From an uncultured Bacillota bacterium (GTDB lineage Bacteria > Bacillota_I > Bacilli_A > RF39 > UBA660), in assembly GCA_947168485.1 (NCBI GenBank), contig CAMVLZ010000010.1, positions 1 through 44,862 of the forward strand: 44,862 nt of DNA, read 5' to 3'. Both the position numbers and the translations under genes were made by a program. The number at the start of each line of letters is the position of its first letter. Position 1 is the stretch's first letter. Below, piece after piece: positions 1 through 44,862 of the stretch. Under the pieces are notes generated by a model. It searched no databases, was not told where the DNA came from, and saw nothing but the letters and a program-made list of their open reading frames with translations.

Positions 1-81
1 ATAAAAAAGAAAATTAAGTTACTATTCGCTAAATTACAATTTATAGATTAGTTCGTAAGATTAAGATATTACGAGCAATAT

Positions 82-108
82 AAAACTAGTGTTTTAAGCA
101 CTAGTTTT
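82..108 (-). terminator. Hairpin terminator of the cytosine methyltransferase gene
   Basis: A perfect 10-bp inverted repeat (82-91 with 99-108, 7-nt loop) overlaps the stop codon of the leftward methyltransferase gene. Read on the minus strand it ends in a short T run. The arms start with AAAA and end with TTTT, so it may work in both directions. Bases 1-81 hold no gene I can see. Confidence 0.6.
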
Positions 109-1339
109 CATTTTCAATTATTTTTTCAATTTCAGTTCCAATTTTCTCTATTACCCCAACTACCAAAGCATTACCCATCATGAAATATCTTCTCTTATCG
201 GACATTCCTGTATTAGTCCAGTCATCTGGGAAACCATTTATTCTTTCACATTCTTTTGGAGTAAGAAGTCTTGGCTTTTTAGTTTTAAAGTCCTCAATGA
301 CATGTGTAGTTCTACTAACTCCACTTTCACTTGTAAGCATTGTTCTAGCAGGTGCGTCTAAATTATCTGGAAAAGGCATTGCTCCTTCTGTGTAATAATA
401 TGGATCACCATTAGGTTTTACTCTAGGAATTTTTTTACTACCTTTTAAGAAAGCAAACTTTTGAATTTGAGATTCATTTAAGAAATACTTCTCATCAACA
501 GGATTTTCTTCTCTAATATTTCTTAAAGGATAAACTAAATTATAATCAGCTTTTACTTTTACTGTATAAATTCCACCGTTCTTCATAATACCAGCATTGT
601 AGAATGAACATTTAAACATATTACTAACTTCTATTAAATCTTTGTATTCAGCAATACTAGATTCAGTTATTTCTTCATAGCTTTCTTTAATAGGAAATTG
701 TTTAACAAACATTCCTTTAGAAAATATCATGTCATAATCAGAATTCTTTTGCATTTTTTTATAATACTTAGTGTTTTTACGATAAGCAAATATATAAGTT
801 CTTCTTCTTTTTTGAGGTAGTCCATATTCTCCAGCATTAATAACTCTCCATTCAACGTCATATCCGTTTTCATAGAAACTTCTAAGAATCATGCCAAAAT
901 CTCTACCTCTTTGTTTAGCAGGAGATAATAACAATCTATCAACATTCTCTAATAGAACAAATGGAGGTTTTTTAATAGCTAGTGTTTCTTCGATTGCCCA
1001 CCAAAGAACACCTTTCTTTCCCTCAATACCTTTACTATTTGAAAGAGTTTGAGCCACTGAATAGTCTTGACAAGGGAATCCACCAACTAAAAGAGTATGG
1101 TCAGGAATATTATGTTTATCTACTTCAAAGATATCAACGTTAGAAACATCATCAGCACCGAATCTCATTGCATAACAATCATATGCTTCTTGAGATTTAG
1201 TAGCAGGTTCCCATTGATTAGCCCATAAACATTTCCAATTTCCATTTTCAATAGTTTTGCCATCTTTTAATTCTACATGATTAAGACCACAACGGAATCC
1301 ACCAACTCCTGCAAATAATTCAACCAAAGTTTTTTTCAT
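101..1339 (-). CDS. DNA (cytosine-5) methyltransferase of a type II R-M system, predicted GATC-specific
   Basis: This is a C5-cytosine methyltransferase that protects host DNA from the divergently encoded nuclease. Motif I (FAGVGGFR) is at residues 9-16, the PCQ motif with catalytic Cys90 at 89-91, ENV at 131-133 and QKRRR (motif VIII) at 176-180. A C-terminal MGNALVVGV segment fits motif X. At 412 aa it has the usual size for the HhaI/Sau3AI class. The start is an ATG behind an AGGAGG ribosome binding site. The GATC specificity is inferred from the neighbouring nuclease, which matches the MutH/Sau3AI fold; the product would then be GAT-5mC. The gene looks a little richer in G+C than its neighbours, consistent with acquisition by transfer. 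The family call is firm and the sequence specificity is an inference. Confidence 0.93.
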   Translation of the reverse strand: MKKTLVELFAGVGGFRCGLNHVELKDGKTIENGNWKCLWANQWEPATKSQEAYDCYAMRFGADDVSNVDIFEVDKHNIPDHTLLVGGFPCQDYSVAQTLSNSKGIEGKKGVLWWAIEETLAIKKPPFVLLENVDRLLLSPAKQRGRDFGMILRSFYENGYDVEWRVINAGEYGLPQKRRRTYIFAYRKNTKYYKKMQKNSDYDMIFSKGMFVKQFPIKESYEEITESSIAEYKDLIEVSNMFKCSFYNAGIMKNGGIYTVKVKADYNLVYPLRNIREENPVDEKYFLNESQIQKFAFLKGSKKIPRVKPNGDPYYYTEGAMPFPDNLDAPARTMLTSESGVSRTTHVIEDFKTKKPRLLTPKECERINGFPDDWTNTGMSDKRRYFMMGNALVVGVIEKIGTEIEKIIENEN

Positions 1340-1513
1340 ATATAAAACCTCCTGTTATTTGTATTAACGATATAAATATATTATAATTTATTTGAGTGAA
1401 AAGATCAACTTTTACCTATAATTATTATATAATAATAGGCATAAAAGATCAACCTTACCTAACACTATTTTATAAAAAATAAAGTTAAAAAACAAGATCG
1501 AAAGGAGAATTTT
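1340..1513. promoter_or_regulatory. Shared R-M control region with GATC-containing repeats
   Basis: The 174-bp divergent intergenic region carries three GATC sites (1403-1406, 1447-1450, 1496-1499). Two lie in near-identical repeats at 1399-1417 and 1443-1460 (AAAAGATCAAC followed by TTTTACCT or CTTACCT), 44 bp apart. The first is also imperfectly palindromic (AAAAG, 5 bases, CTTTT). The third GATC is just before the nuclease ribosome binding site. I read these as binding or methylation-sensing sites for autoregulation. Confidence 0.5.
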
Positions 1514-2899
1514 ATGAAAAAAGGAAGAGAATATGATAGACATGAAATAGAAGTAATATCTAAATCTGCAATAGGTAAATCAGTGAATGATATTCTTAAT
1601 GAAGAACTAATTACTATTGAAGATGAAAATACATTAAATAAAGGTGGATTAGGCCAATATATAGAACAATATTTGTTTGGTATTGATAATAATAGTGAAT
1701 CTGAACCAGATTTCATGCCTGCAGGAATTGAATTAAAAGTTACTCCTTATAAAAAGATTAAAGATGGTAAGCTATCTGCAAAAGAAAGATTGGTATTAAA
1801 TATCATTGATTTTATGAATGAGTATAAAAATGAATTTAAAACTAGTCACTTTTGGTTTAAAAATAATACGATTCAATTACTATGGTATTTATGGGAACCT
1901 AATAAATCTAAAAAAGACTTTAAAATAACACATGAAAAACTACTAGAATTATCAAAGAATGAAGATTTAAAACAAATAGAAGAAGACTGGAATTTTATTA
2001 TTCAAAAAATCAAAGATGGAAAAGCTCATGAAATATCAGAAGCTGATACTATGTACTTAGGAGCTTGTTCAAAAGGAGCTAATGCTAGTTCTACAAGAGA
2101 ACAACCATTTAGTGATATCCCTGCAATGCAAAGAGCATTCTGCTTTAAAACATCTTATATGACTCAATTAGTAAGAAAATATATTGGAGATTATTCAGAT
2201 GTTGAAAAGGTATTAAAAGGAACTACAGATACATTTAATGAATTTGTAAGAGAAGTTGTAGATAAATATAAAGGTAAATCACAAAAGGAATTGATGAAAG
2301 AATTTAATATTGATTCTAAAGCTAAAAACATTAATAGTATGATTATTAGTAGGATGTTTAATGTAAAAAGTAAATTACAAGATACAGATGAATTTCAAAA
2401 AGCAAATATCATTCCTAAAACAATTCGAATTGAAGAGAATGGAAGAATTAAGGAATCAATTTCATTTCCTGCATTCAAATTTACTGACATAGTAGAGCAA
2501 AGCTGGGAAGACTGTGATTTAAGAGAACAACTCGAGACAACTAAATATATGTTTTTTGTATTTAAGAAAGAAAAAGGAGAATATATATTTAAAGGAATCA
2601 AATTATGGAATATGCCTGAAACTGATATTGAAATACCAGTAATGGAGATGTGGAAGAAAACATATAATGCAATTAAAACAGGAAATATTATTAAATCAAT
2701 TACTAACGGTATAAGAAAAACTAATTTTCCAGGAATGAGTGAGAATAATGTATGTCATGTTAGACCTCACGGAAGAAATGCTAAAGATGTTAACAAGCTA
2801 CCAGTAGCTGATAAATTAACAGGAGCAACAGAGTATACTAAACATTGTTTCTGGATTAACAACACATATATAAAAGAAATATTTAAAGAGTTTAATTAA
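1514..2899 (+). CDS. Sau3AI/MutH-type type II restriction endonuclease
   Basis: This is the predicted restriction partner of the methyltransferase. Residues 66-75 contain D66, E73 and K75, which gives the D-x6-E-x-K catalytic spacing of MutH and Sau3AI. An upstream NKGGLGQYIE block (42-51) matches the KGxxGxxxE region of the same fold. The length of 461 aa is close to Sau3AI, which pairs a catalytic MutH-like domain with a second MutH-like DNA-binding domain, so residues ~220-461 probably form the latter. The start ATG follows an AAAGGAG site. MutH, Sau3AI and relatives act on GATC, so GATC is the predicted target. I found no GATC in the 1,386-bp gene itself, one in the methyltransferase gene and another just past this gene's stop (2906). 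Confidence 0.88.
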   Translation: MKKGREYDRHEIEVISKSAIGKSVNDILNEELITIEDENTLNKGGLGQYIEQYLFGIDNNSESEPDFMPAGIELKVTPYKKIKDGKLSAKERLVLNIIDFMNEYKNEFKTSHFWFKNNTIQLLWYLWEPNKSKKDFKITHEKLLELSKNEDLKQIEEDWNFIIQKIKDGKAHEISEADTMYLGACSKGANASSTREQPFSDIPAMQRAFCFKTSYMTQLVRKYIGDYSDVEKVLKGTTDTFNEFVREVVDKYKGKSQKELMKEFNIDSKAKNINSMIISRMFNVKSKLQDTDEFQKANIIPKTIRIEENGRIKESISFPAFKFTDIVEQSWEDCDLREQLETTKYMFFVFKKEKGEYIFKGIKLWNMPETDIEIPVMEMWKKTYNAIKTGNIIKSITNGIRKTNFPGMSENNVCHVRPHGRNAKDVNKLPVADKLTGATEYTKHCFWINNTYIKEIFKEFN

Positions 2900-3136
2900 T
2901 AATTTGATCTTGATTAAATAGCCTATATGTTATAAAATATAAATGCAAGGAAAAACAAGCAAACAATATGCTAACATTGTTCGCAATTTGTGCACATTTT
3001 GTGCACATTCAACAAATATTTTATATAAAAATAGGCAAAAATAATATTCAAAATATTTGATGTTACCATACCTTAAACCCTTGAAAATACTGATAATACT
3101 GATAATACTAATAATAATTATAATATTCATCAAAGG
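2900..3136. other. Non-coding stretch with tandem GTGCAC palindromes
   Basis: I see no convincing gene here. Two copies of TTTGTGCACATT place GTGCAC palindromes at 2990-2995 and 3001-3006, exactly 11 bp apart, as expected for an operator read on one DNA face. Around 3090-3115 there is a short TGATAATAC tandem repeat. A weak minus-strand reading frame across the stretch looks like chance. Confidence 0.4.
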
Positions 3137-3184
3137 GGTTCATGTGGCAGTGGTAAAAAATATAAACAATGCCATGGTAAATAG
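3137..3184 (+). pseudogene. Orphan C-terminal SEC-C zinc-motif fragment
   Basis: The frame ending at the TAG (3182-3184) reads GSCGSGKKYKQCHGK, the C-terminal half of a SEC-C zinc-binding motif as found at the end of SecA and of small SEC-C proteins (usual form CxCGSGKKYKxCCG or CHG). Upstream the frame meets a TAA about 60 bases earlier, with only a low-complexity Asn/Thr stretch between and no start codon. A terminator follows directly. This looks like the surviving 3' end of a gene whose body was lost, possibly when the R-M system arrived. Confidence 0.6.
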
Positions 3185-3189
3185 TTTAG

Positions 3190-3233
3190 AAACTCACATA
3201 AAATAATGAAAAATGCGAGTTTTTCTTTTTTTT
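3190..3233 (+). terminator. Terminator behind the SEC-C remnant
   Basis: AAACTCACA (3190-3198) pairs with TGCGAGTTT (3214-3222) with one mismatch and a 15-nt loop, and is followed by a long T-rich run to 3233. It belongs to the lost gene ending at 3184. Confidence 0.6.
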
Positions 3234-3266
3234 AAAATAGTTGAAATATAGGATTAATTCAATCTA

Positions 3267-3296
3267 ATGACACATTGTCTAGATATTTGGTATAAT
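3267..3296 (+). promoter_or_regulatory. Promoter of the GNAT gene at 3314
   Basis: ATGACA (3267-3272) and a perfect TATAAT (3291-3296) are 18 bases apart, with the ribosome binding site 6 bases downstream of the -10. The short leader fits a start at 3314 and leaves little room for a start at 3305. Confidence 0.55.
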
Positions 3297-3313
3297 ATGT
3301 TTAGGTGAATATA

Positions 3314-3796
3314 GTGAAAATAGTTGAATATGATAAAAAGTATATCGAAGATGTTAAAGATTTATTAGTTGAATTAGAAGAGTATATTTTAACTATAGAT
3401 GAAGATCATTTAGACCAATTACATCCAGAATATCGAGAAAAAATGGCAATCTTAGATTTAGAAGAAGTTAATAAAAACAATGGTAAATGTTATTTGGCAG
3501 TAGAGAATAATAAGGCAATTGGTTTAATCATGGGATGTATATTTCCTTATGATGAATATGATTATCTTGATTATAAATGCCCTAAAAGAGGAGAAATTAC
3601 AGAATTAATTGTTACAAATAAAATTAGAAGTAAAGGCGTTGGGCAAGAATTATTAAATAAAATGGAAAAATATTTTAAATCCGTTGGATGTGAATATGCA
3701 ATAGTTGATGTATTTGCTTATAACGAAATAGGAAAGAATTTTTACAATAAAACAAACTATCATCCCAGAATGGAAACAATGATAAAGAAAATATAA
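3314..3796 (+). CDS. GNAT family N-acetyltransferase
   Basis: This is a GCN5-related acyltransferase of about 160 aa that would move an acetyl group from acetyl-CoA to an unknown amine. The acetyl-CoA pyrophosphate loop RSKGVG is at about residues 105-110, after the beta-4 strand ITELIVTNK. The C-terminal FAYNEIGKNFYNKTNYH block is the usual alpha-4/beta-6 region. I chose the GTG at 3314 because AGGTG (3303-3307) is then spaced as a ribosome binding site; an in-frame GTG at 3305 would overlap that site. It is 11 bases from the next gene, so the two are probably cotranscribed. The substrate cannot be told from sequence. Confidence 0.85.
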   Translation: MKIVEYDKKYIEDVKDLLVELEEYILTIDEDHLDQLHPEYREKMAILDLEEVNKNNGKCYLAVENNKAIGLIMGCIFPYDEYDYLDYKCPKRGEITELIVTNKIRSKGVGQELLNKMEKYFKSVGCEYAIVDVFAYNEIGKNFYNKTNYHPRMETMIKKI

Positions 3797-3807
3797 GGTA
3801 TATAGGA

Positions 3808-4668
3808 ATGAATGGTATGAATAATAAAGAAAAATATATAAACGATATTAATAATAGGTTTAGTGGAAAAACAAAAGATTTATTATTGAAACAGGTTGAA
3901 TTATTTTATGAAGATAATCCAAATATAGAAAAAACAAAATATAATGTTGGAGATGAAGTAAAATTATCAAAAGGAACATTTATACATGGTATTTATGGAG
4001 GATTAGATAATTTTGATTTTACTATTAATAATGGATTTATTTCATCTGATTTTACACAAACACCAAGACTAAATAAGATATGTAATAGTGTAGGAATGTG
4101 GAATATAAAAGAAGATATTACTTTGAAAGAATATGTAGAATTATATAGTGGTTTTACTATCTCATATATAATAGATAGAGGTCCTGGATCTAAAGAAGTA
4201 AGTGAATTAATTCCATATCATAAATTTGATGAAATAACTGAAAAAATAAACAATGATGAAAAAATATGGTCATATAGAGGTGCTCAAACAAAAGAAGTTA
4301 GATTCATTCCTAGTTTAGTTTCAAATAAAAGACAAATCGCTTTTATCTTAAATATGAATTCTGAATATGCTAAAAAACTATCATATAATGATGTTTGGAA
4401 TACAGAGTTTGATAAAGAAGTATTAGAATCATTTTTAGATTATAGATATGTTGATACTTTTATAAATAAAGATAGAATCAATAGAGATGCTTCAACAACA
4501 GATAGAGAGTCAGCAATTATGTTTGGATTACCATCAACATTAATTGAAGGAGTATTTGTAGGAAGAAAAATAGAAAAAGATGAAGAAACTCTAAAATATA
4601 TTAAGAAGAAATTACCTGATTGTTACATATGTAATCTAGATGGAAAAGTAATAATTGGTAATAATTAA
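3808..4668 (+). CDS. Unrecognised protein, possibly ADP-ribosyltransferase-like fold
   Basis: A soluble 286-aa protein with no family I can name. It has no signal peptide or membrane segment. The block FIHGIYGGLDNF...NNGFIS (about residues 52-75) recalls the His-Gly and INxGFxS pattern at the start of ADP-ribosyltransferase folds. The C-terminal FGLPSTLIEGVFVGRKIE segment (about 245-262) resembles the late strand of such proteins. No complete catalytic triad can be assigned, so this is only a hint. It follows the GNAT gene by 11 bases and probably shares its transcript. A weak hairpin (AAAGTAT/ATACTTT near 4689-4710) lies after the stop. Confidence 0.6.
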   Translation: MNGMNNKEKYINDINNRFSGKTKDLLLKQVELFYEDNPNIEKTKYNVGDEVKLSKGTFIHGIYGGLDNFDFTINNGFISSDFTQTPRLNKICNSVGMWNIKEDITLKEYVELYSGFTISYIIDRGPGSKEVSELIPYHKFDEITEKINNDEKIWSYRGAQTKEVRFIPSLVSNKRQIAFILNMNSEYAKKLSYNDVWNTEFDKEVLESFLDYRYVDTFINKDRINRDASTTDRESAIMFGLPSTLIEGVFVGRKIEKDEETLKYIKKKLPDCYICNLDGKVIIGNN

Positions 4669-4842
4669 TATTTAGGATGAAATAAAAAAGTATCAACTAA
4701 AATACTTTGAAGTATGGATAAAACACAAGAAAAAAACAATTGATGATTATATTTAGTAAAGAGAACTTATAAAAAGTCATAATACTTTGATTTTTGATTC
4801 TATTATTGTATATTAAAATTAAAATAAGAAAGGTATATTCAT

Positions 4843-6675
4843 ATGAAAGAGAAGAAAAGATTAATTGTATTAATATTTATGTTAACATTATTAATACCTT
4901 TATTTGCTAATGCTGAAAATTGTGAATCATCTACCATAGAGATACAATCAATAGTATTAGACAAAACAGAAGGAAAAACAATAGAAAAAAGCAAGCCAAT
5001 AATAAAAGATAATAAAATCGAATTAGATTTAAAATTTTTTAATGTAGGAGACAATGCTGAATATACAATAAAATTAAGAAATAATTCTAATGAAACATAT
5101 TATCTAGATAAAGATGACATTATTATAAATAATGAATATATTGATTACAAAATTGAAAACTCAGATAATAAAATAACACCAGGAGTCAATAAAGAATATA
5201 AGTTAAAAGTAATTTATAATAAAGAAGTAACAGAAAACTATATAACTGATGGATCATATTATGATACAAATTCACTAGTATTAAAATTACAAAATAAAGT
5301 ATCAAGAACACCATTGGATATATTAAAAAACCCACAGACTACTAGTATATTTTTTATGCTAATTTTACTGAGTAGTTCGATTATTTTATCTTTAATTCTA
5401 ATTAATAAAAGAAAAACATCACCTATATCATATATTACTATATTATTACTATTAATATTACCAATAACTACTTTAGCTTTATGTAGTTATAATATTGACA
5501 TAGAAACAAAAATAGAAATAGAAAAAAAGATAGATGATCCCATTGTATATATTGATCATGAACTATTATTAAGGAAATCAGGAAAACTAGCAAAATACGA
5601 TATAGAACAATTGTCAGAAGAAGATTATATAGAGGCTACACCTAAAAATTTAAAAGAAGAGATAATAGCTAATAATGTTAAATATGTTGATAAATATGTA
5701 TATTTGACAGATGAAAATAAATTATATGATATAAAAAGTAATAAGTTGATTTCTTCAAATATAAAAAGCACATTGCGAAATGATAATAATGATATGGAAG
5801 GATTCTATACGGGTAATAAGGGAGTGTATATAGCATATAATGGCCTATACATAGATTCTAATGTAGATAAGGTTATTTTAAGTTATGGAGATTTCTTAAG
5901 CTATACAGATAAATTCATAATAACACTCGAAAATGAAAAAGTAATGTTTAGATCAAATTATTTCTCAATTGAAGCAGAAAAAATATTAGAAACACACCAT
6001 GGACTTCTAAGAATGACAAATAATGACTTAGTATACCTTGGAGGATGGAGTAAATATCCGATGATATTGAAAGGTGGAGGAAAAATTATATCTTCAAGTG
6101 AATCATGGGTAATAGATAAAAATGGAAAATTATATTCGTCTAATCTACAAAATCCACAATCTGCAGGAGAAGAAATATACCCAGAAGGAATATATCCAAT
6201 AGTTGATAACAAATTTAAATCGGACGTAATTATAAGTAATAATGGACATGATGTATGGTTTGCTGGGCGATCTGGAGCAGGATATGGGTATGCTAATAAA
6301 AGATGGAGTTCCAGTGATGATAAAGCTATCAAAGTAGTAGGACATCAAGATACATATGAGTATTCATACCATTTTGTTACAGCATCCAATCAATTATGGA
6401 CAATAGAGTGGAATAGAGCAGTCAAAGAATATGATGATTATTCACTAGTTGCAAATGAATATGATGAAATAGAGAATATAATTAATAAAGAAGATAATAA
6501 CAGCAAAATATTTATATATGAAGAAATATTAAATAATATTAATAATAATTCATTAAATATGAGAGGGGAAGAAATTGACTATAGAAAAGAAAAGGAAGTA
6601 AAAACATTAGCAGATATTATAATTAAGGATGATGAAAAACAATATATCAAAAGAGTACCTGAGCCTCAAGAATAA
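4843..6675 (+). CDS. Large secreted/membrane protein with two extracellular regions
   Basis: I do not recognise this 610-aa protein. Residues 1-24 are a clear signal peptide ending in FANAEN. Residues ~25-165 look like a beta-rich domain of the DUF11/CARDB sort (GDNAEYTIKLRNNSNETYYL). Two hydrophobic segments follow (about 168-188 and 195-215), separated by a basic NKRKTSP loop, which would return the chain to the outside. The last ~390 residues are soluble, rich in short strand-forming units (KYVYLTDENKLYDI, GVYIAYNGLYI, NQLWTIEW), and may form a propeller-like sensor or binding domain. The start ATG has an AAGAAAGG site. It sits alone between unrelated genes. A plausible promoter has TTGATT and TATATT 16 bases apart just upstream. 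Confidence 0.7.
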   Translation: MKEKKRLIVLIFMLTLLIPLFANAENCESSTIEIQSIVLDKTEGKTIEKSKPIIKDNKIELDLKFFNVGDNAEYTIKLRNNSNETYYLDKDDIIINNEYIDYKIENSDNKITPGVNKEYKLKVIYNKEVTENYITDGSYYDTNSLVLKLQNKVSRTPLDILKNPQTTSIFFMLILLSSSIILSLILINKRKTSPISYITILLLLILPITTLALCSYNIDIETKIEIEKKIDDPIVYIDHELLLRKSGKLAKYDIEQLSEEDYIEATPKNLKEEIIANNVKYVDKYVYLTDENKLYDIKSNKLISSNIKSTLRNDNNDMEGFYTGNKGVYIAYNGLYIDSNVDKVILSYGDFLSYTDKFIITLENEKVMFRSNYFSIEAEKILETHHGLLRMTNNDLVYLGGWSKYPMILKGGGKIISSSESWVIDKNGKLYSSNLQNPQSAGEEIYPEGIYPIVDNKFKSDVIISNNGHDVWFAGRSGAGYGYANKRWSSSDDKAIKVVGHQDTYEYSYHFVTASNQLWTIEWNRAVKEYDDYSLVANEYDEIENIINKEDNNSKIFIYEEILNNINNNSLNMRGEEIDYRKEKEVKTLADIIIKDDEKQYIKRVPEPQE

Positions 6676-6732
6676 ATTGATGGATAATCATCAAAAACAT
6701 TACAAATAAAAATATTATAAGAGGTGTTTAAT

Positions 6733-7140
6733 ATGATTGAAATAAATAAATTAACTATAGAAGAATATTATAAATTATTAGATGCATTAGAGTGGAAAAG
6801 ACCATCTGAAAGATTATTAAAAATAGGATTAGAAAATGGTATAAATGCTAAATACATATTAGATGGAGAAACTATTGGTATGGCTAGATATGTTTCAGAT
6901 GGTGGATATTCTGGTCTAATAATGGATGTAATAGTACTTCCTGAACATCAAGGCAATGGTTATGGAACACAAATGATTGAAAAACTAATAGATTATATTA
7001 AAAGTAATTTAGAGGAAAATGAAGAAGTAATGATTCAATTACTTTCAGCACCAGGTAAACAAGATTTTTATTCTAAATTTGGATTTAAAGTTAAAAGAGA
7101 AGTTGCTGAAGATGGTATGTATATGTGGTTAAAAAAATAA
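6733..7140 (+). CDS. GNAT family N-acetyltransferase (small)
   Basis: A compact 135-aa GNAT enzyme. The acetyl-CoA loop QGNGYG is at about residues 73-78, after the strand GLIMDVIVLPEH. The end FYSKFGFKVKREVAEDGMYMWL is the typical late GNAT pattern, close to the small YitI/ElaA-like group. I start it at the ATG 6733 because GAGGTG (6721-6726) is then correctly spaced; an in-frame GTG at 6724 lies inside that site. No terminator is visible before the ABC-F leader, which has its own promoter. Confidence 0.85.
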   Translation: MIEINKLTIEEYYKLLDALEWKRPSERLLKIGLENGINAKYILDGETIGMARYVSDGGYSGLIMDVIVLPEHQGNGYGTQMIEKLIDYIKSNLEENEEVMIQLLSAPGKQDFYSKFGFKVKREVAEDGMYMWLKK

Positions 7141-7145
7141 TAAAA

Positions 7146-7174
7146 TTGACATATATTTATTAATAATATAAAAT
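7146..7174 (+). promoter_or_regulatory. Consensus promoter of the ABC-F leader
   Basis: A perfect TTGACA (7146-7151), a 17-bp spacer and TAAAAT (7169-7174). Transcription would start near 7181, just before the AAGGAG site of the 14-codon leader ORF. Confidence 0.75.
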
Positions 7175-7195
7175 ATTATGCAAGGAGAGATGATT

Positions 7196-7240
7196 ATGCT
7201 TAATTATTATGCAAAAACTAGATTATATAATAAAGCATAG
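7196..7240 (+). CDS. 14-codon leader peptide upstream of the ABC-F gene
   Basis: A tiny ORF, MLNYYAKTRLYNKA, begins at ATG 7196 behind an AAGGAGAG site at 7182-7189. Its TAG stop ends at 7240, and that final G is the first base of the first downstream hairpin. Antibiotic-resistance ABC-F genes in Firmicutes are known to be controlled by drug-stalled ribosomes on such leaders. The placement between a consensus promoter and an attenuator argues strongly that it is translated and acts as the sensor. The peptide itself probably has no other function. Confidence 0.7.
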   Translation: MLNYYAKTRLYNKA

Positions 7241-7337
7241 TCATACCTGGTAATTAAAATAATCTATTAGCAGGTATGACAGTTTTTGTCGTGCCTGCAT
7301 CCGCCAAATGGATGTGGATACGTCTATTTGGTTTTTT
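7240..7337 (+). promoter_or_regulatory. Transcription attenuator with mutually exclusive hairpins
   Basis: Four pairings can be drawn. H1: 7240-7249 with 7271-7280, perfect 10 bp. H2: 7271-7280 with 7288-7297, 10 bp with two G-U pairs. Antiterminator: 7290-7302 with 7310-7322, 12 pairs and one C-A mismatch. Terminator: 7304-7314 with 7321-7331, 11 bp, 6-nt loop, then six T. H1 excludes H2, H2 excludes the antiterminator, and the antiterminator excludes the terminator. So H1 plus antiterminator is the ON state and H2 plus terminator is the OFF state. A ribosome stalled early on the leader leaves H1 free to form (ON); one that reaches the stop at 7240 blocks it (OFF). Confidence 0.75.
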
Positions 7338-7362
7338 ATATGCATAAAAGGAGAGATAGATT

Positions 7363-8964
7363 ATGATAGAAATAAGTTTAAATAATATAAAAAAATCATT
7401 TGGATTTAAAAATATATTAGATGGAATAAATATTGAAATAAAAACAGGAGATAGATTAGCTATTATAGGTGAAAATGGTTGTGGAAAAACCACTATACTT
7501 AATATTATTAGTTCTATAGAAAAACCTGATAATGGTACTATCGCAATAAGAAAAGGAGCAAAAATAGGTTATTTGAATCAACAACCAGAAACTACTTATA
7601 ATAATAAAATAGTTAAAGATATCTTATATGAAAGTTTTAAAGAAATACTTGAATATGAAAGAAAATTAAAATCATATGAAGAAAAAATGATTAAAGAACC
7701 AGAAAATATAAATATTATAAATAAATATTTAAGTATTCAAGAGAAATTTATGGAGATCGGTGGATATGAAATAAACACATCAATTGAAAAAATAACTCAT
7801 GGCCTTAATATTAACAATTTAATAAATAATAAATATGAAGATTTATCTGGAGGAGAACAAAAAAGAGTTATTCTAGCAGCTCTAATTATTAAGAAACCAG
7901 ATATACTACTTTTAGATGAACCAACTAATCATTTAGATATAAATACATTAGAATGGTTAGAAGACTTTTTAAATAAATACAAAGGAACTATAGTAATAGT
8001 CTCACATGATAGATATTTCCTAGATAAAATAACTACTAAAACCATATTAATAGAAAATGGTAAATCCATAATATTTCATTGTAATTATTCTAATTATTTA
8101 AAAGAAAATGAAGAAAGAATAGAAAAAGAATTTAAAGAGTATAAAGATCAACAAAAATTGATCGCAGCTCTAAAAAAGAAAATAAAACAATTAGAAGAAT
8201 TTGGAAGATTAGCTTATCCAGGAGGAGAACCATTCTATAAAAGAGCAGAAAATATTAGAAAGAGATTAGAGAGAATAGAAAAGAAAGAAAAACCAATTAT
8301 TAAAAAAGAATTACCAATTAATTTTAATATTGATAAAAGATCAGGTAAAGATGTTCTAACTATAAATAATTATGATTTATATATAGATTCTAATCTTCTA
8401 ATAAAAAATATAAATATAAAGATTAGTTATAATGACAAAATATGTATTATAGGAAATAATGGTTGTGGAAAATCTACTTTATTAAAAACAATAATTAATA
8501 ATTCTTCTAATAATATAAAACTAGGTACTAATATTAAAATTGGTTATATACCACAACAAATAAATTATAATGATGATATAACTATTCTAGATTATGCTAG
8601 AAAATACTTCATAGGTGATGAAACTCATTTAAGAAGTGCTTTATCTAAATTTCAATTTTATGGTGAAAATGTATTTAAAAAGATATCTAAATTATCAGGA
8701 GGAGAAAAAGTAAGATTAAAATTATTTGCTTTAATACAAGATAATTGTAATTTTATCATTTTAGATGAACCTACTAATCATATTGATATTTCTACAAAAG
8801 AAACATTAGAAGAAGCTCTTAAATCATATGATGGAACAACATTATTTGTATCACATGATAGATATTTTATTAATCAACTAGCTAATAAAATATTTTATAT
8901 ATCAGATAAAAGGATAACTGAATATTATGGTAATTATAATTTCTTTATAGAACATAAAAAATAA
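7363..8964 (+). CDS. ABC-F family ATPase, probable antibiotic-resistance ribosome protection protein
   Basis: A soluble duplicated ABC ATPase without membrane segments that would act at the ribosomal E site to dislodge bound drugs. First cassette: Walker A GENGCGKT (36-43), signature LSGGEQKR (161-168), Walker B ILLLDEPTNHLD (181-192). Second cassette: Walker A GNNGCGKST (364-372), signature LSGGEKVR and FIILDEPTNHID. The interdomain linker (about 240-315) is charged and helical, with GRLAYPGGEPFYKRAENIRKR-type residues, and is where drug specificity lies in this family. The length of 533 aa fits the Vga/Lsa/VmlR range better than the housekeeping EttA or Uup types. The start ATG has AAGGAG. 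The attenuator in front supports a resistance role; the drug class cannot be predicted. Confidence 0.9.
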   Translation: MIEISLNNIKKSFGFKNILDGINIEIKTGDRLAIIGENGCGKTTILNIISSIEKPDNGTIAIRKGAKIGYLNQQPETTYNNKIVKDILYESFKEILEYERKLKSYEEKMIKEPENINIINKYLSIQEKFMEIGGYEINTSIEKITHGLNINNLINNKYEDLSGGEQKRVILAALIIKKPDILLLDEPTNHLDINTLEWLEDFLNKYKGTIVIVSHDRYFLDKITTKTILIENGKSIIFHCNYSNYLKENEERIEKEFKEYKDQQKLIAALKKKIKQLEEFGRLAYPGGEPFYKRAENIRKRLERIEKKEKPIIKKELPINFNIDKRSGKDVLTINNYDLYIDSNLLIKNINIKISYNDKICIIGNNGCGKSTLLKTIINNSSNNIKLGTNIKIGYIPQQINYNDDITILDYARKYFIGDETHLRSALSKFQFYGENVFKKISKLSGGEKVRLKLFALIQDNCNFIILDEPTNHIDISTKETLEEALKSYDGTTLFVSHDRYFINQLANKIFYISDKRITEYYGNYNFFIEHKK

Positions 8965-8972
8965 CTTCTATA

Positions 8973-8981
8973 TGTTATAAT
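8973..8981 (+). promoter_or_regulatory. Extended -10 promoter of the phosphorylase gene
   Basis: TGTTATAAT (TG at 8973-8974, TATAAT at 8976-8981), 20 bases before the start codon and just after the ABC-F stop. No clear -35 is visible. Confidence 0.5.
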
Positions 8982-9000
8982 AAAATAGAAGGTGATAAGA

Positions 9001-9768
9001 ATGATTTTAGAAGAGTATGATGAGACTAAAACTTCAACATTTGATCCACATGAAGTAGAAAATGTAATAGAAGGATTTCCTAAAACTGGAGTAACATGTT
9101 TTTCAAAAGAATTATTAGATAAGTTAGTAACTAAGTTTAATGGTAAAGAAATAGCTCAAAATTCTAATGCTAATGGTAAATTTCCAATATATAAAATTAA
9201 TTATGAAGGTGTAGAAATAGCTTTATTTATGTCTTTTGTAGGAGCTTCAGTAAGCGTTGTACAATATGAAGAATTATTTGCTATGGGATTAGAAAGAGTA
9301 ATTGTTTTTGGAACATGTGGAGTATTAAATAGAGAAATAGATGATCTTGCTATCATAATACCTAATTCAGCAGTTAGGGATGAAGGAACAAGTTATCATT
9401 ATATAAAATCATCAAGAGAAATTGAAGTTAATCCAAAATATCAAGAAAAGTTTATAAAACTATTAAAAGAACATAATTATTCATATATAGTAGGAAAAGT
9501 ATGGACTACAGATGCTCCATATCGAGAAACAAGAAATAAAGTATTAAAAAGAAAAGAAGAAGGATGTATTTGTGTAGATATGGAGTGTTCTGCATTATCA
9601 GCACTAGCACAATTTCGTAATAAAGAGATTTTTCAATTCTTTTATGCAGCTGATAATCTAGATTCAGCTGAATGGGATCAAAGATCTCTAGGTAATAAAG
9701 AAAGATTAAGTGATAAAGAAATGATAGGTCTTCTTGCAATCAAATTTGCTACTAGTTTAAATAAATAA
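9001..9768 (+). CDS. Nucleoside phosphorylase (PNP/UDP family)
   Basis: This enzyme of 255 aa would cleave a nucleoside with phosphate to a free base and (deoxy)ribose-1-phosphate in the cytoplasm. Family marks include the VIVFGTCG strand (about 100-107), the SFVGASVSVVQYEEL block for phosphate and nucleoside contacts, and VDMECSAL (about 192-199), where the Met-Glu pair binds the ribose. It is closer to the uridine phosphorylase side of the family, but the base cannot be fixed. I chose ATG 9001 because AAGGTGAT (8989-8996) is then well placed; an in-frame GTG at 8992 falls inside it. The HIT gene follows by 14 bases, forming a small nucleotide-turnover operon. Confidence 0.88.
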   Translation: MILEEYDETKTSTFDPHEVENVIEGFPKTGVTCFSKELLDKLVTKFNGKEIAQNSNANGKFPIYKINYEGVEIALFMSFVGASVSVVQYEELFAMGLERVIVFGTCGVLNREIDDLAIIIPNSAVRDEGTSYHYIKSSREIEVNPKYQEKFIKLLKEHNYSYIVGKVWTTDAPYRETRNKVLKRKEEGCICVDMECSALSALAQFRNKEIFQFFYAADNLDSAEWDQRSLGNKERLSDKEMIGLLAIKFATSLNK

Positions 9769-9782
9769 ATAGAGGTGAGTTA

Positions 9783-10220
9783 ATGGAATTATATGAAAGT
9801 AATAATTGGAGAGTAGTCTATGTAGATTGGTGCCAAGAATTTATAGGAGATTGTATTATATCTTGTGATAAAGAAAAATTAAGTGATTTAACAGATGAAG
9901 ATTGGCAAGAATTAGGTAGATTAGAAAAAGAATTAGAAAGAGTATGTAAAAAACTATTTAATGCTACTATGTTTAATTTTGCATGTCTTATGAATAATGC
10001 TTATAGAGACAATGTAAAACCACATGTTCATTTTCATTTCATACCTAGATATAAAGAAAAATTCACTATATTTAATAAAGTATATAAAGATAAACACTTT
10101 GGATATAATTTTTGGAAATGGGCATTAAGTAAATTTAGATCTCAAAAAGATATTTTTACTAAAGAAGAAAGAACAAAGATATTTGAAATGATGAAAGAAG
10201 AATTTAATTATAAAAAATAA
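9783..10220 (+). CDS. HIT family nucleotide hydrolase
   Basis: A histidine-triad protein of 145 aa that hydrolyses or transfers a nucleoside monophosphate, for example from dinucleoside polyphosphates. The triad is H81-V-H83-F-H85-F followed by IPR. A preceding N-F-A-C-L-M-N-N strand matches the usual nucleotide-binding strand. The C-terminal helical part (FTIFNKVYKDKHFGYNFWKW) resembles the FHIT/Ap4A-hydrolase-like subset found in low-GC Gram-positives. It has a GAGGTGAG ribosome binding site and is probably cotranscribed with the phosphorylase gene before it. Confidence 0.85.
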   Translation: MELYESNNWRVVYVDWCQEFIGDCIISCDKEKLSDLTDEDWQELGRLEKELERVCKKLFNATMFNFACLMNNAYRDNVKPHVHFHFIPRYKEKFTIFNKVYKDKHFGYNFWKWALSKFRSQKDIFTKEERTKIFEMMKEEFNYKK

Positions 10221-10292
10221 AAGTGTAAATATATAAAAAAGTATTAATTAATTATATTTTTAATATGATATTATTAAAATAGAGGTGAGATT

Positions 10293-11273
10293 ATGAAGAA
10301 GAAAATATTAATCATACTAATAATAGTTATATTACTTGTAATAGGAATATTTATATTTAAGAAATTAAACTATTCAGAAGATCCAATTCAAAAATTTGGA
10401 TTAAAAACAAATGAATTATACGTAATATTAAATGATGATTCAAATAACTCTATAGATAGAGCTAAAGAACTATTAAATAATTATTACTATACAAATGAGA
10501 GAAAAGTACCAGAAGTTAAAATTGTCGCAAAAGAAACATATGTATATTATGATAATAATTATAAAAAAGTATTACAAATTAGTATTATAGATAATAATGA
10601 ATGTATAATTAAAAACTTTAAAGGTAAAGAAAGATTATATAATTTAAAAAAGGAAAAAAATTCTAATAAATATGAAGTTAAAAGATTAGAGTTAAATGAA
10701 AATAATGGTAAAGAAGAAAAAATGGCTTCGCTATTTCAATTATTAAAACAAGATGAAGAAGAGAGTTTCTCATATGATGTAGATACTGGTAACATTAAAT
10801 TAAAGAATACTCCAGATAAATCATTAGAAGTATCTAATGTCAATAATATTGAAAAAACTAATGACTCAGGAAATAAATATAAAGATCCTATATGGCATAA
10901 TCTAACTATATTTAGTTTTGATTCATCATCAAAAGCACAAGAAACATATAACAAATATATTAAAGATTTATATAATGAGTGTAATGAATTAAATCCAAAT
11001 CAAGCAAAAACAAAATCATTTGAATCAAATAATGAAAAATATTACTTCATATATGATAATTACAATTCTGGTGCAAGAGGTATTATAGGTACTAAAGATA
11101 ATCAAATGTTTATTTTTAATTTCTTAATTGAAGATAATGATAGTATGAATAAACAATATACTAAAGAATATTTAGATTTATTAACAAAACAACAATATAT
11201 TAGTAGTAACGAATTAAATACATTTATATTAAGTTTATATGAAGATATAAATAATTTATATAATTTAAAGTAG
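10293..11273 (+). CDS. Membrane-anchored protein of unknown function
   Basis: Not recognised. Residues ~4-24 form one very hydrophobic segment with Lys residues on the inner side and no lipobox Cys, so it is probably an uncleaved anchor with ~300 residues outside. The rest is charged, rich in Asn, Lys and Asp, with alternating strand-like and helical stretches and no cysteine pattern suggesting metal binding. The start has GAGGTGAG. Nine bases separate it from the methyltransferase gene downstream, so it probably heads an operon running to 13797. An AT-rich 72-base gap with a TATGATATTATT box precedes it. Confidence 0.65.
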   Translation: MKKKILIILIIVILLVIGIFIFKKLNYSEDPIQKFGLKTNELYVILNDDSNNSIDRAKELLNNYYYTNERKVPEVKIVAKETYVYYDNNYKKVLQISIIDNNECIIKNFKGKERLYNLKKEKNSNKYEVKRLELNENNGKEEKMASLFQLLKQDEEESFSYDVDTGNIKLKNTPDKSLEVSNVNNIEKTNDSGNKYKDPIWHNLTIFSFDSSSKAQETYNKYIKDLYNECNELNPNQAKTKSFESNNEKYYFIYDNYNSGARGIIGTKDNQMFIFNFLIEDNDSMNKQYTKEYLDLLTKQQYISSNELNTFILSLYEDINNLYNLK

Positions 11274-11282
11274 GGGATTAAT

Positions 11283-12077
11283 ATGAATAATAGAGAAACA
11301 ATTATTAATGATTATTATAATAATTATGATGAAGATAATAGATTAATTAAAGATAAAGCTCATAGTTTAGAATTCTTAGTATCTAAAGAGTATATAAATA
11401 AATATTTAAAAGAAAATGCTAAGATTCTAGAAGTAGGAGCAGGTACAGGAAGATATTCCCTATATTATGCAGAAGAAGGATACGACGTAACATCAATTGA
11501 ATATGTAGAGCACAATCTAGATATATTAAAGAGTAAAATAACAGATAAAATGAATATCAAAGCAGAGCAAGGAGATGCCTTAGATTTATCAAGATTTGAA
11601 GATAATACATTTGATATGACATTAGTCTTAGGACCTCTATATCATTTGTATGATGATAAAGATATTGATAAAGCTATTAGTGAAGCTATAAGAGTTACTA
11701 AAGAAAATGGTATTATAATGATTGCTTATATTACTAGTGATGGAGTATTTGCTGATTGGGGAATAGATCATTTAATAGATGGATATCCTAATGACTTTAA
11801 TGAGACTTTTAAACTAGTTAGATATCCAGAAGGAATATTTGCTCCATTCTATATAAAAGAGTTTAATGAAATAATGAGTAAATTTAATATAACATTATTA
11901 CATAATGTAGCAACTGATGGTATTTCTAGTTTATTAAAAGATAGAATTAATAATTTATCTGATGAAGAATTTAATGTATGGTTAAAATATCAATTATCTG
12001 TATGTGAAAGAGAAGATCTTCAAGGATATAGCTGTCATATGTTATATATAGGAAGAAAGAATAAAGAGGAAAAGTGA
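11283..12077 (+). CDS. Class I SAM-dependent methyltransferase
   Basis: This is a Rossmann-fold methyltransferase of 264 aa. Motif I is ILEVGAGTGRYS (48-59), followed by the acidic end of strand 2 (SIEYVEHNL). The GDALDLSRF region is motif II and DMTLVLGPLYHLYD the post-motif strand. The GPLYHL signature is common in small-molecule methyltransferases of Firmicutes. The substrate is unknown. It lies 9 bases after the anchored unknown and one base before the zinc-ribbon gene, so it is inside an operon. Start ATG 11283 behind AGGGG. Confidence 0.85.
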   Translation: MNNRETIINDYYNNYDEDNRLIKDKAHSLEFLVSKEYINKYLKENAKILEVGAGTGRYSLYYAEEGYDVTSIEYVEHNLDILKSKITDKMNIKAEQGDALDLSRFEDNTFDMTLVLGPLYHLYDDKDIDKAISEAIRVTKENGIIMIAYITSDGVFADWGIDHLIDGYPNDFNETFKLVRYPEGIFAPFYIKEFNEIMSKFNITLLHNVATDGISSLLKDRINNLSDEEFNVWLKYQLSVCEREDLQGYSCHMLYIGRKNKEEK

Positions 12078-12078
12078 T

Positions 12079-12621
12079 ATGGAGAATGAAGAAACAAAAA
12101 AAGAATCCACAGAAACTGTGGAAGAAATAAAAACTGAAGAAAAAGAATCCACAAAAGTTGTGGAAGAAAAAGTTTCAATTGAAATAATATGTCCAGGTTG
12201 TGGATATAAATTAAATGAAAGTAATAAATTTTGTCCAAACTGTGGAACATCTTTAAAAGAAACAACTCAAAAAGAAGAAAATCAAAAAGCAGAAGAAACA
12301 GAACAAGAAAAAAAAGCTGCAATGAAGCTAGGAATAATAGCGCTAGCTCTATTCTTTGGAGGTTCAGCACTATCACCATTACTTGATTATATCTTGCCTG
12401 GTGATGATAGAACTATAATTTCAGCAATAACTTCAATTTTACCTTTAGCAGGTATAGTTGTTATGATAGTTGGAAGAGTAAATTATTCTAAAAACACATT
12501 CTTAAAAGTAGTAATGTGGATAATGATAGGAATGATAATAAGTTCAATAATTCTATTTATATTATTCTTCTTATGGTGTTATATTACATGTTCTACTATG
12601 GACACTAGTGGGTGTGGTTAA
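12079..12621 (+). CDS. Zinc-ribbon membrane protein
   Basis: A 180-aa protein with an acidic, Glu/Lys-rich N-terminus (1-33), one zinc ribbon with CPGC (C38, C41) and CPNC (C52, C55), a second charged linker, then three hydrophobic segments (about 82-102, 113-132 and 138-165). This arrangement is typical of poorly studied double-zinc-ribbon-like membrane proteins of gut Firmicutes; the function is not known. The N-terminal KESTETVEE/KESTKVVEE repeat is encoded by two hairpin-forming 42-bp units. The start is one base after the previous stop and the stop overlaps the next ATG by one base, so translation is probably coupled on both sides. Confidence 0.75.
   Translation: MENEETKKESTETVEEIKTEEKESTKVVEEKVSIEIICPGCGYKLNESNKFCPNCGTSLKETTQKEENQKAEETEQEKKAAMKLGIIALALFFGGSALSPLLDYILPGDDRTIISAITSILPLAGIVVMIVGRVNYSKNTFLKVVMWIMIGMIISSIILFILFFLWCYITCSTMDTSGCG
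12106..12164 (+). repeat. Two tandem hairpins in coding sequence with a compensatory change
   Basis: TCCACAG-AAA-CTGTGGA (12106-12122) and TCCACAA-AAG-TTGTGGA (12148-12164) are 42 bp apart and lie in a short peptide repeat. Both stems are perfect 7-bp helices although the inner pair differs (G-C in one, A-T in the other). Confidence 0.6.
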
Positions 12622-13310
12622 TGATTATTCCTAAATTTAACTTTCCATTCTATGGAATAATAATAGTATTATCAATTCTAATAGGAATGATATTTATATA
12701 TTATAATATAAAGAAAAGTGGTTATAAGAATAAACAAATATTATTATATTTTATTATGTATATAACATTTGCCTTTATATTTGGAAAATTATATACAATA
12801 TTTGCTTATGGAGAAGGTAATATCATAACAGCAGGTTTATCCGCATATGGTGGATTAATAGGAGTAATAATCGCTGCTATTATCTTTGAAAAAATATTAC
12901 CTACAAAAAATAGAACAATTAAATATACAATATTATCTTTACCATTAGTATATGGATTAACTAAATTAGCTTGTTCTATAGTAGGTTGTTGTGGAGGAAT
13001 ACCATATAATGGAATATTTAAAGTTAAATATTTAAGTCATGAAGGTATATGGCAATTTCCTATTCAAATAACAGAAACAATATTATTTTTACTATTATTT
13101 ATAATTTGTTATAAGTTAAAAGATAATAAATATATTAATTATATAGTATTAATATCAGTATCAATATTAAAATTCTTATTAGATTTCTTAAGATATGAAC
13201 ATATAAAAATAATAATAACTCGTAATCAAATATTTAGTATAATATTACTAATAGTAACTATAATAGTATTTATTTATTACAAAAAGAAAAATGTGTTAAA
13301 ATATAAATAG
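12621..13310 (+). CDS. Lgt-like membrane protein (prolipoprotein diacylglyceryl transferase family)
   Basis: A polytopic membrane protein of 229 aa with about seven hydrophobic segments. Family marks are the AGLSAYGGLIG loop (71-81), where true Lgt has a His-Gly-Gly, VGCCGGIPYNG (121-131), QFPIQITE and LKFLLDFLRYEH with a following Gln near the end. It is shorter than normal Lgt (260-300 aa). The essential His of the HGG motif is Tyr76 and the first conserved Arg of GRxGC is Lys115. It may therefore be a divergent paralogue with another acyl or lipid substrate. I start it at ATG 12621, which overlaps the upstream TAA; an upstream GTG at 12612 has no better ribosome site. Confidence 0.75.
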   Translation: MIIPKFNFPFYGIIIVLSILIGMIFIYYNIKKSGYKNKQILLYFIMYITFAFIFGKLYTIFAYGEGNIITAGLSAYGGLIGVIIAAIIFEKILPTKNRTIKYTILSLPLVYGLTKLACSIVGCCGGIPYNGIFKVKYLSHEGIWQFPIQITETILFLLLFIICYKLKDNKYINYIVLISVSILKFLLDFLRYEHIKIIITRNQIFSIILLIVTIIVFIYYKKKNVLKYK

Positions 13311-13320
13311 GAGGTATCAT

Positions 13321-13797
13321 ATGAATATAATAGATCATGGTATAGGAAATTATGTACATTCAGAAGTTTATATTGATAAACCAGAAGAAGTATTACAAGA
13401 TATTATTAGTAAACAAGATGAAATACTAGATAAAGCAAATGATGAAATGCAAGTACTATTAAATCCAAGAAATGATTCATATATTAGTGGAGTTGAATGT
13501 TTTGATAATGGAATAATGCTTCATATTAATAATACAATTCCATCAGCAGCAAATATGTATGATGATTTTTCATCAGCAAGAATGTATTTATTTGATGATG
13601 GAGAAGTTCATTATCTATTCGATAAATTAGATACAAGAATAAAGGAAAATAAAGATTCAGAAAATATAAACAAAGATATTATTTCTGAATTAGATAATAA
13701 ATTAGGTAATAAAAAAGAATTTGATGTAATTAAATTTTCTAATATGATGGATTCTCTAGAAAGAGAAAATACATTAACTCAAGGAAGAACACTATAA
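13321..13797 (+). CDS. Hypothetical protein
   Basis: Not recognised. It is a soluble, acidic protein of 158 aa. A helical stretch (about 20-45) precedes a strand-rich middle (YISGVECFDNGIMLHINNTI, then SARMYLFDDGEVHYLFDKL) and a charged tail. There is no signal peptide and no metal motif. It begins behind AGGAGG, 10 bases after the Lgt-like gene, and ends in a bidirectional terminator, so it is the last gene of the run from 10293. Confidence 0.6.
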   Translation: MNIIDHGIGNYVHSEVYIDKPEEVLQDIISKQDEILDKANDEMQVLLNPRNDSYISGVECFDNGIMLHINNTIPSAANMYDDFSSARMYLFDDGEVHYLFDKLDTRIKENKDSENINKDIISELDNKLGNKKEFDVIKFSNMMDSLERENTLTQGRTL

Positions 13798-13819
13798 AAA
13801 GGACTATTTAGTCCTTTTT
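13796..13819. terminator. Bidirectional terminator
   Basis: AAAAAGGACT (13796-13805), loop ATTT, AGTCCTTTTT (13810-13819), followed by more T. It sits between converging genes and overlaps both stop regions, giving a T run on each strand. Confidence 0.85.
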
Positions 13820-14640
13820 TTTGTTAATTTTAAAACTTTATCAGTACTATTATAATCAACTCCATCAAATTCAATTATTTCTGTATTATCTATTTCATAT
13901 AAATAATAATGCTTATCACCATCATTATTACCATAAAAATATGCATAGTATATTTCACCATTATCATTTAAATTATTATCTCTTAAAGAAATAATTAAAT
14001 CACGATATCTTCTTAAATCTTCTTGGTATGTACATATATTAGATAAATATATAGAATCATATTTCTTATTAATTGAATTTGCTACATCATATATATCTCC
14101 AAAATAATAATCTTCATCTTTATCAATTATTCTATCTTGTAATAATTCATATCCTTCATTAGTTAAATATTCATTTCTTTTTAAATAATCTCCTCCACCA
14201 CATCTAGGATAAAACAAAAAACTTCCTTGAATACCAGTATTATAAGTAAAATATTTTATATAATTTGACCAAAACAAATAAGAATTCGCATCTAATTGAG
14301 TTTTTACTTCATCAAAATACTTCATAGAATCAGAAGTTAAAAACTCAAAGAATTCTCTCTTATTAAGAGTCATAACTGCTGCTTTCTTAAGTCTTAAATA
14401 ATATAAAGCAAATTTATTAATATCAAAACAATCTACTTCTTTAGCACCCTTAGTAATCAAATTAAGGTAATGATCTCCAGAACCTACTACACTCAATACA
14501 CTCTTATCTTTAACATTATTCATATATCCATTAATATTTTCTGTAGTATATGGATAAACTCTATCATACTCTAAATATTCTCTTGGATGATGAGTTTTAG
14601 AAGCAATAATTTCCATAGCTTTATAAAAATCTTCTTTCAT
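13804..14640 (-). CDS. DUF3419/BtaA-like SAM-dependent transferase
   Basis: A soluble 278-aa protein with a Rossmann-like SAM site: VLSVVGSGDHYLNLITKGA (48-66), then VDCFDINKFALYYLRLK (69-85). The GSGDH and FDIN words and the LRLKKAA helix fit DUF3419, whose characterised member BtaA transfers the aminocarboxypropyl group of SAM to diacylglycerol in betaine-lipid synthesis. This short version may act on another substrate. The start ATG follows a strong GGGGGA site. It is divergent from the PAQR-type gene, and the shared region carries a 12-base word also found at the tetR/acyl-CoA synthetase locus. Confidence 0.65.
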   Translation of the reverse strand: MKEDFYKAMEIIASKTHHPREYLEYDRVYPYTTENINGYMNNVKDKSVLSVVGSGDHYLNLITKGAKEVDCFDINKFALYYLRLKKAAVMTLNKREFFEFLTSDSMKYFDEVKTQLDANSYLFWSNYIKYFTYNTGIQGSFLFYPRCGGGDYLKRNEYLTNEGYELLQDRIIDKDEDYYFGDIYDVANSINKKYDSIYLSNICTYQEDLRRYRDLIISLRDNNLNDNGEIYYAYFYGNNDGDKHYYLYEIDNTEIIEFDGVDYNSTDKVLKLTKKRTK

Positions 14641-14703
14641 AGTTTCCCCCTGTGAGTAATTATTTTAACATAAACTCTTAAATATTTATACAATAAAAAA
14701 CAA

Positions 14704-14743
14704 AGTGTTTAAAAAATAACAATAGTATAATAGATTGCTGATT
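14704..14743. promoter_or_regulatory. Candidate TetR operator shared with the lipid locus
   Basis: AGTGTTTAAAAA (14704-14715) matches exactly the 12-base arms that flank the tetR/acyl-CoA synthetase promoters near 21443 and 21553. ATTGCTGATT (14734-14743) also recurs at 21494-21503. Both words are intergenic, between two divergent genes with lipid or membrane links. Confidence 0.45.
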
Positions 14744-14786
14744 CAATTATAAATAATTATTAAATATAATAAATACAGGTGATATT

Positions 14787-15437
14787 ATGAATAAAATAAC
14801 AATACCTAAATATAGTTTAGGAGAAGAAATAATTAATTCAATAACTCATGGTATAGGAGCATTATTTGGAATAGTAGCTTTAGTTTTAACAATTGTAGTA
14901 TCAAGTATACATCATAATCCTATAGGTATAGTTTCTTCTATATTATATGGAACTACTATGATTATTATGTTTCTAATGAGTTGTCTTTATCATTCATTAA
15001 GTCCTAATTTAAATGCAAAAAAAGTATTTAGAGTAATAGATCATTGTGATATTTACTTGTATATAGCAGGATGTTATACACCATTTTGTATCAGTTTAAT
15101 AGGTGGAAATACAGGATGGACTTTATTTGGAATTATTTGGTTAAGTGCCATAATAGGAGTAATATTAAATGCGATAGATATTGAAAAATATAATATTCCA
15201 TCTACTATATTATATTTAGTAATGGGATGGATGATTATTATCTCTTTAAAACCACTAATAGAAGCAATATCTTTTAATGGATTAATACTTTTATTATCAG
15301 GAGGAATAATATATACATTAGGAGCAGTATTATATGTAATAGGTTCTAAAAAGAAATATTTTCATTCAATATTTCATACTTTTGTACTTATAGGGACAAT
15401 TTTACAATTTTTTAGTATAATATTATATACTATATAA
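14787..15437 (+). CDS. Hemolysin III family / PAQR-type membrane protein
   Basis: A seven-helix membrane protein of 216 aa in the YqfA/TrhA/hemolysin III group, related to adiponectin receptors. The conserved pattern is complete: SITHGIGALFG near the N-terminus, SCLYHSLSP after the second helix, VIDHCDIYLYIAGCYTPF in the middle and SIFHTFVLIGT at the end. The His and Asp residues form the metal site of the family. Members are linked to membrane-lipid or energy homeostasis; the old name hemolysin is probably misleading. Start ATG with an AGGTGA site. Confidence 0.92.
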   Translation: MNKITIPKYSLGEEIINSITHGIGALFGIVALVLTIVVSSIHHNPIGIVSSILYGTTMIIMFLMSCLYHSLSPNLNAKKVFRVIDHCDIYLYIAGCYTPFCISLIGGNTGWTLFGIIWLSAIIGVILNAIDIEKYNIPSTILYLVMGWMIIISLKPLIEAISFNGLILLLSGGIIYTLGAVLYVIGSKKKYFHSIFHTFVLIGTILQFFSIILYTI

Positions 15438-15450
15438 ATTGGAGGTACTT

Positions 15451-15645
15451 ATGGACTTAGATAAATTTATTGAATATATGATGGTTACAGATCAATTAGA
15501 TGATACATTTGGTTTAAAAGAAAAATGCCCTTCTTGTGGAAAAGAATTACAAAAATCTAATGATAGAGCTTTTCCATATTATTGTCCTAATTGTGAATTA
15601 TTAATTAGTAAAGATAAAACTGAAGGTAAAAAATTAACTAAATAA
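15451..15645 (+). CDS. Small zinc-ribbon protein
   Basis: A 64-aa protein with a single zinc ribbon: CPSC (C26, C29) and CPNC (C45, C48), preceded by an acidic helix. I start it at ATG 15451, which has a perfect GGAGG site; an upstream in-frame TTG at 15439 lies before that site. It is 13 bases after the PAQR gene and likely cotranscribed. The function is unknown; similar small ribbons bind nucleic acid or other proteins. Confidence 0.75.
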   Translation: MDLDKFIEYMMVTDQLDDTFGLKEKCPSCGKELQKSNDRAFPYYCPNCELLISKDKTEGKKLTK

Positions 15646-15676
15646 TTGTAAAATAATAAAAATAATCTAAATAAAA

Positions 15677-15705
15677 TCGACAAATCTAAAAAAACAATAT
15701 ATAAT
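15677..15705 (+). promoter_or_regulatory. Promoter of the DUF6273-like gene
   Basis: TCGACA (15677-15682), 17-bp spacer, TATAAT (15700-15705), about 28 bases before the start codon. Confidence 0.6.
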
Positions 15706-15733
15706 GATAATTGTAGAATAAGAGGTGTTTGAT

Positions 15734-16633
15734 ATGAGTTATTCAATTTTAAGATTAGATCAAATTGAAGGAGATAATAGACTAGGAATATTTGATAAAG
15801 TAGGAGCAGATGCTGAAGTTACAGGATTTGCTAACTATAGAGGAGCAAGATCATTCCCTTTAATTGGAAAATATTTTGCTAGTCAAAACTTACCAGTAGA
15901 GTCACCTGTATTAAATAAAAAATGTGCTAAGTACTGGACATCTACTAAAGATCCTGATTCTCCATTAAAATGCTATGCATATGGAAAAGCACATACTCAA
16001 ACAGTTACACCAAGAAGTGATGATGTTGGAGTAAGAGTTTGTGTTCCAATAGATGAAATAAAAGATCAAATAACTGATATTGAAACTGTAGATTATGGAA
16101 AAGGTGAAGTAAAAGTAGCTAAGTTTGGTGAATATCCAAAAGATTTACTTTCATGGGAAGAGAGTAGAGAGTTAAATAAACTATATGAAAGTGGAGAAAT
16201 GAAACCAACAGGTAAAAGTTATACTGTTAGTGGATATAGAATAGAATTATATTATGATGGACAAGAAAAACATTATGAACAAGATGAATGTGAAGAATAC
16301 ACAATAAATGGAAAAAAATATGCTAAAGTACAACCTGCTGTATATGAAGATGACATATTTGGTAGAAGTTATAGATGGGTAGAAGTTAAACCAATAGAAT
16401 GGTATTTAGATGAAGAAAGTGGGTTAGCTGTATCTAAAGATATAATTATTGGTGGAATGCCAATGAGTAGAGCACCACTATACTTTGGTAGATTTGATAG
16501 TACAATCATTTCAGACTTCTTAAATGAAGAATTTGCCATAGATTCAAGAGTAGTAGACAATAAAAAAGAAATGATAGATGAAATGTTAGAAGATCCACAA
16601 GAAGAAATATTTCCAAAACAAAGAACATTATAA
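15734..16633 (+). CDS. DUF6273-like hypothetical protein
   Basis: A soluble protein of 299 aa. From about residue 130 it reads VAKFGEYPKDLLSWEES and later GRSYRWVEVKPIEWYLDEESGLAVSKDIIIGG, the pattern of DUF6273 (a FIG-Y-P start, a W-R-V-L-like strand and an A-L-L-L-S-K strand). That domain is common in gut Firmicutes and has no proven function. The N-terminal ~120 residues contain two Cys-containing segments and are not recognised. I choose ATG 15734 because GAGGTG (15722-15727) is well placed for it; an in-frame GTG at 15725 overlaps that site. Confidence 0.65.
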   Translation: MSYSILRLDQIEGDNRLGIFDKVGADAEVTGFANYRGARSFPLIGKYFASQNLPVESPVLNKKCAKYWTSTKDPDSPLKCYAYGKAHTQTVTPRSDDVGVRVCVPIDEIKDQITDIETVDYGKGEVKVAKFGEYPKDLLSWEESRELNKLYESGEMKPTGKSYTVSGYRIELYYDGQEKHYEQDECEEYTINGKKYAKVQPAVYEDDIFGRSYRWVEVKPIEWYLDEESGLAVSKDIIIGGMPMSRAPLYFGRFDSTIISDFLNEEFAIDSRVVDNKKEMIDEMLEDPQEEIFPKQRTL

Positions 16634-16636
16634 AAT

Positions 16637-16661
16637 AAAAACAGTCTTATCTAGACTGTTT
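16637..16661. terminator. Bidirectional terminator
   Basis: AAAACAGTCT (16637-16646), loop TATCT, AGACTGTTTT (16652-16661), with T runs on both strands, between two converging genes. Confidence 0.85.
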
Positions 16662-17954
16662 TTTTACTTTTTGTTTTGATTTAATATTTTTATTATCTGT
16701 TAAGTTATCAAATACATTAGTATTAAATAATTTTATTAAATCATTTCTTGATAAATCTTTATCACTAATAGATTTAGTAATCTCTTTTATTTCTTCATCA
16801 TTATCACATGATAATAAAGGATGTAATTTCTTAGTTTCTTCATCACATAAAGGTTCATTAAAATAATTTAAGAAATTAATCTTAGACATTAATTCAACAT
16901 GTCTATTTCTTACTACTAATGTAATATTATTAGTAAATTTATCTAAACCAACATTATTACATAATATGATATTAGAAACTGTTTCTTTAGGATCTTTAGT
17001 AAATAAAGAAGGACTTCTTAAAGCTTCATATTTAGATTCTGTTAAACATGGATTATCTAATACTTGTCTAATTCTTTTAATACTAGATTTTCCTAATACA
17101 GTAGCACTAGCTAACTCTGGATATTGTTTAAATTCTTCACTATCAATTATTTCTCTTAAAGTATCAACGTTTCTACTTAAAACATAATCAGTAAACATAT
17201 CTTTATTTTGTTCTACAAATTCTTCTCCATATATTTGTATTAATCTCTCTTTATTAGCTTCAATCTTTAATTTAGTTTGTAGCTTAGCTAACTCAGCAAT
17301 AACATGATATGGATTATCTTTAAACATATCGTCTATAGATTTCATTTTAGAATTTAAAACATATTCATATATATCATTCTTTTGGAATTCATTTAGTTTA
17401 TATTGAGATATATAATTAAGATAATCAGTTAATAAACTTTTATTAAATATAGAAATATTTTCATTTTTATAATTAAATTTAGCATACTTCTCAATTAAAT
17501 TAAGTTCAGTTTTATTAAACTTATCGATATCATCAAAAATATCTTTAAGAGAAAGTTCATTACTCATTAATTTAATAATAGATATAAAATCATTATTAAC
17601 TCTTTTACCACCATTAGAATTAGATAATATAAATGATAATAATTGACTCTTATTAATAATAAATATTTCATCATCATCTAAACCATTAATATAATCAATA
17701 TAAGATTCATTATTATATTTAACTCTATCAATCTTATCACTATATTCTTCTAATGTATCAAAAATACTACTCATAGAATCTTCTTTAAATATATCTAATA
17801 TTCTTTGTTGATAAGAATATAATCTAGAACATTGATCATATACCATTCTTCTATCTCCAGCAGTATTTTCAGCAATTTTTAAAATAATATCTCTACTTAA
17901 ACCATAATTATGTGTTAAAAAATTAATATCCTTTGTAGTTAATTTTCCTTTCAT
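16647..17954 (-). CDS. Unrecognised helical protein, 435 aa
   Basis: I do not recognise this family. It is almost wholly helical and soluble, with no signal peptide or metal motif and a basic tail (KSKQKVKKQSR). From about 215 on it shows helical-hairpin units (for example AELAKLQTKLKIEANKERL, then VLSRNVDTLREIIDS and SSIKRIRQVLDNPCLTESKYEAL), suggesting a repeat scaffold. The start ATG has a GGGGGA site. It is transcribed from a perfect consensus promoter, so it is probably well expressed, and it is divergent from the 796-aa unknown. Confidence 0.65.
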   Translation of the reverse strand: MKGKLTTKDINFLTHNYGLSRDIILKIAENTAGDRRMVYDQCSRLYSYQQRILDIFKEDSMSSIFDTLEEYSDKIDRVKYNNESYIDYINGLDDDEIFIINKSQLLSFILSNSNGGKRVNNDFISIIKLMSNELSLKDIFDDIDKFNKTELNLIEKYAKFNYKNENISIFNKSLLTDYLNYISQYKLNEFQKNDIYEYVLNSKMKSIDDMFKDNPYHVIAELAKLQTKLKIEANKERLIQIYGEEFVEQNKDMFTDYVLSRNVDTLREIIDSEEFKQYPELASATVLGKSSIKRIRQVLDNPCLTESKYEALRSPSLFTKDPKETVSNIILCNNVGLDKFTNNITLVVRNRHVELMSKINFLNYFNEPLCDEETKKLHPLLSCDNDEEIKEITKSISDKDLSRNDLIKLFNTNVFDNLTDNKNIKSKQKVKKQSR

Positions 17955-17982
17955 ACTAAAATCCCCCTTTTTCTGAGAGCAT

Positions 17983-18011
17983 ATTATATCAAATTAATTA
18001 AATTTTGTCAA
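17983..18011 (-). promoter_or_regulatory. Perfect consensus promoter of the 435-aa unknown
   Basis: On the minus strand TTGACA (18006-18011) and TATAAT (17983-17988) are exactly 17 bp apart, with TG before the -10. Its -35 overlaps the TTGTCA at 18005-18010 of the divergent promoter. Confidence 0.8.
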
Positions 18012-18036
18012 TAATAACCACTTCATATGATATAAT
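18005..18036 (+). promoter_or_regulatory. Extended -10 promoter of the 796-aa unknown
   Basis: TGATATAAT (TATAAT at 18031-18036) lies 18 bases before the start codon. TTGTCA (18005-18010) is 20 bp away, too far for a normal -35, so the extended -10 probably carries recognition. It overlaps the divergent -35. Confidence 0.55.
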
Positions 18037-18054
18037 CATAATAGAGGTAAGTGT

Positions 18055-20445
18055 ATGGCAAAAGATGTTGATTTAGATGTAACAAGACCTGGTGTCTGCA
18101 GATATTATGTTAAAGCAATAGATGCTAGAAAAGATCCATATGGAGTACCTAAAAGTGGTCGAAAGTTTGACGACTTGTTTTTGCCATGCCAAACAAGCTT
18201 TAATCTTGCTTATTTTGCTTATAAATATCTAACATCAAAATCAACAATATTATATTTTGAAGGCCTACCATATAAATCAGATGGTAAAACACTTACATAT
18301 GGTAAAGATGTACCACCTATGCCAATAAATTTCGATAATTTTAAACACCAAATGGGCCTACCTACATTTAAAACAAAAGGAAATGATGAAACAGAAGTTA
18401 CTTTTCAAGATGAATTAATTGAATCAATTAGAAAAATACCACCTACATTAACAGGTGAAATGACTGAAGATGATACTCAATTATTAATTGATTTACAAAA
18501 AGTTGTTTTAGAAACTAAACAAAAAAAATTTATACTTGCTGATGCTAAACATATGAAAAAAACTATCGAAAAAGCACTAGAATCAAACAATATAGAAGTA
18601 AAAAAAGCTTTATATCTAACACTAAAAGAATTAGAAAAAAACAAACAATATGAAATGAGCAATGCTAATTTTATAACTAACGTTAGAAAACTAAAAAAAA
18701 TAACAGATAAAATGAAAATGAATGATCTTGTAAAATGGATTGAAACATTATCTGCAGATCAAAAAGCAACGTTATATGAAGGTTCGCTTAGTAGTACAAA
18801 GTTAAATGATGATCAAAAATTATTACTTAGTATAGTTACAGCTCATATGGATAAATATTCAGGAGAACCTTACATGCTTTTGCTAAAAGATGCTAAACAA
18901 GAGTATCTAAGATTATATGCTGAAAGAAAAATGGATAGAGATATTAAAATGGATATAGCTAAAGAAGGTTATCCACAAAAAATGAAAGAACTATTTTCAT
19001 TATTTTCTCAATATCCTGAAAGATTAGATTCTTATTTCGTTAGTAGTGAAAAAATAAAATTAGAAGAAGTAAGAGATATAATAGATCACAATGGTGAAAT
19101 TGATGAGAATGATTTTAAAGCAGTACAAGAGTATTTACAAAAATGTAATGCAGCTCTAAATACTCTTAAAGATTGTCCAGAAAGACAAGGTGAAAGAGAA
19201 GACGTTATAGCAGCAATAGGTTTAATAAAAGAAGGTTTATTAAAAAGAATAAATGAAAGCCTAGAAACTGGAAAACTATCTGATTATATGATACAACTGT
19301 ACAAAACTGCTAGAATAGAACCGGAAAAATTGATTTTGCTTAATTTAATAAGGAAAGGAGCAGAACATCAACAAGCTTTACAAAAGTATGTTAATGCATG
19401 TTGTCTTGATGAAAATGGAAAAAAAATAGAAAATCCAACTGAAAATATTAAATTTTTAAGAGAGATACTTGCTACTCCAGCAGAACCTACTACATATATA
19501 GATTATATTTTTAAAGATATAGAAAAAGATATCGAAAATGATATTAATAGTGGTAAAAGACATGATGCTTCATATGAAGGGACTTCTTTTGATAAATTAT
19601 CAAGGATTGAGGCAGATGTACTAAAAGAAATAATAAAATATGATATACAAACTGAAGATATTGATTTTAATAAAGAACATTCTATAGAAGCTACTATTCC
19701 TTCAAAAGATGGAGAACCAACTAAATTTTATACTACACAAAAAAGTATGTATGATACAGTAGACATTTGTTATCTATTATTAAATGATGAAGAAATACAA
19801 GCTGAATTGAGGTATAGATATAATTATCAGCCACCAATTATTGAAGAAACAGAATTAGAAGAAAAAGAAACGAAAAATGCTGAAACTAAAGAAGAAAAGC
19901 CAAAATTAAATCTAAATTTCCAAAAAATAAAAGATAAGACACAAGTTTTATGTACAATTGGTTCAATCAAAGAAAGACCAGTAGATTTCGTTTTAGCAGT
20001 TGATGAAATAGAATATGCTCCTAACATTCCTAATAGGATTATCTCATTAGAAAGAGAAAGAGAAGATCAAGCTAATAATTTTGATCCATATCATCCTGAC
20101 GTTGATCAAAATGGAAGAATACTAGAAAATGAAAGAAAGTTAAAAAGAATCACTAAAAGATTAGGAATGGACTCAACGGAAGTACGTGACGCAACTGGAT
20201 ATATTTTAGTATTCGATGCTGGTAATGAATTAAATGGAATTTATCTAAGTTGTCATTACAAAAATGGAAAACCATTTTTATCTCCTACTCATTTAATTAC
20301 TGGACTAGAAATGGTAGATGGTAGAGTAGTCATTAATGAAAAATACAAAGATTTTATAATGGGTGGAAAAACTCATACAGGTGTAAAAGATGGAGATGTA
20401 AAAGTCACAAGTGGAATTAGAACACCTATTCCTGCAGTTAAGTAA
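18055..20445 (+). CDS. Large unrecognised protein, 796 aa
   Basis: No known family fits. It starts at ATG 18055 after AGAGGTAAG. Parts: a compact N-terminal region (1-115) rich in Gly, Pro and aromatic residues (GVPKSGRKFDDLFLPCQTSF); a long helical middle (about 120-560) with charged amphipathic helices; an acidic linker (about 600-625: EETELEEKETKNAETKEEK); and a C-terminal domain (about 630-796) with strand-like elements (TGYILVFDAGNELNGIYLSC, HLITGLEMVDGRVVINEKY). There is no signal peptide, membrane span or P-loop. It is slightly less AT-biased than its neighbours. The 132-aa gene follows by 14 bases. It may be lineage-specific; no function is proposed. Confidence 0.6.
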   Translation: MAKDVDLDVTRPGVCRYYVKAIDARKDPYGVPKSGRKFDDLFLPCQTSFNLAYFAYKYLTSKSTILYFEGLPYKSDGKTLTYGKDVPPMPINFDNFKHQMGLPTFKTKGNDETEVTFQDELIESIRKIPPTLTGEMTEDDTQLLIDLQKVVLETKQKKFILADAKHMKKTIEKALESNNIEVKKALYLTLKELEKNKQYEMSNANFITNVRKLKKITDKMKMNDLVKWIETLSADQKATLYEGSLSSTKLNDDQKLLLSIVTAHMDKYSGEPYMLLLKDAKQEYLRLYAERKMDRDIKMDIAKEGYPQKMKELFSLFSQYPERLDSYFVSSEKIKLEEVRDIIDHNGEIDENDFKAVQEYLQKCNAALNTLKDCPERQGEREDVIAAIGLIKEGLLKRINESLETGKLSDYMIQLYKTARIEPEKLILLNLIRKGAEHQQALQKYVNACCLDENGKKIENPTENIKFLREILATPAEPTTYIDYIFKDIEKDIENDINSGKRHDASYEGTSFDKLSRIEADVLKEIIKYDIQTEDIDFNKEHSIEATIPSKDGEPTKFYTTQKSMYDTVDICYLLLNDEEIQAELRYRYNYQPPIIEETELEEKETKNAETKEEKPKLNLNFQKIKDKTQVLCTIGSIKERPVDFVLAVDEIEYAPNIPNRIISLEREREDQANNFDPYHPDVDQNGRILENERKLKRITKRLGMDSTEVRDATGYILVFDAGNELNGIYLSCHYKNGKPFLSPTHLITGLEMVDGRVVINEKYKDFIMGGKTHTGVKDGDVKVTSGIRTPIPAVK

Positions 20446-20459
20446 GAAAGGATTATCAT

Positions 20460-20858
20460 ATGCAATATAATTTTAAAACTAAAACTTATAGTATAATATT
20501 AGATAATAAATATATATTTAAGAAAAGACTGATAAACCAATTATCAAAAGTAGAAAGTTTTACTTTTTATAAAAAAGATTTAGCAATACTATTTATTATT
20601 GATGAATCTAACTACTATTTGGATACATATAAAAATAAAGAATTAAGATATATTGATTCATATATAAATGAGTATATAAATGATAATAAAAATGAAATAA
20701 CATTATCTAGTAAAGAATTAAAAGAATTAATGATATTCTCTGAAAAGAAAAAAATTACACCTGATTTAAATGAAAATATAATAAATAAATACATAGAAAA
20801 TTATAATAAGTATACTGATGATAAATTAGATATAAATGAAATAAAAGGAGTTAATTAA
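20460..20858 (+). CDS. Hypothetical protein, 132 aa
   Basis: A small, soluble, charged protein, not recognised. Early residues form strands (YSIILDNKYIFKKRL, FYKKDLAILFIIDES) and the rest is helical. It is 14 bases after the 796-aa gene and likely forms a two-gene operon with it. AAGGATT lies about 8 bases before ATG 20460. Its stop overlaps the converging tetR stop by 4 bases inside a terminator hairpin. Confidence 0.6.
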   Translation: MQYNFKTKTYSIILDNKYIFKKRLINQLSKVESFTFYKKDLAILFIIDESNYYLDTYKNKELRYIDSYINEYINDNKNEITLSSKELKELMIFSEKKKITPDLNENIINKYIENYNKYTDDKLDINEIKGVN

Positions 20859-20866
20859 CTCCTTTT
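20843..20866. terminator. Bidirectional terminator
   Basis: AAAAGGAGTT (20843-20852), loop AATT, AACTCCTTTT (20857-20866). It contains the overlapping stop codons of the two converging genes. Confidence 0.8.
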
Positions 20867-21433
20867 TCTATTTAATAAATATTTTCTAGCTCCATCTAAA
20901 CTAAGTTTTTGAATAATATCAGATATCTCATCAATATCTTTATCAAAATCATTCTTAACCCAGTAATTAACAATACCTAAAGCCCCATTAAATATAAATA
21001 TAATTGAATGTTCTACTTCTTCCATATCAGTATCTATTCCTAGCTCTTTACTCCATTTTTCAAGACATTTTTCATATGCTAATTCAAGTACTTCATTTAA
21101 GAAATAAATATTTCTATTAGTATTAAATAGTATTTTAACTAATTTCTTATTCTTTTCAAAAATACTTAATATATCTTTAGAAAAAGTATAAACAGATTCC
21201 TGTTCATCTAATCCCTCTATCGCATTAGAAGTCATTAATTCCATTCTAAAATCTTCTTCTATCTTATCTAATAAATCATATATATCAATATAATATCTAT
21301 AAAAAGTAGCTCTATTAATATCAGCTATCTTACATATCTCAGTAACTGTTATTTTAGATATATCTTTTTCCTCTAATAGATTTAAAAATGTATCAACAAT
21401 AACTTTCTTAGTATATTTAACTCTTCTATCCAT
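20855..21433 (-). CDS. TetR family transcriptional regulator
   Basis: A 192-aa repressor-type protein. The N-terminal HTH reads FLNLLEEKDISKITVTEICKI and ADINRATFYRYY (about residues 16-47), the classic TetR recognition helix, followed by DIYDLLDKIEEDF. The C-terminal ligand and dimer region is all helical and resembles the DhaS-like/TetR_C_8 group. It is divergent from an acyl-CoA synthetase gene, so it probably represses that gene and itself in response to a fatty acid, an acyl-CoA or a similar ligand. The ATG follows AGGAGG. Inverted 12-base words lie beside both start codons. Confidence 0.92.
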   Translation of the reverse strand: MDRRVKYTKKVIVDTFLNLLEEKDISKITVTEICKIADINRATFYRYYIDIYDLLDKIEEDFRMELMTSNAIEGLDEQESVYTFSKDILSIFEKNKKLVKILFNTNRNIYFLNEVLELAYEKCLEKWSKELGIDTDMEEVEHSIIFIFNGALGIVNYWVKNDFDKDIDEISDIIQKLSLDGARKYLLNRKRS

Positions 21434-21442
21434 TTTTCCTCC

Positions 21443-21564
21443 TTTTTAAACACTATTTATATTAAATGTTTATTATTTAACAATTATCTAATAATTGCTG
21501 ATTGATAACTAAATTAACTAAATTATATAATAATTTTGTGAGTTATTCAACAAGTGTTTAAAAA
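21443..21564. promoter_or_regulatory. Divergent control region with inverted 12-base TetR operator candidates
   Basis: TTTTTAAACACT (21443-21454) and its exact inverse AGTGTTTAAAAA (21553-21564) flank the region, each next to a ribosome binding site. The rightward promoter is TTGATA (21502-21507), 18 bp, TATAAT (21526-21531). The leftward one may be TTGTTA-16-TATAAA. Each word would sit at or just after the transcription start. TAAACA...TGTTTA (near 21447-21472) may form a second half-site pair. Confidence 0.55.
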
Positions 21565-21574
21565 AGGAGATATT

Positions 21575-23293
21575 ATGAAGATTATAGATAAAATAAAAGA
21601 AAAACTAAGTTATAACAATAAATGGGATAGATATTATGGTAAAGGAAAAAATAAAGTAAAAGTACCAAATTTATCTTTATATGAATATATGAATGAAAGT
21701 AATCTAAGTTATATGAATAATATTGCTATTAATTATTTTAATAAAAAGATTACTTATAGAGATTTTTTTTATGAAATAGATAAATGTGCTAAAGCATTAC
21801 GTAGTCATGGTATTAGACCAGGGGATGTTGTAAGTATATGTATGGCAAATACTCCTGAAGCATTAATTTCTTTTTATGCTATCAATAAGATAGGAGCTAT
21901 TTCTAATATGATACATCCATTATCAGCAGAAGAAGAAATAAAAGAATCATTAAATGCTACAAATAGTGTAATGCTAATATTAATAAATATTGCTTATGAA
22001 AAAGTAAAAAACATAATTGATGAAACTAATGTATATAAAACAGTAATAGTATCCGCAAAAGACTCTATGCCTTCAATCACAGGATTAGGATATTTCTTAT
22101 TAGAAGATTATAAAATAAAAATGCCTAAAGGAGATGGAGAATTTATACTATGGAATGAATTTATCAAAAAAGGAGAAAACTCAAATGCAAAAGTATTAGT
22201 AAAAACAACTAAAAATCAACCAGCAGTAATTCTACATAGTGGAGGAACTACAGGTACACCTAAAAATATAGTTTTAACTAATGGAAATATAAATGTAGTT
22301 ATTGAACAAGTAAGAATAGGATTACCTGATCTAGGATCAACTGATAAAATGTTAACAATACTACCGTTATTTCATTGTTTTGGATTAGTAGAATGCGTAC
22401 ATTTTCCATTATGTTCAGGAGCAGAAGTAATACTAATACCTAAATTTGATGCCTCTAGATTTGATAAAATTCTTACTAGATATAAACCAACTATAGTACC
22501 AGGAGTACCAACTTTATTTGAAGCATTAATTACTAATAAACATATGAAAAAAGTAGATCTGTCATACATTAAATATATAGTATCTGGTGGAGATACTATG
22601 AATGCTGAAAAGAATAAATTATTAAATGAGTTTTTAAAAGAACATAACTGTCATACTGAATTAAAACAAGGTTATGGTATGACTGAAACATCAGGAGGAT
22701 GTGTCTTTGGAGTACTAGGAACATCAAAACTAGGTAGTGTAGGAATACCTCTACCAGGTAATGAAGTAAAAATAGTAGATATTAATACAGACAATGAAAT
22801 GAAACCAGGTGAAATAGGAGAAATATATATAACAGGACCATCAGTAATGACAGGATATCTAAACAATGAAAAAGAAACAAATGAAATATTACAAAAAGAT
22901 AGAAAAGGAAAAATATGGGTAAAAACAGGAGATCTAGGTTACTTAGATAATGATGGATTATTGTATTATGTACAAAGATTAAAAAGAATGCTTATAGTTT
23001 CAGGATATAATGTATATCCTACTCATATAGAAGAAGTATTAAATAAACATGATTACATACTAAGTTGTGGTGTAGTAGGAATACCTCATCCATACAAAGT
23101 ACAAGTACCTAAAGCATATATAGTATTAAAAGAGAATGTAAAAGCAAGTCATAAAGTAAAGAAAGAAATAAAAGAGTACTGTAAAAAGAATCTAGCTAAT
23201 TATATGATTCCTAAAGAATTTGTATTTAAAGAATCACTTCCTAAAACAAAACTAGGTAAAGTAGATTATAGAAAATTAGAAAAAAATAATTAA
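21575..23293 (+). CDS. Acyl-CoA synthetase (AMP-forming, ANL superfamily)
   Basis: This enzyme activates a carboxylic acid, probably a fatty acid, to acyl-AMP and then acyl-CoA. ANL motifs are in order: LHSGGTTGTPKNIVLTNGN (about 220-238, the ATP-binding A3 motif), QGYGMTET (about 366-373), VKTGDLGYLD (about 450-459), RMLIVSGYNVYP (hinge region) and PKTKLGKVDYRK near the end with the catalytic Lys. The length of 572 aa is typical of long-chain acyl-CoA ligases. I start at ATG 21575 with AAAGGAG; an in-frame GTG at 21554 lies in the operator candidate. The divergent TetR gene is the likely regulator. The chain length is unknown. Confidence 0.92.
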   Translation: MKIIDKIKEKLSYNNKWDRYYGKGKNKVKVPNLSLYEYMNESNLSYMNNIAINYFNKKITYRDFFYEIDKCAKALRSHGIRPGDVVSICMANTPEALISFYAINKIGAISNMIHPLSAEEEIKESLNATNSVMLILINIAYEKVKNIIDETNVYKTVIVSAKDSMPSITGLGYFLLEDYKIKMPKGDGEFILWNEFIKKGENSNAKVLVKTTKNQPAVILHSGGTTGTPKNIVLTNGNINVVIEQVRIGLPDLGSTDKMLTILPLFHCFGLVECVHFPLCSGAEVILIPKFDASRFDKILTRYKPTIVPGVPTLFEALITNKHMKKVDLSYIKYIVSGGDTMNAEKNKLLNEFLKEHNCHTELKQGYGMTETSGGCVFGVLGTSKLGSVGIPLPGNEVKIVDINTDNEMKPGEIGEIYITGPSVMTGYLNNEKETNEILQKDRKGKIWVKTGDLGYLDNDGLLYYVQRLKRMLIVSGYNVYPTHIEEVLNKHDYILSCGVVGIPHPYKVQVPKAYIVLKENVKASHKVKKEIKEYCKKNLANYMIPKEFVFKESLPKTKLGKVDYRKLEKNN

Positions 23294-23315
23294 TACTTTA
23301 AAAACCCCATCCTTA

Positions 23316-23324
23316 TGATATAAT
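23316..23324 (+). promoter_or_regulatory. Extended -10 promoter
   Basis: TGATATAAT (TATAAT 23319-23324), 23 bases before the start codon at 23348. No good -35 is visible. Confidence 0.5.
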
Positions 23325-23347
23325 ATATCGAAAAAGGAGTCTTAGAG

Positions 23348-24715
23348 ATGCGAATGAATAATCAAACTAATATCATGAATATAGGAATACCTAATTATAA
23401 TCCAATAGATCTAAGTGTTTTTGATTTAACACTTAGTTGTGCAAAGAATAAGTCTATCTTAATTAGTAGAGAAAGAGAAATTAGAAATGAATTAAAAAAA
23501 GAGATAGAGAATCTAACAGGAGTATCTACTGTAGGAAAAATATATCCATTTAGTGAAATATCTTTTCAGACTAATCCTAGTAACTCTATTTCTGATTTAA
23601 AGATAGATAGTTTTAATAATATTCAAAGCTTAATGTATTGTATATATGAAATGAATAGAGTTATTGATTCAAATAACTACAATAATCTAAATAAATCATT
23701 AAGAGGATTAAGAGAAGTATTAAATTTTGTTAATAGATATCCATATACACATGATGTGTTTGAATATTTAGAAAAGAAATATCCTCGTATTAGACAAGAA
23801 GTAAAAGGTAATGATCTAAGAACATATTTAAATTTAAAAATGAATTACTTAGATATTATTATGGAAGATATTCCAAAACTTGATGACTTAGATTTATCTA
23901 ATTATGTTGAATATTATAAAGAAGAATTAGATGAAGAAAAGTTAGGTCTATTTATCGCAAAATCATATTTAGAAACAATCAATAGAAACAAAAGAATCTT
24001 AAGTAGAGAAGATATTCAAAAACATCTTTTCTATATATCATCATATTTAAAAGATAAAACTAATAAAAATACATCTATAGATATGTATTATGGACCTAAG
24101 ATTACTTATTATGATTTGTTAAGTGCATATAATAATTTATTGAAATCTAATAAAGATTTAAAAGATTTATCATTTGAAAGATCTCATTTTATTAATAAAT
24201 CAAAAGAAGAAAATGATATAGTAATAAATAATCTTATAAATTTAGAATCTATTAAAATACCTGGTACTTTCATAAAACCAGGTAAAAGATATCAATCAAA
24301 TAATAATCAAGATGAAAAAGAAATAAAAGAAGTATCATTAGAAGAAAAAGAAAGAATTCAAAAAGCTATAGAAGAAAAATATTTAACTTATATGAAATAT
24401 AATCCTATTGCTCAAATAGAAGGAACTGGTTCTTTCAGTAAATACATAGCTTTTGTATTAGAAAATGGTATTATTCCTAGTGATAGATTTCTTCATATAA
24501 ATAATATAAATCAATTAAAAGAAGATGCTGCATACATCTTTGATGCGAATAACTTTGAAAGTGATGTTATTAAAGATAAACAACAATTAATTGGTAAAAC
24601 ACCAAGAGTTATTCATAAAGGAAATTGGGAATCTCGCATAGAAGAATATGCTAGTAAGGAGACTTCAGAAGAGTTAAAAACTAAAGCTAAAACATTAGTT
24701 AAACGATTAAAATAA
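23348..24715 (+). CDS. Unrecognised protein, 455 aa
   Basis: Not recognised. It is a soluble protein made of an N-terminal region with mixed elements, a long helical middle (about 90-330) and a C-terminal unit (about 335-430) containing KYNPIAQIEGTGSFSKYIAF, IIPSDRFLHI and AAYIFDANNF, which looks like a separate alpha/beta domain. The start is ATG 23348 with AAAGGAG; an in-frame ATG at 23354 is also possible. It stands alone, with its own promoter and terminator. It is similar in style to the other large unknowns in the window but I see no clear sequence relation. Confidence 0.6.
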   Translation: MRMNNQTNIMNIGIPNYNPIDLSVFDLTLSCAKNKSILISREREIRNELKKEIENLTGVSTVGKIYPFSEISFQTNPSNSISDLKIDSFNNIQSLMYCIYEMNRVIDSNNYNNLNKSLRGLREVLNFVNRYPYTHDVFEYLEKKYPRIRQEVKGNDLRTYLNLKMNYLDIIMEDIPKLDDLDLSNYVEYYKEELDEEKLGLFIAKSYLETINRNKRILSREDIQKHLFYISSYLKDKTNKNTSIDMYYGPKITYYDLLSAYNNLLKSNKDLKDLSFERSHFINKSKEENDIVINNLINLESIKIPGTFIKPGKRYQSNNNQDEKEIKEVSLEEKERIQKAIEEKYLTYMKYNPIAQIEGTGSFSKYIAFVLENGIIPSDRFLHINNINQLKEDAAYIFDANNFESDVIKDKQQLIGKTPRVIHKGNWESRIEEYASKETSEELKTKAKTLVKRLK

Positions 24716-24741
24716 AAGAGTGTATAATTACACTCTTTTTT
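24714..24741 (+). terminator. Intrinsic terminator
   Basis: AAAAGAGTGTA (24714-24724), loop TAAT, TACACTCTTTT (24729-24739) and further T. Confidence 0.85.
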
Positions 24742-24752
24742 CATAAAAAAGT

Positions 24753-24781
24753 TTGTATGTATTTTGATATTATTATATAAT
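24753..24781 (+). promoter_or_regulatory. Promoter of the LigB gene
   Basis: TTGTAT (24753-24758), 17-bp spacer, TATAAT (24776-24781), about 33 bases before the start codon. Confidence 0.65.
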
Positions 24782-24814
24782 AAAATAAGAGGATTATATA
24801 AAGGAGAGGATAAC

Positions 24815-25588
24815 ATGATGCCAGTAGTGTTTGTCTCACATGGAACTCCAGAGTTAGCAAAAGAAGATAGTGAAATTACTAGAAAATTAGCTGAAATAGG
24901 TAATAAAATAATTACTAAATATGGTAAACCTAAAGGTATACTAATGATTTCATCTCATTGGACTACAGCAGGTAATTGCATCCAAGAAACAGAATATCCT
25001 GATCAAATAGATGATGTATCAGGTATGCCAAATGATTTGTATCATATTTCATATTCTGTGCTAGGTAATTTAGAATTATCTAAAAGAGTAAAAAATATAA
25101 AAAAATTAAAAGTTAAAGTTGATAACTCTTGGGGAATAGATCATGGAGCTTGGTCAGTATTAGTACACATGTTTCCTAATAAAGATATTCCAGTTGTACA
25201 ATTGAGTATAAATGAAATATATAATCCTAAAGACTGCTACGAAGCAGGTAAATTATTACAAGAATTAAGAGATGAATACTTAATAATTGGTTCAGGAAGT
25301 GTAGTTCATAATTTAAGACAAGCTGATTGGACTAGTGATAAAGGTAGTGCTGAATGCATTGAATTTGATGATTATATTAAGAAATCAGTTGAAGAAAGAA
25401 AAGATGAAGAAGTTATATCATTTGACAATAATCCTAATTCAAAATATGCAGTACCTACAACAGAACATTTGATGCCACTTCTATATTGTTTAGGAGCAAG
25501 TGTTAATGAAAAAGTAGAAGTCTTTAATAATATACATACAAAAAATGCTATTTCAATGACAAGTTTTTTAATTGGTTATGATGATTAG
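24815..25588 (+). CDS. Class III extradiol dioxygenase (LigB/YgiD, DODA-type)
   Basis: A 257-aa enzyme of the LigB family, whose members open aromatic diols (YgiD acts on DOPA) using Fe or Zn. Metal and active-site positions are visible: VSHGTPE with His9, ISSHWT with His48, a middle IDHGAWSVLVHMFP block, GSGSVVHNLR and TTEHLMPLLYCLGA near the end. The length matches YgiD. I start at ATG 24815 behind AAGGAGAGG; ATG 24818 is equally possible. In an apparent anaerobe the true substrate and reaction are uncertain, because dioxygenases need O2. Confidence 0.88.
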   Translation: MMPVVFVSHGTPELAKEDSEITRKLAEIGNKIITKYGKPKGILMISSHWTTAGNCIQETEYPDQIDDVSGMPNDLYHISYSVLGNLELSKRVKNIKKLKVKVDNSWGIDHGAWSVLVHMFPNKDIPVVQLSINEIYNPKDCYEAGKLLQELRDEYLIIGSGSVVHNLRQADWTSDKGSAECIEFDDYIKKSVEERKDEEVISFDNNPNSKYAVPTTEHLMPLLYCLGASVNEKVEVFNNIHTKNAISMTSFLIGYDD

Positions 25589-25617
25589 GAATTTAGTATT
25601 TTATCTAAATTCCTTTT
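25588..25617 (+). terminator. Intrinsic terminator of the LigB gene
   Basis: GGAATTTAG (25588-25596) pairs with CTAAATTCC (25605-25613), followed by TTTT. The stem includes the last base of the stop codon. Confidence 0.75.
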
Positions 25618-25634
25618 AAATAGAGGGGAGATAT

Positions 25635-27233
25635 ATGACAGCACAAGTATTAATAGCACAAGTATTTAGTGTGATTAGTTGGATATTATTACTTTATAGT
25701 TATTATAAAGACGATATTAAAGAATTAATCCTAATACAAATTTTAGTATCAATAATGGATATATTATGCTATGTCTTTTTAGGTGCCATTAGTGGTATTG
25801 TTGTAGCGACTCTTGAACTTATCCAAGGAGTAGCTTTTTATAAGACAGATAAAGCTAAAAATATATTTATTTTTACTATACCAATCTATATAATTTATGC
25901 ATTATTTACTTACCATAATCCGATAGCATTATTACCAATCTTCGCAACTTTTGTAGATAACTTAAGTTTAACAAGAGGAAAAACTTTCGCAACAATAGGT
26001 GGAATAGTAGCTCAAATATTATGGACAATATATGATATCCAAGTATGCTCATATGTAGGAGCATTAACAGATGTAATAATTATTATTTCTAATTTATCTA
26101 TCTTAATATTAGGATATAGTTACATCAAAAGAGTAGATAAATTAAATATTAGTAGATGTAATTATCTATCTAATAAGATAAATGATATACTTCATCAAAT
26201 AGATAAATCTAATTATAAAGAAGACTTAGTATTTGATAAATCTTCTAATAAAGAATTATATGATAAGAATAAAGATTCTCTTATGTTAATAAATTATAAG
26301 AATAAAATAATAGGATATATAAATTACCATGTTATTACAAAAGATGAAGTAGATAAAATAATGAATAAACGTAAATATGATATAAAATATTCTATAGAAA
26401 ATATAACTAAGTTTAAAAAGAATGCTAAAAACTATTTAATTATTAATAATGTTAGTTTAAGTAAGAATTATCAAAATAAAGAATCAATTGATTTAATAAT
26501 GGATAATGTAAAGAGATATTTAAAAAGAAAATATTATCAAGGATTTAAAATAGAACAAATTATTTCACCCGCAACTAATAGTTTTGAAAAAAGATTCTTA
26601 GAGGTATCAGGATTTATAAAATATAAAGATTATTCTAATGAAGCTACTTTATATATAATGAATAAAGAAGAAGTAGAAAATATCTTTCTAGGAACAGGTA
26701 AATATAAATTACTTAGTGAAGAAGAGATTGATGATAATGTATTTGATGAAATATTAAAACTAGATAAGAGATATCTAACTAAAGAAGATTTATGGGATAC
26801 ATCTTATCAAAAAGAGATATTTAATAAGAATAAAGATAGTTTTATCATAATAACTAGAAATGATAAAGTAGTTGCTTATCTTAATTATTTATCTATTACT
26901 AAGAATACATTTAATAATATTAATGAAAATAAGATTAGTGATTTAAAAACTAGAGAGATTAAAGGATATACTAGGTATGATTATAATTATATAAATATAG
27001 AATCTATTGTTATAGGTAAAAAATATCGTAATGATGAGATTACTAATATGATAATTAATACATTTATTAATAGAATTAGAGTATTAGATAAGAGTGATTA
27101 TTTTATTAGAGGTATAAATTGTAGACCTATTACAGGTACTTGTAGAAGAACTGTTAAAAAGATTGGATTAGAAAAAAGAAAAAATAATTTATATATTTTA
27201 GAAGATAATAAACTATATGAAAAATTAAAATAA
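25635..27233 (+). CDS. YgjV-like membrane domain fused to duplicated GNAT-like domains
   Basis: A 532-aa fusion. Residues 1-165 are a multi-span membrane domain of the YgjV type: about six hydrophobic helices, with LLPIFATFVDNLSLTRGKTF in the middle. The soluble remainder holds two similar units, about 195-345 and 365-530. LYDKNKDSLMLINYKNKIIGYINYH (208-232) aligns with IFNKNKDSFIIITRNDKVVAYLNYL (395-419), followed in both by ITK. Each unit later has a strand (NYLIINNVSLSKNYQNKES; YNYINIESIVIGKKYRNDE) where GNAT enzymes place their acetyl-CoA loop, but neither has a clear QxxGxG. They may be degenerate or non-catalytic. Start ATG 25635 behind AGAGGGGAG. The function is unknown. Confidence 0.75.
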   Translation: MTAQVLIAQVFSVISWILLLYSYYKDDIKELILIQILVSIMDILCYVFLGAISGIVVATLELIQGVAFYKTDKAKNIFIFTIPIYIIYALFTYHNPIALLPIFATFVDNLSLTRGKTFATIGGIVAQILWTIYDIQVCSYVGALTDVIIIISNLSILILGYSYIKRVDKLNISRCNYLSNKINDILHQIDKSNYKEDLVFDKSSNKELYDKNKDSLMLINYKNKIIGYINYHVITKDEVDKIMNKRKYDIKYSIENITKFKKNAKNYLIINNVSLSKNYQNKESIDLIMDNVKRYLKRKYYQGFKIEQIISPATNSFEKRFLEVSGFIKYKDYSNEATLYIMNKEEVENIFLGTGKYKLLSEEEIDDNVFDEILKLDKRYLTKEDLWDTSYQKEIFNKNKDSFIIITRNDKVVAYLNYLSITKNTFNNINENKISDLKTREIKGYTRYDYNYINIESIVIGKKYRNDEITNMIINTFINRIRVLDKSDYFIRGINCRPITGTCRRTVKKIGLEKRKNNLYILEDNKLYEKLK

Positions 27234-27272
27234 GATGATAAAATATATATGATAAGGTAAAGGTGGTTGACT

Positions 27273-28118
27273 ATGTATAAAGTGTATGAAAATAAACAAA
27301 TAAGTCCAGATTCATATTTAATGGAAATAGAAGCTCCATTATCAGTTAAGAAAGCAATACCTGGACAATTTGTAATAGTAATGGCGAAAGAAGATAGTGA
27401 AAGAATTCCTCTTACTATTTATGACTATAATTCTAAAGATGGTATATTGAAAATAATATATCAAGTAATAGGTGCTTCTACTGAAGAATTAACTCATGTA
27501 AAAGATGAATTGTTTTCAGTAGCGGGTCCATTAGGTAATGCTAATGAAATATGTGCTAATCCTAAAGAATATAGTGGAAAAAGAATTGTTTATGTTGCTG
27601 GAGGAGTAGGAATTGCTCCAGTATATCCACAAGTAAAATTCTTAAAAGGAAAAGGATTCAAAGTAGATGTAATATATGGATCACGTCAAGCAGATATGTT
27701 ATTAATTAGAGATCAAATAGAAAAAGTATGTAATAAGATTAGTTATACTACAGATGATGGTTCATTTGGTACACATGGTTTTGTTACAGAAGTATTAGAA
27801 AAGAATATTGATAGTTATGATATTGTTGTCGCAATAGGACCAATTCCTATGATGAAAGCAGTAGCTGAAGTAACTAAAAAGTATAATAAGAAATGTATAG
27901 TATCAATGAATCCATTAATGGTAGATGGTTCGGGTATGTGTGGAGCATGTCGTTGTGAAATAGAAGGAAAACCTAAATTTGCTTGTGTTGATGGACCGGA
28001 ATTTGATGGTCATAAAGTTAATTTTGATTTAGCTATGAAAAGAATGAAAATATATAAAGAAGAAGAAGCTTTAAAATGGGAAGAAATGAAAAAGCGTCTT
28101 GCTAAAGAGAAGAAGTAG
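27273..28118 (+). CDS. nfnA: NADH-dependent ferredoxin:NADP+ oxidoreductase small subunit
   Basis: This is the FAD and [2Fe-2S] subunit of the electron-bifurcating NfnAB (NfnSL) transhydrogenase, 281 aa. It has the ferredoxin-reductase layout of dihydroorotate dehydrogenase electron-transfer proteins: RIPLTIYD for FAD, VAGGVGIAPVYPQVKFLK for NAD, IGPIPMMKAV, then the Cys-rich GSGMCGACRCEIEG and FACVDGPEFDGH cluster site. The final helical tail is typical of the Nfn small subunit. I start at ATG 27273 behind AAAGGTGG rather than a TTG at 27267. The large subunit follows by 10 bases, which separates this from a pyrimidine-pathway PyrK. Confidence 0.9.
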   Translation: MYKVYENKQISPDSYLMEIEAPLSVKKAIPGQFVIVMAKEDSERIPLTIYDYNSKDGILKIIYQVIGASTEELTHVKDELFSVAGPLGNANEICANPKEYSGKRIVYVAGGVGIAPVYPQVKFLKGKGFKVDVIYGSRQADMLLIRDQIEKVCNKISYTTDDGSFGTHGFVTEVLEKNIDSYDIVVAIGPIPMMKAVAEVTKKYNKKCIVSMNPLMVDGSGMCGACRCEIEGKPKFACVDGPEFDGHKVNFDLAMKRMKIYKEEEALKWEEMKKRLAKEKK

Positions 28119-28128
28119 GGGTGATATT

Positions 28129-29490
28129 ATGGAAAATATGGAAAAAGTAAAAATGAAAACTCAAGATCCTAAAGAAAGAGCCCAAAACTTTAAAGAAGTA
28201 GAATTAGGATATTCAAAAACAGAAGCTTTAAAAGAAGCTAATAGATGCCTACATTGTAAGATACCTAAATGTGTAGAAGGATGTCCTGTTAATATTATGA
28301 TTCCTGAATTTATTGAACAAATTAAAGAAGGAAATATAGAAAAAGCTTATGAAATAATAAGTGAATCATCTTCTCTAGCAGCTATTTGTGGAAGAGTATG
28401 TCCACAAGAAAAGCAATGTGAAAGTAAATGTGTTAGAGGTATTAAAGGAGAGTCTATAGCGATAGGTTCATTAGAAAGATATGTTGCTGATGAAGCTATT
28501 AAGAATGGATTTTCTTCATTAAAGAAGAAAAGAAAAAATGGAAAGAAAGTCGCAATTATAGGAAGTGGACCATCTGGTCTAACTTGTGCAGGTGATTTAA
28601 TAAAAGAAGGTTTTGATGTAACTATTTATGAAGTACTACATCAAGCAGGTGGAGTATTAGTATATGGTATTCCTGAATTTAGATTGCCTAAAGATATAGT
28701 TAAAAAACAAGTAGAATCTCTAGAACAATTAGGAGTAAAAATAAATTTAAATGTACCTATTGGAAATGCTCTAACTATAGATGATTTAAAGAAAGAGTAT
28801 GATGCAATATACTTAGGTACTGGTGCTGGATTACCTAAATTTATGGGTATTGAAGGAGAATCAGCTAGTGGAGTATTCTCTGCTAATGAAGTTTTAACAA
28901 GAATTAATTTAATGAAAGCATATAAAAAGGATGCAAAGACACCAATCAAAATAGGAAAAAAAGCTTATGTAATTGGTGGAGGAAATGTTGCTATGGATGC
29001 TGTTAGATCTCTTAAGAGACTAGGAGTAGATGCACATATAATGTATCGTCGTAGTGAAGAAGAATTACCTGCTCGTAAAGCAGAAGTAAATCATGCTAAA
29101 GAAGAAGGTATTATGTTTGATTTATTAACAAATCCTGTGAAAATAATTGTTGATGAAAATAATCAAGTAACAGGTATGGAAGTAGTTGATATGGAATTAG
29201 GTGAACCAGGAGAAGATGGAAGAAGATCTGTAACAGAAAAAGCAGGATCTAATCATGTTGTAGATTGTGACATGGTTGTTATGGCTCTTGGAACTGGACC
29301 TAATCATGCTGCTTTAAAGAATAGTAAAATTGAATTATCAGATCGTGGTTTAATAGTTGTAGATGGAACAAAAACATCAGAAAAAAATATATTTGCTGGT
29401 GGAGATGCTGTTACAGGTGCCGCAACAGTAATTTTAGCCATGGAAGCTGGTAAGAAAGCTGCCAAAGAAATAATTGAATCATTAAGTTGA
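28129..29490 (+). CDS. nfnB: NADH-dependent ferredoxin:NADP+ oxidoreductase large subunit (GltD-like)
   Basis: The FAD-containing subunit that binds NADP(H) and carries two iron-sulfur clusters, 453 aa. Cluster ligands are C40, C43, C48, C52 and C87, C91, C97, C101. The FAD site is VAIIGSGPSGLTCAGDL and the second nucleotide site KAYVIGGGNVAMDAVRSLKRLG, followed by YRRSEEELPARKAEV. The C-terminal FAGGDAVTGAATVILAMEAGKKAA closes the FAD site. Alone it would resemble glutamate synthase small subunit, but the adjacent nfnA makes the bifurcating complex far more likely. ATG 28129 follows GGGGTG; ATG 28138 is an alternative. The complex links NADH, NADPH and ferredoxin pools in anaerobes. Confidence 0.92.
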   Translation: MENMEKVKMKTQDPKERAQNFKEVELGYSKTEALKEANRCLHCKIPKCVEGCPVNIMIPEFIEQIKEGNIEKAYEIISESSSLAAICGRVCPQEKQCESKCVRGIKGESIAIGSLERYVADEAIKNGFSSLKKKRKNGKKVAIIGSGPSGLTCAGDLIKEGFDVTIYEVLHQAGGVLVYGIPEFRLPKDIVKKQVESLEQLGVKINLNVPIGNALTIDDLKKEYDAIYLGTGAGLPKFMGIEGESASGVFSANEVLTRINLMKAYKKDAKTPIKIGKKAYVIGGGNVAMDAVRSLKRLGVDAHIMYRRSEEELPARKAEVNHAKEEGIMFDLLTNPVKIIVDENNQVTGMEVVDMELGEPGEDGRRSVTEKAGSNHVVDCDMVVMALGTGPNHAALKNSKIELSDRGLIVVDGTKTSEKNIFAGGDAVTGAATVILAMEAGKKAAKEIIESLS

Positions 29491-29514
29491 TTATAATTAT
29501 TTTTTTGTTATAAT
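29487..29514 (+). promoter_or_regulatory. Promoter of prfB
   Basis: TTGATT (29487-29492), 16-bp spacer, TATAAT (29509-29514). The -35 overlaps the nfnB stop codon. Confidence 0.6.
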
Positions 29515-29536
29515 AAAGCAAAAAAGGAAGATGCTT

Positions 29537-30635
29537 ATGGAATTAAGAGAAATAAAAAAAGAATTAGAAGACAATTTAAATATAGTTAATAATCTATGGA
29601 GGACACTTTGACGTAGAATCTCTTCAAAATGAAATAAAAGAATTAACTAAAAAAACAGAAGATTCTAATTTTTGGAATGATAGAGATAGAGCTGAAAAAA
29701 TAATTAGAGAATTAAATGATAAAAAAGATACTGTTGAAAACATAATTAATTTAAAAACAAAATTATCAGATAATATAGAACTATTATCATTAATAGATGA
29801 ATCTGATCAAGATAGTTTAAAAAGTATTGAAGAAGACTCTAAGTTATTAACAAAATCTGTGGAAAAAACAAATTTACTATTATTATTAAATGGTCCATAT
29901 GATAAGAATAATTGTATCTTAGAAATACATCCTGGTGCTGGAGGTACAGAAAGTTGTGATTGGGCTTCTATGTTATATAGGATGTACACAAGATACTGTG
30001 AAAAGAAAAATTATAAAGTTGAAGTACTTGATTACCAAGATGGAGAAGAAGCTGGTATAAAATCAGTATCTATCTTAGTAAAGGGATTAAATGCATATGG
30101 ATATTTAAAAAATGAAAAAGGAATACACAGATTAGTAAGATTGTCTCCATTTGATTCAAATAATAGAAGACATACATCATTCGCATCTGTAGAAGTAACA
30201 CCTGAGATAGAGAAAAATGATGAAATTGAATTAGATGAAAAAGATTTAAAAATAGATGTTTATCGATCAACTGGAGCTGGAGGACAAGGAGTTAATACTA
30301 CAGATTCAGCAGTTAGAATAACCCATCTTCCAACTAAGATAGTTGTTACGTGTCAGAATGAAAGAAGTCAAATTCAAAATAAAGAACATGCGCTTAATGT
30401 TCTTAAAAATAAGTTGCTAATACTAAAAATGGAACAAGAAGAAGAAAAATTAAATCAAATAAAAGGTGAATCTAAAGAGATTAATTTTGGTTCACAAATT
30501 AGAAGTTATGTACTTCATCCATACTCTATGGTTAAAGATCATAGAACTAATGTAGAAACATCAAATACAGATAGAGTACTAGATGGAGATTTAGATATGT
30601 TTATAGAAGAAAATTTAAAAATGAATGTGAGGTAA
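29537..30635 (+). CDS. prfB: Peptide chain release factor 2 with programmed +1 frameshift
   Basis: RF2 releases peptides at UGA and UAA. Reading starts at ATG 29537 (site AAGGAAG), runs 24 codons to CTT (29606-29608) and meets TGA (29609-29611). A +1 shift on CTT continues at GAC (29610-29612) to the stop at 30633-30635. The result is 365 aa, the usual RF2 length. The shift site has the full signal: GGAGG, a 3-base spacer, CTT-TGA-C. The anticodon-like SPF is in RLSPFDSNNRRHTS and the catalytic GGQ in GAGGQGVNTTDSAVR. Low RF2 lets the ribosome pause at UGA and shift, so the gene is autoregulated. Any plain ORF call would miss the first ~100 residues. Confidence 0.95.
29597..29612 (+). promoter_or_regulatory. 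prfB +1 frameshift site
   Basis: TATGGAGGACACTTTGAC contains an internal Shine-Dalgarno-like GGAGG three bases before CTT, followed by TGA and C, as in the canonical bacterial prfB site. Confidence 0.93.
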
Positions 30636-30639
30636 TTAT

Positions 30640-32205
30640 ATGAAAAATTTATTTGCTGTATCAACAATGACATTAGTTGGTTTATATGCACTTCTATCAA
30701 TTGTAATATTAGCTGTATGTTTAATTGCTGAAGTTCCAATGATATATGGAGTTGGAGCATCCGCAATAATTTTAGTTATTCAGTTTTTAATATCACCATT
30801 TATAACTGATATAACTATTAGATGGTTCTATAAAGCACATTTTGATGCTGAAATACCAGAATATCTAAGAAAGTTTATTGAAGAAGTATGCAAACAAGAG
30901 AATATGAAATATCCACGTATTGGTGTAATAGATGATGGAGCACCTAATGCATTTACATATGGACATACTAAAAATGATGCTAGAGTTGTAATTACTCGTG
31001 GATTAATGGAATTATTAGATGAAGATGAAGTAAAAGCAGTAGTTGCTCATGAACTAGGTCATGCTACTCACTATGATATGTTATTCATGACAGTAGCTCA
31101 ATTAGTACCATTAGTACTTTACTTTATATATTTAACATTAACAGATAATGATAACAATAAAGATGGTAAAGGAGCAATCGTTGGATTAGTTGCTTATATC
31201 TTATACATAATATCTGAATATATAATTTTATGGCTATCTAGAACTAGAGAATACTATGCAGATGAATTTTCTGTAAAAACAACTAAAAATCCTAACTCTC
31301 TAGCAAGTGCTTTAGTTAAAGTAGGATTTGGACTATCTCTACAAGGAGATAATAAAAAATCAACTTCTAAATTAGGAGCACTAGGTATATTTGATTCAAA
31401 AACATCAAAATCACTAGTAGTTTCAACAAACAATAATCAAGATGATAAATCATCTATACTAAATGCAATGAAATGGGAAATGTGGAATCCATGGGCATTC
31501 TTCTATCAATTACAATCAACACACCCATTAATTTCAAAAAGATTAATTGCTATATCAAAATATTCAAATGAATTTGGACAAGAACCATATATAAAATTTG
31601 ATTTACAAAGACCAGAATCTTATGTAGATGATTTCATAATCGAAGTAATAATTAAGTTCTTACCAGTATTTCTAATATTATTAACATTAGTATTAATGTT
31701 TGTATTAGAAGATTATACAATAATGGTAATAGGAATTGGAGGAATACTAAGTACTCTAAGTTTATTCTTATTATTTAATAGAACACATCGTAAAGGATAT
31801 ACTAAAACTACAGTAAGAGATTTACTAGGAGAAGTAAAAGTATCTGGAGTTACTTCTATATCATGTGAATTAGAAGGAGAAATTATTGGTAAAGGAAATC
31901 CTGGATGTATATTTAGTGAAGATTTTATTATAAAAGATGAAACTGGAATAATCTTTCTAGATTATAATCAACCATTATGGATAATCAATAAAGTATTTGC
32001 TTTATTTAAATCAGAACAATACTTCAATAAAATAGTAAAAGTAAAAGGATGGTATCGTAGAAGTCCTGTTCCATATATAGAAATATATGAATATGAAGTA
32101 GATGGTAAAAAGAAAAAAGTATTTACATACGCTTTAACTAAAACATTCTACTTTATACTATTATTTATCTTTATAGCAGTATTAGTATTAGGATTAGGAG
32201 TATAA
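30640..32205 (+). CDS. M48 family membrane zinc protease with C-terminal extension
   Basis: An HtpX/Ste24-like metalloprotease of 521 aa. Two N-terminal helices (about 8-30 and 36-55) precede the catalytic part: H137-E138-L-G-H141, with the third ligand E204 in SRTREYYADE. A pair of hydrophobic segments lies between. After a further two spans (about 345-390) there is a soluble ~110-residue region (GEVKVSGVTSISCELEGEII...KIVKVKGWYRRSP) that looks like an OB/GIDE-type beta domain, then a final membrane span. HtpX is normally about 300 aa, so this long form is a distinct subgroup. It starts 4 bases after prfB and may be cotranscribed. Confidence 0.87.
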   Translation: MKNLFAVSTMTLVGLYALLSIVILAVCLIAEVPMIYGVGASAIILVIQFLISPFITDITIRWFYKAHFDAEIPEYLRKFIEEVCKQENMKYPRIGVIDDGAPNAFTYGHTKNDARVVITRGLMELLDEDEVKAVVAHELGHATHYDMLFMTVAQLVPLVLYFIYLTLTDNDNNKDGKGAIVGLVAYILYIISEYIILWLSRTREYYADEFSVKTTKNPNSLASALVKVGFGLSLQGDNKKSTSKLGALGIFDSKTSKSLVVSTNNNQDDKSSILNAMKWEMWNPWAFFYQLQSTHPLISKRLIAISKYSNEFGQEPYIKFDLQRPESYVDDFIIEVIIKFLPVFLILLTLVLMFVLEDYTIMVIGIGGILSTLSLFLLFNRTHRKGYTKTTVRDLLGEVKVSGVTSISCELEGEIIGKGNPGCIFSEDFIIKDETGIIFLDYNQPLWIINKVFALFKSEQYFNKIVKVKGWYRRSPVPYIEIYEYEVDGKKKKVFTYALTKTFYFILLFIFIAVLVLGLGV

Positions 32206-32221
32206 TTTATACTCCTTTTTT
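32196..32221 (+). terminator. Intrinsic terminator
   Basis: AGGAGTATA (32196-32204), loop ATT, TATACTCCT (32208-32216), T run to 32221. The stop codon is inside the stem. Confidence 0.85.
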
Positions 32222-32281
32222 ATTGAAAAAAAATAATAAATCTTATATAATGAAACTAGAATATAGAATAGGAGAATCTTT

Positions 32282-33022
32282 ATGAAAGAAAAAGGGGATA
32301 ATACTAGAACAGTAGATGCTGAAGTAGTAGAAGTAAAAGATAAAACAATTCAAATAAAGACAGCAACAGGTGATGAAAAAACTATTAAGAAAGAATTATT
32401 AACAGAAGAAGTACAAGTAGGAGATACTTTAGAAGTAGTTATTAAAGATAAACCATTATCACATAAAGTTACAAAAGCAAGATTAATAACTAGAGGAGAA
32501 AACTCAATAGAATTATTAAAACTATTAGGATTAACTAGTATAGTATTAATAATATGTTTCATTTTAGCATACTTTGGTTTTGTAACATTTTGGTATGAAC
32601 CATATAAAGAAATAATGGCTACAGGCACAAATAATCAAGCATTACAAATAGCTAATATAATGACTAATCTAATAGGAGTATTTGTAATTACTACAGCAGC
32701 TATTCTAACTATTATTTGGAAAATGTACTTAAAAGATGAAGAAATGAAATCAGATGAAATATTAAAGTTACTAGCAATAGTATCAGTCGCTACAATAATT
32801 TGTTATATCATAGTATATCTAAGTTTCTATAATAGTTGGTCTCATTTAATAACTACAGTAGTTACAGCAGGATTAAGTACTGATAAATTATTAGTATCTG
32901 AAATAATGTCTAAACTACTAGGAATATTTGTTATAGGGTCTACAATGATATTAAATATAATTTGGGGATCTTATACACATCATAAAGATTTTGTAAAGAG
33001 TATAGATAGTCAAAAAGAGTAA
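32282..33022 (+). CDS. Membrane protein with N-terminal OB-like domain
   Basis: Not recognised at family level, 246 aa. Residues 1-68 form a beta-rich unit (AEVVEVKDKTIQIKTATGDE...VGDTLEVVI) of the type seen in YibE/F-like and other OB domains. Then there are four hydrophobic helices (about 80-103, 120-143, 160-182 and 205-228) arranged as two similar pairs: ANIMTNLIGVFVITTAAILTIIW and SEIMSKLLGIFVIGSTMILNIIW clearly repeat. So the membrane part is an internal duplication. The start ATG has AGGAG. Single gene with its own terminator. Confidence 0.7.
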   Translation: MKEKGDNTRTVDAEVVEVKDKTIQIKTATGDEKTIKKELLTEEVQVGDTLEVVIKDKPLSHKVTKARLITRGENSIELLKLLGLTSIVLIICFILAYFGFVTFWYEPYKEIMATGTNNQALQIANIMTNLIGVFVITTAAILTIIWKMYLKDEEMKSDEILKLLAIVSVATIICYIIVYLSFYNSWSHLITTVVTAGLSTDKLLVSEIMSKLLGIFVIGSTMILNIIWGSYTHHKDFVKSIDSQKE

Positions 33023-33038
33023 ATTTACTCTTTTTTTT
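33012..33038 (+). terminator. Intrinsic terminator
   Basis: AAAAAGAGTA (33012-33021), loop AATT, TACTCTTTTT (33026-33035), T run to 33038. Confidence 0.85.
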
Positions 33039-33088
33039 ACACTCAAAAATTTAATTTAATTGAGATTATTTTGTATTTCAATATTATA

Positions 33089-33097
33089 TGTTATAAT
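33089..33097 (+). promoter_or_regulatory. Extended -10 promoter of the ftsEX operon
   Basis: TGTTATAAT (TATAAT 33092-33097), 24 bases before the ftsE start. A TTGTAT lies 15 bp upstream. Confidence 0.55.
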
Positions 33098-33120
33098 TTA
33101 TGAGTAAGGATGGTGATTAG

Positions 33121-33819
33121 ATGGACTTAATTAGACTTAAGAATATCACTAAAAAATATAAAAATGGAGTAACTGCCATCTATGATTTATCTTTAGCGAT
33201 AGAGAAGGGGTCATTTACATTTGTAATTGGTGGTTCAGGTTCAGGAAAATCAACATTAATTAAAATGTTGTATAGAGAAGAAAAACCAACAAGTGGACAA
33301 ATCATCTTAGGAGGACTTAATGTTGCTAAATTACGTGATGGAAAAGTTTATAAATTAAGAAGAAAATTAGGAATAGTATTCCAAGATTATAGATTGTTAG
33401 AAAAGCAAACAGTATATGAAAATGTTGCATTTGCTTTAGAAGTTATAGGAGCACCAGATTCTGAAATAAGACCAAAAGTTTTAAGAGCACTTGAAGAAGT
33501 TGGTTTAAAGAATAAGGTTCATGAATATCCTGATAAGTTATCAGGAGGAGAAAGACAACGTGTCGCAATCGCAAGAGCCATAGTAAATAATCCTAAATTA
33601 TTACTATGTGATGAACCTACTGGTAACTTAGATCCAGAACTAAGTAAAGAAGTTATGGAAGTATTAGATTCAATCAATAAAAATAGAGGAACAACTATCA
33701 TAATGGCTACACATGATAGAGATATAGTTAATAGAATGAAAAAACAAGTAGTTACATTAAAACAAGGACACTTAGTAAGCTTTGTAGAGGAAGGAAAATA
33801 TAACGATGAAGGCATTTAG
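33121..33819 (+). CDS. ftsE: Cell division ATP-binding protein FtsE
   Basis: The ATPase of the FtsEX complex, 232 aa, bound to the inner face of the membrane. Walker A GGSGSGKS (37-44), Q-loop VFQDYRLLEKQTVYENVAF, signature LSGGERQRVAIARA and Walker B LLLCDEPTGNLD are intact, with switch His in ATHDRD. The DYRLL after the Q-loop is typical of FtsE. ATP hydrolysis drives conformational changes in FtsX that switch on a peptidoglycan hydrolase, here encoded two genes downstream. It overlaps ftsX by 14 bases. Confidence 0.96.
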   Translation: MDLIRLKNITKKYKNGVTAIYDLSLAIEKGSFTFVIGGSGSGKSTLIKMLYREEKPTSGQIILGGLNVAKLRDGKVYKLRRKLGIVFQDYRLLEKQTVYENVAFALEVIGAPDSEIRPKVLRALEEVGLKNKVHEYPDKLSGGERQRVAIARAIVNNPKLLLCDEPTGNLDPELSKEVMEVLDSINKNRGTTIIMATHDRDIVNRMKKQVVTLKQGHLVSFVEEGKYNDEGI

Positions 33820-34705
33820 AATGTTAAAAAGAAGCATAAGAGATGCTTTTAAAAGTGTAATAAGAAATCTATCTTTATCATTTGCTTCAGTAACTTGTAT
33901 AACAATAACTCTATTAATAGTCGCAATCGCAATAATTGCTTCTAGAAATGTAGAAAACTTTACAAGTGAAATAGAAAAAGATTTAACAATAGTAGCCTTT
34001 GTTAAAAATGAAGCAAAAGAATCTGATATAGATGAATTAAAAGATAAATTAGATAATATGTCTAATGTAGAAAAATATGATTATCAAACAAAACAAGAAG
34101 TAAAAAAACATATGCAAGAAGAATCAGAAGTATTTGATACTGTATTAGAAGGATGGAGTGATGAAGAATCTCCTCTAAAAGATACTTTTCAAATTAAGGT
34201 AAAAGATGTTAACAAAATAAAAGATACTGCAGAAAAAATCAAAGGTTTTGAAAATATCGCAACTGTTAAATATGGAGAAGGTTTAGTTGATAAGTTAATT
34301 AAAGCTTTTGATTCTGTAAAGAAAGGTACTTATATTTTAGTTATAGCGCTTGTAGTAGTAACAGTATTCTTAATTGTTAATACTATTAAACTTACAATAT
34401 CTGCTCGTAAGAGAGAAATTGGTATCATGAGAGTTGTAGGAGCAAGTAACTTTAGTATAAAATTACCATTCGTAATAGAAGGAATGTTCTTAGGACTATT
34501 AGGATCAATTATCCCAATAGTTGGAATGATATATGGTTATACTTATTTCTATAATAAATCTGGAGGATACCTATATTCTGAAATAGTTAAATTAATTCAA
34601 CCAGATCCATTCATTTATCATAGTTCATTAATTTTACTATTAATAGGAGTTATAGTAGGTATGTTAGGATCATTAAGTGCAGTAAGAAGGTATTTAAAGA
34701 TATGA
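33806..34705 (+). CDS. ftsX: Cell division protein FtsX
   Basis: The membrane partner of FtsE, 299 aa. One N-terminal span (about 22-45) is followed by a ~130-residue extracellular domain (EIEKDLTIVAFVKNEAKESD to LVDKLIKAFD) that binds the hydrolase, then three more spans (about 175-195, 220-245 and 267-290). The RKREIGIMRVVGASNFSIKLPFVIEG coupling segment is the FtsX hallmark. The gene overlaps ftsE upstream and the hydrolase gene downstream (ATGA), so all three are translationally coupled. Confidence 0.95.
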   Translation: MKAFRMLKRSIRDAFKSVIRNLSLSFASVTCITITLLIVAIAIIASRNVENFTSEIEKDLTIVAFVKNEAKESDIDELKDKLDNMSNVEKYDYQTKQEVKKHMQEESEVFDTVLEGWSDEESPLKDTFQIKVKDVNKIKDTAEKIKGFENIATVKYGEGLVDKLIKAFDSVKKGTYILVIALVVVTVFLIVNTIKLTISARKREIGIMRVVGASNFSIKLPFVIEGMFLGLLGSIIPIVGMIYGYTYFYNKSGGYLYSEIVKLIQPDPFIYHSSLILLLIGVIVGMLGSLSAVRRYLKI

Positions 34706-35886
34706 TGAATAATAAATTAAAATTGTTACTAATCGCAATAATTTTAATAATACCATTCACAATACCAATAAATACAAATGCTAAAACTATTGCAGAATTT
34801 GAAAAAGAAGTAGAAAAATATACTAAAGCTTTAGAAGATAAACAAAATGCTATTAATAAAAATAATCAAAAAATTGATAGTATAGAAGCTAAAGTAAAAA
34901 GTATTCAAAATCAAATAAAAGCTGCAGAAAAAGAAGTTAAAGATTTAGAAATAGAAATAAAAAAGTGTAATAAAGAAATAAAAAAGAAAACAGAAGAATC
35001 AAAGAAATTAATGGAGTATTATCAAATATCTAATGGAGATAACTCTTACTTAGAATATGCTTTTGGTGCTACTTCAATAACAGATTTGATTTATAGAATG
35101 TCAGTTATAGAACAATTAACTGAGTATAATAACCAATTAATGAAAGAATTAAAACAACTAATTAAAAAGAATGAAGAACGTCAAAAGAAATTAGCAATAA
35201 AACAAAAAGAATTAAAGAAATTAAGAAAAGACTTAGAAGCAGAACAAGAAAAATTAGAAATAGATAATCAAAAAATAAGAGAATCTATGCCTAGTGTAAG
35301 AGATCAAATAAAAGCTGCTAAAGCTAATGTTTCTTATTATAAGAAATTAGGTTGTGGAAAGAATGAAGATATCTTAAGATGTCAATATCGTATTGAACAA
35401 TCTCGTTCAGGTGGTAGTGGTGGAGGATCAATTCCAAGCACTAATGGTTTCTATAGACCAATGCAATATGGTTATATTACTCAAGGATATGGTGGATATG
35501 GAGGACACTTAGGTGTTGACTTATCAAGTTCAAATAAAACTATTCCAATCTATCCTATCGCATCAGGAAGAGTATTCTTTAAAGGATATGACTCTTATGG
35601 AGCATTAGTTGTAAAAATAAAACATAATCATAATGGTAGATATATCTATTCAACATATGCTCATATGAGTAGTTTTGGTTCTATATCAAAAGGACAATAT
35701 GTAACAGCATTTACTAAGATTGGTAACATGGGTTCTACTGGATGGTCAACAGGACCACATCTACATTTAGAAATCACAACTTGTGACTGGAATCCAGGAG
35801 GAGGATGTTCATGGTACACATATCAACATTCTACTCTAAATCCATTTGGTTTAGTAAATATACCAAGTAGTTGGACAAATAGATAA
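34702..35886 (+). CDS. Murein hydrolase (EnvC/PcsB/CwlO-like coiled coil with M23 peptidase domain)
   Basis: The secreted partner of FtsEX, 394 aa. Signal peptide 1-28, a long coiled coil (about 30-230) that docks to FtsX, a GGSGGGS linker, then an M23 domain (about 255-394). The domain has the zinc site GGHLGVDLS and GPHLHLEI; an additional His comes from TYAHMSS. It is predicted to cut peptide cross-links in peptidoglycan during division or elongation. Three Cys in the last part (C-D-W, G-G-C-S) may form a disulfide. The ATG overlaps the ftsX stop; ATG 34705 is an alternative. It resembles EnvC in having an M23 domain, while PcsB carries CHAP. Confidence 0.92.
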   Translation: MMNNKLKLLLIAIILIIPFTIPINTNAKTIAEFEKEVEKYTKALEDKQNAINKNNQKIDSIEAKVKSIQNQIKAAEKEVKDLEIEIKKCNKEIKKKTEESKKLMEYYQISNGDNSYLEYAFGATSITDLIYRMSVIEQLTEYNNQLMKELKQLIKKNEERQKKLAIKQKELKKLRKDLEAEQEKLEIDNQKIRESMPSVRDQIKAAKANVSYYKKLGCGKNEDILRCQYRIEQSRSGGSGGGSIPSTNGFYRPMQYGYITQGYGGYGGHLGVDLSSSNKTIPIYPIASGRVFFKGYDSYGALVVKIKHNHNGRYIYSTYAHMSSFGSISKGQYVTAFTKIGNMGSTGWSTGPHLHLEITTCDWNPGGGCSWYTYQHSTLNPFGLVNIPSSWTNR

Positions 35887-35912
35887 AAAAAGACGAGCTA
35901 TCTCGTCTTTTT
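35887..35912. terminator. Bidirectional terminator
   Basis: AAAAAGACGAG (35887-35897), loop CTAT, CTCGTCTTTTT (35902-35912), between converging genes. Confidence 0.87.
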
Positions 35913-37595
35913 CTTTTCATTAATAATAGAAATATCATTTAATTTAAATTTTGTATTTGTTAAATCTTCATTAATCAATTGAGAAGTCACCTCTTTAGCA
36001 GAATCATTTGTAATATTTTTATTAGCATTAATTATATAAGCATTAACTTCTGCATCTTGTTGATAATAATTAGTTTGTTTCTTAACTTCAGTCATTAAAT
36101 TATTAAATAATAATTGAAGATTCTTAGAAGTAATTTTAAATTCAAAAACATCACGTTTATCATTCTTATCATAAAAAGTAATAACAGTATTTCCTAAGTT
36201 TCTATAATCTAAACCAGATAAATAATCAATCTTAATAAATCCATGACTAATACTATTACGTAATTTATCATAAAACTCAGGAGATTTTAAATATTGTGTA
36301 TGATTATTTAATTCATTTTCTAATGAACTCTTTTCTAAAGTCATTTGACTAATATCATTATTTTTAGTATTTACATAAGCTTGTCTACTTGCTAGAAGAG
36401 CTGTTTTTTGTTCTTCAGTAAGTTTAGTACTTTTAGGTATATTAATTATTTGTTTTTCTACATTTTCCAAATCTTGTTTAGCTCTATTTAATCCTGATTC
36501 TAAACTATTAATTTTATCATTCAATACAGAAGAATCATTAAAATCAAATAAACTAATTATATCAACATCAGATAAATCTACATTACTATATAAAGAATCA
36601 TCTATAGTATTCTTTTTAGCTAATTCTTTAATTGTGTTAAAGCAATAATGTGTATATTGAATTAATAAATTTTGATATATAAATGGAGATAATAATTGAA
36701 TAAAAGGATAATTTTTAGGAGCCATTATTGTATTAATAGATTCTTGAATAAAATTTTTACTAAAATATGGTTTAGAAGAAAATAATATTTTTGAAACTAA
36801 TAATAATAAATTATGATTTAAAGCAGAAGGCATATCATTCCATGTACTTAAACCAATATAATTAATATATGATTCTAAAACTCTTCTTTCTTCATTGGAA
36901 AGTTTACTAGCTGTAACATTTAAAGTAGTATCATTTAAATCAGGAATTCCATAATTCTTGGTAGAACTATAAGATCTACCAACAATTTCACCTTTCTTAA
37001 TATTATGTAATGCTTCTTGAAAACTTTTTTCATTTGTTGAAGTAAGATTAGTAAGATTTTTATAATCACATAATATAGTACTGTCTTCCATCATAGCAGT
37101 AACAACACTTTCATATTTATTACTCATTTGTTCAAGAACAGTAACCGGTATTCTTCCTTTAATAGAATCATTTTCACATTCTATATAAGAATCATTTAAT
37201 TTCTCATAATCATAATATAATTTATAATTTGAATGAGCTAAAACATTTCTAATTTGATGAAACATCTTTTCATCATCTAATGGAACCTTTTTAATAAAAT
37301 ATTTATCCATATCTAAAGTTTTTAAAGTATAATCTTTAAAATCTTGTATTAATGGATCATTAGGTCTATTAGCTATTTCATCTTCTAATCTTTTCTCTGA
37401 CATTGAAATTATATATGATGAAGCATTCACTACCAATAAAGGAAGTAAACTGGGAGTAAACTCCAAAACAACATTATCTAAAACTTTATTTTTATAAAAC
37501 TTTGAATTTCCTTTTTGAGACCAATAATTTAACATTTGATTAAAATCTCTTATTATAATATCTCCATTTTCAAAGTCTTGTAGTAATCTTTCCAT
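35898..37595 (-). CDS. Protein with two HEPN-type RxxxxH motifs, possible RNase
   Basis: A soluble 565-aa protein not assigned to a named family. Two separated segments look like HEPN ends: HQIRNVLAHSNYK with R116-N-x3-H121, and DKLRNSISHGFIK with R446-N-x3-H451. Each follows helices and is followed by a beta hairpin and an I-x-V/I-T helix start (GRIPVTVLEQM; FEFKITSKNLQLL). RN-x3-H matches the catalytic R-x4-6-H of HEPN ribonucleases such as the abortive-infection and pEK499_p136-like groups. Between them lie a helical region (about 225-330) and a coiled coil (about 360-430). No signal peptide. Divergent from a zincin gene. RNA cleavage is an inference from the motif. Confidence 0.65.
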   Translation of the reverse strand: MERLLQDFENGDIIIRDFNQMLNYWSQKGNSKFYKNKVLDNVVLEFTPSLLPLLVVNASSYIISMSEKRLEDEIANRPNDPLIQDFKDYTLKTLDMDKYFIKKVPLDDEKMFHQIRNVLAHSNYKLYYDYEKLNDSYIECENDSIKGRIPVTVLEQMSNKYESVVTAMMEDSTILCDYKNLTNLTSTNEKSFQEALHNIKKGEIVGRSYSSTKNYGIPDLNDTTLNVTASKLSNEERRVLESYINYIGLSTWNDMPSALNHNLLLLVSKILFSSKPYFSKNFIQESINTIMAPKNYPFIQLLSPFIYQNLLIQYTHYCFNTIKELAKKNTIDDSLYSNVDLSDVDIISLFDFNDSSVLNDKINSLESGLNRAKQDLENVEKQIINIPKSTKLTEEQKTALLASRQAYVNTKNNDISQMTLEKSSLENELNNHTQYLKSPEFYDKLRNSISHGFIKIDYLSGLDYRNLGNTVITFYDKNDKRDVFEFKITSKNLQLLFNNLMTEVKKQTNYYQQDAEVNAYIINANKNITNDSAKEVTSQLINEDLTNTKFKLNDISIINEKKKTR

Positions 37596-37610
37596 AATAT
37601 CACCTATATT

Positions 37611-37619
37611 ATTATATCA
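37611..37619 (-). promoter_or_regulatory. Extended -10 promoter of the HEPN-motif gene
   Basis: On the minus strand TGATATAAT, with TATAAT at 37611-37616, about 15 bases before the start codon, so the leader is very short. Confidence 0.5.
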
Positions 37620-37632
37620 TATGTATATAAAC

Positions 37633-37662
37633 TTGATTAAAAATAAAAATATCTATTATAAT
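37633..37662 (+). promoter_or_regulatory. Promoter of the zincin gene at 37678
   Basis: TTGATT (37633-37638), 18-bp spacer, TATAAT (37657-37662). Confidence 0.55.
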
Positions 37663-37677
37663 AAAGTAGGTGATAAT

Positions 37678-38601
37678 ATGAATCTAAGTAATGATTTAAT
37701 AAACTCTTTAATAGAAGATACTAAACAATTTATAGATAATGAATTAAGTATATATAACTATTCATCAGATATAAAACATCTTTTATATATAATAATTCCA
37801 GCATTCATATTAAAGTATGATATTAAAAATAAAAATAAAATAATAACTATATTTAAAGAAGTACCATTAATAGAAAGAGATGAAGAAGAAAGACAACATC
37901 AAGCTTTCTATACATCAATACCAAAGTATAAAGATAATAAAGTAGTAACAAAAAAATTTGTAGTATTAAGACACTATAAAAACAAACCATTAGTAGAATT
38001 AATAGATAATATAATTCATGAATATAATCATGCGATTAACTCTTATCAAAATGAAATAAAAATATCTAAAAATTATATCTATTTAAGAACAGGTTTATCA
38101 TATGCAAGATATGAAAAAAGTACTTTAAAATACCTAGGTATAGATAATAAACAAATATTAGAAGAAATACTAAATACTAATCAAACAGAAGAAGTAATAA
38201 ACATATTAAAAGAAATATCTAAGTATGAAATAAATGATTATTCAGCAAAAACAACTCTATATTCAATAAATAGTACTATAGAGAATCAATATTCATCAAA
38301 AGCTTATTCTCTACAAACAACTTTTTTAAAGAATCTAAGTAATAATAAAACATTTATAAATACATTATCTAATCTAAGATTTACAGGTAATATAGAAGAA
38401 ATATCTTATATATTTGATAACTCAGTAGGTACAAAAGATAGTTATAAGAGATTAATAGATATATTAAATGAAGTAACTAAATTAGAAGAAGAATATCCAA
38501 ACACATTATTTAAAAAGATTAAATTATCTAAAATTAAATCTTTATATAATGAGATAAATAGATTAATAGATACATTTAATAATAATTATCATTATAAGTA
38601 A
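37678..38601 (+). CDS. Unrecognised zinc metalloprotease-like protein (HEYNH)
   Basis: A 307-aa soluble protein with a gluzincin-type motif IIHEYNHAIN (H114, E115, H118). The third ligand is probably in LEEILNTNQTEEVI (E162 or E163). The region RTGLSYARYE lies between. There is no signal peptide, so if active it works in the cytoplasm. The family is not named to my knowledge and seems typical of uncultured low-GC gut bacteria. I start at ATG 37678, which follows TAGGTGAT; an upstream in-frame ATG at 37621 would sit in the promoter. The phosphatase gene follows by 8 bases. Confidence 0.7.
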   Translation: MNLSNDLINSLIEDTKQFIDNELSIYNYSSDIKHLLYIIIPAFILKYDIKNKNKIITIFKEVPLIERDEEERQHQAFYTSIPKYKDNKVVTKKFVVLRHYKNKPLVELIDNIIHEYNHAINSYQNEIKISKNYIYLRTGLSYARYEKSTLKYLGIDNKQILEEILNTNQTEEVINILKEISKYEINDYSAKTTLYSINSTIENQYSSKAYSLQTTFLKNLSNNKTFINTLSNLRFTGNIEEISYIFDNSVGTKDSYKRLIDILNEVTKLEEEYPNTLFKKIKLSKIKSLYNEINRLIDTFNNNYHYK

Positions 38602-38609
38602 GGAGTAAT

Positions 38610-39053
38610 ATGAAAAATATATTATTTGTTTGCTACGGAAATATATGTAGATCACCTATGGCAGAAATGATATTTAAAGATATGTTATTTCTAAGTAATA
38701 AGAAATATTTAGCTAATATAGAATCAAAAGCTACTTCTATGGAAGAAATAGGTAATGACATATATCCAAAAGCAAAAGAAAAATTATTAGAGAAAAAAGT
38801 AAAAATAGAAAGACATATCGCAAGAAGAGTACAAAGAGAAGACTATTCTAAATATGATTTAATAATAGGAATGGAACAATCTAATATAGATGATTTATTA
38901 TATATATTTGGAAGTGATCCTGATAATAAAATAAGATTATTGATAGATAAAGATATAGATGACCCATGGTATACAGGAGATTTTGATACTGCATATGATG
39001 AAATATATAGAGGATGTAAAGATTTATTAATAGAATTATCTAATGATAATTGA
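38610..39053 (+). CDS. Low-molecular-weight protein-tyrosine phosphatase
   Basis: A 147-aa phosphatase with the signature loop C8-YGNIC-R14-S at the N-terminus and the general acid in DDPWYTGDFDTAYDEIYRGC. The layout VCYGNICRSPMAEMIF is diagnostic. It removes phosphate from phosphotyrosine, or less often phosphoarginine (YwlE type; specificity cannot be told). It probably shares a transcript with the zincin gene 8 bases upstream. AGGAG precedes ATG 38610. Confidence 0.93.
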   Translation: MKNILFVCYGNICRSPMAEMIFKDMLFLSNKKYLANIESKATSMEEIGNDIYPKAKEKLLEKKVKIERHIARRVQREDYSKYDLIIGMEQSNIDDLLYIFGSDPDNKIRLLIDKDIDDPWYTGDFDTAYDEIYRGCKDLLIELSNDN

Positions 39054-39096
39054 AGAAATATATTAATTGATTTATAATTATAATAGGAGGTATATA

Positions 39097-40242
39097 ATGA
39101 AGACTAAGATAGGTTATTCTAATAATAAATTAGCATTCACTTCTAGTATAGAAGCAGCAAATATGTCTAATATAAAAGAAGCTAAATTGGGATTAGTATT
39201 CACATCTCCTAATCAAGAACAAGAACAAATAATAAAAGGAATAAAATCCTTAACAAATACCCCAATAATAGGATGTACATCAAGTACGGCAATTAGTACA
39301 CCTAATTCATATGAAAATGAAGAAACAGGATATACAGGTATAATGACTTTCTTTGGTGATATAGTTGTCGGAGTAGCAGGAAGAGAGAAGAAAGATTTAG
39401 AAGATGCTAAAGAACTAGGTAAAGAAATAGCGCTTGAAGCGTTAAAAGAAATGAAAGGCGCTAAACCAAATTATTTCTTTATGACTGCTACACCAGGAAA
39501 TGAAGAAGAATACATCGAAGGTATTCAAGATGTAATTGGACCTGTACCTATTTTCGGTGGTAGTGCAGCTGATAATGATGTTTCTGGAAAATGGAGAATT
39601 ATTTGCGAAAACAAAGTTATCAAAAATGGTTGTGCAATTGCTTTAATTAAAACAGATACTGAAATAGTTAATATTCTAAGTCATGGATATAATGAAACAG
39701 GTCAAGCTGGAATTATTACTAATGTTCATGAAAGAAGAGAATTAAAGGCTATTGATAGTACTGAAGCATTAAAAAAATATTCAGAATGGACTAGATTTAA
39801 TGAAGATGATTTAATGGGTAACCAAATATTATCTAAATCTATTTTTGATCCATTAGGTATCAAAGATCCAATAGGTAGGATGATAGCGATTCGTCATCCA
39901 ATGTCATCAAATACTGATGGTACTATAAATGTTGGAGGAGATTTGGTTACAAATACAGCTATTATACATATGCACATGGAACCTAGAGACATGATAGAAT
40001 CAATAAAAACAACTATTGAAGAACTAGGAGAGTGTGATTCATATTTATTAATTCATTGTGGAGGAAGAAGATTAGGTCTAGCTGAAAAAGGACTAGAACA
40101 AGAGATTCAAAAAGCAGTGAAAGAAGTAATAAAAGACAAAGAATTTTTAATGATATTTACTTTTGGTGAATATGGCACATATAATCACTCAGCTAACACA
40201 GTAGGAGGATTATCTTTGTCATTCACAGGGTTTAAAGAATAA
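39097..40242 (+). CDS. FIST domain sensor protein
   Basis: A 381-aa protein with FIST N and C domains, a small-ligand sensory module. FIST_N covers about 1-190: LGLVFTSPNQEQEQIIKGIK, TPIIGCTSSTAIS, then PVPIFGGSAADND. FIST_C covers about 200-375, ending in FGEYGTYNHSANTVGGLSLSF, the family hallmark. There is no kinase, cyclase or transmembrane part, so it is a free-standing FIST protein. I start at ATG 39097 behind a perfect GGAGG; the longer frame from 39067 lacks a site. The aldehyde dehydrogenase gene follows by 11 bases, which suggests a metabolic ligand. Amino acids are the proposed FIST ligands. Confidence 0.9.
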   Translation: MKTKIGYSNNKLAFTSSIEAANMSNIKEAKLGLVFTSPNQEQEQIIKGIKSLTNTPIIGCTSSTAISTPNSYENEETGYTGIMTFFGDIVVGVAGREKKDLEDAKELGKEIALEALKEMKGAKPNYFFMTATPGNEEEYIEGIQDVIGPVPIFGGSAADNDVSGKWRIICENKVIKNGCAIALIKTDTEIVNILSHGYNETGQAGIITNVHERRELKAIDSTEALKKYSEWTRFNEDDLMGNQILSKSIFDPLGIKDPIGRMIAIRHPMSSNTDGTINVGGDLVTNTAIIHMHMEPRDMIESIKTTIEELGECDSYLLIHCGGRRLGLAEKGLEQEIQKAVKEVIKDKEFLMIFTFGEYGTYNHSANTVGGLSLSFTGFKE

Positions 40243-40253
40243 AAGGAGGATAT

Positions 40254-41690
40254 ATGAAGAGTTTAATAGGAAATGAATGGAGAAATTCAAGTAATGGAGA
40301 AGTAATAGAAGTAATTAATCCTGCCACAAGAGAATTAATAGATACAGTACCTTCTTTAACAGAAGAAGATATTAATATGGCAGTTAATTGTGCTCATCAA
40401 GCACAAAAAGGATGGGAAGATACACCTTTATTAGTAAGATGTGAAATACTATCAAAATTTGTTAATTTAGTTAAAGAAAACTTAGATTCTTTAGCACTTC
40501 TTCTATCTCAAGAAACAGGAAAACCTATAAAAGAAGCATATAATGAAATTAATAATATATTTATAGGAGTACCAGCATATATTGAAAAGGTTAAACATCT
40601 ATATGGAAATGTTATTCCTAAAGGAACTGAAAAAGGACAAGAAAATACTATTCAATATACAATGAGACAACCATTAGGAGTAGTAGTCGCAATAATACCA
40701 TTTAATTTTCCAAGTGATATATTTATTAATAAAGTACCACCTGCATTATTAATGGGTAATTCAGTAATTCTAAAACCAGCTAGTGTTAATCCATTAACAT
40801 TAACTAGATATGTAGAATTACTTGTAGAAGCAGGAGTACCATCAGGAGTTATAGAAGTAGTTCATGGTAGAGGTTCTACTGTAGGAAAAGCACTTACTTC
40901 ACATGAAAAAGTAAATATGATTACTTTAACAGGATCAACTGAGGCAGGTATGGATGCTGCTAAAAATGCAAGTTCTCATTGTGCTCATGTATCATTAGAA
41001 TTAGGTGGAAATGATGCAATGATTATTTGTGATGATGCAGATCTAGATTTAGCAGTTAATGAAGTAGTATGGGGAAGACTATATAATACTGGACAAGTAT
41101 GTTGTGCATCAAAAAGATTCTTAGTACACAATAATATTAAAAATGAATTTATCTTAAAAATGAGACAAAAACTAGAAACACTAAGAGTAGGAATGCCTCA
41201 AGAAGAAAACTCTGATATAGGATGTTTAATATCAGAAGAAGCAGCTCTAGAAGTAGCACGTCAAGTAAAAGAAACAATCAATCAAGGAGCAAAACTAGTA
41301 TGTGGAGGAAGAAGAAATGGAGCTTTCTTCGAACCATGTATTCTAGATAATGTAACGCCTAATATGGATGTCGCTAAAGACATGGAAATATTTGGACCAG
41401 TTATTCCAGTTATAGGATTTGATACATTAGAAGATGCTATAAATATAGCTAATCAATCAAAATATGGTCTAAGTGCTGGAATAATTACTAGAGATATGAA
41501 TAAAGCCTTCAAAGCAACAGAAAAACTTGAAGCAGGAGGAGTTGTAATAAATGGAGCATCATTCTTCCGTTCATTTGAGCAACCATTCGGAGGATGGAAA
41601 TACTCAGGTATAGGTAATGAAGGAATAATGACTACTCTAGAAGAAATGTCTAGATTAAAAACAGTAATATTAAAAAATGTATTAAAATAA
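40254..41690 (+). CDS. NAD(P)-dependent aldehyde dehydrogenase
   Basis: An ALDH superfamily enzyme of 478 aa that oxidises an aldehyde to the acid. Active-site residues are complete: N151 in PFNFP, E249 in LELGG, C283 in TGQVCC. The cofactor loop LTGSTEAG (225-232) and the FGPV (392-395 region) motif are present. The overall pattern is closest to the succinate-semialdehyde, lactaldehyde and glyceraldehyde-3-P (non-phosphorylating) branch; the substrate is open. AAAGGAGG precedes ATG 40254. It is in an operon with the FIST gene and ends in a terminator. Confidence 0.93.
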   Translation: MKSLIGNEWRNSSNGEVIEVINPATRELIDTVPSLTEEDINMAVNCAHQAQKGWEDTPLLVRCEILSKFVNLVKENLDSLALLLSQETGKPIKEAYNEINNIFIGVPAYIEKVKHLYGNVIPKGTEKGQENTIQYTMRQPLGVVVAIIPFNFPSDIFINKVPPALLMGNSVILKPASVNPLTLTRYVELLVEAGVPSGVIEVVHGRGSTVGKALTSHEKVNMITLTGSTEAGMDAAKNASSHCAHVSLELGGNDAMIICDDADLDLAVNEVVWGRLYNTGQVCCASKRFLVHNNIKNEFILKMRQKLETLRVGMPQEENSDIGCLISEEAALEVARQVKETINQGAKLVCGGRRNGAFFEPCILDNVTPNMDVAKDMEIFGPVIPVIGFDTLEDAINIANQSKYGLSAGIITRDMNKAFKATEKLEAGGVVINGASFFRSFEQPFGGWKYSGIGNEGIMTTLEEMSRLKTVILKNVLK

Positions 41691-41712
41691 AAGCATCATA
41701 GATGCTTTTTTT
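41689..41712 (+). terminator. Intrinsic terminator
   Basis: AAAAGCATC (41689-41697), loop ATA, GATGCTTTT (41701-41709) and T to 41712. The next promoter begins 4 bases later. Confidence 0.85.
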
Positions 41713-41715
41713 ATA

Positions 41716-41724
41716 TGATATAAT
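41716..41724 (+). promoter_or_regulatory. Extended -10 promoter
   Basis: TGATATAAT (TATAAT 41719-41724), 24 bases before the start at 41749. The preceding terminator occupies the -35 position. Confidence 0.5.
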
Positions 41725-41748
41725 AAAATAAAAAGAGAGATGATCTAA

Positions 41749-43092
41749 ATGGATAGAGAAGAAATAATTAGTGAATTAAATAGAATGGATTTTTTATCTA
41801 ATTATAAAGCATTTACAGAAGAAGATTTAGAAAGAAAATCACAATTATTATCCAAACTAGCTAAAGATATGATTTACTCTTTCATTAATGAATATATTTC
41901 CCCAGAAGAAGCTAAAAAAGCACAGGAATTATTAGATCAAATACCCATAGAATTATTAACAGAGATGCCAAAAGAAACAAATGAATTTGGAAAAAAAGAT
42001 AATATATGTGCATATGCAACAAGAGATGGAATAGTATATCTTACTAAAGGTTCTGTATCAAGTTGTAATTCTAAAGATCCATATTCTATGAATGCTTTTT
42101 TATCAACTTTAATACATGAATATTGTCATGCACTTAGAAGAAAACAAAATAAAGAAATCAAAGGATATTTTGAAGAAGGATTTGCAGATTTTTTCGCTGA
42201 AATATGTACTAATTATATGAAATTAAAAACCAATCAAGGTAATACACTATTTGAAATGAATTCAGTAAGATATTATACAAGAGCAAGTAGACAATTAAAA
42301 AGCATAATGTTTTGTCTAAAAGAACAAGGAAAAGATATGGAAGCTATCGATGAATTCTTACTAGGAGATGATAATAATTTTTTAGAGATATGTACTGATG
42401 TCTTTGGAAGAGAATTTGTAGACTATTTTAATCAAGTAAAATCAATGGATTTAAATGTAAATTATTCACAAGAAGCATTAGTAAATATGTTTTCAAAATT
42501 AGTAGAAGAAAAAAAAGTAGATTTAAATAATCTACCTAAAGATCTAACTCAATTATCAAGAAATTCATTATTTTTTGTATCAAACTATCTATTTATTAAA
42601 AGTAAAGAGAAAAATGAACAACTTTCTAAAGATGATAATGAAGAGATAGATGAGATAGAAGAATATGAATCTGAATATGATAATGATAGAGATAATAGAA
42701 TCAGAAGACACATAGAAAATAAATATAGTTTAGAAGGTAAAAATGAAGAAGAAATATATGAGACAATACTATATTTAGCATCAGATTATATACAAAAAAA
42801 AGGATTAACTGATGAAGAAAACATTATCTTCATTAAAGAATTAAAAGATCAGATACCATTTGTAGAAGATTTTGCAGAACTCTATAGAGAATTAAGAGTA
42901 GAAAGAAAAGATAAAGAAATATTAGATAACCTAGAATTAGAAGATATTAGTTATGAAAAAATATATTCTAAGATGCAATCAATGAAACCAAAAGAAGAAT
43001 TATCTCCAGAAGAACAAAAACAAAAAGATTTAGCATCAATGTTACACAGTAACAATGAATCAATTAAAACAAATAATAAAAATATTAAATAG
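41749..43092 (+). CDS. Unrecognised zinc metallopeptidase-like protein (HEYCH)
   Basis: A soluble 447-aa protein with LIHEYCHALR (H123, E124, H127) and a nearby acidic helix GYFEEGFADFFAEIC (about 139-152) that should give the third zinc ligand. This spacing fits a gluzincin. The C-terminal part (about 230-447) is helical and highly charged, including EEIDEIEEYESEYDNDRDNR, and ends in a Lys/Asn-rich tail. No signal peptide. Not related by eye to the zincin at 37678 beyond the HEYxH motif. The HAD gene follows by 8 bases. Confidence 0.7.
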   Translation: MDREEIISELNRMDFLSNYKAFTEEDLERKSQLLSKLAKDMIYSFINEYISPEEAKKAQELLDQIPIELLTEMPKETNEFGKKDNICAYATRDGIVYLTKGSVSSCNSKDPYSMNAFLSTLIHEYCHALRRKQNKEIKGYFEEGFADFFAEICTNYMKLKTNQGNTLFEMNSVRYYTRASRQLKSIMFCLKEQGKDMEAIDEFLLGDDNNFLEICTDVFGREFVDYFNQVKSMDLNVNYSQEALVNMFSKLVEEKKVDLNNLPKDLTQLSRNSLFFVSNYLFIKSKEKNEQLSKDDNEEIDEIEEYESEYDNDRDNRIRRHIENKYSLEGKNEEEIYETILYLASDYIQKKGLTDEENIIFIKELKDQIPFVEDFAELYRELRVERKDKEILDNLELEDISYEKIYSKMQSMKPKEELSPEEQKQKDLASMLHSNNESIKTNNKNIK

Positions 43093-43100
43093 GTGAAAAT

Positions 43101-43757
43101 ATGAAAAGAAAAATAATATTAGACATGGATGGAACAATGTTTGATACAGAACCTCTATGGGAAAAAGCATTTATAAAAACAGGTAAAGAATTAGGTTATA
43201 ATTTTACAATTGAACTTCATAATAAAACAATAGGTTCTAATGAAGATTATTTAAAAGAAATATTAACAAAAGAAATGGGAAAAGATTTCCCATTTGATAC
43301 ATTTATGAAGAATTATCTAGTTAATATGGATACTATTGTATATGAAGATGGAATAGGTATAAAAGAAGGATTATTAGAATTATTAGACTATTTAATTAAT
43401 AATAATTATGATATTGCTATCGCATCATCAAGTAGTATTAAAAATATAAAAAGAAATCTAAAAGTATCTAATATAGATGAAAATATATTTAAAGTAATTG
43501 TAAGTGGAGAAGATTTCTCTAAAGGGAAACCTAATCCAGAAATATTTATAAAAACATGTGAATTATTAAATTCTAATCCTAATGAAACAATAGTTGTTGA
43601 AGACTCTAATAATGGTATAAAATCAGCATATAATGCAGGATGTATACCAATACTTATACCTGATTTAGATCAAATAACTAATGAGACAAAAGAAATGTCA
43701 AAATATCAATTTAAATCATTAAAAGAAGTAATAAATTTATTAGAAACAAAAAAGTAG
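43101..43757 (+). CDS. HAD-superfamily hydrolase (beta-phosphoglucomutase-like)
   Basis: A 218-aa phosphatase or phosphoglucomutase-like enzyme. The nucleophile motif is LDMDGTMFDTEP (D8, D10), motif II is IASSSS, motif III GKPNPEIF, and motif IV VVEDSNNGIKSAYNAG. A helical cap (about 17-85) puts it in subfamily IA. The FDTEPLW start is shared by beta-phosphoglucomutase and sugar-phosphate phosphatases, so the substrate is open. It starts 8 bases after the zincin gene behind AGGTGA. Confidence 0.9.
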   Translation: MKRKIILDMDGTMFDTEPLWEKAFIKTGKELGYNFTIELHNKTIGSNEDYLKEILTKEMGKDFPFDTFMKNYLVNMDTIVYEDGIGIKEGLLELLDYLINNNYDIAIASSSSIKNIKRNLKVSNIDENIFKVIVSGEDFSKGKPNPEIFIKTCELLNSNPNETIVVEDSNNGIKSAYNAGCIPILIPDLDQITNETKEMSKYQFKSLKEVINLLETKK

Positions 43758-43776
43758 ATTTAAAAATCTACTTTTT
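43749..43776. terminator. Bidirectional terminator
   Basis: AAAAAGTAGATT (43749-43760), loop TAAA, AATCTACTTTTT (43765-43776). It covers the plus-strand stop codon (43755-43757) and reaches the minus-strand stop. Confidence 0.85.
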
Positions 43777-44299
43777 ATTCATTTATATCAATTAATACCC
43801 AATCATAATCCTCAGTATTAAAGATACTTCCACAATAACTACATTTACCAGTTTTAGAAATATCCATTAAAGCTCCACATGTAGGACAATGTCTAGATGC
43901 TTCTAACTTTTCAGCATCTTTTCTTTTCTTAAATTTTAATATTAAAGAATGTTCTTCTCTATTATCTTTATTACCAGAAATATAATTATAATCTTCATCT
44001 ACTATATAATCTAAATATCTAGTAACTAATTTAACAGTAACAATTAAATCATCTTTATCTTCTATATCTATTATTTTAGAAGATTTAACATTTAATTCAC
44101 CATACATTTGAATTCTTTTACTATTTTTTAATTCTTCTACAACTTTTTCATATTTAGCATATACTTCATCACTTATACGATGATCAACTCTATCTAAATT
44201 TCTATTCATTATAGAAGTATATAACATAATAAATATATTATCTATTTTAGTTAAAAACATAGCATTATCTAATGTATTATCATATTTACTTATATCCAT
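43775..44299 (-). CDS. Tim44-like domain protein with zinc ribbon
   Basis: A 174-aa soluble protein. Residues ~1-130 look like a Tim44/TIM14-associated domain: helical start, then NVKSSKIIDIEDKDDLIVTVKL and EEHSLILKFKKRK strands. At the end is a zinc ribbon, CPTC and CSYC. The same layout occurs in its upstream neighbour, so the pair arose by duplication or is a conserved set. Function in bacteria is unknown; Tim44 domains bind membranes or proteins. It starts behind AGGAGG, 2 bases after the neighbour's stop, so translation is coupled. Confidence 0.75.
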   Translation of the reverse strand: MDISKYDNTLDNAMFLTKIDNIFIMLYTSIMNRNLDRVDHRISDEVYAKYEKVVEELKNSKRIQMYGELNVKSSKIIDIEDKDDLIVTVKLVTRYLDYIVDEDYNYISGNKDNREEHSLILKFKKRKDAEKLEASRHCPTCGALMDISKTGKCSYCGSIFNTEDYDWVLIDINE

Positions 44300-44301
44300 A
44301 A

Positions 44302-44862
44302 TTATTCCTCCTCTTGTTTAAGCATTTCCTTTTTACTTAGAACAAAATGATCAGTCTCATGTATTACAATACCACCACAATATTCACATTTAGTACTCAT
44401 CGCATCATTTAATTTCTTTCCACAATTAGGACACTTAGTAGTAACCTTAGTAATATTTCTAACAAAAGTCATCTTATAATCATATATTACAGCATTATCT
44501 TTAAAACCTTTAACATAAACTTCTTTTCCATCAATAATCTCAACAACATAATCATTACAAGTAACTTCCATAATTACAGTAACTTGTTCTATATTATTCT
44601 CTCTAGTAACATCAATAACAGTCATTCTTAATAATCGAATATTATCCATTACATTTCTTTGTTTCAATCTTAACATTGTATCAATCTGCATCTGATAAGT
44701 ATTAAATAACTCATCAGATAATACATCTCTAACAGATTCTATATCATTTTGAGCCCAAGTTAATTGAACATCTTTATATATTTTAAATAATTGTTTTTGT
44801 AACTTAGTAGTATTATACTTACTAAATTCATCAATACTAAATAACTCACTAACTTTTTTCTT
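44302..44862 (-). CDS. Tim44-like zinc-ribbon protein, N-terminus beyond the window
   Basis: The frame stays open to the right edge, so this is a partial gene with its start outside; 186 residues are visible. The start suggested by ATG at 44691 is internal: upstream the frame reads VSELFSIDEFSKYN and later IYKDVQLTWAQNDIESV, the typical early helix and AW-like motif of Tim44 domains. Then MTVIDVTRENN and VTVIMEVTCNDYVVEI are its strands. The C-terminal zinc ribbon is CPNC and CEYC, followed by a charged tail. It resembles the gene at 43775. Confidence 0.75.
   Translation of the reverse strand, partial: KKKVSELFSIDEFSKYNTTKLQKQLFKIYKDVQLTWAQNDIESVRDVLSDELFNTYQMQIDTMLRLKQRNVMDNIRLLRMTVIDVTRENNIEQVTVIMEVTCNDYVVEIIDGKEVYVKGFKDNAVIYDYKMTFVRNITKVTTKCPNCGKKLNDAMSTKCEYCGGIVIHETDHFVLSKKEMLKQEEE

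What the first reader, a model, noticed from the sequence alone, without database searches (positions are those of the whole stretch)
7146..7362. Complete leader-ORF attenuator in front of an ABC-F resistance gene
A consensus promoter, a 14-codon ORF and four mutually exclusive hairpins form two full alternatives. ON is H1 (7240-7249/7271-7280) plus an antiterminator (7290-7302/7310-7322). OFF is H2 (7271-7280/7288-7297) plus a terminator (7304-7314/7321-7331, then T6). H1 starts at the last base of the leader stop codon. A ribosome finishing the leader would cover the H1 arm and cause termination; a drug-stalled ribosome would leave it free and cause readthrough. ABC-F genes are known to be attenuated this way, but this leader and its switch logic look distinct.
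Basis: partly seen in the sequence, partly recalled or inferred. Interest (0 to 1): 0.72.

Follow-up and report, generated by a model that had tools for sequence, protein, structure and literature searches.

The report
Stalled-ribosome switch before ABC-F gene
In a family of uncultured gut bacteria, a short leader RNA appears to let a ribosome-protection-type gene be transcribed only when a ribosome gets stuck at one place in a tiny leader peptide, and closely similar switches with histidine codons instead sit in front of histidine genes.

Summary
In detail: promoter, 14-codon leader ORF, H1, H2, antiterminator and terminator are all at the stated coordinates. It is not unique. I found 24 related leaders in front of orthologous ABC-F genes in one family of uncultured Bacilli, and the alternative helices covary. 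With H0 the logic has three states: no ribosome is OFF, a ribosome that finishes the leader is OFF, and only a ribosome stalled near codons 9-11 is ON. Folding places the switch point where the P site leaves the Met of a conserved Ile-Met-Tyr motif. The window's own copy is atypical: its motif reads Arg-Leu-Tyr, and equilibrium folding favours termination even when stalled, so its ON state would rest on folding kinetics. A weaker family of matching leaders carries His codons at the equivalent place and precedes hisG and hisS; this supports the polarity stall = ON. The inducer is unknown, and sequence cannot settle whether this ABC-F confers resistance. Verdict: a new variant of ribosome-mediated transcription attenuation, computationally well supported, experimentally untested.

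The parts
7146..7174 (+). sigma-70-type promoter TTGACA-N17-TAAAAT
   Evidence: a similar promoter 20-25 nt before the leader start in relatives
7183..7201 (+). leader Shine-Dalgarno and start region = 5' arm of H0 (7183-7185 AGG, 7190-7201 ATGATTATGCTT)
   Evidence: fold; conserved helix in relatives
7196..7240 (+). leader ORF, 14 codons, MLNYYAKTRLYNKA
   Evidence: relatives MLNYFERTIMYVLA and similar
7220..7228 (+). codons 9-11 (Arg-Leu-Tyr), at the place of the Ile-Met-Tyr motif of relatives; predicted switch point
   Evidence: ribosome-position scans
7233..7248 (+). 3' arm of H0 (7233-7244 and 7246-7248), overlaps arm 1 of H1
7240..7249 (+). arm 1, 5' arm of H1
7271..7280 (+). arm 2, 3' arm of H1 and 5' arm of H2
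7288..7297 (+). arm 3, 3' arm of H2
7290..7302 (+). 5' arm of the antiterminator
7310..7322 (+). 3' arm of the antiterminator
7303..7332 (+). terminator hairpin, 13 pairs, loop of 4
7332..7337 (+). T6 tract of the intrinsic terminator
7347..7355 (+). Shine-Dalgarno region of the ABC-F gene (AAAGGAGAG)
7363..8964 (+). ABC-F gene, 533 aa, ribosomal protection-like
   Evidence: NF000355, 443 bits against cut-off 380; two ABC_tran stretches plus ABC_tran_Xtn

Best explanation
The region 7146-7362 is a ribosome-controlled transcription attenuator of the ABC-F gene, built as a chain of segments in which each can pair with the next: SD/start (0), arm 1, arm 2, arm 3/antiterminator 5' side, terminator 5' side, terminator 3' side. 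Without a ribosome 0 pairs with 1 (H0), so 2 pairs with 3 (H2) and the terminator forms. A ribosome that runs to the stop codon covers arm 1, so H2 and the terminator form again. Only a ribosome held near codons 9-11 opens H0 and still leaves arm 1 free, so H1 forms, arm 3 is released, the antiterminator forms and the polymerase reads into the ABC-F gene. In relatives the holding signal is most likely a nascent peptide ending Ile-Met-Tyr (arrest with Met or Gly in the P site and Tyr in the A site), probably helped by a ribosome-binding antibiotic of the kind ABC-F proteins remove. The alternative pairings and their conservation are shown by sequence comparison; the effect of ribosome position is computed by folding; stalling, the inducer and resistance are inferred.
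For: 24 related leaders precede ABC-F genes. Covariation in H1 (five pairs with two-sided changes, 94% of cells paired, against at most 45% when slid), H2 (99% against at most 50%), antiterminator and terminator and, more weakly, H0 (84% against at most 59%). P(term) masked 0.92-0.99 in all 24; arm 1 free <0.5 in 14; shuffled arm 1 ON in only 10 of 1440. No ribosome: P(term) at least 0.91 in 19 of 22. Switch point at Met/Tyr of the conserved I-x-Y motif, arm 1 mostly 12-14 nt downstream of the Tyr codon although the stop codon moves. Motif codons vary synonymously (R: CGC/CGT/AGA; I: ATC/ATT/ATA). Matching leaders with His codons at the equivalent place precede hisG and hisS, where starvation-stall = ON is the expected direction.
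Against: The window's own leader lacks Ile-Met (Arg-Leu-Tyr instead) and is predicted to terminate at equilibrium for every ribosome position (minimum 0.86). Several close relatives (L010, L011, L012, L085) behave alike. Three leaders (L093, L095, L097) do not show the unoccupied-OFF state clearly. No expression data; most sequences are metagenome-assembled. Stalling and inducer are untested, and the ABC-F is not clearly in a resistance clade.
Confidence: 0.8

Rival explanations
1. The same attenuator senses charged tRNA (tyrosine most likely), not a drug: the last ON position has the Tyr codon in the A site, as the His codon is in the His leaders.
For: The Tyr codon is the most constant motif residue and the window keeps it; the matching His leaders are evidently tRNA sensors.
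Against: Ile and Met before it are conserved as well, with synonymous drift; Phe replaces Tyr in L090 and L098; there is one control codon, not a tandem; an ABC-F gene is not an amino-acid gene.
Confidence: 0.1
2. Two-state attenuator exactly as first described, without a working H0: an untranslated leader is ON.
For: Arm 1 free gives readthrough in 14 of 24 leaders; L093 and L097 lack a strong H0.
Against: H0 is conserved and covaries and gives P(term) of at least 0.91 in 19 of 22; in the experimentally studied relatives hflXr and vmlR loss of the leader start codon abolishes induction (PMC6310831; PMC9226507).
Confidence: 0.1
3. A ligand-binding riboswitch in which the short ORF is incidental.
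For: Mutually exclusive helices and a terminator are also riboswitch features.
Against: No Rfam family matched; conserved leader peptide with synonymous drift; constant spacing from the motif to arm 1 while the stop codon moves; His-codon versions.
Confidence: 0.03
4. In the window the sensor is decayed or re-tuned: the Lys-Thr-Arg in codons 7-9 fits the +X+ macrolide-arrest pattern, or the leader is now mostly OFF.
For: The window alone among 24 lost Ile-Met and contains Lys-X-Arg; the +X+ motif is documented for MefAL, ErmDL and HflXr leaders (PMC10314930; PMC6310831). H1, H2, antiterminator and ORF are intact.
Against: Single genome; P(term) is high at all positions; a three-residue pattern is weak evidence.
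Confidence: 0.3

Closest known systems
vmlR leader of Bacillus subtilis (PMC9226507)
   Same: Ribosome-mediated transcription attenuation in front of an ABC-F gene: uORF, anti-antiterminator, antiterminator, terminator.
   Different: vmlR has a three-codon uORF (MIN) inside its anti-antiterminator, and stalling at initiation breaks that hairpin. Here a longer leader lies upstream and stalling permits an extra hairpin (H1) that breaks the anti-antiterminator (H2); no sequence relation was found.
hflXr/rli80 of Listeria monocytogenes (PMC6310831)
   Same: 14-codon leader, anti-antiterminator/antiterminator/terminator set, readthrough on stalling; start-codon loss abolishes induction.
   Different: Gene is a HflX homologue; leader has RLR; the ORF overlaps the anti-antiterminator directly, without the H0/H1 relay.
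msrD leader (MsrDL, MYLIFM; PMC10314930) and mefA leader
   Same: Drug-dependent leader arrest controlling an ABC-F gene by termination.
   Different: In msrD the stalled ribosome itself obstructs the terminator; no relay of hairpins.
trp/his-type amino-acid attenuators of enterobacteria; candidate His attenuators of Erysipelotrichales (PMC9413887)
   Same: Three-state logic (no ribosome OFF, stalled ON, finished OFF) with a protector hairpin; the His versions found here use a matching relay.
   Different: Extra link in the chain (five alternating helices) and, before ABC-F, an Ile-Met-Tyr motif in place of tandem control codons. Whether the Erysipelotrichales candidates have the same RNA was not tested.

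Membership tests
Ribosome-mediated transcription attenuators | Short translated-looking leader ORF with SD between promoter and terminator | tested here: met
   conserved in relatives
Ribosome-mediated transcription attenuators | Mutually exclusive antiterminator and intrinsic terminator | tested here: met
Ribosome-mediated transcription attenuators | Ribosome position decides which forms | tested here: inconclusive
   Folding model: met in 14 of 24 relatives at equilibrium, only weakly in the window; not measured
Ribosome-mediated transcription attenuators | Ribosome stalls on the leader under an inducing condition | not testable with these tools
   needs toeprinting or reporter assays
Antibiotic-resistance (ARE) ABC-F proteins | ABC-F domain architecture | tested here: met
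Antibiotic-resistance (ARE) ABC-F proteins | Sequence closer to ARE than to housekeeping ABC-Fs | tested here: inconclusive
   NF000355 passed (443 against 380), but named ARE models all below cut-off; profile bits YbiT 321, VmlR 318, Uup 313, EttA 310, PoxtA 288
Antibiotic-resistance (ARE) ABC-F proteins | Confers resistance | not testable with these tools
   needs MIC tests
[quoted passage not shown]
   Window has Lys-Thr-Arg; most relatives have Arg/Lys-Thr-Ile and lack it
Known Rfam leader families | Covariance-model match at gathering score | tested here: not met

The most novel reading that the evidence does not exclude
One modular RNA relay in this bacterial family has been fitted with two kinds of ribosome-stall sensor: tandem His codons in front of hisG, hisS and a histidine-racemase-like gene, and an Ile-Met-Tyr arrest peptide in front of an ABC-F gene. 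Drug-stress and amino-acid attenuators would then share a common origin, and Ile-x-Tyr would be an undescribed arrest motif.
Probability: 0.4. Interest if true: 0.7.

Novelty: new variant of a known kind. Interest (0 to 1): 0.52.

Why it matters
It gives a compact, phylogenetically supported example of an attenuator in which stalling acts through a relay of alternating hairpins, with a precise predicted arrest site (Ile-Met in the tunnel, Tyr in the A site). If the His and ABC-F versions are related, it would show how bacteria turn an amino-acid sensor into a translation-stress sensor by changing a few codons. It also identifies a likely inducible ribosome-protection gene in uncultured ruminant-gut bacteria.

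Tried and rejected
Plasmid and phage collections for related leader DNA: nothing real. The class and phylum scans outside the family gave only marginal hits; inspected, they lie in coding or unrelated sequence (L099, L105-L108). R2 hits L129, L131 and L132 in the order scan rejected for the same reason. Upstream regions of the nearest named ABC-F relatives (Listeria, Staphylococcus, Acetoanaerobium, Enterococcus; 36-39% identity) show no such relay by eye. A simple reading in which an untranslated leader is ON was dropped after H0 was found. The thermodynamic switch is not clear in L137-L140 of the His group.

Full report
What is there. The window shows, in order, a TTGACA-N17-TAAAAT promoter (7146-7174), a 14-codon leader ORF (7196-7240), four alternative hairpins and an ABC-F gene (7363-8964). 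The 165-nt leader folds 6.35 standard deviations better than shuffles, and its terminator is the only terminator-like site in 2.4 kb, with 0.1 expected.

It is a family. Relatives of the ABC-F protein (55-82% identical) in a one-genome-per-species collection carry the same leader, and DNA and covariance-model searches of genomes of the window's family and order bring the set to 24. Titled records call the hosts uncultured Bacilli or Erysipelotrichaceae, several from ruminant guts. Twenty of 385 order genomes have a match with model R1, all preceding ABC-F genes; one of these ABC-F genes is broken in its assembly. Three congeners of the window's genome lack this ABC-F and have only 34-35% identical proteins, so it behaves as an accessory gene. 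No match was found in plasmids, phages or Rfam.

Conservation of the pairings. On a sequence-only alignment of 24 leaders H1 has 94% of cells paired and five pairs with two-sided changes; sliding the partner gives at most 45%. H2 has 99%. Antiterminator and terminator show covariation in the closer set of 12, and each divergent leader has its own complementary set, with the antiterminator least clear in L018. L092 is telling: arm 1, arm 2 and arm 3 have all changed and still pair both ways.

A fifth helix. The global fold pairs the leader's SD/start region with arm 1. Every one of the 22 leaders with upstream sequence folds into some form of this H0, with exchanges such as GATTATG:CATAGTC, GTGATTAC:GTAATCAC, GTGATACT:AGTATCAC. 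The pair count supports it less strongly than H1 and H2 (84% paired, 4 of 500 shuffles reach the covariation score). With full-length RNA P(term) is at least 0.91 in 19 of 22; exceptions are L093, L095 and L097. Shuffling the 5' 21 nt relieves termination in 74 of 440 trials, mostly in L044 and L089, so in many leaders other leader sequence also keeps arm 1 busy.

Ribosome position. I folded each leader with the RNA 5' of a ribosome's leading edge (P site +16) removed. When the P site is past the conserved Ile-x-Tyr motif, P(term) is 0.92-0.99 in all. At the Met (or Gly) of the motif it falls below 0.5 in 14 of 24, to 0.00-0.05 in ten of them. Shuffling arm 1 gives ON in only 10 of 1440 trials. 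The motif lies at a nearly constant distance from arm 1 (12-14 nt from the Tyr codon in most) while the stop codon is before, at or well after arm 1. The motif codons vary synonymously, pointing to selection on the peptide. So the constant thing is where a ribosome must be held, and the rest of the leader only has to let the ribosome run over arm 1.

The window's own copy. Its leader reads Lys-Thr-Arg-Leu-Tyr where others read Arg-Thr-Ile-Met-Tyr. Equilibrium folding gives P(term) 0.94 with arm 1 free and 0.71 with H1 locked, although the antiterminator is the best structure when the transcript has reached the middle of the terminator's 3' arm. The claim that this copy switches therefore rests on its relatives and on folding kinetics. 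Whether its sensor is decayed or re-tuned, for instance to macrolides through Lys-X-Arg, is open.

His versions. The broader model R2 also hit L128 (E = 1.3e-5) and L130. Both have the arm 3 core TTTGTCGTGCTTGTATC and His-rich leaders (MVKIVRYSIFNHVHNSLHLLIRH, MFKLVINKFNHHNSLHLLIRH). A DNA search of relatives found more, in front of hisG (L133, L135, L137), hisS (L136) and a histidine-racemase-like gene (L138, below cut-off). HisG was confirmed by family model only for L128 (the same locus as L133); L135 and L137 are read from sequence resemblance. R2 matched five of nine such loci at E of 0.002 or better and none of 52 kb of control loci. In L133 P(term) is 0.86 with the ribosome at the start, 0.01 with Val13 in the P site and His14 in the A site, and mostly 0.5-0.8 after the motif; L135 and L130 behave similarly, while L137-L140 do not switch clearly at equilibrium. 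Because histidine starvation should turn his genes on, these leaders independently support the polarity stall = ON. Common descent with the ABC-F leaders is plausible but unproven.

What it works like and what it is. It works like known attenuators of ABC-F and related genes (vmlR, hflXr, msrD) and, in its three-state logic, like amino-acid attenuators. It differs in the relay and in the leader peptide. The ABC-F protein passes NCBI's ribosomal-protection-like model, but its profile scores housekeeping and resistance ABC-Fs alike, so 'resistance gene' is an inference, strengthened by the kind of control.

Limits. Everything is computed. Most sequences are metagenome-assembled. Folding models ignore kinetics, pausing and proteins. 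The inducing condition is unknown.

Noticed in passing
L130, L133-L140 (e.g. L133:1450-1700): Family of His-codon leaders with a matching relay in front of hisG, hisS, a histidine-racemase-like gene, peptidases and other genes in the same bacterial family.
   Followed up: partly
window 7217-7228: The window's leader is the only one of 24 without Ile-Met/Ile-Gly before the Tyr/Phe; it has Lys-Thr-Arg-Leu-Tyr.
   Followed up: partly
L098: ABC-F frame is interrupted (in-frame stop and frame change) behind an intact attenuator: a pseudogene or an assembly error.
   Followed up: no
L100:671-1000 and L101:662-991: Upstream of 39% identical ABC-F genes in Listeria and Staphylococcus there are unrelated candidate leader ORFs beginning MFLLNARTS... 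and MFLIAYCC..., the Listeria one followed by a strong terminator-like hairpin.
   Followed up: no
window 101-2899: C-5 cytosine DNA methylase next to a MutH-domain protein, probably a restriction-modification pair.
   Followed up: no
window 33130-33840: ABC ATPase match with one TAG inside the aligned stretch; the same is reported for congener G209. May only be the gene's end.
   Followed up: no
window 7169-7196 and relatives: The -10 box ends only 20-25 nt before the leader start codon, so the transcript would start almost at the SD, which may help early ribosome loading.
   Followed up: partly
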